From NCBI RefSeq assembly GCF_015207255.1, contig NZ_JADEXG010000038.1:1-51464 (forward strand): a stretch of 51,464 bases of DNA, given 5' to 3'. Numbering within the stretch: position 1 is the first letter of the stretch; each line of letters starts with the position of its first letter. Of this stretch, positions 1 to 51,464 are shown piece after piece. The notes under the pieces were generated by a model. It did not search any database. It saw only the letters and a list, made by a program, of their open reading frames with translations, and was not told the origin of the DNA. The stretch comes from Vasconcelosia minhoensis LEGE 07310. GTDB taxonomy: Bacteria > Cyanobacteriota > Cyanobacteriia > Phormidesmidales > Phormidesmidaceae. A program made the translations under genes and the position numbers.

Positions 1-31
1 CTCCCTCACTCCCCCACTCCCCCCTACTCCC
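1..31. repeat. C-rich low-complexity repeat at the window edge
   Basis: On the minus strand this reads as repeated GGGAGT/GGGGGAGT blocks. It runs into the stop codon of the substrate-binding protein gene at 24-26. A related G-rich tandem repeat lies over the end of pyrB at 23183-23211. Short tandem heptamer-like repeats of this composition are common between cyanobacterial genes. The left end is cut by the window, so its full length is unknown. Confidence 0.5.
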
Positions 32-1103
32 GATAATACTCCTCGCCCTTATTCACAAAATCCAACGTATAAGCCTGCGTATAGTCCACATCTTCCTCAA
101 ATACGCCTGCGTCGGCCATGGTTTCAAAAAACGACTGCCAGCGCTCATCGGTCATCGCTCCGATGCCGTCGGTTTCGGCTTCATCCGATATCGCTAGGCC
201 GTATTCCTGAATTTTCTCGATACCATAGGCAAGCTGCTCGTCGGTCATCTCAGGGTTATCTTCCTTGATCAGCTCATTGGCCGGGGCTGGATTCTCAAAG
301 TAGCTGTACCAGCCTTTGATTGAAGCATCGACAAACCGCTGCACCAGGTCAGGGTTTTCCTCAACCATTTCCCTGCGGGCCTCAATCGTCGTGGAGTAGG
401 GATTGTAGCCATTGTCTGCCAGCAGGAAAACAACCGGCTCAAAGCCACCCTCCTTACGAATGGCCAGGGGCTCAGAGCTGAGGTAACCTTGCTGGGCTGA
501 GTCTTTGTCCTGTAAAAATGGCCCTGGGTTGAAGTTATAGTTGCGTTTCATGTCTTCCGTGAACCCATACTTGGCCTCGAGGAAGGGCCAATAGGTGACG
601 TTTGCCGCTTTGGAAATGAAGATGGGATGACCCTTCAGATCGGCCAGATCCTGAATTCCCTGGTTAGGATGGGCAATGAGCACCTGCGGGTCTTTCTGGA
701 AGATAGCAGCAACGGTGACTTTGGGAATGCTTTCTTGGATCGCGTTGATGGCATCGGCGCTGTAGCCCATAAAGAAGTCAACGGCTTCGCCCATCAGCAG
801 CTGAGTACCGTTAACCTGAGGTCCGCCCATTTGAATGGTGACATCGAGGCCGTGCTCTTCGTAGATGCCGGTAGCGACCGCCTGGTAGAACCCGCCGTGC
901 TCGGCCTGAGCAAACCAGTTGGTGCCAAAGGTGACCGGGGTGAGCTCCCCTGCCGTTTCGGGACTGGAGCTGGCGGTAGGACTTTCGGTCGCCTCGGTAG
1001 CGGTTTCTGACCCACCGGCGCAGGCGGCTAAAATGCTGCTGCCTAAAACTAAGGAGCCATATTGGACAAAGCGACGTCGGCTATATCTAGAGATTTTATT
1101 CAT
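24..1103 (-). CDS. ABC transporter substrate-binding lipoprotein, NMT1/THI5-like
   Basis: This is a periplasmic solute-binding protein of an ABC importer, 359 residues from the chosen ATG. The N-terminus has a twin-arginine-like motif (SRRRFV, residues 8-13) followed by a lipobox LAAC, so a Tat-exported lipoprotein is likely. The body matches the NMT1/THI5 fold, with WFAQAEHGGFYQA near the mature start and GLDVTIQMGG following. NMT1-type proteins bind pyrimidine precursors of thiamine, riboflavin or related aromatic compounds; the ligand here cannot be read from sequence. A longer frame begins at 1178 but would overlap gshB and displace the signal peptide. Permease and ATPase genes are not in the window; they may lie beyond the left edge. 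Confidence 0.88.
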   Translation of the reverse strand: MNKISRYSRRRFVQYGSLVLGSSILAACAGGSETATEATESPTASSSPETAGELTPVTFGTNWFAQAEHGGFYQAVATGIYEEHGLDVTIQMGGPQVNGTQLLMGEAVDFFMGYSADAINAIQESIPKVTVAAIFQKDPQVLIAHPNQGIQDLADLKGHPIFISKAANVTYWPFLEAKYGFTEDMKRNYNFNPGPFLQDKDSAQQGYLSSEPLAIRKEGGFEPVVFLLADNGYNPYSTTIEARREMVEENPDLVQRFVDASIKGWYSYFENPAPANELIKEDNPEMTDEQLAYGIEKIQEYGLAISDEAETDGIGAMTDERWQSFFETMADAGVFEEDVDYTQAYTLDFVNKGEEYYRE

Positions 1104-1149
1104 CGTTTGGATTGAGTGGAGACCAGCTTTGGACGAAAGATTAGGTGAG

Positions 1150-2124
1150 TCAGGATTTTGAGGGGGCAGCCTGGACAAGCCAGTCGATCACCTGATGGCC
1201 TAGCTTCACCTGGTTGAGGCGGTCAATTTCGCGGATGCCCGTGGGACTGGTGACGTTGACCTCGGTCAGGTAGCCGCCAATAATATCAATTCCTACAAAG
1301 ATTAAGCCATCTCGCCGCAGGGTAGAGGTAAGCTGGCTACAAATTTCCAGATCTCGGGGGGTGATCTCGGCCTTGTCTACTCGACCCCCTACGGCCATAT
1401 TACCCCGAAATTCTTTGCCGGTTGGAATCCGGTTCAGCGCCCCAATGGGGTCACCGTTGAGTAAGATAATTCGCTTGTCGCCGTCTTTGGCTGCGGGCAG
1501 ATAGGTTTGCACCATTACCGGCTCCTGCCCTTTGCGAGTGCTCACTTCGATGATTGAGTTGAAGTTGCGATCGCCCTCTTCCAAAAAGAGAATTCCCTCT
1601 CCCGCTTTGCCACCCAGCGGCTTCAGCACCGCCGCTCCCCAGCGCTCGACGGCCGTTCGGATTACCCACTTGTCTTGGCTAACAATTGTCTCTGGAATCG
1701 CCTCAGTAAACTGGAGGGCATACATTTTTTCATTCGCTGCCCGCAGCCCAGCCGGTGAATTAATGACTTGGGTTTTGGCGGGATCAATGTAGTCCAGAAT
1801 ATAGGTGGCGTAGAGGTAAGGGATGGTCACCGGTGGGTCCGTGCGCATCAGAACGGCGTCCATCTCCTCCAGCGGCCGCCAGACCAACTTGCCGACGCTA
1901 TACCAGTCTGGCTCTGCAATCCAGCGCTGATCCCCTAGCACGACCGGCTTCAGCTGCACGGGCCGCAGCCAGCTATAGGCGCGGCCCTGCAATACGCCCA
2001 TCTGCTCGGCCTGGGTAATCCAAACTTCGTGGCCTAGGGCCTGGGCCGATTCCATTAGAGCAACGCTGGTATCATGGCCCGCGTCCAAACGCTCAACTGG
2101 GTCGATGATAAAAGCAATTTTCAC
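1150..2124 (-). CDS. gshB: Glutathione synthetase
   Basis: This enzyme joins gamma-glutamylcysteine and glycine using ATP, the second step of glutathione synthesis, in the cytoplasm. The 324-residue length is typical. Family motifs are present: MRTDPPVTIPYLYATYILD in the N-terminal domain, KPLGGKAGEGILFL and QTYLPAAKDGDKRI in the ATP-grasp domain, and the C-terminal VNVTSPTGIREIDR substrate loop. The start is GTG at 2124, preceded by a clear GAGGAG ribosome binding site. The substrate-binding protein gene follows in the same direction 46 bases later, so the two could be cotranscribed, although their functions are not obviously linked. Confidence 0.97.
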   Translation of the reverse strand: MKIAFIIDPVERLDAGHDTSVALMESAQALGHEVWITQAEQMGVLQGRAYSWLRPVQLKPVVLGDQRWIAEPDWYSVGKLVWRPLEEMDAVLMRTDPPVTIPYLYATYILDYIDPAKTQVINSPAGLRAANEKMYALQFTEAIPETIVSQDKWVIRTAVERWGAAVLKPLGGKAGEGILFLEEGDRNFNSIIEVSTRKGQEPVMVQTYLPAAKDGDKRIILLNGDPIGALNRIPTGKEFRGNMAVGGRVDKAEITPRDLEICSQLTSTLRRDGLIFVGIDIIGGYLTEVNVTSPTGIREIDRLNQVKLGHQVIDWLVQAAPSKS

Positions 2125-2318
2125 GGGCAGGGCTCCTCAAACACAGCGGGGAAATCAGCAAGCGGGTAAACAAATTGGGTTCACAGTCCGTACTTCCCCG
2201 GACGAAAGGCCGCCCATTGCCCGGTAATGTGCCAGTTGTAATTAGAGAACACCGTCAGTTTTTAATCCCTTAAGGACTGACTAACCTGGGCGGATAGCTT
2301 GGGGTGGGGAGGTACACC

Positions 2319-2477
2319 ATGGTTGCGCGATTGTTACAAGCGGCTGCTCTGACCATTAGCTTACAACTCTTATTTGGCTTCAGTATGATGCCGCAGCCCC
2401 AGTCAGCCGATATCGCCGTTGCGGCTGAGCGATTTGAAGCCCTAATTGCGTTCAAAGACGCCATTGTTCGCCGCTAA
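2319..2477 (+). CDS. Small secreted or membrane peptide, 52 residues
   Basis: This is an ATG frame of 52 codons preceded by a strong ribosome binding site (GGGGAGGT, six bases before the ATG). The N-terminus, MVARLLQAAALTISLQLLFG, looks like a signal peptide or single membrane helix and is followed by a short polar tail ending KDAIVRR. Its stop overlaps the stop of the converging glycosidase-like gene by four bases, the arrangement also seen at 21491 and 30701 between real genes. No family is recognised. The ribosome binding site and signal-like start are the main support; conservation was not tested. Confidence 0.55.
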   Translation: MVARLLQAAALTISLQLLFGFSMMPQPQSADIAVAAERFEALIAFKDAIVRR

Positions 2478-3976
2478 AATCGGCAAAACTGACGGGTCCG
2501 CTCAAACTCTGGGTCCACCCAGGAAAAGGCAAAGTGGCTGACGGTATCGACTTCGGGCACCGCTCGCTCCAGCACATTCATCTGGTCTTCTAGCGAGGGT
2601 CGGTTGTTCACTGGGCGACCCCAAACGCCGGCCAGGACAGGCTTCACGTTCTGGGGACGGTCGGTTTGCTGCAAGACTGTCTGCACCTGTTCGACAATGC
2701 AGCCCGTGTTGCCACAGGTCGCGTAGGACATGGGGTAGCGCTCAATCCAACTAGGAAAACGGTTCCAGTGCTGAAGGCGGGAATCGTAGCCCAGAGCGCC
2801 AATCGCCCGGTTGCCTTCTGGGAAAAAGACGGCCCCGGCGGGAATGTTTTGCTGTCGGGCTGCTCGTGCTCCCATCTGAAGAAAATCAACAACGCCTTGA
2901 ATCGCGTGGGCTACGCTGAGCCGCCAGAGCTCGTCCTGAAGTCGGGGGCGACGGACTGAGGCAGCAGGTAGAGGGCCGGTAGTCTGGGCGGGGTTACGGC
3001 TCTGCCACAGCGGCTCACGCTCCCCGGCATAGAGCTGATCGGCCTGGCTGATGTCGCCTTCAGTCACATAGCCCCGACGCAAAAAGCGCTCAATCAGCTC
3101 GCGACCCTTATTGTTCGTCGCTCTCCGCAGCAGCGCCTGTTGGGCTGCGCTGCCATAAATCCACAGATCGTTGACGTTGCTGACGACTGAACCGGCCCCG
3201 GTGCCGCGCGGGTAGCGCACATAGTCGAACAGAGCACCGTCGGGCTGGCGCTGGAGCACCGCCTGCAGCATCCGCATGTAGTCTTCCTGGGCCTGGGTGC
3301 TGTAGGGATCGACAAAGACTTCGTCAGTGCTGCTGCTGAACCCATTTCCAGCATAGTCCGCTGAGCTCAAGCCGCGGCCATTGCGGGCTAGCACCTGCTG
3401 GCGGTCAGCCCGCTGCCCGTAGGTATAGCCAAAGTTAAGCGTAAACAGCCAGGCGTAGGCTTTGAGGTCACGCTCGTGGGCTTTCTGGATCGCTTCAGCC
3501 AGCAGGTCGCGATCGCGATACCCCTCGATTTGCACCACGCTGGGCCAGGCCGTCCGGTTTTCGTTAGCTGGGAGTAGAACCTGACCGTTATAAAAAGCCT
3601 CGATATAAACGACGTTGTATCCCAAATTGACGATCCGATCCATCAAGGCATCGAGCTTGCCGGGCTGGAGGTCGCAGGGGTAAAGCCGCAGCCATACCGC
3701 CTGATTTCTGGGCCAGCGAGACTGCCGACAGGACTGGAGTCCGGCTGAGTGGCGCTCGACGATGGCTGCGTAGTCCTGCTGGGCCTGGGCATCGCCCTGC
3801 TGGGCCGCTTGCAGCAGCGTCGCCTTCGCTTCAGCATCGGCGGTAGAAAGTTGGCAGTAGCGGTTGACTTCAGCCTGCGCTGGCGAGGTGGCCCAGCCCT
3901 GGACTAGAAAAGTCGTCGTTAGAACGGCCAAAGCGGTTGCCTGTAAAGACCGTCGCCATTGCTTAAATAACCTCAT
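2474..3976 (-). CDS. Glycoside hydrolase-like protein (GHL10 / DUF4015-type family 10-like)
   Basis: This is a predicted exported protein of 500 residues. Residues 1-36 form a signal peptide ending in AQA before EVNRYCQ. The body from about residue 95 resembles the GHL10-type TIM-barrel glycosidase-like family: WLRLYPCDLQPGKLDALMDR, then GYNVVYIEAF, an ERDLKAYAWLFTLNF strand, and a later FDYVRYPRGTG segment carrying an Asp typical of the family. Homologues are common in cyanobacteria, usually annotated as family 10 glycosylhydrolases, with substrates unknown. Extracytoplasmic polysaccharide or cell-wall glycan is plausible. The gene stands alone, converging on the small gene at 2319. Confidence 0.8.
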   Translation of the reverse strand: MRLFKQWRRSLQATALAVLTTTFLVQGWATSPAQAEVNRYCQLSTADAEAKATLLQAAQQGDAQAQQDYAAIVERHSAGLQSCRQSRWPRNQAVWLRLYPCDLQPGKLDALMDRIVNLGYNVVYIEAFYNGQVLLPANENRTAWPSVVQIEGYRDRDLLAEAIQKAHERDLKAYAWLFTLNFGYTYGQRADRQQVLARNGRGLSSADYAGNGFSSSTDEVFVDPYSTQAQEDYMRMLQAVLQRQPDGALFDYVRYPRGTGAGSVVSNVNDLWIYGSAAQQALLRRATNNKGRELIERFLRRGYVTEGDISQADQLYAGEREPLWQSRNPAQTTGPLPAASVRRPRLQDELWRLSVAHAIQGVVDFLQMGARAARQQNIPAGAVFFPEGNRAIGALGYDSRLQHWNRFPSWIERYPMSYATCGNTGCIVEQVQTVLQQTDRPQNVKPVLAGVWGRPVNNRPSLEDQMNVLERAVPEVDTVSHFAFSWVDPEFERTRQFCRF

Positions 3977-4171
3977 AGGTTAAATTTCACACTTACTGGT
4001 GGACAAATGTACGGGGCTATGCAGAGCTAAGGGGCTACTTGAAAAACGACTGCGCGGGGCTAAAATCGTTGGCTCAGGTCGAGAAAAGAGCCGGGTCGCT
4101 GGGGCTGCTGTGACGTCAGTCGCTATTAACCTTACGGCCTAGCCCAGGGCTAACCCGCAAACATTCGCAAT

Positions 4172-4483
4172 TTAATCTTCACTTTTAGCATTGGCATCCA
4201 AGTTGACCAGAAACGCGCTGAGCTTCATTCGCTGAATATAGGGCCAGCCCCCCTGCAGCTCGATATCGCGCAGCAGGCTGTATAGCCGCTGCCGATTGTT
4301 GGGTAGCGCGTCGCGAAATAGGGTATCGCGAATTTCGCTGTGCAGGCTCTCTAGCGTTCTCAGCAGGTCGAGCAGGGCTGGGCAGTCGCCGTCGCGCTGA
4401 TGCGCCGCCGCCTGAATCAACTGAGAGAGATGCTGTAGGTCTTCCGGTAGGTCAGATCCCGTCGATAGGCCGCGATCGCTCAT
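4172..4483 (-). CDS. Conserved cyanobacterial hypothetical protein, 103 residues
   Basis: This is a small soluble, largely helical protein with no signal peptide or membrane segment. A central ALLDLLRTLESLHSEIRDTLF helix is followed by NNRQRLYSLLRDIE and a C-terminal GGWPYIQRMKLSAFLVNL segment. I do not recognise a named family, but codon use and the absence of competing frames support a real gene. It is monocistronic, 195 bases from the glycosidase-like gene start and divergent from psbO. Confidence 0.7.
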   Translation of the reverse strand: MSDRGLSTGSDLPEDLQHLSQLIQAAAHQRDGDCPALLDLLRTLESLHSEIRDTLFRDALPNNRQRLYSLLRDIELQGGWPYIQRMKLSAFLVNLDANAKSED

Positions 4484-4795
4484 CTTAACCGAGAACTAAA
4501 GGACTCATTATTTAAAACTTGCTATAGCAAGCGTTGAAGGCAGGCATGATTAAGTCAAGAATCAAAATTAAGTCAAGAATCAAATGTTTTTCTGCTGAAC
4601 TGTCTGAGCCTAAGCGATTTCGCTGCGCTTCGGCAAGCGATTCTAGACTTCAAAGCGCACAAGGGCGTGTAAAATACAGTCATAAAGGTATGGTCAGCAC
4701 TCTGCAAACTCAGGCAGTTTCGGTACTGCCATCAGCCGCTGCCATCAGCCATTGATACTATTCCGACTCGACTCACATTTTAATTTGAGGTAATC
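4484..4795. other. Intergenic region between the 103-residue gene and psbO
   Basis: This 312-base region separates two divergent genes and should hold the psbO promoter and leader. It contains an 18-base perfect tandem repeat (separate entry) and a smaller repeat of GCCATCAGCC near 4727-4750. A TAAAAT box at 4670-4675 could be a minus-10 element, but no well-spaced minus-35 is seen. A 73-residue frame from 4534 starts inside the tandem repeat and has no family resemblance, so I do not call it a gene. Confidence 0.5.
4549..4584. repeat. Perfect 18-base tandem duplication upstream of psbO
   Basis: The unit ATTAAGTCAAGAATCAAA occurs twice in direct tandem, at 4549-4566 and 4567-4584, with no mismatches. 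It lies about 210 bases before the psbO start and just beyond the start of the divergent 103-residue gene. A perfect copy pair suggests recent duplication. Whether it affects expression of either neighbour cannot be judged from sequence. Confidence 0.85.
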
Positions 4796-5632
4796 ATGAG
4801 GTATCGCACCCTAATCGCTGCGTTTTTAGCAATCTGTCTTAGTGTTTTAACAGCCTGTAGCGAAGCGCCCGTCGCCACCAGTGATGTGCCGCTAACCTAC
4901 GACGAAATTCGAAATACGGGGTTGGCCAATAGCTGTCCGCAGGTGTCTGAAACTCGCCGTGGCTCTATCCCGCTTGAGGCCGGGCAAAAGGTGAAGCTGG
5001 TTGATCTATGCTTAGAGCCGACTAGCTTTTTTGTAAAGCAAGAGCCAGCCAGCCGTCGTCGAGAAGCTGAATTTATCTCTGGTAAGCCCCTGACTCGCTA
5101 TACGACCTCTTTACAGCAGGTCAGCGGTGATATCGAAGCGCAGTCCGACGGCAGCCTAGTCTTTACAGAAAAACTAGGGATGGACTTTCAGGCCATCACG
5201 GTACAGCTTCCTGGCGGTGAGCAGATTCCTTTTCTGTTTACCATCAAAAATCTGACGGCAAAGTCCCAGTCAGGGCTGAACGCAATCACGACTTCAACTG
5301 ACTTTGAGGGCGATTTTCGGGTTCCGTCCTACCGTACCTCAAACTTTTTAGACCCCAAAGGGCGCGGGCTTTCCTCTGGCTATGACAACGCGGTAGCGCT
5401 GCCGGCCCGGGCAGACAGCGAAGAGCTCCAGCGTGAGAATGTGAAAGCGTTTGATATCGGTCAGGGCCACATCTCGTTGCAAATTTCCAAAGTTGACCCC
5501 AATACGGGCGAGGTAGGCGGCACCTTTTTCTCTGACCAGCCGTCGGATACCGACATGGGTGCCGCCGAGGCAGACGATGTGCGGATTCAAGGTATTTTCT
5601 ACGGTCGGATTGAGGATGCTGAAGCGGTCTAA
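4796..5632 (+). CDS. psbO: Photosystem II manganese-stabilising protein PsbO
   Basis: PsbO is the lumenal extrinsic subunit that stabilises the Mn4CaO5 cluster of photosystem II. The precursor has 278 residues, with an N-terminal export signal whose hydrophobic stretch ends LTAC (Cys21). The mature part starts with the family pattern LTYDEIRNTGLANSCPQ. Cys47 and Cys72 (VDLCLEP) are the expected disulfide pair. KGRGLSSGYDNAVALPA and the C-terminal IFYGRIE are also diagnostic. A GAGGT ribosome binding site precedes the ATG. A strong terminator follows at 5690, so the gene is a single-gene transcription unit. Confidence 0.98.
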   Translation: MRYRTLIAAFLAICLSVLTACSEAPVATSDVPLTYDEIRNTGLANSCPQVSETRRGSIPLEAGQKVKLVDLCLEPTSFFVKQEPASRRREAEFISGKPLTRYTTSLQQVSGDIEAQSDGSLVFTEKLGMDFQAITVQLPGGEQIPFLFTIKNLTAKSQSGLNAITTSTDFEGDFRVPSYRTSNFLDPKGRGLSSGYDNAVALPARADSEELQRENVKAFDIGQGHISLQISKVDPNTGEVGGTFFSDQPSDTDMGAAEADDVRIQGIFYGRIEDAEAV

Positions 5633-6013
5633 CGCGCCGGGACCAGCTCATTTTCAAACCTGATTAAGCAAGTCATATTTCAGATTCTAGGGGAGCCCAT
5701 GGCTCCCCTTTTTTGTGGGCTGAAGCGGTGGCAAAAAGGTCTGACTCGGCAATTTCCCTGACGGCAGCCCGCCGACAAATCCGTGAAAACTCGAATGTTA
5801 GCGCAAAATCCTTTGGACTAGGCTGAATCTGTGAATTTGGCGCTTTAGGGCATCGCAGTTTGGAGGGTTTGGCTTGCCGCTATCCCGACTGCTTCGCGAA
5901 CTCAGGGGTCAAGGCATTCCGCTATGTTTTGGCAAAACAGCGACTGGAAGGGAATGCAGGGTGTGCCGCCTACCGAAGCTTGTTTAGCTCCTTCTACGGG
6001 ATTTCCTTAGTCT
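5633..6013. other. Intergenic region between psbO and sigF
   Basis: This 381-base gap holds the psbO terminator and the presumed sigF promoter and leader. A 66-residue frame at 5860-6060 overlaps the start of sigF in another frame, is rich in unrelated residues and has no good ribosome binding site, so I treat it as chance. I see no RNA gene or repeat. Confidence 0.5.
5690..5714 (+). terminator. Rho-independent terminator of psbO
   Basis: A perfect 8-base stem (GGGGAGCC / GGCTCCCC) with a 3-base loop CAT is followed directly by six T residues at 5709-5714. It begins 57 bases after the psbO stop codon. Confidence 0.92.
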
Positions 6014-6826
6014 ATGCTGTTGACTCAACCGACTCAGAGCCTCAAAGGTCAAACCTTTGAGCTTTTAAACCAGTATCAAAAAACGCGATCGCCGCAGCTG
6101 CGCAATCGGTTAGTTCAGATGAATATCGGCCTGGTCCGGCAGGAGGCTCACCACTGGCTCTATCATTCCCAAGAGAGCTTCGACGATTTGGTTCAGGTTG
6201 GCAGCCTGGGACTGATCCGGGCGATTGAGCGATTTGATTTGCAAAAGGGCTATGCTTTCAGCTCCTTTGCAGTTCCTTACATTCGCGGTGAAATTCAGCA
6301 TTACCTGCGAGACAAAGGCGCTGCCGTGCGTATTCCTCGCCGCTGGCAGGCGTTACAGAGCCAGTCGGCAAAAGCCATTCAGCAGCTCCAGACCTCGCTC
6401 AACCGCCGCCCCAGCGATCAGGAAGTCGCCGACGTGTTAGAGATCTCGGTTGAAGAATGGCAGGAAGTGAGGCTGGCTAGCCGCAATCGCTCCCTGCTCA
6501 GCTTAGATGCACCGCTGCAAGATACGGACAACGGTGCTGCATCTCTGGGCGACATGCTACCCGATGCCCGCTACCGCAGCTTTCAGCTGGCTCAGGAAGA
6601 CTGCATTCGGCTTCAGCAGGCCATGTCTCAACTGGAGCGCCGCACCCGCGAAGTGCTGGAGTTTGTCTTTCTCTATGACCTGACCCAGAAAGAAACGGCA
6701 GAACGCCTGGGCATCAGTGCTGTAACCGTCTCTCGGCGAGTGAAAAGCGGCCTGACTCATCTCCAAAAGCTGATGCTATCGGCAGAGGCATCGGAGCAGG
6801 CTCGACAGTCCTATAAAGATAATTAA
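6014..6826 (+). CDS. sigF: RNA polymerase sigma factor SigF (group 3)
   Basis: This 270-residue alternative sigma factor lacks region 1.1. Region 2 covers roughly residues 35-115, with NIGLVRQEAHHWL, DDLVQVGSLGLIRAIERFD, FSSFAVPYIRGEI and RIPRRWQ. Region 3 follows, and region 4 has a helix-turn-helix near residues 220-250 (QKETAERLGISAVTVSRRV). This layout matches cyanobacterial SigF of the sigma-B/sporulation group. In Synechocystis, SigF is required for pilus formation and phototaxis, which fits the lipoprotein gene directly downstream. The ribosome binding site before the ATG is weak. Confidence 0.93.
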   Translation: MLLTQPTQSLKGQTFELLNQYQKTRSPQLRNRLVQMNIGLVRQEAHHWLYHSQESFDDLVQVGSLGLIRAIERFDLQKGYAFSSFAVPYIRGEIQHYLRDKGAAVRIPRRWQALQSQSAKAIQQLQTSLNRRPSDQEVADVLEISVEEWQEVRLASRNRSLLSLDAPLQDTDNGAASLGDMLPDARYRSFQLAQEDCIRLQQAMSQLERRTREVLEFVFLYDLTQKETAERLGISAVTVSRRVKSGLTHLQKLMLSAEASEQARQSYKDN

Positions 6827-6976
6827 TGGTTACGCTTAAGTTTGATTTAACTTTCTAGATTACGGACAAATGCGTTATTCTCTGAGGAGATTGGTCTACT
6901 CTCTAATCAGATTCAGTCGGATCAGCGCAACGACTTCAGTTTTTTCAATATACATCATCGTCGGAGGGACAGGGCT

Positions 6977-7795
6977 ATGCAGCGTCTGCAATGGGGTTTA
7001 TTATTAGCGGTTGGAGCGTTTTCGCTCACCGGCTGTAGCTTTTTTAGTAGCTCTGGAGAGACTACCGTAGTGGCACCTTTGCCGACTGAAGCGCCTGCTC
7101 AGGCCGAGATGGAGACACCCGCTTCAGATGCTGTATTCACTGACCCGGCAGCGGAGACACCCCAGACCGCTCTCACCGCCGCTGCTCCCGATTTGATTCG
7201 CTCAACCGACCCCGACGAGCGGGCTCGTCAGGTGCAGCGGAGCCGTCCCGACCCGTTTGCTAGCCTAGCGATTACGCCTCCTGTGCCCATTATCCCGCTG
7301 CCTGAAGACGGTGGGACAGCAAGCCGTCCCTCTATCCCAGGTAGTCTTCCAGGGGGCAGCAGCGCTAGTTCAGGCGGCTCCTCTGCCGGTAGTGGCCAGT
7401 CTAGACCCTCTCCTAGTCGCACCGCCGCTGCACCCCAGCCGGCCGCCACACTTGCTGCGAAGCCACCGGCTCCGCAGCCAACTACGGCGCGTACAGTATC
7501 GGTGTCGGGTGTAGTCCGCATTGACGGCACGGCCTACGCGATTGTGCGCGTCCCCAATGAGCCCGAGCGATATGTGCGCCAGGGCGATCGCATTGCCAAT
7601 AATCGAGTCCTAGTCAAGCGGATCGATACTCAATCAGCCGAGCCCAAAATCGTACTTGAGGAAAACGGGGTAGAGGTAGCGATGGGCATTTCGGAAGCTG
7701 CAGTTGCAACCGGCAACCAATCTGTTGAAGGTCCAGCAGCTCAGCTACCGGTTGTCCCCAGCCTGGCAACGCTGCCCGTGCTGAACGATCAGTAG
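6977..7795 (+). CDS. Lipoprotein with PilP/GspC-like C-terminal domain
   Basis: This 272-residue lipoprotein has the lipobox LTGC at residues 17-20. After a Ser/Thr/Glu-rich region and a Pro/Gly/Ser/Ala-rich linker (about residues 105-170), the C-terminal part carries VSGVVRIDGTAYAIVRVP, then VRQGDRIANNRVLVKRID and KIVLEENGVEVAM. This pattern resembles the small beta domain of PilP and GspC-type secretion and pilus proteins. A good ribosome binding site (GGAGGGACAGG) precedes the ATG. The gene lies 150 bases after sigF on the same strand. A role in type IV pilus assembly is inference from domain resemblance and location. Confidence 0.65.
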   Translation: MQRLQWGLLLAVGAFSLTGCSFFSSSGETTVVAPLPTEAPAQAEMETPASDAVFTDPAAETPQTALTAAAPDLIRSTDPDERARQVQRSRPDPFASLAITPPVPIIPLPEDGGTASRPSIPGSLPGGSSASSGGSSAGSGQSRPSPSRTAAAPQPAATLAAKPPAPQPTTARTVSVSGVVRIDGTAYAIVRVPNEPERYVRQGDRIANNRVLVKRIDTQSAEPKIVLEENGVEVAMGISEAAVATGNQSVEGPAAQLPVVPSLATLPVLNDQ

Positions 7796-7917
7796 CTCTG
7801 TTCTGAAACGCAGTAGGCAACAAAACTTAAACTGCAAGATTGCCTGTTCTGCGCCTCAGAGTAGTACGCTGGTGAACAAGACGATCACTACTGATAGTTT
7901 TTGAGAGGACAGTATTC

Positions 7918-8139
7918 ATGGTTCAGCGCGGTTCTAAAGTTCGAATTCTGCGTAAGGAGTCTTACTGGTATCGGGATGTGGGCTCGGTAGCGACCGTTGA
8001 CCAGAGCGGTATCATCTACCCGGTCGTAGTTCGCTTTGAGAAAGTCAACTACTCAGGAATTAACACCAATAACTTCGCTGAGTCTGAGCTCGTTGAAGTC
8101 GAAGCACCTAAGAAAAAGTCTTCCAAATCATCTAAATAG
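7918..8139 (+). CDS. psaE: Photosystem I reaction centre subunit IV, PsaE
   Basis: PsaE is a stromal (cytoplasmic) subunit of photosystem I that helps dock ferredoxin and supports cyclic electron flow. The 73-residue protein shows the SH3-like fold pattern: [21 protein letters not shown], then [20 protein letters not shown] and AESELVEVE. It ends in a short Lys/Ser-rich tail. An AGAGGACAG ribosome binding site precedes the ATG. mutM begins 32 bases after the stop. Confidence 0.98.
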
Positions 8140-8152
8140 AGCCAAATCATCT
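8125..8152. repeat. Direct repeat at the psaE end
   Basis: CCAAATCATCTA occurs at the end of the psaE coding sequence and again just after its stop codon, 17 bases apart. It is followed by ATAGATAGATAG before mutM. This looks like a small local duplication covering the stop-codon region. Confidence 0.5.
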
Positions 8153-8171
8153 ATATAGATAGATAGAGACG

Positions 8172-9020
8172 GTGCCAGAGCTACCCGAAGTAGAAACCGT
8201 TTGTCGGGGTCTCAATCGAGTAACGCTAAACCAGCCAGTTAGGGGGGGAGAAGTTCGTCTAGAGCGGACGATTGCCTACCCCCTTTCTGCTACTGATTTT
8301 TTGGCAGGTCTTAAGGATACGAGCATTATCCAGTGGCAGCGGCGGGGTAAATACCTGCTGGCTCAGCTTCGGGATGCGCAGCTAGCTTCAGCAGGCTGGC
8401 TCGGTGTCCATCTTAGAATGACAGGGCAGCTGCTTTGGGTAAAGCAGTCCGAACCGCTTCAGTCCCACTGTCGTGTACGGCTGTTTTTCGACGCTGAGCA
8501 AGAGCTGCGGTACGTCGATCAGCGTACCTTTGGTCGTCTATGGTGGGTGCCACCCGAACGGCAGCCCGAAACGATCATGACCGGGCTGCAGCGGCTGGGG
8601 CCAGAACCTTTCGAGCCTGCATTTTCAGCGCTTTACCTAGCTCAGTCCCTAAAAGGGCGGCAGCGACCGATCAAAAATTCGCTGCTTGATCAGGGACTAG
8701 TTGCAGGAATTGGTAACATCTATGCTGATGAAGCGCTCTTTCTCAGCGGTATGCGACCTCAGACGATATCTGCTCGCATTGGTCGCCAGCGAGCGACTCG
8801 GTTGCATCAGGCGATCCGTCAGGTGTTGACCACCAGTATTGATTCAGGCGGCACCACCTTTAGTGATTTTCGCGATGTGCATGGCGTAAACGGCAACTAT
8901 GGCGGCGTAGCTTGGGTCTACGACCGGGCCGGTTTACCCTGCCGGGTCTGCGGTACTTCAATTCAACGGCTAAAGCTGGCCGGGCGTTCGGCCCATTACT
9001 GCCCTCGATGCCAGCGCTAA
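8172..9020 (+). CDS. mutM: Formamidopyrimidine-DNA glycosylase
   Basis: This bifunctional base-excision repair enzyme removes oxidised purines such as 8-oxoguanine and nicks the abasic site. The catalytic N-terminal sequence PELPEVETV directly follows the GTG start, which fixes the start position because Pro must be exposed as residue 2. The 282-residue protein carries QSLLDQ-type and GIGNIYADEALF motifs, and a C-terminal zinc finger with CRVCG and YCPRCQR. It sits between psaE and ndhO on the same strand, so it may be cotranscribed with them. Protection from photosynthetic oxidative damage is a plausible reason, but that is inference. Confidence 0.97.
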   Translation: MPELPEVETVCRGLNRVTLNQPVRGGEVRLERTIAYPLSATDFLAGLKDTSIIQWQRRGKYLLAQLRDAQLASAGWLGVHLRMTGQLLWVKQSEPLQSHCRVRLFFDAEQELRYVDQRTFGRLWWVPPERQPETIMTGLQRLGPEPFEPAFSALYLAQSLKGRQRPIKNSLLDQGLVAGIGNIYADEALFLSGMRPQTISARIGRQRATRLHQAIRQVLTTSIDSGGTTFSDFRDVHGVNGNYGGVAWVYDRAGLPCRVCGTSIQRLKLAGRSAHYCPRCQR

Positions 9021-9081
9021 ATGCATCTGTCCCCCCTTGACCGCTACAATGCTAGATATTCTCTGCAAGTGCTGAACCCCT

Positions 9082-9297
9082 ATGGCTGTGAAGAAAAGTG
9101 ACCCTGTCCGCGTGGTCCGGGAAAAGTTCGAGAGTAGTGTAGAAGCCACGGCTAGTGACAGCCGTCTACCGCCCTATATTTTTGAGACCCAAGGTGAAAT
9201 TCTAGAAATTCGCGATGACTATGCCCTGGTCAAGTTTGGCTATGTCCCTACCCCTAATATTTGGCTCAAGCTGGAGCAGCTCGAAAAGTTTGAGTAG
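9082..9297 (+). CDS. ndhO: NAD(P)H-quinone oxidoreductase subunit O
   Basis: NdhO is a small peripheral subunit of the cyanobacterial NDH-1 complex, which takes electrons from ferredoxin to plastoquinone in cyclic and respiratory flow. The 71-residue protein has the family pattern [34 protein letters not shown] and [13 protein letters not shown]. It lies 61 bases after mutM on the same strand and converges on ppk1. Confidence 0.96.
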
Positions 9298-9319
9298 CGA
9301 ATGACCTATCTGCTGCTGA

Positions 9320-11473
9320 TTAGAGCTTACTCTCGGCTGATTTGAGCGCTTTTTTCATCAGAATTTCGTGGGTACTGCGTTCGGCTTCGCCCTCTTGAGG
9401 CTGGCGCTGAACGTAGGTCCCATCGGCCTTCATATCCCAAGCCTGACGATTGTCATTAAGACAGATCTGGAGAAAGTCAGATAGCTCCTGACGAATGCCT
9501 TCGTCTTGTACTGGCATGACCGCCTCTACCCGACGATCTAAATTTCGGGGCATCCAATCGGCGCTGCCGATCCAATAGTTCTCATCGCCGCCGTTGTAAA
9601 AGTAGAACACGCGCGAATGTTCTAGAAACCGGCCAATGATGCTCACAACTCGAATATTATCGCTGATCCCCTTGAGCCCGGGTCGGAGGCAGCAGATACC
9701 GCGAACGATTAAATCGATTTCTACCCCAGCCTGAGACGCTTCGTACAGCGTTTGAATCATAGCAGGGTCAACAAGGGCGTTCATCTTGGCGACAATCCGA
9801 CCCTTTTTACCGTTTTTAGCATGCTCAGCTTCTCGCTGAATAAATTCAGTCATGCGATCGCGCAGACTGACTGGTGCAATCAAAAGCTCCTCATAGGTCT
9901 GCTGGCGAGAGTAGCCGGTCAGCGAATTGAATAAATCAGTTAGGTCGGTTCCCAAACTTTCCCGACAGCTCAAGATGCCTAAATCGGTATAGAGGCGAGC
10001 CGTCTTAGGGTTATAGTTACCGGTGCCAATGTGAACATAGCGGCGAATCAGTTCACCCTCTCGGCGGACGACCAGCGCCACCTTCGTATGGGTCTTGAGC
10101 CCCACCAGCCCATAGACCACATGTACGCCGGAGCGCTCCAGGGTTCGAGCCCAGTTAATATTATTTTCTTCGTCAAACCGCGCTTTCAGTTCGACTAACA
10201 CAACGACCTGCTTGCCATTTTCCGCCGCCGAAACCAGCGCGTTGACAATGGGCGAATCGCCGGAGGTGCGGTACAGCGTCATTTTGATTGCCAGTACGTC
10301 ATCATCCTGGGAGGCTTGGGTAATAAACTGCTGGACCGTTCCTGAAAACGACTCATAGGGATGATGCACAAATCGGTCGTGTCGCCGAATTAGAGAAAAA
10401 ATATCTTCGCCGTCGCTATCGCGCTGATTTGCCGACTGCCAGGCTCTAGGAACGACAGGAGACCACTTGACATCTTTGAGCTCAGGTAGCGGCAGGCTGA
10501 ACAAATCCATTAGATCGACCAGACCCAACAGTCCTTCGACCTCATAGACATCTTTATCGACGAGTTTGAGCTCATGCATCAGCGTCGCGTGAACGTCTGC
10601 TGAAGCGCCAGACTCAACTTCCATCCGCACAACTGATCCGCCTAGCCGCCGCTTGCGCAGCTCCTGTTCAATCGCCAGCATCAGGTCGTCTGCCTCATCT
10701 TCTTCAACTGAAAGATCGGCGTTACGGGTAATCCGAAAGGCGTAGTAGTCTTCGACGACCATGCCGGTAAAAAGCGCTTCTAAATTATGGGCAATCACTT
10801 GCTCCATTGGGACCCCGGCCCAAAGGCAGGTCACCCCCTTGCGTCGGGGATAGAGCGATTCGGGCAGGCCCACAAAGCGCGGCAGCACCTTCGGCACCTT
10901 AATTCGGGCAAAGCGAGTTTCGGAATCGTCTTTGGCTCGGATGACAACGGCCAGGTTGAGGCTGAGGTTGGAAATGTAGGGAAAGGGATGCCCCGGATCC
11001 ACGGCTAACGGGGTGATGACTGGGAAGACCTGCTCTTCAAAGTACTCCTTGAGGTACGCCGTTTGTCGATTCGTCAACTCGTCATATTTCAGCAAAAAAA
11101 TGCCGTTCGACTGCATCTGCGGCAGCAGTTCATCATTGAAATAGCGATGCATTTGCGTAAACATCGGTCGCAGCCGCTCGCTAATAGCGAGGAGCTGCTC
11201 GGACGGGGTGCGGCCATCGGGCGTACGCTTGCTGACGTTGGCTTCAATCTGCTGTTTGGTCGCCGCAACCCGCACCATGAAATACTCATCGAGGTTGGAA
11301 CTAAAGATCGACAAAAACTTAAGCCTTTCCAGTAGAGGCGTGCGGTCATCCATCGCCTCATGTAGGACGCGGCGGTTAAATTCCAGCCAGCTCAGCTCGC
11401 GGCTCAGGTACCACTCTGGGTCATCGAGCTGAATTGGAGCATCAGTCTTTTCTGTCGCAGGCGCTGCTGTCAT
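9320..11473 (-). CDS. ppk1: Polyphosphate kinase 1
   Basis: PPK1 makes long-chain polyphosphate from ATP, reversibly, for phosphate and energy storage. The chosen ATG gives about 717 residues; an in-frame ATG at 11518 adds 15 residues but overlaps the upstream gene. Domains in order are the N domain (WYLSRELSWLEFNRRVL), the head domain and two PLD-like C domains. Conserved residues are visible: KMTLYRTSGDSPIV, VELKARFDEENNINWA, the catalytic-His motif GLKTHTKVALVVRRE, HIGTGNYNPKTARLYTDLG and FLEHSRVFYFYNGG. The upstream 69-residue gene ends four bases before this start, so translation is probably coupled. Confidence 0.96.
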   Translation of the reverse strand: MTAAPATEKTDAPIQLDDPEWYLSRELSWLEFNRRVLHEAMDDRTPLLERLKFLSIFSSNLDEYFMVRVAATKQQIEANVSKRTPDGRTPSEQLLAISERLRPMFTQMHRYFNDELLPQMQSNGIFLLKYDELTNRQTAYLKEYFEEQVFPVITPLAVDPGHPFPYISNLSLNLAVVIRAKDDSETRFARIKVPKVLPRFVGLPESLYPRRKGVTCLWAGVPMEQVIAHNLEALFTGMVVEDYYAFRITRNADLSVEEDEADDLMLAIEQELRKRRLGGSVVRMEVESGASADVHATLMHELKLVDKDVYEVEGLLGLVDLMDLFSLPLPELKDVKWSPVVPRAWQSANQRDSDGEDIFSLIRRHDRFVHHPYESFSGTVQQFITQASQDDDVLAIKMTLYRTSGDSPIVNALVSAAENGKQVVVLVELKARFDEENNINWARTLERSGVHVVYGLVGLKTHTKVALVVRREGELIRRYVHIGTGNYNPKTARLYTDLGILSCRESLGTDLTDLFNSLTGYSRQQTYEELLIAPVSLRDRMTEFIQREAEHAKNGKKGRIVAKMNALVDPAMIQTLYEASQAGVEIDLIVRGICCLRPGLKGISDNIRVVSIIGRFLEHSRVFYFYNGGDENYWIGSADWMPRNLDRRVEAVMPVQDEGIRQELSDFLQICLNDNRQAWDMKADGTYVQRQPQEGEAERSTHEILMKKALKSAESKL

Positions 11474-11477
11474 GGCG

Positions 11478-11687
11478 TCACTCAAAAACGTCTTCTTCTT
11501 GACCCACCCACCATTCACCCAGCTTCATCAGATCCTGATGAATATCAGCGAGCTGCTGCACATATTCACCAGAGCTGAGCTCTGGGCGGCGCTCTTGCAG
11601 TTTTTTCAATCTCAGCTGCACGAGGAGCCATGGCTTACCCATGCCGCCGGTTGTTTCAATATATTTGGCCAGGTCGTGGCTGTTCAT
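11478..11687 (-). CDS. Small conserved cyanobacterial protein upstream of ppk1
   Basis: This 69-residue soluble helical protein reads IETTGGMGKPWLLVQLRLKKLQ and then YVQQLADIHQDLMKLGEWWVG. No membrane segment or signal is seen. The pattern looks like a conserved hypothetical family of cyanobacteria, recalled rather than searched. It ends four bases before the ppk1 ATG, which implies one transcript and a possible link to polyphosphate synthesis. Function is unknown. Confidence 0.72.
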   Translation of the reverse strand: MNSHDLAKYIETTGGMGKPWLLVQLRLKKLQERRPELSSGEYVQQLADIHQDLMKLGEWWVGQEEDVFE

Positions 11688-11762
11688 TCAAGCTAATGCC
11701 GATTGTGAGGGAGAGCCCTGATTATACCTTACTGATTTTTGCCCGCTGTGGCTCAACAAATA

Positions 11763-11792
11763 GGCCGTAAAGTAGCGATTTACTCTACGGCC
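11763..11792 (-). terminator. Possible terminator of the mechanosensitive-channel-like gene
   Basis: An inverted repeat GGCCGTA...TACGGCC, extended by four further pairs after one mismatch, encloses a 6-base loop. On the minus strand it follows the channel gene and leads into TATTTGTT, a weak T-rich tail. It lies between two same-strand genes and could end the upstream transcript. Confidence 0.45.
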
Positions 11793-11827
11793 TTGGGGAA
11801 TATTGGCAGCTTTTTTGGCTTATAGCA

Positions 11828-13624
11828 CTAGCGTTTGAGGTGGTTTACCCATTCCTTCAGCTGATTGTTGGCAACCTCGCGTCCGCCCAGGCCAAAGGAG
11901 ATCGCAATGGCAACTGCTACCGCCCCCAGCAGCAAGCCAAAGGCCAGGTTGACAATGCTCGTCGCCACGCCCATCTGCTGTAGCGCCATCGCGCCGACAA
12001 AGGCGATAATCGCAATTCGAGCGGCTTGGGCCAGCGTATTCGACGAGCCGGTGCCGCTGCTGCTGATCAGGCGATAAACCAGATTGGCCGCGTAGAGGCC
12101 GATCGCAAAAATGACGACGCCGACGATCACCTGGGCAGAAATCGATAGAATCGCTTCGACAATCGTCCGCAGCCCCTCAAGCTGGAGAATTTCCGTCGCG
12201 GTGACTGCTCCAAACAGGACGATACCGACTAGGACAACCAGTCCGACAACTTCAGACGGTGACTTACTCGTCGCTGTTGGCTCGGGAGGCTGAATCACTG
12301 TTGAAGGCTGGCCCTCAAAGCCGGATGGCGGTGGCGGTGGTGAACCCAGCGTCGTGGGCGTGCCAGTCGGCGGGGTCGAACGGGAGGGAGAAGATAGCTC
12401 GGGCAGCCCTAAAATGTCAAACACTCGGTCAAAGCCCGCACTTTGCAGCAGGCTGGTGACCAGGTCGGCAATAAATCGGCCGATGAAATAAAACACCACT
12501 AGTACGACGCCCGCCGTAATTAGCAGAGGAATAAAGACCAGGATGCGGTCGAGCATCTCGACGGCCGGATCCGAGATGGCTCGGATGTCCAGCTCGTTTA
12601 GGGCCGCGATCGCAACTGGAATCAAGATCAGCACATAGACGATCGTACCCGCCAGGCTTGATAGCGAAACGCCCTCGCCAGTGCCGGTACGGGTCAGCCC
12701 CATCTGGGTGCCGAGCCGGTCTACCCCCGCTGAGGCCAGCAGGTTGGTAACAATGCCGCGCACTATCTTGGCGACCAGCCAGCCAATTAGCAGAACAATG
12801 GCCGCTGTCAGGATCTGCGGGATCGCATCGAGGAACTGATCGATCAGGCTCTCAATCGGGGCCAGCAGCCCAGGCAGCTCTAAAGCGCTCAGCACCAGCG
12901 GCAGAAAGAGTAGAAAAATAAACCAGTAGAGCGCATTGCCCAGGGTTTCATGTACCTGCACCGGCGGCTGGCCTTGGGCATCGGTGCCGGTTTGCTCAGC
13001 CAGTCGATCGTCTAGATTGAACCGAGCCAGGCCGCGAGTAACGGCGAGTTTGACCACGGTTGCGATCGCCCAGGCCAGCGCTAGCAGCAGCGCTGCTCCA
13101 ACGATATTGGGGATATATTCAAAAACGGTCGCGAGCAGGCCATTCAGCGATTCGGAAACCACCCTAAGCTCTAGGGCATCTAAGAACGCAACGATGGCCA
13201 ATAGGACAATTAGCCAGAAGACAATACTGCTAAACCAGCTGGCCGCTGGCACTTCTTCAGGCGAGCGCCCGGTCACCCAGGCCGCTAGCCGATCGTCGAG
13301 CTGGGTACGCTTGAGTACATTTTTAACGACGAGTGCGGCAATATAGGCAATAACAATACCAATGACCAGAAGGACAATTCCCCAGAGTAAGTTAGGGAGT
13401 ATCTCTCCAATCTGACCAAAGAAATTACTGGCAAACTGGTCTATGGGTCCGATGCGGGTTGAGTCGGTTTGCGCCAGCATCGGAGTCAATCCTGATGGCG
13501 GCCAGCCGAACCCAGCCGCTGCAGATTCAGTGAGCTGAGTCATATGCACGTGTGTTTGAAGTTGTAGGGAAGATATCACCATCGCGAAAGCTAAGCAACT
13601 GATGGCCCATATAAAAATGGCCAA
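11828..13624 (-). CDS. Multi-helix mechanosensitive ion channel-like membrane protein
   Basis: This is a 598-residue integral membrane protein. It contains about five repeated units of a long hydrophobic helix plus amphipathic stretch (ILPNLLWGIVLLVIGIVIA, PNIVGAALLLALAWAIATVV, IPQILTAAIVLLIGWLVAKI, FIPLLITAGVVLVVFYFIG, AQVIVGVVIFAIGLYAANLV), each followed by a short L..AG.DR segment. This is the conserved TM-helix repeat found in CmpX-like mechanosensitive proteins. A Pro/Thr/Gly-rich linker lies around residues 400-450. The C-terminus ends GLGGREVANNQLKEWVNHLKR, like an MscS beta-domain entry without the rest of that domain. An in-frame ATG at 13543 is a possible later start. Confidence 0.82.
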   Translation of the reverse strand: MAIFIWAISCLAFAMVISSLQLQTHVHMTQLTESAAAGFGWPPSGLTPMLAQTDSTRIGPIDQFASNFFGQIGEILPNLLWGIVLLVIGIVIAYIAALVVKNVLKRTQLDDRLAAWVTGRSPEEVPAASWFSSIVFWLIVLLAIVAFLDALELRVVSESLNGLLATVFEYIPNIVGAALLLALAWAIATVVKLAVTRGLARFNLDDRLAEQTGTDAQGQPPVQVHETLGNALYWFIFLLFLPLVLSALELPGLLAPIESLIDQFLDAIPQILTAAIVLLIGWLVAKIVRGIVTNLLASAGVDRLGTQMGLTRTGTGEGVSLSSLAGTIVYVLILIPVAIAALNELDIRAISDPAVEMLDRILVFIPLLITAGVVLVVFYFIGRFIADLVTSLLQSAGFDRVFDILGLPELSSPSRSTPPTGTPTTLGSPPPPPSGFEGQPSTVIQPPEPTATSKSPSEVVGLVVLVGIVLFGAVTATEILQLEGLRTIVEAILSISAQVIVGVVIFAIGLYAANLVYRLISSSGTGSSNTLAQAARIAIIAFVGAMALQQMGVATSIVNLAFGLLLGAVAVAIAISFGLGGREVANNQLKEWVNHLKR

Positions 13625-13766
13625 CTAGATCCAGCTTTTCCAATGACATTTTCATTATTAATAGACTTGGTTCATTATTAGCAGACTTTGTTACAAAAGC
13701 TCTGTAATCCTCCGTATAACTAAAAATTTCCTTCTCTGGGTATAGTTACAGGCGTTGCAGGCGCTC

Positions 13767-13805
13767 AAAAAAACCGCGGGCGTAATCTAAAGATTGCGCC
13801 CGCGG
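13767..13805 (-). terminator. Rho-independent terminator of gyrA
   Basis: On the minus strand a CCGCGGGCG / CGCCCGCGG stem, extended by a G.T pair and AATCT/AGATT, is followed by seven T residues. It lies 30 bases after the gyrA stop codon. Confidence 0.9.
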
Positions 13806-13834
13806 CTAGCGGTTGTGGATGAAGGCAGGATTGT

Positions 13835-16552
13835 CTAGCTGGAGGGGTTATTTTCTCTCGTCTCGGGCTCTGACCCAGTGCTTGCCTCAGGCTCTGACTC
13901 AACACTCGCCTCAGGCTCTAGTCCAATACTCGCCTCAGGCTCAAGCCCGGCTTCATCGAGCGCGGTTTCAACAGCCGCCTCGATGGCTACTTCAGACTTG
14001 GGTGGAATTACCAGGTCATCGTCTATTGCCTCCATGCGAGGGACGAGGGCAACGGCCGCGATCGCGTCGTCATCATCTAGCCGCTGCAGCTGCACCCCGG
14101 TCGCCATCCGCGACTGAATCGAGATCGCATTCACCGCCTGACGGATAATAATGCCGCGATTGGTCACTAGCATGAGCTCGTCATCGAGCCCGACGATCCG
14201 CAGCGCAATCAGCTCGTCGTCGGGCTTGCGGAACTTCATCGCGACTAGCCCCAGGCCAGCTCGATTTTGCAGCCGGAAATTGGAGACGGGGACGCGCTTG
14301 CCTAAACCACCCGCTGCGATCATCAGCACCCAGGGTCCCTGATGCAGGTCTCTCATACTGATATCATCTTCGCCATCGCTGCTGTCGGGCTCTTCCATCG
14401 CCTCCGCTACTACCTGGGCGGGCAAAATATCCATGCTGATCAGCTCGTCGCCGTCCCGCAGCGACATGCCTCGGACGCCCTTGGTTGGTCGGCCCAGCGG
14501 TCTGAGCTGGGCGTCGCTGGCCTGGAAGTGAATCGTCATACCGCGTCGCGAGCCGATCAGGATGCTGTCCTCCACCCGGGCTAGGCGCACCCAGCGGAGC
14601 TGATCGTTTTCCTCCAAAGAAATCGCAATCAGACCGTTGGCGCGGATATTGCTAAAGGCAGACAGCGCCGTTTTTTTGACAAAACCGCCCTTGGTCAGCA
14701 TCACCAGATAGTCGTCTTCGGTGAACTCGCTGACGCCAATGACCGAGGTAATCTTTTCGTCCCGGGGGATCGGCAGCATCTGTACAATGGGATGACCCCG
14801 CGCCACCCGCGAACTCTCAGGAATCTCATAGGCCCGCAGCGAATAGGCGACGCCCCGCTCGGTAAAGAACAGCACATGGTCATGGCTACAGCAGGTGATG
14901 AAATGCTCGATGCCGTCGTCTTCCTTCATGCGGGTGCCAGATTTTCCTCGAGTTGCCCGGTTTTGAGCTTCAAAGGTATCGACCAGCATCCGCTTGATGT
15001 AGCCCTGCTCGGTCAGCAGAATGGCCACCTGCTCATTGGCGATCAGGGAGATGTCGGTCAGCCCTTCTTCGCCTGGCTCGATGGTAGTGCGGCGCTCGTC
15101 GGCATGGGCAGCGCGAATCTGGGCCAGCTCGGTTTGGATGATCTCTAGAATCCGCTCCCGCCGCGCCAAAATATCTTGCAGATCGGCAATTTTTTCCTGT
15201 AGGGCCTCGTGCTCCTGCTGGATTTTTTCCGACTCCAGGGCGGTCAGCCGCCGCAGCTGCATTTGCAAAATAGCGTCGGCCTGCGCCTCGGACAGACCGT
15301 AGGACTCGACCAGTTCCTGTTTGGCCGACGCCGCGTCGGCAGCGTGGCGAATTAGCGCAATCACCGCATCGAGGTTCTCCAGCGCGATCAGGTAGCCCTG
15401 CAAAATGTGGTCGCGTTCCTGGGCCTTGCGCAGCTCGTACTGGGTGCGTCGGGTAATCGTCTCCACCCGGAATTCTAGAAACACCTCCAGGAACTGACGT
15501 AGTCCCAGCAGCTGCGGCTCGCCGTTGACTAAGGCCAGCATATTTACGCCAAAGTTATTTTGCAGCGGCGTCTGTTTGAATAAATTGTTGAGCACAACGC
15601 GGGGATAGGCGTCTCGCTTGAGCTCAATCACGATTCGCATACCGTCGCGATCGCTCTCATCGCGGATGTCAGAAATTCCGTCTAGCCGCCGGTCATTCAC
15701 CAGGTCAGCAATCTTTTCAATCAGGGCGGCCTTGTTGGTCTGGTAGGGCAGCTCGGTGATGATGATTGCTTCACGGTCGGGCCGTCCCCGCTGCTCCAGC
15801 GTCTCGATATTGGCGACGCCGCGCATGGTCACCGAGCCGCGACCGGTGGTGTAGGCATCCCGGATACCGCTGCTGCCAATAATCTGTGCACCGGTCGGAA
15901 AGTCTGGCCCCGGGATATGGGTCATCAGCTCGTCCAGCGTAATCTCTGGATTCTCGATCAGCGCCACGACACCATCGATCAGCTCGCCCAGGTTGTGGGG
16001 CGGAATGTTCGTCGCCATCCCGACGGCAATTCCTGAAGAGCCGTTCAGCAGTAGCTGAGGAATGCGGGCCGGCAGCACCACCGGCTCCTGCTGAGAGCCG
16101 TCGAAGTTGTCAGCAAAGTCAACCGTCTCGGACTCTATATCTGCCAGCAGGGCTACGCTGGTCAGGGACTGAAGCCGCGACTCGGTATATCGCATCGCCG
16201 CTGGTGGGTCGTTGTCGATCGAGCCAAAGTTGCCATGGCCGTTGATTAGCGGCGATCTCATGGAAAAATCCTGGGCCATCCGCACTAGCGCATCGTAGAC
16301 GGCGGTATCGCCGTGGGGATGGTACTTACCGAGGACTTCACCAACGACGCGGGCGCATTTCCGAAAGGGCCGATCGGCCGTCAGCCCCAGCTCGTGCATA
16401 GCGTACAGAATGCGGCGGTGCACCGGCTTCAGGCCATCTTTGGCGTCTGGCAGGGCTCGGCCCACGATCACGCTCATGGCGTATTCGAGGTACGACCGAG
16501 ACATCTCGTTGCGCAAATCCGTGGGGACAATCCGCTCTTGAGGACTGCTCAT
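13835..16552 (-). CDS. gyrA: DNA gyrase subunit A
   Basis: GyrA is the breakage-reunion subunit of type IIA topoisomerase, which introduces negative supercoils. The 905-residue protein has the catalytic Tyr122 in [10 protein letters not shown] and the quinolone-region sequence [15 protein letters not shown], where Thr83 and Asp87 occupy the positions numbered Ser83 and Asp87 in E. coli. The C-terminal beta-pinwheel follows from about residue 500, with [10 protein letters not shown] near residue 530 at the GyrA-box position. The last 40 residues are an acidic low-complexity tail made of a repeated EPEAS unit. A strong terminator follows. It is a single-gene unit. Confidence 0.95.
13865..13950. 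repeat. 24-base tandem repeat in the gyrA 3' end
   Basis: Three to four copies of a 24-base unit containing GCCTCAGGCTC encode the octapeptides [24 protein letters not shown] and SEPETREN at the GyrA C-terminus. Copies differ at a few positions, so the array is not brand new. Such coding repeats often vary in number between strains. Confidence 0.8.
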
Positions 16553-16745
16553 ACGTCAAAAAACTCCAGAATGGTGAGGAAATAGCGGCTAAACTCAAAG
16601 AAATGCCAAAATCGACCCGGTTTAGCCCCAAAAGGGTTGTAATTCTACTCAAAGCACGTATAATATTCTACCACATTTTTCCCTTTACCCCAGGCCGCCG
16701 CTAACCTGGAAGCAGGTTTACTGCTGCTCCTGGATATAGACTGGC

Positions 16746-17714
16746 ATGACTAGATTAGATAGCCGTTTTCCCATTTTCTACTCACCGCTGTTTCTAGAAC
16801 ACGACACTGGCCTAGGCCATCCCGAGAACGCCGGTCGGCTGACGGCGACGGTAGACGTCCTCAGGTCGGTGCCCTGGGCCGAACAGCTCCAGTGGATAGC
16901 GCCGACCCCGCCCCGGCAGCGCGACCCGCTGCCCTGGGTCTATCAGGTTCACAATCCGCAGTACGTCAGCGCCCTAGACGCTTTTGCTGAGCGGGGCGGT
17001 GGCAATCTGGATGCTGATACGGTAGTGTCGGCCCAGAGCTACGAAGCCGCGCTGCTAGCCGTCAGCGCCTGGCTAGACGGCGTTGACTGGGTGCGTCAAC
17101 GCCATCGCCCGGCCTTTGTCCTGGCCCGCCCGCCGGGTCACCATGCTGAACGCGATCGCGGCATGGGGTTTTGCCTGCTGTCAAACGCTGCGATCGCGGC
17201 CCATTACGCGCTGGACCAGTCCGGCATTGAGCGGGTGGCCGTCCTCGATTGGGACGTGCACCACGGCAACGGCACCCAGGCCCTGACTGAGGACAGCCCT
17301 CAGATTGCCTACTGCTCATTTCACCAGTCCCCGGCCTATCCCGGCACCGGAGCCGCCAGCGAGACTGGGATGCACCAAAATGTGTTGAATCTGCCCCTGC
17401 CCCCGGGTAGCACCTGGGCCGACTATCAGCCGCTGCTGACGGAGCGAGCAGTTCCCTTTCTGCGCGACTTCGGCCCCAACCTGCTGATCGTCAGCGCGGG
17501 CTATGACGCGACCCAGGCCGACCCGCTGGCGAGCATTTCGCTTCAGCCAGAGCACTATGAAATTTTTAGCCGCACCTGCCTGGGAATCACCTCAAACGTG
17601 CTGTTTGGGCTGGAAGGCGGCTATGACTATGCGGCTCTGAGTCGTTCAGTAGCGGCGACCATCGCGGCCTGCCTGAAGACGTCCGCCGGTGAACGAAAGT
17701 TCAGCCCGGTCTGA
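16746..17714 (+). CDS. Histone deacetylase-family (class II-like) deacetylase
   Basis: This is a zinc-dependent amidohydrolase of the HDAC/AcuC/acetylpolyamine amidohydrolase superfamily, 322 residues. Motifs in order: HPENAGRL near the start, ARPPGHHAERDRGMGFC with the catalytic His pair, VLDWDVHHGNGTQ with zinc-binding Asp and His, SAGYDATQADPLA with the second zinc Asp, and EGGYDYAALSRSV. Bacterial members act on acetyl-lysine or acetylated small molecules such as polyamines; the substrate here is not evident. It converges on the creatininase-family gene with a 34-base gap. No signal peptide, so it is cytoplasmic. Confidence 0.92.
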   Translation: MTRLDSRFPIFYSPLFLEHDTGLGHPENAGRLTATVDVLRSVPWAEQLQWIAPTPPRQRDPLPWVYQVHNPQYVSALDAFAERGGGNLDADTVVSAQSYEAALLAVSAWLDGVDWVRQRHRPAFVLARPPGHHAERDRGMGFCLLSNAAIAAHYALDQSGIERVAVLDWDVHHGNGTQALTEDSPQIAYCSFHQSPAYPGTGAASETGMHQNVLNLPLPPGSTWADYQPLLTERAVPFLRDFGPNLLIVSAGYDATQADPLASISLQPEHYEIFSRTCLGITSNVLFGLEGGYDYAALSRSVAATIAACLKTSAGERKFSPV

Positions 17715-17748
17715 GGGTTGGCCTGCATTAGGGTTTGCGCGGATTGGC

Positions 17749-18498
17749 TCACTCATCACCGATGAACTTCAGATAGTCGCTGCTCAACTCTTTAACTGCT
17801 CGCTCATAGAACTGCTGGCCTTGCTCGGGCGTCGCCAGATCGGGGTTGGAACCCATCCGCCCGTCTGGGTAAGCGCGGCGAAAGTCAGTGGCTCCGTAGA
17901 TTGGATGACCCGCCGGGGCGACCTGGGGATCTAAGGTTGCCTGCCTGATCGCCTCGGGGTAGGCGTACTGAGTCAGCGCCACCTCGCTGGGGGTGGCGTG
18001 GGAGCCTTCCTGGGCGCCGTAGAGGTCCTTCGCCAGCTGATACACAGTGCTGCACTGATACCAGTTGGCGAGCCGACAGCGCACCCGGTCAGCGTTGGGC
18101 ACCTGGCTGTCGGCCAGAGCCGCGTAGATTTCTGAAAAGGCCGCCTTTACCGTGGCCACGTTGCCGCCGTGGCCGTTGATCAAATAGAAGCGCGTGAAAC
18201 CTGCCCGAGCCAGGGGTTTGACATAGTCTTGCAGCAGCGCAATCAGCGTACTGGGGCGGAGGCTAACGCTGCCCGGAAAAGCGGTGTGATGGAGCGCCAT
18301 GCCGACATTAATGGTCGGACCGACCAGAGCCTGGGTCGCTGTACCGACGCCTTTGGCCACGATCTCAGCGCAGATGGCGTCGGTGCCGATCAGGCCGGTA
18401 GGGCCATGCTGCTCGGTGGACCCGATTGGAAAGATGATGGCCTGCGATCGCGTTAAATAGTCCTCTACCTCTGGCCAGGTACTTAAATGCAGCAGCAT
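17749..18498 (-). CDS. Creatininase-family amidohydrolase
   Basis: This metal-dependent hydrolase of the creatininase/MftE family has 249 residues. Metal-binding motifs are FPIGSTEQHGPTG with Glu and His, GTDAICAE with Asp, and YLINGHGGN. Known members hydrolyse creatinine, act in riboflavin/F420-related pathways or trim mycofactocin precursors; the substrate here is unknown. The ATG at 18498 has GAGGGC at good spacing; an in-frame ATG at 18519 adds seven residues but has a poorer site. Confidence 0.88.
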   Translation of the reverse strand: MLLHLSTWPEVEDYLTRSQAIIFPIGSTEQHGPTGLIGTDAICAEIVAKGVGTATQALVGPTINVGMALHHTAFPGSVSLRPSTLIALLQDYVKPLARAGFTRFYLINGHGGNVATVKAAFSEIYAALADSQVPNADRVRCRLANWYQCSTVYQLAKDLYGAQEGSHATPSEVALTQYAYPEAIRQATLDPQVAPAGHPIYGATDFRRAYPDGRMGSNPDLATPEQGQQFYERAVKELSSDYLKFIGDE

Positions 18499-18667
18499 AA
18501 TGCCCTCTTCTTCATGCACTTATTACCTATTCTGCAGGCTTACACAAAGTTTTGCCCGCTAAAACCATCAGTGCCTGCCCCGACCCGCAACCCTTGCTAG
18601 ACTGAAAATACAAAATTGGACGCGGTTTTCGTTTCAGGACCTATCCGGCTGGCAAGGAGGATTTCGG

Positions 18668-18973
18668 ATGCTACATCGCAAGATTTATCAGCTTTCGTGC
18701 GATCGCCGAGACGTGTATATTTTCTTGCGAGACCAGCAGCGCTGGATTGGACCAGCGACCATTCTAGAAGTTGAAGGAGACCTCGTCACCCTGCGCTGCG
18801 AAGAGGAAGATGAGGACGAAACCTCCTCCTGGGAAGAGATTATCCGAATTGAGAGCATTGGCTCGATCCGCCGACAGCTGGCGACGGTACCCAAAGGCCC
18901 CGGTGAAATTTTCCTGACCGAAGACTGCCCCCTGTTCGAGAAGCTTCCTGACCCGCCCCACGGTGGCGAATAG
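18668..18973 (+). CDS. Conserved cyanobacterial protein, DUF6679-like
   Basis: This 101-residue soluble acidic protein begins MLHRKIYQLSCDRRDVYIFL and continues RWIGPATILEVEGDLVTLRC, an SH3-like or beta-barrel style segment. An acidic loop EEEDEDET and SSWEEIIRIESIGSI follow. It has a near-perfect ribosome binding site, AAGGAGGAT. I recall similar sequences as a cyanobacteria-restricted family (DUF6679), but that name is from memory. No function is known to me. Confidence 0.75.
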   Translation: MLHRKIYQLSCDRRDVYIFLRDQQRWIGPATILEVEGDLVTLRCEEEDEDETSSWEEIIRIESIGSIRRQLATVPKGPGEIFLTEDCPLFEKLPDPPHGGE

Positions 18974-19005
18974 CTTTGCGATGGGATTGTCTTGCTATAG
19001 GGTTG

Positions 19006-20661
19006 TCAAGAAAGCTCAAACTCGGGTCCCTGCCGCGCCCTTTCGAACACTGGGCAAGACCCCTCCGGCGTCACCTTGAGGCCAAACAGCGGCGAAGCCG
19101 AGTTACGGCAACGCTGTCCGCGCAGGTGTCGGCAGTAGTAGCAGGTATGGGCTACGCTGGTTGCCTGCCGGGCCGAAGACTGGAGCAGCTCTTGCTGATT
19201 GAGCCCCCGAATTACCAGCTGGTCGCCCTGCCAGCGGGCCTCAATAATGCCGGTATCGCTGAGCTGCACCCAGCGCGGATCTTTGGCTAAATGGGGCGGC
19301 AGCCGCATCATCAGCTCGTGGGCAGCCGCCTCAACTTCGCCCTCGTAAGCCGTCTCGCGCAGTGGCTCGGGCTGCCAGAACGACTCGGCCAGGGGCAGCT
19401 CAATTGGCTGATGGGCTGTCGATAGGTGTAGCTGATAGCGACTCTGTAACTCTTCCAGGCTAGCCAGCTCGGCGAGTTTGTCGGCAGCGCCATGGGTGAA
19501 AATCACATGCTGCGGGCGCAGATTGTGAATCAGCTGGGTGGTGCCGACCCCGTCGCAGTGATTGGTCATGGTGTAGCTTTCCACCTGCACCGTGCCCGAC
19601 GCCGTCGTCGTTTTCAGCGCGTCGAGCCAGTCGTAGCCTACCAGCTCGATGCGCTCATCGACGGGCTGGGCCTGCCAGAGGGACAGGTCTGAGTCGTAGG
19701 GCAAAAAGACCGTCCATTCGCCGTCGTAGCTGTGACAGTAGTGGGCTGGGTGAGTGGTGGGGTGAGTAATGAAAATAGCAGGCTGTTCGACCGTCAGCGG
19801 AGCCTCCGTCGGCAGCCTGCGAGCCAGCGGCAGAACCCGCTCGTCCCAAAATAAAGCCTGGTGCTGAGCAAAGTTTTGGACCGCGCTGGGAAAGTAGGGC
19901 AGTAGCTCTAGATAGGCGTCACAGCCGCCCGCGATGGTGGCATCCACCCAGATGTCAATCGGCTGACCGGTGAAGTGATGATGGCTGCGGGTCAGCATCA
20001 GCAGCTCCTGCCCCAGCCCCAGCACCGGGGCCGGAAAGACGACGCAGGTGCCGCTGTCTAGGGATTTATTGACTCGCTCGGCGAGCTGATTTTCCTGCTG
20101 GCGACGGTGGGGATGGCGGGCAGTCCCATAGGTGCCATCGACGATCAGCACGTCTGGTCTGAGACCGCGCAGCTCAGTGAGTGGCAGCCCTTCTACCAGT
20201 CGCCCGTTAGAGAGAAAACAGTCACCCGTATAGAAAATGCTGTAGGTCCGCTGCGGCGTGGTGTAGGTCAGCAGCAGACAGGCCGCTCCCGGCAAATGAC
20301 CCGCTGGCCAGATTTGGGCAGTCAGCCCCTGGGCCAGCTCAATTGGCGTACGCCAAGGCAGGCCGCGGCAAAAGCGGGAAGTGGGATGGTTGGGCCAGTT
20401 GAGCGGCAGCAGCCGGGCGGTAACTTCGCTGCCATAGACCGGCAGTCCCGGAAACGCTTCGGAGAGCGATCGCAGCCCCTGGGCATGGTCTGTGTGGGCA
20501 TGGCTGCAAAAGGCAAAGTCGGCCCGACGAGCCTGGCGCAGCAGCGCAATATCAGCCAAACCACAGTCGAGCAGACCATAGTAGGGACCGATCTGAATGC
20601 CGAGACAGACCCCTTCGTCGCTATGCCCTACCGCATAGGGAAAACAGGATAGCTCAGTCAC
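19006..20661 (-). CDS. Beta-CASP metallo-beta-lactamase-fold hydrolase with four-Cys tail
   Basis: This 551-residue protein is a predicted metal-dependent nuclease-type hydrolase. The N-terminal MBL domain has FCSHAHTDHAQGL (HxHxDH), a GHLPGAACLLL metal motif and YTGDCFL. A beta-CASP insert follows (VDGTYGTARHPHRRQQE, FPAPVLGLGQELLML). The middle carries a MTNHCDGVGTTQL segment and VIFTHGAA. Residues about 508-545 form a Cys-rich tail: CYYC, then C after RGQR, then C in GSCPVFE. RNA or single-strand DNA are substrates of the beta-CASP family; the substrate here is unknown. The start is GTG at 20661. Confidence 0.85.
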   Translation of the reverse strand: MTELSCFPYAVGHSDEGVCLGIQIGPYYGLLDCGLADIALLRQARRADFAFCSHAHTDHAQGLRSLSEAFPGLPVYGSEVTARLLPLNWPNHPTSRFCRGLPWRTPIELAQGLTAQIWPAGHLPGAACLLLTYTTPQRTYSIFYTGDCFLSNGRLVEGLPLTELRGLRPDVLIVDGTYGTARHPHRRQQENQLAERVNKSLDSGTCVVFPAPVLGLGQELLMLTRSHHHFTGQPIDIWVDATIAGGCDAYLELLPYFPSAVQNFAQHQALFWDERVLPLARRLPTEAPLTVEQPAIFITHPTTHPAHYCHSYDGEWTVFLPYDSDLSLWQAQPVDERIELVGYDWLDALKTTTASGTVQVESYTMTNHCDGVGTTQLIHNLRPQHVIFTHGAADKLAELASLEELQSRYQLHLSTAHQPIELPLAESFWQPEPLRETAYEGEVEAAAHELMMRLPPHLAKDPRWVQLSDTGIIEARWQGDQLVIRGLNQQELLQSSARQATSVAHTCYYCRHLRGQRCRNSASPLFGLKVTPEGSCPVFERARQGPEFELS

Positions 20662-20685
20662 AGTCGGTCAATAACCCGGCGAAAC

Positions 20686-20808
20686 CTAATGGGCCGAGCC
20701 GTTGCCGTGGTAGTCATCGGAGTTGTAAAAGCCGTTGCGGGTGCCAAAAAATAGGCAGGCGACCGTAAACAGGCCGGTCAAAACGATCAAAATAGATTTA
20801 ATATCCAT
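20686..20808 (-). CDS. Small single-span membrane protein, 40 residues
   Basis: This ATG frame encodes 40 residues: MDIKSILIVLTGLFTVACLF forms one membrane helix, and the tail GTRNGFYNSDDYHGNGSAH is polar and aromatic. The sharp N-terminal helix plus soluble tail is typical of small thylakoid or cytoplasmic-membrane proteins of cyanobacteria, and I believe close relatives exist. It matches none of the photosystem or NDH small subunits I can recall. It ends 24 bases before the beta-CASP gene on the same strand. Confidence 0.65.
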   Translation of the reverse strand: MDIKSILIVLTGLFTVACLFFGTRNGFYNSDDYHGNGSAH

Positions 20809-20900
20809 GCGCAATCCAGTTCCCAACAAATTAAGACAGCCTGTCTAAATCCTACCAAGTTCACTTCTAATTGCAACGAGATGCCCTATTTGACTGAACT

Positions 20901-21494
20901 ATGGCCGCCATCATTACTGCTGACTGGTGCGATCGCGCCGCTACCGCAGTCGCCCCAGATCTAATCGGCTGCACCCTAGTCCGCCAGTTTGCCTCGGGAA
21001 TCATCGTGCGCGGCCAGATCGTCGAGACTGAAGCTTACATGCCTGGCGACCCGGCCTGCCATGCCTACCGAGGGCAGACCCGGCGCAACGCGGCGATGTT
21101 TGGCCCGGCGGGCGTGAGCTATGTCTACTTTATCTATGGCATGTACCACTGCCTCAACGTGGTTACCGACGCCGTTGGTCAGGGCAGCGCTGTCCTAATC
21201 CGATCGGCTCAGCTGGAGTCTATCCCGCCTGACCTGCCACCTAAGCAGGCTAGCCAGCCCAAGCGAATTGCAGCTGGGCCAGGCAAACTCTGCCGCGCCT
21301 TACAACTTGACCGAGCTTATGACGGACTGCCGCTAGAGCCCGCTACCGGTCTCTGGCTGGAGCACCGGCGCGGAGACCCGCCAGAACTGGTACAGACAAC
21401 TCGGATTGGTCTTTCTCAAGCCCAAGAGCTACCCTGGCGATGGTTTCTCAAGGGCAGCCGGGCAGTCTCACGAGGGATCCAGTCCAGCCGCTAA
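20901..21494 (+). CDS. 3-methyladenine DNA glycosylase (AAG/MPG family)
   Basis: This base-excision repair enzyme removes alkylated purines. The 197-residue length is typical of bacterial MPG. Family motifs are VETEAYMPGDPACHAYRGQT with the catalytic Glu, MFGPAGVSYVYFIYGMYHCL, and GPGKLCRAL. Its stop shares four bases with the stop of the converging GerMN-lipoprotein gene. Confidence 0.94.
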   Translation: MAAIITADWCDRAATAVAPDLIGCTLVRQFASGIIVRGQIVETEAYMPGDPACHAYRGQTRRNAAMFGPAGVSYVYFIYGMYHCLNVVTDAVGQGSAVLIRSAQLESIPPDLPPKQASQPKRIAAGPGKLCRALQLDRAYDGLPLEPATGLWLEHRRGDPPELVQTTRIGLSQAQELPWRWFLKGSRAVSRGIQSSR

Positions 21495-22057
21495 AGGACA
21501 ATCTCCTCGCCGCGCTCGGTAAACTTAACCGAATTGACCTGCCAGTCGGGGTTTTGCAGCAGGGTTTCTTCTAGGCTGCCAAACAGCGATCGCTGTTCAC
21601 AGCTCGACAGGGAGACAAACTTACGCTGGGACTCTGGAGCTAGGCGCAGATCAACGACGGCAATGCCACTGCCGGGGTCGATATTGACCCGGTAGCCAGA
21701 AATCTTGAAGGCATTGTAGTCTTGCTCGGCTAGGACCTTGCCAACGGCCTGGCTGAGAGCCTGGTCGCGCTCAACCTGAACCGTCTCTGAGACCAGTTCG
21801 TTACACATATCGTCCATCACATAGATGGAGACAGTGGTCATCTCTTCACTAGATTCCGGCTCGACCGCCGCATCGGGTTCGGCTGCCGTCGGTTTGTCAG
21901 CTTCGGCGGCGGGCGCTTTTGAGTCTGCCGGGACTTCAGCCTGCTCGGTCTCGGCAGGCTTCGGCTCAGGCTCTGCTACCGGCGGGGAAGTCGCGCAGCT
22001 GGTGACCAGCATCAGCCCGAGAGCCAGTCCAAAGATAGTTTTTGGCAACCGTTTCAT
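21491..22057 (-). CDS. GerMN-domain lipoprotein
   Basis: This 188-residue lipoprotein has a lipobox VTSC after MKRLPKTIFGLALGLML. An Ala/Glu/Pro-rich acidic linker covers about residues 25-65. The C-terminal domain (TTVSIYVMDDMCNELV, QALSQAVGKVLAEQDYNAF, GYRVNIDPGSGIAVVDLRL) matches the GerMN fold, known from spore germination GerM and from cyanobacterial envelope proteins; it probably binds cell-wall components. A GTG at 22090 could extend the frame by 11 residues but would break the signal. Confidence 0.8.
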   Translation of the reverse strand: MKRLPKTIFGLALGLMLVTSCATSPPVAEPEPKPAETEQAEVPADSKAPAAEADKPTAAEPDAAVEPESSEEMTTVSIYVMDDMCNELVSETVQVERDQALSQAVGKVLAEQDYNAFKISGYRVNIDPGSGIAVVDLRLAPESQRKFVSLSSCEQRSLFGSLEETLLQNPDWQVNSVKFTERGEEIVL

Positions 22058-22175
22058 CGAATGAAATACTGAGTACAGCACGGGGATCACACTACAAATC
22101 TTATGCTATAGAACAGGCACCTTTCCCAAAGTTTTACTGTGCCAATTTGCAAAGCAATCAGGATAACCCTCAGCC

Positions 22176-23204
22176 ATGACTAATGCTGCCTGGGATCGTC
22201 ATCATATCGTTTCGCTGGCCGATTTTAGGCCGGTCGAATACGAAACCATTCTGGAAACAGCCCTCAGTTTTCGAGAGGTGCTTTCCCGACGAACGAAAAA
22301 AGTGCCAGCGCTTCAGGGGCAGGTGGTGACAAACTTATTTTTTGAGCCCTCTACCCGCACTCGTAGCAGCTTTGAGCTCGCTGCCAAGCGGCTTTCTGCC
22401 GATATTTTGAACTTCTCGCCGGGCAGCTCTTCACTCAGCAAAGGAGAAACGATTTTAGATACGGCGAAAACCTATCTGGCGATGGGTACTAACCTGATGG
22501 TGATTCGCCACGCCCAGGCGGGGGTTCCCAGTACTATTGCTCGGGAAATGGACCGGCTCGGAGTGGGGGTTGGCGTGCTCAACGCTGGCGATGGACAGCA
22601 TGAGCATCCGTCCCAGGCACTGCTCGACCTGTTTACCCTATGCACTGCGCTGAATCAGCAAACCCCTACGATTTACGATTTGCAGGGTAAAAAAATTGCG
22701 ATCGTCGGCGATATCCTGCATTCGCGGGTCGCTCGCTCTAATCTTTGGAGTCTCACCGCCTGTGGCGCTGAGGTTCACCTGGCAGCCCCGCCAACCCTGT
22801 TGCCGAAAGCGTTTTTGGCCGCGTTTCAGACGCCATTGGAAATGCCTCAAGGCTTTTTAAAGCGTCAGATTTATCTGCACTGGCAGCTTGCGCCTGCGCT
22901 CCAGGATGCCGACTTTGTGATGGCGCTACGGCTCCAGCGAGAGCGCATGTCTGAGCATTTGCTGCCCAGTCTGCGGGAGTATCAACGGAGTTTTGGCCTG
23001 ACTCGCGATCGCATCAGCCGTTGTCGGCCCACAGTAAAGATATTGCATCCCGGCCCGACCAATCGCGGCGTAGAGCTGAGCTCAGACCTGATGGATGATC
23101 CCGAGCTGAGTCTGGTGTCCAGGCAGGTGACGAATGGCGTGGCGGTGCGGATGGCGTTGCTTTACTTGATGGGAGGAGTGGAGAGTAATGGGGTGAGGGA
23201 GTAA
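22176..23204 (+). CDS. pyrB: Aspartate carbamoyltransferase catalytic subunit
   Basis: PyrB joins carbamoyl phosphate and aspartate in the committed step of pyrimidine synthesis. The 342-residue protein has the carbamoyl-phosphate motif [30 protein letters not shown], and [15 protein letters not shown]. The final residues [10 protein letters not shown] are encoded by a G-rich tandem repeat that also contains the stop codon, so the C-terminus is probably a recent extension. No pyrI or other pyr genes are adjacent. Confidence 0.97.
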
Positions 23205-23211
23205 TGGGGTG
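23183..23211. repeat. G-rich tandem repeat over the pyrB stop codon
   Basis: GAGTAATGGGGTG occurs at 23183-23195 and 23199-23211, a 16-base period with an AGG spacer. The pyrB stop TAA lies inside the second copy. The first copy is read in another phase of stop, contributing the last codons of pyrB. Confidence 0.75.
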
Positions 23212-23317
23212 CTGGCGTCGTAGCGGCTGATTTTTGCCCCCCTGACTGTCCCTCCCGAATTTTGTTACAGTTGGCTGAGAAAAGTTGACTTCTTCGTAAT
23301 CATTCCATAAGTCATCT

Positions 23318-23354
23318 GCGTCGGTATCCTGTCATTCTTGCAGGATACCGACGC
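23318..23354 (+). promoter_or_regulatory. Perfect 14-base hairpin in the ABC-F leader
   Basis: GCGTCGGTATCCTG at 23318-23331 is repeated as its exact reverse complement at 23341-23354 with a 9-base loop. No T-tract follows, so it is not a simple terminator. It ends 55 bases before the ABC-F start codon. It could be a leader RNA structure, a protein-binding palindrome, or the processed 3' end of pyrB mRNA. Confidence 0.65.
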
Positions 23355-23409
23355 GGAGGTTGGTGCTGCGAAGACCATAGTCCTCAAGTCGAGAGTCTGG
23401 AGCTGACCC

Positions 23410-25131
23410 ATGCTACGCCTAGAGAATATCAGCAAAATCTATCCGACTGGCGAAGTCCTCAGAGATGTGACCTGGGAGGTCAAAGCTGGCGATCGGATTG
23501 GCCTAGTTGGCGTCAACGGCGCGGGCAAATCGACCCAGCTAAAAATCATCTCGGGAGAAGTCGAGCCCACCTCCGGTCAGGTGGTGCGCCCCAACGGGTT
23601 GCATATTGCTTTTCTCAGCCAGGAATTTGAGGTTGATCCCAGCCGCACGGTGCGGGAAGAGTTCTGGACGGTATTTGCCGAAGCGAACGAGATTCAGAGA
23701 TCGCTCACCGAAATTCCCCAGCAGATGGAGGAAGCCGACCCTGACCAGCTAGAGCAGCTGATCCACCAGCTCGACCGCAAGCAGCGCCAGTTTGAGGCGC
23801 TCGATGGCTATGGGCTAGAAGCCAAGATTGAAAAGATTCTACCCGAGATGGGCTTCGACCCTGAAGATGGGGATCGCCTGGTCAGCGCCTTTAGCGGCGG
23901 CTGGCAAATGCGCATGGGGCTGGGTAAAGTACTGCTCCAGTCGCCTGACCTGCTGCTGCTCGACGAGCCAACTAACCATCTCGACCTGGAAACAATTGAG
24001 TGGTTGGAGACCTACCTCAAAGGGCTAACCACGCCGATGGTGATCGTCTCCCACGACCGCGAATTTCTCGACCGGCTCTGCACCCAAATTGTCGAAACCG
24101 AGCGGGGCGTTTCCACAACCTATTTGGGCAACTACAGCGCCTATCTGGCCCAGAAGGCCGAAAACCAGGCGGCTCAACTCAGCACCTACGAGCGTCAGCA
24201 GAAGGAAATCGCTAAACAGCAGATCTTTGTCGATCGCTTCCGGGCCAGCGCTACCCGCAGTACCCAGGCGAAGAGTCGGGAGAAGCAGCTAGAGAAAATA
24301 GAGCGAGTAGAGGCGCCGGTGGCGAATCTGAGATCGCTCCAGTTTCGCTTTCCGCCAGCCCCCCGCAGCGGGCGCGAGGTGGTTCAGGTCACCGATATGA
24401 CCCATACCTATGACGACAATATTCTTTTCTTGGGGGCAAACCTGCTGATTGAGCGGGGCGACCGGATTGCCTTCGTTGGCCCCAACGGAGCCGGGAAGTC
24501 TACCCTGCTGCGGCTGATGATGGGGCTGGAACAGCCCTCCGAAGGCCGGGTGGAAATCGGCTCTCACAACGTGATCCCCAGCTATTTTGAGCAGAATCAG
24601 GCCGAAGCGCTAGAGCTGACTAAGACCGTCATCGATACGATTCACGATGAGGTCCCCGACTGGAAGAATGAGGAAGTCCGAACCCTGCTGGGCCGCTTCC
24701 TCTTCAGCGGAGAGGTGGTCTATAAGCCGGTTTCGGCGCTGAGCGGGGGTGAGAAAGCGCGGCTAGCCCTGGCTAAAATGCTGCTTCAGCCCGCCAACCT
24801 GCTGATTCTGGACGAGCCAACTAATCATCTGGATATTCCAGCCAAGGAAATGTTGGAAGCAGCGCTGAAACACTATGACGGGACAGCGCTAATTGTCTCC
24901 CACGATCGCTACTTTATTTCTCAGGTAGCGAATAAAATCGTAGAGCTGCGAGATGGCGAGCTCAAGCTTTATCGGGGTGACTATCACTATTTCCTGGATA
25001 AGACGGCAGAAGCAGAAGAGAAAGCTAGGCTAGAAGCGATAGAAGCCGAAAAAGCTGAAAAAGCGGCTGCCAAACGCCAGAAACAGCGAGAAAAGCAGAA
25101 AGCGAAAGCGGCTTCCCAGAAGGCTGGCTAG
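23410..25131 (+). CDS. ABC-F family ATPase (ribosome-associated)
   Basis: This is a 573-residue soluble protein with two ABC ATPase domains and no membrane part. Domain 1 has Walker A GVNGAGKST (residues 34-42), signature FSGGWQMR and Walker B LLLLDEPTNHLD. Domain 2 has GPNGAGKST, LSGGEKARLALAKML and LLILDEPTNHLD. The interdomain linker (KQQIFVDRFRASATRSTQAK, SREKQLEKIERV) is the ABC-F hallmark that reaches the ribosomal tRNA sites. The tail is Lys/Ala/Glu-rich and coiled. ABC-F proteins such as Uup and EttA regulate or rescue translation. The subfamily is not certain. Confidence 0.93.
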   Translation: MLRLENISKIYPTGEVLRDVTWEVKAGDRIGLVGVNGAGKSTQLKIISGEVEPTSGQVVRPNGLHIAFLSQEFEVDPSRTVREEFWTVFAEANEIQRSLTEIPQQMEEADPDQLEQLIHQLDRKQRQFEALDGYGLEAKIEKILPEMGFDPEDGDRLVSAFSGGWQMRMGLGKVLLQSPDLLLLDEPTNHLDLETIEWLETYLKGLTTPMVIVSHDREFLDRLCTQIVETERGVSTTYLGNYSAYLAQKAENQAAQLSTYERQQKEIAKQQIFVDRFRASATRSTQAKSREKQLEKIERVEAPVANLRSLQFRFPPAPRSGREVVQVTDMTHTYDDNILFLGANLLIERGDRIAFVGPNGAGKSTLLRLMMGLEQPSEGRVEIGSHNVIPSYFEQNQAEALELTKTVIDTIHDEVPDWKNEEVRTLLGRFLFSGEVVYKPVSALSGGEKARLALAKMLLQPANLLILDEPTNHLDIPAKEMLEAALKHYDGTALIVSHDRYFISQVANKIVELRDGELKLYRGDYHYFLDKTAEAEEKARLEAIEAEKAEKAAAKRQKQREKQKAKAASQKAG

Positions 25132-25151
25132 CGTCAGCTTTGCCAAGGGCT

Positions 25152-25177
25152 CTGTTCAAACCCTCTGTTCAAACCCT
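25152..25177. repeat. Perfect 13-base tandem duplication
   Basis: CTGTTCAAACCCT is present twice head-to-tail, at 25152-25164 and 25165-25177, with no mismatch, 20 bases after the ABC-F stop codon. Confidence 0.8.
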
Positions 25178-25194
25178 TGAGTCGTTGAACCAAT

Positions 25195-25223
25195 TTGACA
25201 AATCTAAAGTTCGATCAGATAAG
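25195..25223 (+). promoter_or_regulatory. Candidate promoter upstream of gpmI
   Basis: A consensus TTGACA at 25195-25200 is followed after 17 bases by GATAAG, which matches four of six positions of TATAAT. It would give a leader of about 350 bases before gpmI. Another AT-rich minus-10-like box (TAGAAT) lies near 25274. Confidence 0.3.
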
Positions 25224-25577
25224 TAGATATACCTAATTAGTAGTTTTAATCTATCTATGTAAAATACCTGTGTAGAATACTGAGTAAGCCGTCGGAGACC
25301 CAGTTTTCTCTAAGATTTTTTCTACGAGGAGTCGCTGGCCAGTCGTAGCAGTGCTTTACGACACCGAACTGTGCAAAATTTTATCCCGAACCCTTTCCCG
25401 TTTTTATTAAACTTTTTTAACATTTTTATTTGCGGCTGCAGGTCAATTTGACACGCAGGAATTTTGCTTAGAAGTCGCGACTCTGCATAACCCGTCTCAT
25501 CGTTGGGTATTTTTACCGCCGGTAGTGGCCCAACTGCCAAGACATTTGTCCACATCGCTGAGGATTCCCTGAAAAAT

Positions 25578-27182
25578 ATGGCACATGCGCCTATTCACCC
25601 CATGGTCCTCGTCATTCTAGACGGCTGGGGCTATCGAGAAGATACCAACGGCAACGCCGTCACATCGGCTCAGACGCCGGTGATGGATAGCCTTTGGTCA
25701 GCCTATCCGCATACGCTAATCAGTACTTCTGGTAAGCACGTCGGCCTGCCAGAAGGGCAGATGGGCAACTCGGAAGTCGGACATCTGAATATTGGCGCTG
25801 GCCGGGTCGTACCTCAAGAGCTAGTAAGAATTTCTGACGCGGTTGAGGACGGCTCGATTCAAGAAAATCCGGCCCTCTTAGAAGTTTGCCAAAAGGTGCG
25901 GTTCAAGCAGAGTAAGCTACACCTGATCGGGCTGTGTTCTGAGGGTGGCGTGCATTCCCACCTCAACCATTTGTACGGCCTGGTTGAAATGGCTAAGGCC
26001 CAGGACCTTTCTGAAATCTGTATCCATGCGATTACCGACGGACGCGATACGAAACCCACTGACGGCGAACGAGTGATTGCAGAACTGCAAGCCTACCTAG
26101 ATCAGGCTGGCGTCGGCCAGATCGTCACCCTGAGCGGTCGCTACTATGCCATGGATCGCGATCGCCGCTGGGATCGGATTGAAAAGGTTTATCGCGTCAT
26201 GAGCGAAGCGGGTGATGGGCAGACGCACTCGGCTCTAGAGGCGCTGAAGGACGCTTACGAAGCGGGGATCACAGACGAATTTGTCGAACCGGTGCGGCTT
26301 GCGCCCGGAACGATTGAGCCTGACGACGGCATCATTTTCTTTAACTTTCGCCCCGACCGGGCCCGGCAGCTGACCCAGGTGCTGATCGATCCCGACTTTG
26401 ACGGGTTTGAACGAGAGCTGATCGCACCGCTGGCTTTTGTCAGCATGACCCAGTACGATTCCTCGTTTCCAGTCAGGGTGGCCTTTGAGCCCCAAGACCT
26501 GACTAAGATTCTAGGCGAAGTCATTGCCGAACATGGCCTCAAGCAGTTTCGGACGGCAGAGACTGAGAAATATGCCCACGTCACCTATTTCTTTAATGGC
26601 GGTTTAGAAGACCCCCTGCCGGGCGAAGACCGCGAGCTGGTTCCCAGCCCGATGGTAGCGACCTATGACAAAGCGCCTAAAATGTCGGCCCATAAGGTAA
26701 CCGACGTTGCGATCGCGGCCATCCAGAAACGGCAGTATTCGTTCGTTGTGATCAACTATGCCAATCCCGATATGGTTGGCCACACCGGTAAGATTGGCGA
26801 GACTGTAGATGCTTTGGAAACCGTAGATACTGAGCTGGGTCGCCTGCTAGAGGCGACCGTTAGCGTCGGTGGTAGTACGATTATTATTGCTGACCATGGT
26901 AATGCCGAGTACATGTGCGACGAGCAGGGCCGCCCCTGGACGGCACATACGACCAATCCAGTACCGTTCATTCTGGTCGAGGGCGAAGGGCTGAAGGTGC
27001 CCGGGCATGGCACTGAAGTCAACCTGCGGGAAGACGGTCGGCTGGCCGACATTGCCCCGACTATCCTGGAGATTTTAAAGCTGCCGCAGCCAGCGGAAAT
27101 GACCGGGCGCTCAATGATTTTGCCGGCGGCAGCTGAGGTTCGGGCGAACCGAACGCCGGTGCAGGTTTCGATGCAGCGCTAG
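25578..27182 (+). CDS. gpmI: 2,3-bisphosphoglycerate-independent phosphoglycerate mutase
   Basis: This enzyme interconverts 3- and 2-phosphoglycerate in glycolysis and gluconeogenesis, using two Mn ions and a phosphoserine. The chosen ATG gives 534 residues, close to the family norm. VLVILDGWGYRED is the first metal motif, GQMGNSEVGHLNIGAGR holds the catalytic Ser, ITDGRDTKPT and NFRPDRARQL are substrate loops, and IIIADHGNAEYM is the second metal motif. A frame start at 25503 adds 25 unrelated residues and is not favoured. Confidence 0.97.
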   Translation: MAHAPIHPMVLVILDGWGYREDTNGNAVTSAQTPVMDSLWSAYPHTLISTSGKHVGLPEGQMGNSEVGHLNIGAGRVVPQELVRISDAVEDGSIQENPALLEVCQKVRFKQSKLHLIGLCSEGGVHSHLNHLYGLVEMAKAQDLSEICIHAITDGRDTKPTDGERVIAELQAYLDQAGVGQIVTLSGRYYAMDRDRRWDRIEKVYRVMSEAGDGQTHSALEALKDAYEAGITDEFVEPVRLAPGTIEPDDGIIFFNFRPDRARQLTQVLIDPDFDGFERELIAPLAFVSMTQYDSSFPVRVAFEPQDLTKILGEVIAEHGLKQFRTAETEKYAHVTYFFNGGLEDPLPGEDRELVPSPMVATYDKAPKMSAHKVTDVAIAAIQKRQYSFVVINYANPDMVGHTGKIGETVDALETVDTELGRLLEATVSVGGSTIIIADHGNAEYMCDEQGRPWTAHTTNPVPFILVEGEGLKVPGHGTEVNLREDGRLADIAPTILEILKLPQPAEMTGRSMILPAAAEVRANRTPVQVSMQR

Positions 27183-27282
27183 CTCACCCCTGGGCAAATC
27201 GCTGACCGGCTGCTCATCGGCTGCGGTAGGATGGACGAGACGATCTTTAGCCCCGCTTTCAGCAGCGGACGATAAAAAGCCT

Positions 27283-27516
27283 ATGCTGCCAACTGCTGTC
27301 AAAATTGTCTGGGCTGCTTCGGCGGTCGGGCTAGCCATCTTAGTCCTATTACACAGCCCTAAGGGTGACGGTCTGGGCGCTTTGGGCGGCCAGGCTCAGC
27401 TTTTTACCAGCACCAAGAGTGCCGAAACGACGCTTAACCGCGTTACTTGGACATTGACAATCCTGTTTATGGGGCTGACGGTTGTGCTCAGCGCCGGCTG
27501 GCTGCCGCAGGGTTAG
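27283..27516 (+). CDS. secG: Preprotein translocase subunit SecG
   Basis: SecG is the small accessory subunit of the SecYEG translocon. The 77-residue protein has two membrane helices (IVWAASAVGLAILVLLHSP and TWTLTILFMGLTVVLSAG) joined by the family loop GDGLGALGGQAQLFTSTKSAE. It lies 100 bases after gpmI on the same strand, an arrangement that suggests cotranscription. Confidence 0.96.
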   Translation: MLPTAVKIVWAASAVGLAILVLLHSPKGDGLGALGGQAQLFTSTKSAETTLNRVTWTLTILFMGLTVVLSAGWLPQG

Positions 27517-27547
27517 CAATCGTCTAGACAGCGCCGTTTAGCGTCGC

Positions 27548-28900
27548 TTAAAAAATAAACATTAGGGATAACGACCCGCCTTCATCGGCTGGACTAAGCT
27601 GGACTTCGCGAATAAATTCCCGAAAGAAGAAGCGTCGTTCGGATTCCGATAGGTCGAACCAAAACTGCGGAATTGAGGCTGTTTGAGCAGTTTCCTGGAG
27701 ATTGACCGGCGGTAGCTGGGCAAGTTTCTGTCGGACTGTCGCTATTTCAGTCTGAAGTCGATAGGCCCGCAGCTCGGCAGTCTGCGCGTCGAGGATATTG
27801 TTGCTTACGAGCTCGGGTAGCTGGGCGAGCACAGCCTGCTGTTGCTGCAGCCGCTCTAGGAGGCTGGCTTTGATCCCCGCCATCGGTGCGGCGGCAATCT
27901 GAGCCACGGCCTGGGGCAGCTGGGCACAGATTGCGCCAATAGTTTGCTGAAGGACGGTCGAATACGCGATCGCGCCACATTTGGGCTGACGGGGGCAGGC
28001 GACCGGGCGCAGGTAGAGGTAGGACTGGGACTGTCGTGGCTGGGTGACTTGGTTAACCCGAAAGCTCGACCGGCAGCTTTGGCAAACCACAAGACCGGCT
28101 AGGGAATAGGCCACACTCGCTGTGCGGCTAGAGAACTGGCGATTGCGTCGGCGCAGGCGGTCGATCTGAGCCGCTTCTTCTCGACTCAGTAAGGCTGCAT
28201 GGGTGTTGTGGATCAGCCCGTCTGAGTAGGCCGTGTCGCCTCGATAAACGGGATTCTCAAGCCAGCGTTGGCCGGTCGAAACCGCTATCTGCTTGCTATA
28301 TCGCTGGGCGATGTGCCGGACCGCGGCCCGTAGCGAACCGTACAGCAAGTAATGTTCAAAAAACGCTTTTACTATGGTGGCGCTGCCGCGGTCGAGGACA
28401 TAGTGACCCTGGCTGCGCCGGTAGCCGTAGGGCGCTTTGCCCGGGGGCGCTAATCCTTTGAGCCGGTTGCGGGCATGACCCTGACGGATTCGGCGCTGCC
28501 GCTGGGCCGCCTGAATTTCGTCAGCGACCTGCAGCAGCTTCACTTGAGAGCGATCGCGCGGGTCATCCGCTGCCCGATCGGGCGACTCAATTGTGATCAC
28601 AGCCATCCCCAGCGCCTCAATCGCAGACAGCCGCTGAGTCACGCTTGCCAACGTCTCACCCAGTTCGTCCAGCCGCCGCAGCAACAGCCGGTCAGGAGCT
28701 GCCTGACCGGCAGCGGCTAGCAGCTGCTGGAGCTGAGGCCGTTCATCAGTCGGCGGACTGCTGGCTAGGTCGGCATAAATTTGCTCAATCTCCCAGCCCT
28801 GTTGGGTTAAAACATCCGCCCAAGCCTGAGCCGAACTGAGATTGGGATTGGGAGATGATTCCAAAAGCGGATCGCTGTAGCAATAGAGAATGGTCTTCAT
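27548..28900 (-). CDS. Serine recombinase-like protein with degenerate catalytic centre
   Basis: This 450-residue protein has the order of a large serine recombinase: an N-terminal resolvase-like domain (residues 1-140), a recombinase DNA-binding domain (about 150-235, GLAPPGKAPYGYRRSQGHYV), a zinc ribbon (CQSC then CPRQPKC near 290-325) and a coiled-coil C-terminus. The expected YARVS becomes LYCYS: Ser9 is kept but the arginine is Cys7. The DRLxR helix becomes LDELGE (Asp78, Glu79, Glu82), so all three active-site arginines are absent. No flanking element or att-like repeats are seen, and codon use matches its neighbours. This resembles a conserved cyanobacterial XisF-like protein rather than a mobile-element integrase. 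Confidence 0.82.
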   Translation of the reverse strand: MKTILYCYSDPLLESSPNPNLSSAQAWADVLTQQGWEIEQIYADLASSPPTDERPQLQQLLAAAGQAAPDRLLLRRLDELGETLASVTQRLSAIEALGMAVITIESPDRAADDPRDRSQVKLLQVADEIQAAQRQRRIRQGHARNRLKGLAPPGKAPYGYRRSQGHYVLDRGSATIVKAFFEHYLLYGSLRAAVRHIAQRYSKQIAVSTGQRWLENPVYRGDTAYSDGLIHNTHAALLSREEAAQIDRLRRRNRQFSSRTASVAYSLAGLVVCQSCRSSFRVNQVTQPRQSQSYLYLRPVACPRQPKCGAIAYSTVLQQTIGAICAQLPQAVAQIAAAPMAGIKASLLERLQQQQAVLAQLPELVSNNILDAQTAELRAYRLQTEIATVRQKLAQLPPVNLQETAQTASIPQFWFDLSESERRFFFREFIREVQLSPADEGGSLSLMFIF

Positions 28901-29041
28901 TCGGTCTAAAACCCTGTGCAAGTTTAAGAAACACCTGCTGAAACGGTAGCAAAGTCGAATAGCCCGCTAAGGTTAAGACAACTTTGACGGAGTCATTTGG
29001 GCTGGTTTATTTTCTGCGCTTCAGCCTCTATGCTGAGATCT

Positions 29042-29950
29042 ATGATGACTAAGCAGCGTCGAACATCTATCTTGTCGGTTCTGATGGCCACACTGGTGCT
29101 GGGGCTAGCCGTAGGCTGTAGCCAGGACACCGGCGATCGCGTCATCAGCTCAACCCCCGACCAGCCTGGGGACGCTTCTGAAGAAGCCGATGGGGAAGCC
29201 CTGGGGTCGTCTGCTGGGGAAGTCGAAGCGTCTGCCGAAACCGATGAAACCACCGAAACCGATGAAGCGGCTGAAACGGTAGAGGAGAGCGCGGCTGAAT
29301 CAGCGCCGCCGATTGCGCCACATCTGGGCGATAAGCCGATGACGCAGCCCGACCTAGCTATTGGTTCATCCCAGGCGGCTTCCGTTCCCGCCACGGCACC
29401 GCCACGGCAGACCTGCGAAGCGCAAACCCAGGCAGCGATGAACGCCTGTGCCGAGGCTAACTATGACAAAGCCGATGATTATCTCAACCAGGTCCACCAG
29501 GGGCTCAAAAGCAATCTGACCCAGGCAGCTCAGGTTCAGCTGGCTGAGGCCGAGCGCGCCTGGGTTAGCTTTCGCGACCAGAGCTGTGAGTTTGAACGAA
29601 GTCAGTTTGAAAACGGCTCGATCGCGCCGCTGGTCTACTACAGCTGCCTGGAGGCCCTAACCGACCAGCGAACGGCTGAGCTGAAGCAAACCGAGCTGCC
29701 CGAATTGGCCTATGCCCAGGCCGATCAGCAACTCAACCAGGTCTATCGCAACCTCAAAGATAGGCTTGGCCCTGCGGCCCAGGACGGGCTAACCGAGAGC
29801 CAGCTGGCCTGGATTGCGTACCGAGATGCGAACTGCGTTTTTGAAGACCTTCATGCTAAGGCGTTGATTAGCGAAACCCAGTGTCTGGCGCGGATGACTG
29901 AGACCCGTACCGACCAGCTGCAAGCGGCATTGGAGCAGCGCCAGCTCTAG
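29042..29950 (+). CDS. Lipoprotein with two LprI-like (DUF1311) domains
   Basis: This 302-residue lipoprotein has a lipobox AVGC (Cys26). An acidic Glu/Thr/Ala repeat linker covers about residues 35-90. Two tandem domains then follow, each with a Cys pair: LNQVHQGLKSNLTQAAQVQL with WVSFRDQSCEFE and CLEALTDQRTAEL, then LNQVYRNLKDRLGPAAQDGL with WIAYRDANCVFE and CLARMTETRTDQL. These match the lysozyme-inhibitor LprI N-terminal family. Periplasmic protection against lysozyme-like enzymes is known for LprI; the role here is inferred. Upstream ATG (29030) and TTG (28997) starts are possible. Confidence 0.82.
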   Translation: MMTKQRRTSILSVLMATLVLGLAVGCSQDTGDRVISSTPDQPGDASEEADGEALGSSAGEVEASAETDETTETDEAAETVEESAAESAPPIAPHLGDKPMTQPDLAIGSSQAASVPATAPPRQTCEAQTQAAMNACAEANYDKADDYLNQVHQGLKSNLTQAAQVQLAEAERAWVSFRDQSCEFERSQFENGSIAPLVYYSCLEALTDQRTAELKQTELPELAYAQADQQLNQVYRNLKDRLGPAAQDGLTESQLAWIAYRDANCVFEDLHAKALISETQCLARMTETRTDQLQAALEQRQL

Positions 29951-30035
29951 CTTAGCTGGCCAATTCAGGGTTAGGATTGCAATAGGCTCCAGAACTAGGC
30001 CAGAACGAGGCCAAAATGAGAATCGGTGGGATCCC

Positions 30036-30704
30036 TTGGCCTACTTTACTGAGAAACCAGACGACGCCCGGCAGTATGCAGCTGCCCCCGAGCGCAATCA
30101 GCAGCCTATCTTAGAAGTGCTTCAGCAGCAGCTGCCCCGATCGGGAACGGTGCTGGAGGTGGCCAGCGGAACCGGGCAACATGCGCTATTTTTGGCACCG
30201 CGTCTGGCTCCCCGGCACTGGCTGCCCAGCGACCCCAATCCCGTCCTGCGGCAGAGCATTCGGGCCTGGGCAGCCACCGCACCCACACCAACACTGCATC
30301 CGCCTTTAGACCTGGATGTGCAGGCGACGAGCTGGCCGGTCGAAGATGCGCGACTGACCGCAGGGGTTGGCCCGGTTGAGCTCCCACCCATCTGCGCGAT
30401 CGCGGCCATCAACCTCATCCATATCTCCCCTTGGGCTGCTTGCCTGGGCCTCTTAGCCGGAGCGCAGCGGATCTTGCCCCCCGGCGGCATCCTCTATCTC
30501 TATGGCCCTTACCGGCAAAACGGGCAGCATACGGGCCCCAGCAATGCGGCTTTTGACGCGATGCTCCAGCAGCAGAACTCAGACTGGGGTGTCCGCGACC
30601 TGGAAACGGTACAGGCCGACGCCGCCAAGCGGGGATTGCAGCCGCAGGCCGTAATTCCCATGCCAGCCTACAATCTTTCGGTAATTTTTACTCGGACGAG
30701 CTAG
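30036..30704 (+). CDS. DUF938 SAM-dependent methyltransferase-like protein
   Basis: This 222-residue cytoplasmic protein belongs to the DUF938 family. It has a methyltransferase-type motif I (TVLEVASGTGQHALFLA), then HWLPSDPNP, INLIHISPW and GGILYLYGPYRQNGQHT. The start appears to be TTG at 30036 (MAYFTEKPDDARQYAAAPER), with GGTGGG upstream; no in-frame ATG precedes it. The acceptor substrate is unknown. Its stop overlaps the converging YbjQ gene by four bases in a CTAG palindrome. Confidence 0.85.
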   Translation: MAYFTEKPDDARQYAAAPERNQQPILEVLQQQLPRSGTVLEVASGTGQHALFLAPRLAPRHWLPSDPNPVLRQSIRAWAATAPTPTLHPPLDLDVQATSWPVEDARLTAGVGPVELPPICAIAAINLIHISPWAACLGLLAGAQRILPPGGILYLYGPYRQNGQHTGPSNAAFDAMLQQQNSDWGVRDLETVQADAAKRGLQPQAVIPMPAYNLSVIFTRTS

Positions 30705-31027
30705 GCCAAACTAATGGCTGTACCCGTCGCGGTAATCAGCATCAGCACGCCGGTTTCGTCAAGGTTGATCGTATCGGTTTTGATCTGAATGCCAATCACC
30801 GCATCCGCACCGAGCTGGCGAGCGCGATCTTCGAGTTCGCGTAGGGCATCTTGCTGGCCCCGCTCAAAGACGCGCTCGTAGGAGGCCGTACGACCGCCCC
30901 AAAAGTCGCGAATGCTGGCGAAGAAATCACGGAGCATATTGCTGCCGTAGACAACCTCGGCGGTGACAATACCGCGGTAAGCCTGAATATTTTTTCCCTG
31001 AATAAAGTCAGTAGTTGATAAAATCAT
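30701..31027 (-). CDS. YbjQ/UPF0145 family protein
   Basis: This 108-residue protein reads GKNIQAYRGIVTAEVVYGSN, FWGGRTASYERVFERGQQDAL and LGADAVIGIQIKTDTI, the standard pattern of the YbjQ family, which forms a pentamer and is sometimes labelled heavy-metal-binding. No biochemical function is firmly known. It is divergent from the TPR protein gene with a 45-base gap. Confidence 0.92.
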   Translation of the reverse strand: MILSTTDFIQGKNIQAYRGIVTAEVVYGSNMLRDFFASIRDFWGGRTASYERVFERGQQDALRELEDRARQLGADAVIGIQIKTDTINLDETGVLMLITATGTAISLA

Positions 31028-31072
31028 CAGTCTGGCTACAGTTGTGCAATTTCAATCTTAGGAGGTTAGGCC

Positions 31073-32263
31073 GTGCTTAGACCGATAGGCGTATCGACAT
31101 GGCTGCTCAGCGGTATGGGAAGCGCTCTTGTAGCGCTGACGCCAGTGTTCACGCCAGCCCTGACGACGGCAGCTGAGGCGACTGAGCGATCGCCCATAGC
31201 GGCGGGTCACCCCCCGATGGTCCTAGCCCAGGCCAGTACCGACCATCTCTCGGAGCAGCAGAAGCAGCGGCTAAGCGAACTGCTGAACGCGGCCCAGGAG
31301 CACATTGATGCGACCGACTTTGCTGGGGCGATTGCCTTCTATCAGCAGGCCCTGCAAGTCAACCGAGCGGACCCTCGGCTCTATTCTGGGATTGCCTACC
31401 TGCACGCTCGTGAGGGCAACTTTGACTCGGCAGCTGAATACTATCGGCAGGCGATTGAGCGTGAGTCGCGCAATCTGCCTTTCCGCTATGGGCTAGCCTA
31501 CAGTCTCTTTCAAGCAGAGCGCTATCGCGAAGCTGCCTCTGCCTACCGCGACCTGCTCGAAATTGACCGGCGGCAGGCAGAGGCCCAGATTGGCCTGGGC
31601 GGCAGTCTGCTGCGGCTAGAAGACGAAGACGGGGCGCGGCAGGCTTACGAAGCAGCCGTTCGAATTGACCCAAACAACGCCCAGGCCTACGAAGCGATTG
31701 GCATGCTCCATTTCAGTCAGGAAAACTATGACGAGGCCCTGCGAGCGCTAGAGCGATCGCAACAGCTAGATGACAGCCGAGCTAGCGTCTACGCAGCTAT
31801 CGCCGAAATTTGGCTGATCCGAGACCAGCCGGGTCGAGCACTGCCCCAGCTCCAGCGAGCCGTCCAGCTCAATCCTCAACTGTCTGAAGCGCAGTTTCAG
31901 CTGGCCGAAATCTTACGCGCTCAGGGAAATCAGTCAGCTGCTTTGCAGCATTATGAACAGGCGGTCGAATATCAGCCCGACCTGACGCCTGCCCAGGCGG
32001 CCCTGGGCGAAATGCTGCTGGCCCGGGAGCAGTATCTGCGAGCGGTCCTGGCCTACCGTCAGCTCAGCCGCGTTCTACCCCAAGATCCCGGAGTTCGCTA
32101 CAACCTAGCTTTGGCCCTTTGGGGGCAGGGTAATGCTCAAGCCGCGCTGAATACGGTAGAACAGGCGCTGAATCTGTATCAGCGGCAGGAGGATGAGGGT
32201 GGGGTGACCCGAGCCGAAGCGCTGATCGAAGTCTGGCGGCAGGAGGTCGATAAAAATCGCTAG
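31073..32263 (+). CDS. Exported TPR-repeat protein
   Basis: This 396-residue protein has an N-terminal signal peptide or anchor (about residues 1-35). From about residue 60 to 370 it is an array of roughly nine tetratricopeptide repeats with the expected spacing, for example GAIAFYQQALQVNRADPRLY, EAASAYRDLLEIDRRQAEAQ and ALQHYEQAVEYQPDLTPAQA. It starts with GTG behind a GGAGG site. TPR arrays mediate protein-protein contacts; envelope assembly or photosystem assembly roles are common in cyanobacteria, but nothing specific is visible. Confidence 0.88.
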   Translation: MLRPIGVSTWLLSGMGSALVALTPVFTPALTTAAEATERSPIAAGHPPMVLAQASTDHLSEQQKQRLSELLNAAQEHIDATDFAGAIAFYQQALQVNRADPRLYSGIAYLHAREGNFDSAAEYYRQAIERESRNLPFRYGLAYSLFQAERYREAASAYRDLLEIDRRQAEAQIGLGGSLLRLEDEDGARQAYEAAVRIDPNNAQAYEAIGMLHFSQENYDEALRALERSQQLDDSRASVYAAIAEIWLIRDQPGRALPQLQRAVQLNPQLSEAQFQLAEILRAQGNQSAALQHYEQAVEYQPDLTPAQAALGEMLLAREQYLRAVLAYRQLSRVLPQDPGVRYNLALALWGQGNAQAALNTVEQALNLYQRQEDEGGVTRAEALIEVWRQEVDKNR

Positions 32264-32354
32264 ACTAGATTGTTGAACCCATCATCTGAGCTAGGTCAGC
32301 CCGATTATCGCCGCCCCCGATGGTGTCAGACTCCTGCTTGCCCTGGTTGCCGGG

Positions 32355-34736
32355 GTGGGGTTAGCGCTGGCCTTTCAACTCCTGCTGACTAATTTGGGCA
32401 TTGCCCTAGGGCTGACATTGCTGAAGCTGACCCCGCAGCCCTCAGCCCCTATTGCCGAGTCTCATAGGGAATCCCAGTCAAAGGCTGCCGGTTCCAAAGT
32501 AGGACTGCTGGCTGGGCTAGGAGGGCTGCTGACGGTCAACACAGTGCTTTTTGCCAGCTGCTTTTTGGCGGTGAAATTCAGCGCCCTGCGAGGCGCGTTA
32601 GCCGGGGCGGCCCTGGGCAGCATGATCTGGTCGGCCTATCTGCTATTACTCGTCTGGGTAAGCTCTACGGCCATTGGATCGCTGTTTGACACGCTACTCG
32701 GTGCCGTTGCTAAGCTATTTCGCAATCTGCTGGGCGGCCTTAAGTCCGCGATCTCGCCTGATCCCTCCGATTCCGCCGAGTTATCATCACTCAATGAAGC
32801 GGTAGGGTCTCAGCTGCAAGCAACGCTAGCGGCTTTAGAGTCCAGCCGCCAGCTGCTGGCAGCCCAGACGGCTGAGCTATCGTCCGCTCCCAGTCATGAG
32901 GCGGTCAGCCCCGATATCGTGCAATACAATCAGCTGATTGATGTGCTCAAAGCGGCTACTTCTAACCCGGGGTCCCTTAATTCGCCTAACGATCCGCTGA
33001 ACCATCCTTCCGTTAGCCCATCTAGTGGCCCGTCTATCGAAGCAGATGACGCACCAGCGACTTCACCCTCTTCCGGCCTCTTTTCTCGGCTCAGGCAGCT
33101 TGATGCCAGCGCGCTGATGCAAACCGCTCTAAACCGCCTCGACCTTTCAGAGGAGGATATTAAAACGCTCTGGCAGCAGACTCAGCAGTTCGTCGCCGAG
33201 AGTCGCTCCTCTGAGTCGTCAAATGACGCTTCAGAGGAGACTGCATCAGCGCAAACTGCGGATTTCAGCATGGTTCGACTGGAGCTAGAGAACTATCTCA
33301 CGACGCTGCCCGCAGATAGGTTTCAACCAGCGGAGTTCGAGGCCGAGTTTCGCGACCTGCTCTACGACCCAGAGGCCGAGCCAATGGCAGTTCAGGCTCA
33401 GCTAGCTGAGCTTGATAGCGCTGATTTCGCGACCATTCTGGCCCAGCGACAGGATATTGCGCCAGTACAGCAGCGGCAGATTGTGGGCCGGCTGACGAAC
33501 GTTTATAAAGACGTACTGGACGTTTTGGAAGCAGACACAGCTGCGGCAAAGATGGATCTGACCGACGAGATCGCGACCCTCCAAGATAAGCTAGCTACCT
33601 ACTTTCTGTACACCAATACTGACAAGCTAACCGTCGAAGCCATTCAGCCTAAGCTGGAATCATTGATCGAGAATTCCGATCGGCCCTTAGCGCATTGGCA
33701 GGCTCAGTCGCCCTCACTTGATCTAGGTTCAATTGAAGCCATTTTACAGCGGCGATCGCGCCTGAAACCTAACCAATCGGCGGCGCTGCTCGCCGAATTG
33801 CAAAGCGCTTGGCAGCGACTTATCGGCGAGGAGTCCGCAGCAGATGAATCCCTCTCTCAAACAGTAGCCAACACCATCCAGCAGTTTTTTAGCGACCTGG
33901 AAGGGCCTTTATCTATTGAGGATGTTAAACCACGGCTGCTGACCTTTCTAGGGAGCGCGCTGTCTGGAATCGGTCGGCAGGCCGACAAAGTGGATTGGGG
34001 CAGCGTTGCCCAACAGCTCCGTCCGTCCCTGAAGCTACCTGATAAGGAGATCGAATCGCTAGTCCATTGGCTCGCTGAACGCTGGCCACAGCCCCGGCGT
34101 TGGTCAGTGCGAAAAGCGCTGAGGCAGGCCAAAACCCAAACCCAATCGGCCGTCAGCCAGGCGATGTCCCAGGGCAAATCCGTCATAGAGGCAATCCCAG
34201 CCGATCTTAATGGGGCTTCAGACCCACCCGATTTGCAGCTGTTCCAGCTCACCCAGCAGCTTGAAGCCCTGCTTGACCAGGCGGAGACGGGATTAGCCGA
34301 CCTCGGTAAAACGCTGCGCTCGGCGGCTCGCTACAGCAACTTTGACCAAATGGCCGGTCAGGCCCTTGATACTCTTCGCCATCGGCTGCAAGCGCTAAAC
34401 CCAGAACATTGGACTGAGCAGCTACCCGACTCGGTATCGCTGCCTGAATTCTTTGAACCGCTAAAACAGCGGCTAGAATCGACCCAGCGACGGCTTTCTG
34501 ACCAGATTGAAGAAATTCAGGCGCAGGCTCTAGCAGAAGCGAGGTCGCTGCGATTGGCTGCTCAGCAGCGGGCAGACCGCGTTCGGCGGCAGGTCGCCAC
34601 GGCAGCCTGGTGGGTATTCGTGATTGGGCTCACGTCAGGCCTTTCCTCAGCGATAGCAGGCGGCCTAGCGAGTGCCGACCTGAGCCAGTGGCCAAATCTT
34701 CTGGCACTGTGGTCAACTATGGTTTCACCTCAGTAA
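32355..34736 (+). CDS. Large membrane-anchored helical protein, function unknown
   Basis: This 793-residue protein has three hydrophobic segments near the N-terminus (about residues 2-22, 47-73 and 76-110) and one near the C-terminus (about 752-780). Between them is a long, mostly helical soluble region rich in Ala, Gln, Leu and Ser, with coiled-coil-like stretches. No catalytic motif is recognised. Start choice is unusual: GTG at 32355 leaves the first helix incomplete, while the open frame upstream continues the hydrophobic run (LLLALVAGVG) with no ATG. The 3' end overlaps the converging glycosyltransferase gene by 20 bases. Confidence 0.7.
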   Translation: MGLALAFQLLLTNLGIALGLTLLKLTPQPSAPIAESHRESQSKAAGSKVGLLAGLGGLLTVNTVLFASCFLAVKFSALRGALAGAALGSMIWSAYLLLLVWVSSTAIGSLFDTLLGAVAKLFRNLLGGLKSAISPDPSDSAELSSLNEAVGSQLQATLAALESSRQLLAAQTAELSSAPSHEAVSPDIVQYNQLIDVLKAATSNPGSLNSPNDPLNHPSVSPSSGPSIEADDAPATSPSSGLFSRLRQLDASALMQTALNRLDLSEEDIKTLWQQTQQFVAESRSSESSNDASEETASAQTADFSMVRLELENYLTTLPADRFQPAEFEAEFRDLLYDPEAEPMAVQAQLAELDSADFATILAQRQDIAPVQQRQIVGRLTNVYKDVLDVLEADTAAAKMDLTDEIATLQDKLATYFLYTNTDKLTVEAIQPKLESLIENSDRPLAHWQAQSPSLDLGSIEAILQRRSRLKPNQSAALLAELQSAWQRLIGEESAADESLSQTVANTIQQFFSDLEGPLSIEDVKPRLLTFLGSALSGIGRQADKVDWGSVAQQLRPSLKLPDKEIESLVHWLAERWPQPRRWSVRKALRQAKTQTQSAVSQAMSQGKSVIEAIPADLNGASDPPDLQLFQLTQQLEALLDQAETGLADLGKTLRSAARYSNFDQMAGQALDTLRHRLQALNPEHWTEQLPDSVSLPEFFEPLKQRLESTQRRLSDQIEEIQAQALAEARSLRLAAQQRADRVRRQVATAAWWVFVIGLTSGLSSAIAGGLASADLSQWPNLLALWSTMVSPQ

Positions 34737-35946
34737 CTCGCCAGCTCAGCTTGAGATTGATCCAGAAATTCCATACCGTGACTAGCGCGATCGCAATCAG
34801 GTTGGAGAGATATTTGAAGTTCTTCTGGAAGACAATATTGAAGAAGAAATTAATCAGCAGGACGTTCATGATCAGTCCGCCCAGGCAGATCGTATTGAAC
34901 TTGAGCAGTCTTTTTAATCTTGCTTTCCAGCCCTTCTGGCCCTGGGCAATATCGGCAAATGTCCAGGCGTCATTCCAGAGGAAATTATTCAGAATTGCGA
35001 CTTCACCCGCAATAATTTTGCTTCGGGTTAAACCCAGACCAAAAATTTCGCTCATGATATACAGCACAGCCATATCGACGAATACGCCGCTGAAGCCGAC
35101 GATGCCGAAACGGATAAACCGCTCAATCGGGAAGCGCTGACGCAGACGACCAATGCGGCCCCGCGATCGCAGCCGGGCCAGATGGCCCAGATACTCCACG
35201 TACTGCCGCCAGGTCACCTTGCTTTCGCCCGATTCGCGCTCTTGAAAGACATAGCCGACCTCAGCGATTTCACCAATCCGGCCACGGCCAATCACCTCCA
35301 GCAAAATTTTGTAGCCCAGCGGATTCATATGCGGGCCGCCGATAGCGCTGCGTCGCACCATAAAATAGCCGCTCATCGGGTCGGTCACCCGACCCACCAC
35401 TGCCGGGCAGACCACCAGCCCCAGTACCTGCGCCCCGCGCGAGAGGAAGCGTCGTACCACGCTCCAGTCGCTGACGCCACCGCCTTCGACATGGCGACTG
35501 GCCACCGCCAGATCGGCCCCATCCAGCACCGACTGGAGCAGCTTTAGCAATACCTCCGGCGGATGCTGGAGGTCGGCATCGATCACGCCTAGAATGTCGC
35601 CGCGAGCCACCTGCCAGCCGCGAATCACCGCCGAAGATAGGCCCCGCTCCTGCTGCCGTCGCATCACTCGCAGCTGGGGATAGTCGGCGGTCAGCGCCTG
35701 GGCTACCTGCCAGGTCTGGTCGGGGCTGTTGTCATCCACCAGAATCAGCTCATAGTCGTTGGGAATAAACCCATCGAGCAGATGGGTGAGCTGAGCCAGG
35801 ATTTTCTCGACATTGCCGCTCTCGTTGTAGGTGGGGATCACCAGCGAGAACTTGAGCGGCTGAGAGTTGCCGTCAGCGCGATCGCGAGCGACGACAGGCA
35901 CCTGCAACGGCCCGGTGGGAATAGGGAGGAGCGAAGAATAGGTCAT
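34717..35946 (-). CDS. GT2 polyprenyl-phosphate glycosyltransferase fused to GtrA domain
   Basis: This 409-residue protein has two parts. Residues about 30-270 are a dolichyl/polyprenyl-phosphate mannose or glucose synthase-like GT2 domain: SLVIPTYNESGNVEKIL, LILVDDNSPDQTW, GVIDADLQHPPEVL and DPMSGYFMVRRSAI. Residues about 285-405 are a GtrA-type four-helix membrane domain (RFGIVGFSGVFVDMAVLYIM, AILNNFLWNDAWTF). The enzyme would charge polyprenyl phosphate with a sugar, and GtrA may flip it. This is the last gene of a three-gene minus-strand operon with two GT39-like proteins that could use that donor. Confidence 0.93.
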   Translation of the reverse strand: MTYSSLLPIPTGPLQVPVVARDRADGNSQPLKFSLVIPTYNESGNVEKILAQLTHLLDGFIPNDYELILVDDNSPDQTWQVAQALTADYPQLRVMRRQQERGLSSAVIRGWQVARGDILGVIDADLQHPPEVLLKLLQSVLDGADLAVASRHVEGGGVSDWSVVRRFLSRGAQVLGLVVCPAVVGRVTDPMSGYFMVRRSAIGGPHMNPLGYKILLEVIGRGRIGEIAEVGYVFQERESGESKVTWRQYVEYLGHLARLRSRGRIGRLRQRFPIERFIRFGIVGFSGVFVDMAVLYIMSEIFGLGLTRSKIIAGEVAILNNFLWNDAWTFADIAQGQKGWKARLKRLLKFNTICLGGLIMNVLLINFFFNIVFQKNFKYLSNLIAIALVTVWNFWINLKLSWRVTEVKP

Positions 35947-35979
35947 TGTAGAAATGCTGTTAGTAAATTTTATAAAGCG

Positions 35980-37611
35980 TTAAGGACGGTCGTATGTGCT
36001 CAGCGAAAATCGGTCGAGCAGCATTGTGCCGGTGAGCGTTGACTGAGACTGGAGGCGATACTGATCGGTTAATAGCTGGTCTACCGATTGGCGAATTTGG
36101 GCCGCTTCAGCAGCTGTCTCTGGGGCCTGCCATAGGGGGTTGGCAGCTTCTAGCCAGAGGATGCGGTCATAGGCAGCAGTCGTCAGGGCCGAGGGTAGGC
36201 TATCCGGCAGCGCTGCTGGATTAGTTGCAAGCAGGTCAATTTTAGCCTCGACTGGCAGATAGTAGGCCAGTCGCAGCACATGGCCCCAGGCTTTGGAATT
36301 CAACACTACCAGGGTCGAATCCGAATTGACCTGCGCTGCGACCTGATGAAACATCTGCCGCCCGCGGCCGACGGCATCTGCCCCAGTGACCGCAAGGTAA
36401 AAAATGAGGACCGCCGCGATTGCGGTCCGCTGCTGACGGCTCCCGCGCAGCAGCCATAGCGTCATCCACAGCAGCAGCCCCGGCAGGATGAAAATTACGC
36501 TGCGACCTTCGCCCCAGGACAGGGTAAATTTGCCTGAGACGACATCTGCTGCCAGGGCAATTGAAATGGGCACCAGTCCTAAAATCAGCACCGGGACCAG
36601 TCGCTGTTCACGCCGGGCGGCGAGATGGGCTGCCATCCAAACAAGTCCAGCGATCGCAATCAGCCCAGCGGCAATCAGCCAGGGTCGGGACAGGCCGCTA
36701 GCCCAGTCGCCTACCAGTAGATTGATTCCAATTGCCTCGATCACGCCTTGGGTATGGATCAGCACCGTCTCTATTCCGGATAAATCTTCGCCAAAGCGCT
36801 CGAAGTCGGCATTGCGTAGCTGCTGCGGCAGCCCCCAAGCATACCAAGGCATAGCCAGCAGACCCGCCACAGCCAGCCGCAGCCCGTGCTGCCACCAGCG
36901 CCGCCGATCGCATACCAGCACCAGCAGCATCAGGGCCAGCACCCAGTAGGCAAAGAGGTAATAGGTCAGCAGGCCAGCTGTAACACTACCAATCAGCAGC
37001 AGTGAGCTCAGGACCTGACGACTCCAGCGGCGGGGCGGATGGTAGCACAGGGACAGCATAGCCCAGCCGCTCAGCGTCACCCACAGCACCGTTGGCCCAT
37101 ACATTCGCAGGTTTAGCGAGTGAAACCAGAAGAAGGGATTCAGCCCCAACAGCGCCGCCATCACCAGCCCGCCGCGATGCTCTAGCAGCGCCCGACCCAT
37201 ACCGTATGCTCCCAGCAGGGAGCCGATCCCTAGTAGCGCATTCAGGCTCCGCAGGGCTGCCTCACTCGTCCCAGAGATAAAGAGCCAGACGTACTGAGAG
37301 AGAAAGAACAGCGGCGGATGGGGTTCCCGACCCACCAGCCCCTGTAGCAGCGGTTTGACTGTTTTGATCGCGTCTATCGGGCTGCTGAAGGTAGGCAGAT
37401 GTAGCAGTGCAGCATAGCGGGCCAGCGGAACCGGCACATTCGGCGGATTTTCGTACTGTAGCCGCTGTCCGGTTGAAAGCAGCAGCGATAGCACCTCGTC
37501 ATACCACAGCTCTCTCGCCCCGACGTAGACCACACGCAGCAACACCGAGATCGCGACTGCTACCAGCAGCCAGCCCTCAATTCCTATGCCCGAACGGTAT
37601 TTTTTTAACAT
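35980..37611 (-). CDS. GT39/ArnT-like membrane glycosyltransferase
   Basis: This 543-residue polytopic membrane protein has about ten to twelve hydrophobic helices. The first periplasmic loop carries ARELWYDEVLSLLL, matching the Asp-Glu motif of GT-C (PMT/ArnT) enzymes, and a later loop has PHPPLFFL. These enzymes transfer sugars from polyprenyl-phosphate donors on the periplasmic side. The C-terminal soluble part probably helps bind acceptors. It starts 15 bases after the neighbouring glycosyltransferase-like gene and ends 33 bases before the GT2-GtrA gene. Confidence 0.88.
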   Translation of the reverse strand: MLKKYRSGIGIEGWLLVAVAISVLLRVVYVGARELWYDEVLSLLLSTGQRLQYENPPNVPVPLARYAALLHLPTFSSPIDAIKTVKPLLQGLVGREPHPPLFFLSQYVWLFISGTSEAALRSLNALLGIGSLLGAYGMGRALLEHRGGLVMAALLGLNPFFWFHSLNLRMYGPTVLWVTLSGWAMLSLCYHPPRRWSRQVLSSLLLIGSVTAGLLTYYLFAYWVLALMLLVLVCDRRRWWQHGLRLAVAGLLAMPWYAWGLPQQLRNADFERFGEDLSGIETVLIHTQGVIEAIGINLLVGDWASGLSRPWLIAAGLIAIAGLVWMAAHLAARREQRLVPVLILGLVPISIALAADVVSGKFTLSWGEGRSVIFILPGLLLWMTLWLLRGSRQQRTAIAAVLIFYLAVTGADAVGRGRQMFHQVAAQVNSDSTLVVLNSKAWGHVLRLAYYLPVEAKIDLLATNPAALPDSLPSALTTAAYDRILWLEAANPLWQAPETAAEAAQIRQSVDQLLTDQYRLQSQSTLTGTMLLDRFSLSTYDRP

Positions 37612-37626
37612 GGCAGCGCCGATAAC

Positions 37627-39252
37627 CTAAGGTCGGGTAACAAGCCTGACGGTATAGAGCGGATATTTACCCGCATTGCCCATCGGCTGGAAGACAAGCT
37701 GAGCCGGCTTGCCTGCGGCCTCTAAGCTCAGCGCGGCGGGAACCGTCTCGGGGATGGGACAGTCTCGATGGGGGTAGCAAACATAGAGGAAGGCCGACTC
37801 ATTCTGAACTGCTAGGGCCTGAGCCAGCTGCTTGACCTGAGCCAAGCTCTCGGCTCGAAAAAAGGTCTTTTCAGGAACACCTGCCCAGAGCTGCTGGGCT
37901 ACAAATTGATGGGACATGGCTACCCAGGGCAGCGGCTGGGCGCGCAGGGTCGAGATCGCGGGCGCAATCGGGGCATAGCTATGGGGTAAGGAAATGGAGC
38001 CCGTTTGCGGGTCTTCATACCGGCTGAAGGCCCCCTGAACCGTATTGAGCTGGAGTCCGAAGGCAAAGAGCAGCGCCAAGAGCGCGATCGCCCCGCCCCG
38101 CCAGAGCCCCCTGAGACTGTCCCAAACCTGCTCTAGCTGCTGCGCAACCACCAGCGAAAGCAGCGGCACCAGAATGAGATAAAATCGTGGTCCCCACTGC
38201 TTGCCGCCCGCTCCCGGAGGAACGATCAGCGGCACAGATAGGGCAAATAGCAGGCTCAGCAGCAGCAGCCATCGCATCGTCGGGCTCAGCTTTAGCCGAG
38301 AATTCAGACTTGCCGTCAGGGTAAACGCGATCGCAAACAGCGCGATTGGAAAGTATCGAAATAGAGAGGTCAGCAGCTGCCGGTAGCTCGCTCCGGCTTG
38401 CGTCAATTGCTGAAGCGGGGACGACCCTTCCACAATTTGAATGGCATGGATGCCTAGGGGATGACCATAGATATAGAAATTGAGGCCAAAGAAAACTAGC
38501 ACCGTTAGCAGCATCGCTGCCAGCAATCGCAAAGACTGTCTGACGCCAAGCTGGAGCCAGCCCAGCCCTAGCCAGCCTAGCCCCAGCAGCAGCGTAACGC
38601 CAGCCACCAAACACAAAAATTCAGGCCGAAACCAGACCGCCAGACCCATCAGCACACCTCCCAAGGGCCTCCCTGCTCGGCCTGTCGCTGGCGGAAAAAC
38701 CACCGCCGTTAGCCCCCAAAAGGCCAGCGCTACCGCCAGCGTATGCTCCCAGTACATGGCTCCATACAGCGATAGCGGCGAGGCTAAAATGACGCAACCC
38801 AGCCCAGCGGCGAGTACCGCAGGCCGCAGGCCCAGCCGCAGCCCAATCTGATAAAACCGGCCCCACAGCAGCCATAGTGATATCAGCGGCACCACATACA
38901 GGCCGCGATGGCCAAGCAAGGCGTAAAAAGGCGCAGTCACAGCGGGAAACGTAAAGGGGAACGTGATGAAGTGCGTTGTTCCCTGTTCGTAGACATAGGG
39001 CGGTGTGAAAGGGTACAGACCCTGCTGCCAGAGGTCGGTAATCCAGGGTGCAGGCGTGGGTAAATCGAGCCCGATCTGCCAGGTTCCCATCCCCAACTGC
39101 TGAGCTAAAAGCGCCTTCAGCCCACCGTCACCGCTGAAGAATACGCCATCTTGCGAATAGGTTTGCAGCCACAGCGTCAGCAGCAGCCCGGTCAGGATTG
39201 TGAGCCAGGGCCACAGCCAGTACTGAGCGCTGCGATGGGCTATATCTTTCAT
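37627..39252 (-). CDS. GT39-like polytopic membrane protein
   Basis: This 541-residue membrane protein has about ten helices. The first loop includes SQDGVFFSGDGGLKALLAQQ, with Asp residues in the place of the GT-C catalytic loop, and later HFITFPFTFPAVTAPFYALL. It resembles LA_3751/LA_3752-type glycosyltransferase-like proteins. The C-terminal 140 residues are soluble, with a Cys pair in CYPHRDCPIP. The ATG at 39252 has AGGTG just upstream; a TTG at 39273 would add seven residues. It is the first gene of the three-gene operon. Confidence 0.8.
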   Translation of the reverse strand: MKDIAHRSAQYWLWPWLTILTGLLLTLWLQTYSQDGVFFSGDGGLKALLAQQLGMGTWQIGLDLPTPAPWITDLWQQGLYPFTPPYVYEQGTTHFITFPFTFPAVTAPFYALLGHRGLYVVPLISLWLLWGRFYQIGLRLGLRPAVLAAGLGCVILASPLSLYGAMYWEHTLAVALAFWGLTAVVFPPATGRAGRPLGGVLMGLAVWFRPEFLCLVAGVTLLLGLGWLGLGWLQLGVRQSLRLLAAMLLTVLVFFGLNFYIYGHPLGIHAIQIVEGSSPLQQLTQAGASYRQLLTSLFRYFPIALFAIAFTLTASLNSRLKLSPTMRWLLLLSLLFALSVPLIVPPGAGGKQWGPRFYLILVPLLSLVVAQQLEQVWDSLRGLWRGGAIALLALLFAFGLQLNTVQGAFSRYEDPQTGSISLPHSYAPIAPAISTLRAQPLPWVAMSHQFVAQQLWAGVPEKTFFRAESLAQVKQLAQALAVQNESAFLYVCYPHRDCPIPETVPAALSLEAAGKPAQLVFQPMGNAGKYPLYTVRLVTRP

Positions 39253-39365
39253 CACCTGCTGCCGAGCGAGCAACCCGAGAATCTTTGCTAGAGATTCTAT
39301 AATTAACCTGCTATCGCTTTAGTTCGATACGGGGACAGGTTCAAATTGGCATCTCTTCAAAGAAT

Positions 39366-39397
39366 AAGCGCCTATGTCAAGCCGCGATGAGGCGCTT
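39366..39397 (-). terminator. Possible terminator after the AEC transporter gene
   Basis: AAGCGCCT and its reverse complement AGGCGCTT flank a 16-base loop, followed on the minus strand by ATTCTTT. It lies just after the transporter stop codon. The tail is weak. Confidence 0.4.
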
Positions 39398-39406
39398 CAT
39401 AGCGCG

Positions 39407-40306
39407 CTAATGGGTACTCAGCCAGAGCATCAGGGGTAGGGTAAAGAAGCTCATTAGCGTAGACAAAACAATGGTTCGGGCGACTCGAGGCGCATCGCCG
39501 CCGAGCTCACTGACCCAGATCAGGGCATTCACCGCTACCGGCATTGCCCCCTGCATCACCAGGATCTGCAAATCTAGACCGCTTAGACCTAAGGCATGGC
39601 TCACTAGATAGGCCAATAAGGGAGCTAAGAAGAGCCTCAGGCTAGCGGCAAACAGCTCGTACGAGCCAAAGGCAATCTGGGTTTGCGAGAGCTGAATACC
39701 CAATGTCAGTAGTGCCATTGGAATCGCCGCGTCGCCTAGGGTCTCAATGCCACGGCTAAGCGCGGTTGGTATCTGTATCGCCAAAACTTGAATCGCTAGA
39801 CCGGCTCCAGTCGCCCAAAATACCGGCAGCCTTAGCGTAAATCGGATTCCGACTCGGATCCCTTCCCCTTTTAGGACAATGGGCCCTAGGCTAGCGATTA
39901 GGATAGACGAGGCGACCAGGTAGACCACAGCGCGCGTTAGCCCAGCCTGACCCAGGGTGAATAGGATGAAAGATAGGCCAATGTTGCCCGTATTGGCGAA
40001 CAGCGTCGTTGCAATCAGGCTTTTGCGTTCATCTGCTGACAGTTTAAGTAGGCGACCAGAAACTGCCGCAATCAGATAGAGCAAGCCCGAGCAAATGGCA
40101 TACCCACCGACAATCCCGGCAGCGCTACGCGCTTCTATACGGCTACCGGAGAGCCCCATAATCACCAAGGCGGGAATTAAAACGTAGATGTTCAGCCTGG
40201 CCAGCGTCCTCAGGTCCAGGGCAAATGCTCGTCCGGCCCACAGACCAATCAGGGCGATTAGGGCAATGGGGAAAACAGCTGAGACCAGAACGGCTATAAA
40301 AGCCAT
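39407..40306 (-). CDS. AEC (auxin efflux carrier) family transporter
   Basis: This 299-residue protein has about ten membrane helices in two halves, typical of the AEC/BART superfamily. Marker sequences are LARLNIYVLIPALVIMGLS, LFANTGNIGLSFILFTLGQ and IPMALLTLGIQLSQ. Bacterial members export or import organic acids or small anions; the substrate is unknown. It lies 37 bases downstream of the LysR regulator gene on the same strand, so they are probably cotranscribed. Confidence 0.9.
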   Translation of the reverse strand: MAFIAVLVSAVFPIALIALIGLWAGRAFALDLRTLARLNIYVLIPALVIMGLSGSRIEARSAAGIVGGYAICSGLLYLIAAVSGRLLKLSADERKSLIATTLFANTGNIGLSFILFTLGQAGLTRAVVYLVASSILIASLGPIVLKGEGIRVGIRFTLRLPVFWATGAGLAIQVLAIQIPTALSRGIETLGDAAIPMALLTLGIQLSQTQIAFGSYELFAASLRLFLAPLLAYLVSHALGLSGLDLQILVMQGAMPVAVNALIWVSELGGDAPRVARTIVLSTLMSFFTLPLMLWLSTH

Positions 40307-40343
40307 AAATAAAATGGGCTAATCCAGCAAAAACGCTACGGCG

Positions 40344-41219
40344 CTAAGCCGCAAATTTACCCTGCTCCCTGAGCACGTCTAAAAACATTCTGACCGCTGG
40401 AGCCGGGGGCGTACTGGCGAGAATCGCGGCACCAATGACGCGGTTAAGACGGATAGGGAGCGATCGCACATGCACCCCGGCTGGAATCGGCAGCGCCGCC
40501 AAGCGAGGCAGAATAGCCGCCCCCAGCCCCTGAGCAACCATACTGACAATAGTGGAATCTTCTTTGATCACATAGGCCACGTCGAAGGACTGACCCCAGC
40601 GGCTCCAGTGGTCGCGCACGGCGCTGGTGCATTCGGCATAGTTAAAGAGAATGAAGGAATAGGCCGAGAGGTCATCCCAGGTTAGCGTCTTGGGCGGCGG
40701 CGGTTCCGACTTGGGGAGGAGAACGACATACTCATCGCGAGCGATCTCCCAGGTTTTAAATTCCTCCGAGCGGGGCAGGGGAATCAGGCCCAAATCGGTC
40801 TGCCCTTCCCTGAGGGACTGTTCGACCCCGGCCGGGTCAAGTTCTGCCAAAGTCACTTCAACATGGGGAAACTGTTTCCGAAACCGGGCAATATTAGCGG
40901 GTAGCAAATGCGTCGCGGCGCTGCGAAAGGAGGAAATGCGCAGGCGGCTATTGTATAACCCCTTCTCTAAGTTGGCCTCATAGTCTATCTGCTCCTTGAG
41001 GTCCAGGATTTTTCGACTATGCCCAATCACCCGCTCACCGACGGGCGTCAGCTTGGCCCCAAAGCGTCCCCGCGTCATCAGCGGCACCCCCAGCTCAGCC
41101 TCTAATGAGGCGACAGCCCGGCTCACAGCAGATTGCGAAATCTCCAGGTTAATCGCGGCATCCGAGAACGTACCATACTCCGCAACGGCCGCTAAAACCT
41201 CAAGATGAAAGATGTTCAT
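40344..41219 (-). CDS. LysR-family transcriptional regulator
   Basis: This 291-residue regulator has the N-terminal winged helix-turn-helix (FHLEVLAAVAEYGTFSDAAI, LEISQSAVSRAVASLEAELG) and a C-terminal periplasmic-binding-type effector domain (LRISSFRSAATHLLPANIAR, LIPLPRSEE, MVAQGLGAAILPRLAALPIP). It is cytoplasmic. It starts at ATG 41219, with a TTG six bases upstream as an alternative. It is divergent from the cupin gene across 115 bases and cotranscribed with the AEC transporter, so it probably controls one or both. Confidence 0.94.
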   Translation of the reverse strand: MNIFHLEVLAAVAEYGTFSDAAINLEISQSAVSRAVASLEAELGVPLMTRGRFGAKLTPVGERVIGHSRKILDLKEQIDYEANLEKGLYNSRLRISSFRSAATHLLPANIARFRKQFPHVEVTLAELDPAGVEQSLREGQTDLGLIPLPRSEEFKTWEIARDEYVVLLPKSEPPPPKTLTWDDLSAYSFILFNYAECTSAVRDHWSRWGQSFDVAYVIKEDSTIVSMVAQGLGAAILPRLAALPIPAGVHVRSLPIRLNRVIGAAILASTPPAPAVRMFLDVLREQGKFAA

Positions 41220-41334
41220 GACCAATTTCTATTCGCTTTCCGCATAGATATCCCCCAGCAGGCGGTTTGATCCTTCAATAAAGCCAAGGCTAGGGTAGCA
41301 ACAACCAACAAGCTAACGCCTTTGATAGGTTTCC

Positions 41335-41823
41335 ATGTTCGAACTACTCAACTTTCAAAAATTCAGAGATACGCCCAGCGTTCAATTCTTTGACATCACA
41401 GTACCCTCCTCGAACGCTCGGGACCTCGTTTACCACGATGGCCCGGCTATCAGTCCAAACAATGCTCAAGATACCAGCTGGCAATTTTATCTCCACTCTC
41501 GGCAGGAGGATAATTTGCTAGCGCTGTCCGGCGGTCGTACCTTTCACCTGGTCAATTTTGAATGGGATCATCCCTACCACGTGGTCCGACTAGATGCCAA
41601 CCGTCATATCCTGCGCATTCCCCCTGGAACTTTCCATCGCTCGGAGTCTGATGCCAGCGGTTCCTTAGTCATTAATCAGGCCGTCCGAACCCAGGGCGCC
41701 AATGTGCAAAACGAATTCCGCGTCTATAACAGCGGCGAAATCCCCAAGCTGCGTCAGCTCCTAGCGTCTGGCCTCCAGCCTCACTACCACGGCTTTGAGA
41801 CCGAGTATCTACAGGCGGCTTAA
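41335..41823 (+). CDS. Cupin-fold protein
   Basis: This 162-residue soluble protein has the look of a single-domain cupin: WQFYLHSRQEDNLLALSGGR, then FHLVNF, ILRIPPGTFHRSESD and VINQAV. The segment RIPPGTFHRSES matches the second cupin motif of RmlC-like proteins. No metal-binding His cluster is obvious, so binding rather than catalysis is possible. It is divergent from the LysR gene and is the natural candidate target of it. Confidence 0.75.
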   Translation: MFELLNFQKFRDTPSVQFFDITVPSSNARDLVYHDGPAISPNNAQDTSWQFYLHSRQEDNLLALSGGRTFHLVNFEWDHPYHVVRLDANRHILRIPPGTFHRSESDASGSLVINQAVRTQGANVQNEFRVYNSGEIPKLRQLLASGLQPHYHGFETEYLQAA

Positions 41824-41864
41824 AGCAGCAATCGCAGCGGCCCTAGCGCTTCGCATTAAAACGG

Positions 41865-41994
41865 CTATCTGGATGAAAACGCCTGGAGCAGTTCCATTGC
41901 TCGCTGTGCCTGGGCAGCCGGGATCAACAAATGGTCGTGATAATAGGCTGAAAATAGACTGCAACAGCGTCTCAAGATCGGTTTCTCCCGACAT
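41865..41994 (-). pseudogene. Remnant of an ACT-domain protein with internal deletion
   Basis: The minus strand opens with MSGETDLETLLQSIFS from ATG 41994, then loses similarity. In another frame it continues SAYYHDHLLIPAAQAQRAMELLQAF to a TAG at 41865. I recall bacterial ACT-domain (CASTOR-like) proteins of about 130 residues that begin MSGETDLxxLL and end SAYYHDHLxVP. The middle of about 80-90 residues is missing and the ends are out of frame. This is best explained as a deletion inside a once intact gene; the family assignment is from memory. Confidence 0.6.
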
Positions 41995-42120
41995 GGCGGT
42001 CTAACCTGGCTCAAAAGGGTGACATGAAATTTTAGCCTCTCGGCATCGGGGTTCATGGACATCCCAGGTCGGGCTAGAGTGAAAGAGCGAATGCCCTGCT
42101 CGTAGCTTTGGACCGCTTCT

Positions 42121-43509
42121 ATGTTAGCCCTCTCCATCGAAATTCTGCTGTTTTACCTCAATGCCTTGTCGCCGTCAGTCTCAGCCGGCTTAGCGCCCAG
42201 GCTAGAACGGCTGGTGGCGTCAGCATCAGTCGCAGGCTGTCCGACCGCCATGGCTGCAACCAACCAGGCGGTCACCTACAGCAAAAATCTAGACCTGACG
42301 GTGGGGCTCTACCTAGAGGGCGACTCGGGGGTCGATGTGGTACTGACGCCCGCAGGCGCGATCGCGGCTGTCAACACCCAGAACGGCGGCAGGCTCTACT
42401 CCATTGACCCGGCCACCGGCAGCGTCTTCAATCCGGTTTCCCTGGCGGGCAAAATTCAGGACATAGCCTATAGCAGTGCCTTAGACCAGCTCGCGATCGC
42501 GCTTGAGAACACCGTCCTAAGGATCGACGCCAGCAGTGGTGAAACCCTGGCTACCCTGCCCTATGAGCAAGCCAGCCGGGTCGCAATTTCATCCGCTGGG
42601 CAGATTGCCGTACTCGTAGGCAAGACGGTCACGCTACACGACCCCAGCGGCACCCGGCTGTTTTCAAAAACTTTGGACGCGACTCAGGTCACCGATATCG
42701 AGGTCAGCGCCTGCGGCGGCGATCGGGTCTATGTCACCAGCTTTCGCAACAGCACCTTTACTGACCTGGGCGGCCAGCGGCAGCCCGTGCAGATTGCCAA
42801 GCTGGCAGCCTTCGACTTTAGCGGCGAACAGGACTGGACTCTGTTTGGCGATCGGGCCGAGACCATCCAGCAAAACGTGGCCGATACCCGGCTGCTGCGC
42901 GTCAGTCAAGAGCCCGATGGCTACCTCTATATCGCTGGAGAAAGCGCTGGAACGGCGACTATCTTTCGCTGGCGTGGTCAGCCCATGACCGCAGAAGAAC
43001 AGCAGGGGCAGACGGCCCCCTTCGTCACTCGGACAGACGACCACACCCGGCTGCACAACAGCGGCGCGGCCCACATCACCTACTTTGCCCGGGTCGATCC
43101 CGGCAGCGGCAGTCTGGTTCAGTCTCAGCTAGTCATGCCCCGCAACTCAAAGGGCAAAGCCAACGCGATGCGGCTCGGCGATATTGCGGCCAGCCCCAGC
43201 GGCACTGTCTACCTCGGCAGCCGAGCCATGGCCTCCATCCTGAATCGCTCTGAGCTGACTATCAATGGCGATCCCGTGCCCGGCTATGTCGGCGGCGACC
43301 CCGCCTGGCTAGCCGTTGGCAGCAGCTTCCGCAGCCGCCGATTCTGGACTGTCCTGGCAGCGGGCGATGACGGTACCCAGGGAACGGTGGTCGGTGTCGA
43401 TGCCGGTTTTGGCTATGCCGCTGCCTTAGCGAACCTTGAAACCGGCCAGGCTCCCACGACCCAAGGCCCCGAATCAGGCCGCGTCTATCTCGGCCTAATT
43501 CCGGATTAA
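42121..43509 (+). CDS. Exported beta-propeller-like protein
   Basis: This 462-residue protein has a hydrophobic N-terminus (MLALSIEILLFYLNALSPSV, possibly a signal ending SAG). From residue about 60 it reads as repeated beta blades of WD/PQQ-type: VDVVLTPAGAIAAVNTQNGG, LYSIDPATGSVFNPVSLAG, VLRIDASSGETLATLPYEQA, VTLHDPSGTRLFSKTLDA. No quinone-binding or catalytic residues are recognised. The C-terminal part has RRFWTVLAAGDDGTQGTVVG. Alternative ATG starts downstream (42250) cannot be excluded. Function unknown. Confidence 0.7.
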   Translation: MLALSIEILLFYLNALSPSVSAGLAPRLERLVASASVAGCPTAMAATNQAVTYSKNLDLTVGLYLEGDSGVDVVLTPAGAIAAVNTQNGGRLYSIDPATGSVFNPVSLAGKIQDIAYSSALDQLAIALENTVLRIDASSGETLATLPYEQASRVAISSAGQIAVLVGKTVTLHDPSGTRLFSKTLDATQVTDIEVSACGGDRVYVTSFRNSTFTDLGGQRQPVQIAKLAAFDFSGEQDWTLFGDRAETIQQNVADTRLLRVSQEPDGYLYIAGESAGTATIFRWRGQPMTAEEQQGQTAPFVTRTDDHTRLHNSGAAHITYFARVDPGSGSLVQSQLVMPRNSKGKANAMRLGDIAASPSGTVYLGSRAMASILNRSELTINGDPVPGYVGGDPAWLAVGSSFRSRRFWTVLAAGDDGTQGTVVGVDAGFGYAAALANLETGQAPTTQGPESGRVYLGLIPD

Positions 43510-43514
43510 ATCCG

Positions 43515-44138
43515 CTACTGGCTGAGCCAGGTGATCGCTTCGCGGATCCAGGCTTCAGTGTCGGCTGTCTTGCTCAGCGTCGTACTCCGACCCACAGCCT
43601 GGAGCGCTTTGCTGATTTCGCTATTGCTGTAGCCCAGAGCCAGCAGCGTCATTTCAACCTCTTCCTGCACAACCGTAGCCGGACCGCCGGTGGGGGCAAT
43701 CAGACCGGACTGCTGACGCCATTCCCCGAGTTTGGTCTTCAGCTCCAGAATAATTCGCTCAGCCGTCTTGCCCCCGACGCCCGGCGTTCGTGAGAGCAGC
43801 CGAGTATTGGCCGACACCACCGCCTGAATTAGGTCTTGTAGGCCCAGCGTATCTAGCAGCGCCATGCCCATTTGGGGGCCAATGCCGCTGACGCTGATCA
43901 GCAGCCGAAAGGCGTCGCGCTCGGCCCGCGAGCCAAAGCCGAACAGTACGGTCTGGTCTTCTCGGGTTTGCAAGTGGGTGTAGATCTGGGTGGGATCGCC
44001 GAGCGGTGGCAGCTGGCTCAGCAGTCGGGGGTTGACCTGAATGTCATAGCCGACCTGCTGTACGTCCAAGGTTAGGATCACCCGACCGTTCGGCAGTTTT
44101 TGGATATCGGCGAGGCTGCCCCTAAGGTAGCCAATCAT
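43515..44138 (-). CDS. ruvA: Holliday junction branch migration protein RuvA
   Basis: RuvA binds four-way junctions and loads the RuvB motor in recombination and repair. The 207-residue protein has the N-terminal OB domain ([28 protein letters not shown]), helix-hairpin-helix motifs (SGIGPQMGMALLD, TPGVGGKTAERIILELK) and a C-terminal RuvB-contact helix (VEMTLLALGYSNSEISKALQ). Its start overlaps the end of the Cdv3-like gene by four bases, so translation is coupled. Confidence 0.96.
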   Translation of the reverse strand: MIGYLRGSLADIQKLPNGRVILTLDVQQVGYDIQVNPRLLSQLPPLGDPTQIYTHLQTREDQTVLFGFGSRAERDAFRLLISVSGIGPQMGMALLDTLGLQDLIQAVVSANTRLLSRTPGVGGKTAERIILELKTKLGEWRQQSGLIAPTGGPATVVQEEVEMTLLALGYSNSEISKALQAVGRSTTLSKTADTEAWIREAITWLSQ

Positions 44139-44938
44139 GGGCGGGGGCGGGGCGGACGCTGAGATTTAGGCGATCGCGGGGCGGGGCTCGCGACTTCGCG
44201 CGATCGCGCTGGCCGCGGCGCCCCGCTTGGCGACTCGCTGCCGTTGGGCCTAGCCACCGATCGGCTACCCGCATCAACATCCACCGCCTGGCCAGTTTGA
44301 ATCTGCTGACGACCGTTGCGCAGCACGTGCAGCATCTCGATGAACTGGCGCTCCATCCCCTCTAGGATCTGATCGGCATAGGTGTCGGCGTCTTCTTTAA
44401 TCGCCTGACGATCGCTCAGCGCCTTGCGCTGGGCCTCCTCCCATTCCTGCCGCGACTGATTTTGAAACTGCTCGATTTCGGCGACGGTGCGCGATCTCAA
44501 ACTTTCGCATTCCTGCTCGGTTTGGAGACGGATCTGCTGCGCCTGCTGCTCAGCCTGCCGGATAATCGTCAGCTCATTCAGAATCGTTGCTGCTTGTTTT
44601 TCGGCCCGGGTGACAATTTCCTGAGCGTACTGCTCTGCCTCAGTCAAAATGGCATCGCGCTGCTGGACGATTTGGGTTGCCTCTTGAAAGGCCGAGGGCA
44701 GATTGACCCGGACGATATCCAGCTGATCGAGCACCTCATCTTCACTGACCAGCGTCCGTCCGGTCAGCGGTAGACGCGGACTGTCGAGCAAAATTTCCTC
44801 CACCCGATCGAGCTCCTGCGGCAGATTAAACCGTTCGGAAGCGGCGCCGCTAGCCGCGGTATCGTCGTAAAGCTCGTTGTTCACAGGTCGATTTCCATTG
44901 TGCGGACGGTCAGTTAGGGGGGAGTCTTGGCGTAACAT
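44135..44938 (-). CDS. DivIVA/Cdv3-like cell division protein
   Basis: This 267-residue coiled-coil protein has a conserved N-terminal half ([60 protein letters not shown]), then a long Glu/Gln/Arg-rich coiled coil, and a basic Pro/Arg/Ser tail. This matches Cdv3, the cyanobacterial DivIVA-like division protein that helps place or organise FtsZ. The ATG at 44938 overlaps coaD by 25 bases; GTG at 44884 (before NNELYDD) is an alternative. Coexpression with ruvA and coaD is implied by overlaps. Confidence 0.82.
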
Positions 44939-45399
44939 TTCTCGATATCGAGGACGACATGGGGCGGAACCAGATGACCAATAGCGCTACCAAACTGGGC
45001 GATTTCTTTGACTAGGCTACTGCTGAGAAAGCCATATTCGGTTGAGGTTGCTAAAAAAACCGTTTCGATATCATCGGCTAGAGTTTTATTGGTATGCGCC
45101 ATTTGCAGCTCTTTCTCAAAATCTGAAAGCACCCGCAGACCGCGCAGTAAAACCTGGGCTTGCCGCATTCTGGCATAGGTTACGGTTAAGCCGCTAAAGC
45201 TATCAACTTCGATATTCGGTAGATGCTCCGTAGATTTTCGGATCTGCTCCATCCGTTTGTCCACCGTAAATAGGGGCCGCTTGGTTGGATTTTTTGAGAC
45301 TACTACCACCACCCGCTCATAGAGACGGCTGCTGCGGGTAATAATGTCAATGTGACCATAGGTAATCGGATCAAAGCTGCCCGCGTACACTGCAATCAC
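44914..45399 (-). CDS. coaD: Phosphopantetheine adenylyltransferase
   Basis: CoaD adenylates 4'-phosphopantetheine to dephospho-CoA. From GTG 45399 the protein is 161 residues, starting [20 protein letters not shown] with the TxGH nucleotidyltransferase motif. Further motifs are [18 protein letters not shown] and [18 protein letters not shown] at 45420 would add seven residues that do not fit the family start. It is the first gene of a coaD-cdv3-ruvA minus-strand run. Confidence 0.95.
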
Positions 45400-45634
45400 G
45401 GCTAGAGGGATCCCGACCAACGAATGAGATTATATCGAATAATCGCGCAGTCAGCTGCCAGCGGCAGCACCAGGACGATCACTGCTACCCCCAAGGTAGA
45501 AACAGAGAGCGCATTACCGGCATCCGGCGGCCCCAGCCGCTGGTTCCGACAAAACGCTCCCCGACACATTTCGACCGTTTGAACTGGGACGTTCGATGGC
45601 AGCTTGATGAGACCGATTGGCCGCTCTCTGCTCT

Positions 45635-45901
45635 CTATAGGACGCCCAAATTTGCCAATCCCAGAATTGCCCCGGCGCCAATTAGGTGACCGAAGCTCGT
45701 GGTCGCGAGCACCGCACCCAGGCTCATGCCGCCAAAAAACTGCGGCGCTGGCATGCTCGGTCCCACATTTTGCTGGCGAATGCCGAATTTGCCGATCGCG
45801 ATCGCAATGATATTGCACACAATCATTACCACCGCGATTTTTGGACTCCATTCAGGGGTGTGGGGAACATTCCCCATTGCTGCGAGTAAAGGTAGGATCA
45901 T
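45635..45901 (-). CDS. psaK: Photosystem I reaction centre subunit PsaK
   Basis: PsaK is a peripheral two-helix membrane subunit of photosystem I that binds chlorophyll and contacts antennae. The 88-residue protein shows WSPKIAVVMIVCNIIAIAIG as helix one, the loop GKFGIRQQNVGPSMPAPQFF, and FGGMSLGAVLATTSFGHLIG leading into helix two. A very good ribosome binding site (AAGGAGACGGC) precedes the ATG. The gene stands alone, 236 bases upstream of coaD on the same strand. Confidence 0.97.
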   Translation of the reverse strand: MILPLLAAMGNVPHTPEWSPKIAVVMIVCNIIAIAIGKFGIRQQNVGPSMPAPQFFGGMSLGAVLATTSFGHLIGAGAILGLANLGVL

Positions 45902-46063
45902 GCCGTCTCCTTAATAAAATATGAGCTATGTTGACTATACTGACGCTGCCCAGGGATATAAGTCTCCAACAGCGCTAGCCCTCATCTTGCCACTAAGGGG
46001 CAAAGCCTTCAGCCATTTACGTCGTAAGAATTAACAATATCAGTCGCCTTAATTAATACAGTT

Positions 46064-46492
46064 ATGGAGCGCGGTCTACTCTGGTTACCTCTGCTTATTC
46101 TCTTCATCGGCCTGACCTGGGCCGGTTGGAATGAGTATCGCAAGCTAGAAGCTTACAAGGTCTGGGCTCAGCAGTTTGAGCGAGCCAAGTACGACATCTA
46201 TGCCGTGCTAGGGCAAACCGGGCAGACTTTGACCTGGGGCAAGCCCACCCGGCAGGGTCCCGTTAACATTCAGACGCTCACCTTCTCAGAAGTTCAGACC
46301 ATTCGGCTCGAAGTCGATCGGCAGCCGGTGGCGCCAGCTACCGAGAAGGTTCGTGGTCGAATTGCACTCGGATTGACGACTCGGTCCGGGCAGCACCAGT
46401 CAATCCCCTTCAGCGATTGGGAAATTGCCCAAAATTGGTTTAACTATCTTCAGCCGCTCGTCACATCCGGCCAAGCTCTACCCCAGTCCTAA
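46064..46492 (+). CDS. Conserved membrane-anchored hypothetical protein
   Basis: This 142-residue protein has one N-terminal membrane helix (GLLWLPLLILFIGLTWAGW) followed by a soluble domain with YDIYAVLGQTGQTLTWGKPT and TLTFSEVQTIRLEVD. The motif set resembles a small cyanobacterial hypothetical family, recalled only. It is upstream of ftsQ on the same strand with a 122-base gap, but no division role is evident. Confidence 0.65.
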   Translation: MERGLLWLPLLILFIGLTWAGWNEYRKLEAYKVWAQQFERAKYDIYAVLGQTGQTLTWGKPTRQGPVNIQTLTFSEVQTIRLEVDRQPVAPATEKVRGRIALGLTTRSGQHQSIPFSDWEIAQNWFNYLQPLVTSGQALPQS

Positions 46493-46614
46493 CCCGTCTC
46501 GAACTGGATCTAAATTTGGTTGCTCTTCACTACCTTAAGGGACAGCTTTCTGAGGGGACAGCTTTTTTGAGAGCTAAGTGCTTAAATGGATAACGTTTTG
46601 ATAGCTTTTCGGCC

Positions 46615-47454
46615 ATGACAGATTTTCAAGTGCCGACCTCACAAGATCTGGCGACCCGGCGGCAGCGGCTGCGACAGCAGCGCCGCTATAGGCTGCTACA
46701 GGGAATTTGGCGCGCGATCGCGATCTCGGGTTTAACCGCAGGCACAGTTTGGGTAGCGACCTCTCCGGTCTGGTTGATTCAGTCTGGCGAACAGCTCGAC
46801 ATCAGCGGCAATCAGCTGCTTTCAGATGATGAAATTCAAGCCCTGCTCCCAATTGACTACCCGCAGCCGCTGCTCAAGGTGCAGCCGCAAACCCTATCAG
46901 CTCAGCTAAAAAAGCATGGCCCAATTGCCGACGCTATCGTCAGCCGACGGCTGTTCCCACCGGGGCTGCATGTCCGCGTCCAAGAGCGATACCCGGTGGC
47001 GGTCGCGCTACCCGACCCGACTGAGCCGATCAGCGCGATTCCGGCCAAAACGGTCCCCTTTCAAGAAATGGGCCTGCTTGACCAGGGCGGCTTTTGGATG
47101 CCTTACGATAGCTTCAGCCAGTCTAATCACGGCTTTGAGCTGCCTGGTCTTCAGGTTTACGGAATGCGACCGACCTATCAGGAGCAGTGGGCTCAGCTCT
47201 ACCCAATGCTCAGCCGTAGTCCGGTAAAAATCTCAGAGGTTGACTGGCGTAACCCCAATAATCTAATTCTGCAAACAGAGTTGGGCGAGGTTCACCTTGG
47301 CCCTTTTGGTCCCCGTTTCTCTGAGCAGCTTGTGGCCTTAGATCAGATGCGGAGCCTGAATGGCAAAGTGGGCAAAGAAAAAATCGCTTTTATCGACCTG
47401 AGAGAACCGCAGAGTCCCGCCGTCGAAATTTCTAAGCCGAATAAGGGGTCTTAG
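46615..47454 (+). CDS. ftsQ: Cell division protein FtsQ/DivIB
   Basis: FtsQ is a bitopic divisome protein linking early and late division components. The 279-residue protein has a short basic cytoplasmic N-terminus (RRQRLRQQRRYRL), one membrane helix (about residues 36-58), a POTRA domain (LDISGNQLLSDDEIQALLPI to LHVRVQERYPVAVAL) and the FtsQ beta domain. ftsZ follows 270 bases later; other dcw genes are absent, as is common in cyanobacteria. Confidence 0.93.
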   Translation: MTDFQVPTSQDLATRRQRLRQQRRYRLLQGIWRAIAISGLTAGTVWVATSPVWLIQSGEQLDISGNQLLSDDEIQALLPIDYPQPLLKVQPQTLSAQLKKHGPIADAIVSRRLFPPGLHVRVQERYPVAVALPDPTEPISAIPAKTVPFQEMGLLDQGGFWMPYDSFSQSNHGFELPGLQVYGMRPTYQEQWAQLYPMLSRSPVKISEVDWRNPNNLILQTELGEVHLGPFGPRFSEQLVALDQMRSLNGKVGKEKIAFIDLREPQSPAVEISKPNKGS

Positions 47455-47724
47455 ACGACTCAGGAACCGTTTTGACTTGTAGATTTTTTAAACCTTTATC
47501 TATTTGGTTTTTTAAGCAAGTTCCCCTATAGTTGACTAGAGCCTTTCTTGCCCCATGAGCTGGGTCTGCTCTAGTATTTCCATAAACATCTCAATATTTA
47601 TCGACTGAAACTGTAGGATCAGTTCTATATATAGGTTTACAGTCAGTTCCCGCGGTCGATTTAGGGACAGCCCCCTCGGATAAACAGCTAAACGACGACT
47701 CTATCCACACTTCCAGCGAACTTT

Positions 47725-48948
47725 ATGAATAACGCAGCTTCGCACACAAATTCTTATCTCAGCTCTGGATTAGGTATTAATTCCGCCGCATCAGGTAATA
47801 ATACTAAAAACATGTTAGGAGAGGCGGCCGCAGGCGGTGATATTGTGCCGAGCAGTATAGCGAAGATTAAGGTCATTGGCGTTGGGGGTGGCGGCTGCAA
47901 CGCCGTCAACCGCATGATCGACAGTGGTTTGGCGGGTATAGAGTTTTGGACGGTCAATACCGATGCCCAGGCGTTGACGGCGGCCTCTTCTACCAACGCT
48001 CTCCAAATCGGCCAAAAGCTGACGCGTGGACTAGGGGCCGGCGGCAACCCTGCGATTGGCCAAAAGGCGGCTGAAGAGTCCCGAGACGAAATCTTTAGTT
48101 CCCTGGAAGGCGCTGACCTCGTCTTCATCACTGCCGGGATGGGCGGGGGTACCGGTACCGGTGCCGCGCCGATCGTTGCTGAGGCAGCAAAAGAGGCCGG
48201 GGCGCTAACGGTAGGCGTTGTCACTCGTCCTTTCTCCTTTGAAGGCCGCCGCCGGACGTCTCAAGCCGAAGATGGGATCAATGCTCTCCAGGGCAGTGTC
48301 GATACGCTGATCATCATTCCCAATGACAAGCTGCTCTCGGTAATTTCAGAACAGACCCCGGTGCAGGAAGCCTTTCGAGTCGCGGATGACATCCTGAGGC
48401 AAGGTGTTCAGGGGATCTCAGATATCATTATGATCCCTGGCCTGGTCAATGTTGACTTTGCCGATGTCCGCGCGGTGATGGCCGATGCCGGTTCGGCGCT
48501 GATGGGGATCGGGGTTGGCTCAGGCAAGTCTCGCGCTCGCGAAGCGGCCATTTCCGCTATTTCTTCGCCCCTGCTCGAAACCTCAATTGACGGGGCCGGT
48601 GGGGTGGTCTTCAACATTACCGGCGGTACTGACCTGACCCTGCACGAAGTCAATTCTGCGGCTGAGATCATCTATGAAGCGGTCGATCCCAACGCTAATA
48701 TTATTTTTGGGGCGGTGATTGACGAACGGCTTCAGGGCGAGATCCGGATTACGGTGATTGCGACGGGCTTCAGCGTCGATAGTCGGACTTCGCCCACTCA
48801 GGTCAGCCGAGTGACGCCGCTGAAGCGAACGCCTAGCCTAGAGCCGCCAACGCCGGTCGAAACTGAAAAGCCCGCATCGACCAGCCAGCCCGTCTCGCCC
48901 AACCTGAATATCCCCGAGTTCTTGCAGCGGCGACGACCTAATCGCTGA
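47725..48948 (+). CDS. ftsZ: Cell division protein FtsZ
   Basis: FtsZ is the tubulin-like GTPase that forms the division ring. The 407-residue protein has a cyanobacterial N-terminal extension of about 45 residues, then [32 protein letters not shown], the tubulin signature [16 protein letters not shown] and the T7-loop sequence [12 protein letters not shown] variable linker leads to the conserved C-terminal peptide [10 protein letters not shown], which binds ZipN/SepF-type partners. Its stop lies two bases before the thiD start, implying translational coupling. Confidence 0.98.
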
Positions 48949-48950
48949 CG

Positions 48951-49790
48951 ATGGCCGTTACTATCCCGGTAGCGCTGACGATGGCCGGGTCCGACAGCGG
49001 TGGCGGTGCTGGCATTCAGGCCGATTTGCGGACGTTTGCATTTCACGCTGTGCATGGCGCTAGCGCGCTGACCTGCATCACCGCTCAAAATACCCAGGGT
49101 GTCAGCCGCGTCGAGGCGCTGTCGCCCGATATGGTCGTCGCTCAGGTCACGACCGTGGTTGAGGATATTGGCGTGCAGGCAGCAAAAACGGGAATGCTGC
49201 TCAACCAGTCTATTATTGACGCGATCGCGGACTACCTAGAGCGCAATCCGCTACCGGCGCTAGTTGTTGATCCGGTCATGGTCTCGCGGACGGGGGCGCA
49301 GCTGATTGATGATAACGCGATCGCAACCCTGCGACAGCGGCTAATTCCCCTGGCTACCGTACTCACGCCTAATCGGCGCGAAGCAGAGATTCTGGCGGGT
49401 ATGGAAATTTTAACCCTGACCGACATGCAGGTAGCGGCCCAAAAGATCTACAGCTTGGGGCCGCAGGCCGTGGTCGTCAAAGGGGGGGGGTTTACCAACG
49501 AGCTGCGCGGCGTCGATATCTGGTTTGATGGTCAGGCGGCCGTACTCAAGACCCAGCCGGTTGAAACCCGAGATACCCATGGCACCGGCTGTACGTTGTC
49601 AGCCGCGATCGCGGCGAACTTGGCCCGAGGTATTCCGACCTATACAGCGGTCACTGCCGCCAAAGATTACGTCACCGCTGCGCTTCAGCATTCGCTGCGG
49701 ATTGGCCAGGGTCAGGGACCGGTCGGCCATTTCTTTCCGCTACTAGACTCGAGCCGTAACCCCGATGACAGCTATTGGCGGTCGGACTGA
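48951..49790 (+). CDS. thiD: Hydroxymethylpyrimidine/phosphomethylpyrimidine kinase
   Basis: ThiD phosphorylates HMP and then HMP-phosphate in thiamine synthesis and salvage. The 279-residue ribokinase-fold protein has ALTMAGSDSGGGAGIQADLR at the start, VVDPVMVSRTGAQLIDD, LTPNRREAEIL, VVKGGGFTNE and the anion-hole motif DTHGTGCTLSAAIAANLARG. ATG 48951 is two bases past the ftsZ stop. The end overlaps the converging four-Cys gene by 19 bases. Confidence 0.96.
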   Translation: MAVTIPVALTMAGSDSGGGAGIQADLRTFAFHAVHGASALTCITAQNTQGVSRVEALSPDMVVAQVTTVVEDIGVQAAKTGMLLNQSIIDAIADYLERNPLPALVVDPVMVSRTGAQLIDDNAIATLRQRLIPLATVLTPNRREAEILAGMEILTLTDMQVAAQKIYSLGPQAVVVKGGGFTNELRGVDIWFDGQAAVLKTQPVETRDTHGTGCTLSAAIAANLARGIPTYTAVTAAKDYVTAALQHSLRIGQGQGPVGHFFPLLDSSRNPDDSYWRSD

Positions 49791-50212
49791 TCCCAGACCG
49801 ATTCCCAGTCGGGGCAGGTCTCCTGGTCAGGACCATAGGGGTACATGGCGCAAATTAGGATGTTCTCACCATAGTTTTCGCCGTGGTAGTGACGACAGCC
49901 AATGCAGGTCGGGTGCTCCTGTAGCCAGGGCTGTAAGGTGTGCGTCAGGGGCGCAGCCGTATCTTCAACCCAGCGGTCTAAGTTTTCTTCTAAAAAGTCA
50001 ATCCCCGGCTCTAAGATCTGAGCCAAATCCTCCGACAGTCGTTCGAACGTTGGCAGAACGGCATCTTCAAATTCGCTCAACGCCGATACGGACGCGTCTA
50101 GTAGCTCGTCCATGGCCTCTGAGGCGTCTTTGGAAGCGGCCAGCAGCCAGCGCTCCGACTGTTCGGCGACGGCTTCCAGGGTTTGGCTAATTTGCTTTAA
50201 CCACGCTTCCAT
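49772..50212 (-). CDS. Conserved cyanobacterial protein with C-terminal four-Cys motif
   Basis: This 146-residue protein has a helical N-terminal two-thirds rich in Glu, Ala and Leu and a C-terminal cysteine motif: CIGCRHYHG, then ILICAMYPYGPD and ETCPDWESVW. The four cysteines and flanking His, Tyr and Trp resemble a metal or Fe-S site. No family with known function is recognised. Its last 19 bases overlap the end of thiD on the opposite strand. Confidence 0.78.
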   Translation of the reverse strand: MEAWLKQISQTLEAVAEQSERWLLAASKDASEAMDELLDASVSALSEFEDAVLPTFERLSEDLAQILEPGIDFLEENLDRWVEDTAAPLTHTLQPWLQEHPTCIGCRHYHGENYGENILICAMYPYGPDQETCPDWESVWDQSDRQ

Positions 50213-50279
50213 AGGCTTGCGGATAGATAGCTGATATGAATAAGGATGCGTCAGGCGAGATCGGACTATAAAGCCCAGC

Positions 50280-50699
50280 CTATTCTCGTTTCAAACGCTG
50301 GAGTTCCTGTCGCAGGGATTCCACTTCACGGCGCAGGACGGCGGCCTGCTGTTCCTCTGGAGTCGGGGTCGGCTCGGTTAGAGGCGCATTGGCCAGCGGC
50401 GCGTCGTCATCCAAAATTTCAATTCGACGGGGCTGCTCCGTTGCAGCCGGTTCACGGGGGGCGCTGGCCTGGGCTCGCTCGACCATATCGTTGATCATTT
50501 TCTGGGCTTCTTCGGCGGTCATCTCGCCGCGCTCCACCAGCTCATCGACCAGCTTTTGAGCCTGTCCCTGGAGGTCGGCCAGCCGACTGCCAGCCTTCTC
50601 GCCCGCGTAGGACGCCAGCCCCATCCCCAAATAAAACGCCTTCTGGACTAAATTACTAAAATCAGCCACCGCTTCAGCCTCTGCTTTACTGTCAGCCAA
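50280..50699 (-). CDS. Phasin/PhaF-like coiled-coil protein
   Basis: This 139-residue soluble protein begins FSNLVQKAFYLGMGLASYAG, then QAQKLVDELVERGEMTAEEAQ, the pattern of phasin-like polyhydroxyalkanoate-associated regulators, widespread in cyanobacteria whether or not they make PHA. A Pro/Glu-rich linker leads to a final short coiled coil (VLRREVESLRQELQRLKRE). It is on the minus strand 67 bases from the four-Cys gene. Function is uncertain. Confidence 0.75.
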   Translation of the reverse strand: MADSKAEAEAVADFSNLVQKAFYLGMGLASYAGEKAGSRLADLQGQAQKLVDELVERGEMTAEEAQKMINDMVERAQASAPREPAATEQPRRIEILDDDAPLANAPLTEPTPTPEEQQAAVLRREVESLRQELQRLKRE

Positions 50700-50747
50700 T
50701 CCTATTGAGAAAGGCCACTCTTCCTAGGATAGAGACAGATTTTCCAG

Positions 50748-50888
50748 ATGACTACAGAAATTATCGCTTTAAAACCAAAGAGACCCGGAGACTACGCCTA
50801 TCGCAAGCATCCCGTATTGCTGCTACCTTCCGGTCCTGACAAGATTTGGGCGTTGCGATCGCGTAGTTCCGAGTCAGCTACAGCATAG
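50748..50888 (+). CDS. Possible small protein, 46 residues
   Basis: An ATG frame encodes MTTEIIALKPKRPGDYAYRK followed by HPVLLLPSGPDKIW and a short polar tail. It fills most of the gap between two minus-strand genes and shows no membrane segment. The ribosome binding site is poor. I include it only as a candidate; no homologue comes to mind. Confidence 0.25.
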   Translation: MTTEIIALKPKRPGDYAYRKHPVLLLPSGPDKIWALRSRSSESATA

Positions 50889-50893
50889 CATGT

Positions 50894-51464
50894 TTACATA
50901 GGGTCGCTGGGGCTAAGGTCTGAAGGCGCGATCGCGGCGATTTCTGTCAGAATTTGAGCCGAGACAAAGGGCAAAATCGCCGGATTGTCGCTATGCGCTT
51001 GGCCTTCGGTAAAGACCACCAGCAGATAGGGGAGGCAGTCACCGCATTCAACATAGGCCGCGTCATGTCGCACTCGGCTAGTTAGCCCTGCTTTAGACCA
51101 GAGCTGGGCATGGGTCGGCAGCCCCGCCCCGAGGAAACCGGTCACCTGATTTTCGGGATCGGCCGCGAGCTGAGCCGGATCGAGGCGACGCTGCATTAGC
51201 CCCATCATCGCCTGGGATCGCTCGGGTGAGACCGAAACGCCTCCGATAATGCTGTGCAGCAGGCGAGCCGTCGCCTCAGTCGAAAGCTGATTGCGATTAT
51301 CTAAAGTCGCTCCGACAAATTCTTGCTCTCGACCGTAGGGACCATCGCACCAGGTTTTTTGATTCAGGTTGATTCCGCCGAACTCGGGCCACTGCCAGGA
51401 CTGAAAATAGCGATTGATTAAGTTGCGCTGATATTTCCAGGTCTCGTAGGGGCCGGGCGGGAGG
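50894..51464 (-). CDS. Class A beta-lactamase-like serine hydrolase, partial
   Basis: The frame is open from its TAG at 50894 to the right edge of the window, so the 5' part of the gene, including any signal and the catalytic Ser, is missing. The visible 189 residues include RNLINRYFQSWQWPEFGGIN, ATLDNRNQLSTEATARLLHS, ERSQAMMGLMQRRLD, a LWSKAGLTSRVRHDAAYVE segment with the KAG variant of the KTG motif, and LLVVFTEGQ. These fit the class A beta-lactamase or related serine hydrolase fold. Activity is not inferable from the fragment. Confidence 0.75.
   Translation of the reverse strand, partial: LPPGPYETWKYQRNLINRYFQSWQWPEFGGINLNQKTWCDGPYGREQEFVGATLDNRNQLSTEATARLLHSIIGGVSVSPERSQAMMGLMQRRLDPAQLAADPENQVTGFLGAGLPTHAQLWSKAGLTSRVRHDAAYVECGDCLPYLLVVFTEGQAHSDNPAILPFVSAQILTEIAAIAPSDLSPSDPM

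Follow-up and report, generated by a model that had tools for sequence, protein, structure and literature searches.

A class-wide cyanobacterial homologue of large serine recombinases with replaced catalytic residues

Is a gene with the domain order of a large serine recombinase (LSR), in which the residues of the active site have been replaced, a recombinase in decay or a protein that has been kept for something else? This question is raised by the gene at positions 27548-28900 (minus strand) of the 51,464-nucleotide stretch of the Vasconcelosia minhoensis LEGE 07310 genome that was analysed here as a whole (the window). The open reading frame is unbroken over 450 codons, with its ATG at 28900 and its stop at 27548, in agreement with an earlier interpretation made from the letters alone (the sequence-only reading), which had described the gene as undamaged. 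It lies among genes of ordinary chromosomal, housekeeping appearance, including those that we take, from their translations, to be gpmI, secG, pyrB, and a gyrA-like gene. The window also holds a small bacterial signal recognition particle RNA at 50779-50875 (minus strand; Rfam RF00169, 66.4 bits).

Protein architecture and the residues of the active site

The LSR layout with zinc ribbon and coiled coil, recognized in the sequence-only reading, was borne out by domain and structure analyses (Table 1). The Pfam Resolvase N-terminal and Recombinase domains were found above their cut-offs in the 450-aa protein, and the Pfam zinc ribbon model was recognizable below its cut-off (18 vs 25.3 bits). 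Among the four zinc ribbon cysteines, Cys273, Cys276, and Cys302 are present in 122/122 orthologues and Cys308 in 120/122, with a gap in the remaining two. The AlphaFold2 model, for which 47 orthologues served as input, has a mean pLDDT of 91.6 and contains the helical pair expected of the coiled coil. The best solved matches in a structure search with this model were LSRs, headed by 4kis_B (Z 16.6, 283 aligned residues, rmsd 5.1 Å). The order Resolvase, Recombinase, zinc ribbon, and coiled coil is thus present, with the zinc ribbon as a sub-cut-off Pfam match. The acidic residue of the XisF "AEFES" motif is Gln in the window protein and in 81/122 orthologues.

Table 1. Coordinates of the recombinase homologue and its parts in the window; residue counts refer to the 122 orthologues and, for actives, to the 22 presumed active LSRs.
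Feature	Position	Strand	Basis
Gene of the LSR homologue with replaced active site, 450 aa plus stop	27548..28900	-	ORF, Pfam, homologue search
Residues 1-120, former catalytic domain	28541..28900	-	Pfam Resolvase; serine recombinase fold
Tyr8, slot of catalytic Arg8	28877..28879	-	Tyr 117/122; actives Arg 22/22
Asp10, slot of catalytic serine	28871..28873	-	Asp 80, Asn 20, Glu 13 of 122; actives Ser 22/22
Glu79, slot of Arg68	28664..28666	-	Glu 101, Asp 15, Arg 1 of 122; actives Arg 22/22
Glu82, slot of Arg71	28655..28657	-	Asp 86, Glu 17, Arg 0 of 122; actives Arg 21/22
Residues 121-148, linker helix (alpha-E equivalent)	28457..28540	-	Model helix 119-147
Residues 149-255, recombinase DNA-binding domain, highest conservation in the protein	28136..28456	-	Pfam, identity
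Residues 256-330, zinc ribbon, Cys273, 276, 302, 308	27911..28135	-	Pfam, orthologue alignment, model
Residues 331-450, coiled-coil hairpin and C-terminal tail	27551..27910	-	Model helices 340-366, 372-395; invariant residues

The catalytic positions were read from two sets of sequences. The orthologue set (n=122) comprises 114 sequences from phylum-sample genomes and eight from a second search, leaving out L035 and L040 (the same genes as L043 and L055), L117 (no catalytic domain), L123 and L128 (broken), and L126 (an open frame with an insertion); L129-L133 and L135 were kept outside it as presumed active enzymes. The joint alignment holds 40 replaced-site proteins and 22 presumed active LSRs, of which 21 are from the class and one is from elsewhere in the phylum; these actives are 21 of the 25 XisF-type loci together with L135, taken without the near-copies L133 and L136, the fragment L154, and the odd L155. 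In the joint alignment, site 8 is Arg in 22/22 actives and Tyr in 36/40 replaced-site proteins, and site 10 is Ser in 22/22 actives and Asp (29/40) or Asn (5/40) in the replaced-site proteins. Likewise, the Arg found at site 79 in 22/22 actives gives way to Glu (25/40) or Asp (12/40), and that found at site 82 in 21/22 actives to Asp (21/40) or Glu (11/40).

The assignment of the serine slot depends on the register of strand 1, which a first, gapped MAFFT run left undecided and which a second MAFFT run with a higher gap penalty, together with structure, settled. By gap-free alignment of strand 1 on the invariant Tyr6, the slot of Arg8 is occupied by Tyr8 and that of Ser10 by Asp10. The structural register, read at the first aligned pair of each alignment range, pairs residue 1 of the model with residue 1 of gamma-delta resolvase and with residue 3 of both PhiC31 and TP901-1, and residue 2 of the model with residue 1 of Sin. 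If the catalytic serines are, as we take them to be, residues 10 in gamma-delta, 12 in PhiC31, 12 in TP901-1, and 9 in Sin, these offsets place all four at model residue 10. The sequence-only reading had reported the catalytic serine as kept in Ser9 and its preceding arginine as Cys7. Both assignments are shifted by this register, which comes from the joint alignment and the structural first pairs: Ser9 is not the nucleophile, the arginine slot is Tyr8, and the loss is more complete than had been claimed. Ser9 falls in the variable slot of gamma-delta Val9, and residue 9 varies in the family (Thr 57/122, Ser 36/122). Its placement of Glu79 and Glu82 at the positions of gamma-delta Arg68 and Arg71 held in the alignments, in which no alternative arginines fill the replaced positions.

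The protein therefore has Asp10 in place of the strand-1 serine and Tyr8, Glu79, and Glu82 in place of the arginines equivalent to 8, 68, and 71. Single catalytic residues are restored very rarely among the 122 orthologues (Arg8 in none, Arg82 in none, Arg79 in L122, and Ser10 in L099), and the full catalytic set is regained in 0/122. The substitutions are family-wide and not limited to this genome, and the recurrence of the same replacements across the class is more than chance and is not local decay. Given these replacements, the loss of strand exchange proposed in the sequence-only reading would be the natural expectation. Acidic residues occupy all three of sites 10, 79, and 82 in 75 orthologues, two of them in 40, and one in seven. 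Conservation exceeds the catalytic-domain median at sites 8, 79, and 82, foremost at 8 and 79, and slightly so at site 10; these ranks are approximate and include a few mostly-gap columns. The equivalent of Arg45 is kept as Arg54 in 119/122 orthologues; Asp44 and Arg54 are retained in the replaced-site family and conserved in the actives too, so both may be purely structural. The acidic pocket may reflect a lost affinity for the DNA backbone or a new ligand site.

Distribution, ancestry, and selection

A profile of 47 orthologues searched against 388 genomes of the class (E<=1e-40) matched 240, spread over 35/43 families. A single match was found in 231/240 bearing genomes, and among the nine genomes with several matches, G066, G387, G430, G439, and G559 carry pieces of one gene. 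At this threshold, family f20 (63 genomes of 1.6-3.7 Mb), genus g59 (26 genomes), and genus g144 (seven genomes) gave no match; in relatives of g59 and g144, full-length or truncated copies persist. The gene is thus dispensable in some lineages, as seen in f20 and g59. The presence of the gene does not track the HIP1 palindrome (GGCGATCGCC), as the genomes of g144 carry 424-1169 copies each and none of seven was matched, and those of g56 carry 4-24 copies and all six were matched. In the phylum sample beyond the window's class, only weak matches at the level of general LSRs were found (best 1.7e-14).

Plasmid and phage records gave no match at E<=1e-5. A viral origin was considered and set aside, with just two viral contigs matching at 23% identity, and so was a role as a defence system, with no PADLOC match; the PHROGs matches were to general integrase and invertase families. 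In the tree, the replaced-site proteins fall on one side of a branch supported by an SH-aLRT of 99, with a stem length of 1.89 changes per site; this is a quick tree, rooted for drawing only and subject to long-branch warnings, including the joining of the replaced-site clade to the distant active L135. In the window's own genome, a short second serine recombinase-like stretch (G000:C155:378-785) matches positions 1-142 of the XisF model at 87.9 bits.

The gene is under purifying selection, with dN/dS of 0.05-0.23 in 23 close pairs. The mean identity among the 40 replaced-site proteins is 0.36 in the catalytic domain and 0.64 in the recombinase domain, and among the 22 presumed actives it is 0.35 and 0.28, respectively. 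The recombinase domain is the more identical of the two in 780/780 replaced-site pairs vs 36/231 active pairs, counts that are descriptive because pairs are non-independent and the actives mix subfamilies whose target sites probably differ.

Truncated forms and gene neighbourhood

Open frames that lack the catalytic domain are found in five genomes (G438, 340 aa; G446, 342 aa; G537, 294 aa; G574, 327 aa; G014, 347 aa). The first four belong to family f26 and G014 belongs to family f6, where its congeners G076, G080, and G093 carry full-length genes, so the catalytic domain has been lost at least twice. The retrieved upstream flanks of the truncated genes hold no catalytic-domain remnant. A catalytic-domain query from a G014 congener matched 0/5 truncated genomes at E<=0.01, a search that could miss a separate domain if highly diverged, and 6/6 control genomes, the weakest at 3.2e-10. 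The two comparable truncated pairs have dN/dS of 0.17 and 0.11, the second near synonymous saturation. The start codons of all the truncated frames are predicted ones, and L178 and L179 have an additional small deletion inside the recombinase domain. The f26 drafts G582, G592, and G595, whose copies are cut off or degraded, stand outside the truncation count, and further partial copies occur in G477, G555, G559, G601, G603, G607, and G624. At G603:C1:2868381-2869689, the catalytic half and the DNA-binding half lie in two overlapping frames, by a frameshift or as a split gene.

The sequence-only reading had proposed to compare orthologues at the same locus; gpmI and secG recur at no other fetched locus, and a different neighbour, a VOC-superfamily gene (Pfam Glyoxalase), recurs. 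A shared set of housekeeping neighbours was accordingly rejected, with gpmI and secG at the window's own locus only and about 30 loci represented by a flank of only ~1.5 kb. Among the other window neighbours, the ABC-F gene recurs at six other loci and the LprI-like and TPR genes at one each. At 53/122 loci, and at 54 with L119, added by hand, the VOC gene is found no more than 700 bases upstream of the recombinase gene and in the same orientation. Of these 53 genes, 27 end within 30 bases of recombinase codon 1, and ten of the 27 overlap it, by 4 bases in nine and by 1 base in one. The overlapping loci (L006, L028, L029, L052, L073, L081, L083, L089, L095, and L096) come from several distant families. 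In 28 aligned VOC proteins, His8, His51, and Glu116 are invariant, and we presume that they resemble a metal triad. In family f13 (L108, L109, L114, and L127), a distinct gene that we call gloA-like lies directly downstream on the same strand in place of the upstream VOC gene. In the window's genome, the single VOC match lies outside the 1.5 kb upstream of the 27548-28900 gene.

An orthologue of the upstream VOC gene was found in 211/388 genomes (E<=1e-25). An obligate partnership was rejected, as g144 has the VOC gene without the recombinase and many g147 genomes have the recombinase without the VOC gene; since the presence of the two is not strictly linked, the pair looks like an old, often split operon. 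A motif search in 71 non-redundant regions upstream of the gene or its operon, compared with five shuffled controls, yielded no conserved site. The palindromic motifs scored 45.7 (controls <=45.3) and 62.9 (controls <=59.6) at two widths, and the free motif scored 57.6, within the shuffled controls (<=75.7). Autoregulation is therefore unsupported. Only short repeats were found in the scanned interval 24500-32500.

Possible roles and comparison with known systems

The protein is probably a captured LSR of the XisF kind that has lost catalysis and now serves as a fixed chromosomal, non-recombining DNA-binding protein. The computed support consists of the replacements, the separate clade, the wide and mostly single-copy spread, the purifying selection, the shifted constraint, and the losses of the catalytic domain. 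The proposal of a domesticated paralogue in the sequence-only reading gains from these results, as the protein is conserved, chromosomal, set apart from XisF, and has kept the half that presumably binds DNA. Such a recombinase would have been captured early in cyanobacterial history, would have lost the catalytic serine and three arginines as the gene became fixed in the chromosome, and may have been inherited mainly vertically. Judging from the roles of LSR domains, the recombinase domain and zinc ribbon would bind one conserved DNA sequence and copies would pair through the coiled coil. The protein would then act by occupying or bridging DNA, as a regulator or structural protein, with no cutting. 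A protein that occupies or bridges a conserved DNA site appears to be the most economical reading. Where it is kept, the former catalytic domain may still have some function, as conservation of the pocket above the median is not required by pure DNA occupancy.

That conservation also bears on the possibility that the catalytic domain has been rebuilt, with Asp10, Glu79, and Asp/Glu82 forming an acidic binding pocket for a metal or nucleotide that serves sensing or new chemistry. The three acids shared by most orthologues, the conservation of sites 8, 79, and 82, and the retention of Asp44 and Arg54 would fit such a pocket. However, site 10 is Asn in 20/122 orthologues and barely over the median, five sampled genomes tolerate loss of the whole domain, and Asp44 and Arg54 are conserved in actives too, so a rebuilt pocket is considered unlikely. 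It is somewhat less likely still that a class-wide binder of a conserved site senses a metal or metabolite through the acidic pocket and, in many lineages, has a link to the upstream glyoxalase-fold enzyme. The protein might also act in trans as an accessory factor of an active recombinase, for example by directing or blocking excision of the XisF type. The two share ancestry, with 47/47 members of A1 matching the XisF model (best E 8.6e-44), and both kinds co-occur in genomes such as G042 and G030. XisF above its cut-off was nevertheless found in 10/145 genomes vs 240/388 for the replaced-site protein, a count outside which the commoner, weaker XisF-like enzymes fall; many bearers would therefore have no XisF partner, and this role is very unlikely.

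A functionless, decaying relic would account for the split or stopped frames in L123, L128, and some other genomes, and for the several clades without a match. It is highly improbable in view of dN/dS of 0.05-0.23, class-wide invariant residues, and the low dN/dS (0.17 and 0.11) of truncated forms that are themselves intact. Recombination through an unorthodox active site, such as a neighbouring Ser or Thr, has in its favour that residue 9 is one or the other in 93/122 orthologues. That residue is off the nucleophile register and, by strand alternation, expected on the opposite face; Arg54 alone among the tested arginines is widely kept, and the catalytic domain is dispensable in some genomes, which leaves continued recombination scarcely credible.

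If the protein is a non-recombining DNA-binding protein, cyanobacterial genes labelled "recombinase" or "XisF-like" may in fact encode it. It would represent an old and widespread case of an LSR that lost its chemistry and kept its DNA-recognition half, in which naturally truncated forms set one half apart from the other. Should it bind a conserved site, it would be a chromosomal regulator or structural protein that has gone unrecognised in a group of central ecological importance. Excision recombinases of the XisF type in cyanobacteria and host-recruited recombinases are treated in passages of two papers (PMC4874684, PMC8987985) that make no mention of a catalytically dead LSR family. Among open-access literature surveyed by titles and abstract openings, none describes this protein.

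By fold, the protein is a member of the serine recombinase superfamily that fails the defining features of active members and the XisF equivalog cut-off. It shares its domain order with XisF, the excision recombinase of the fdxN element, whose model NF041201 matches residues 37-434 (P0001; 135 bits). At 135.3 bits, however, the match is far under the 375-bit cut-off, the catalytic Ser and Arg are missing, the protein belongs to a separate clade on a long stem, and the sequence near the window gene gives no sign of an excisable element. With the large serine integrases (A118/Listeria, SPbeta-type, Bxb1, PhiC31, and TP901-1), it shares the fold of recombinase domain, zinc ribbon, and coiled coil, whereas its identity to long LSR chains is 10-15% and it lacks the catalytic residues. 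The catalytic domain of gamma-delta/Tn3 resolvase has the same fold and shares the equivalents of Tyr6 and Arg45, but its Arg8, Ser10, Arg68, and Arg71 are replaced in the window protein.
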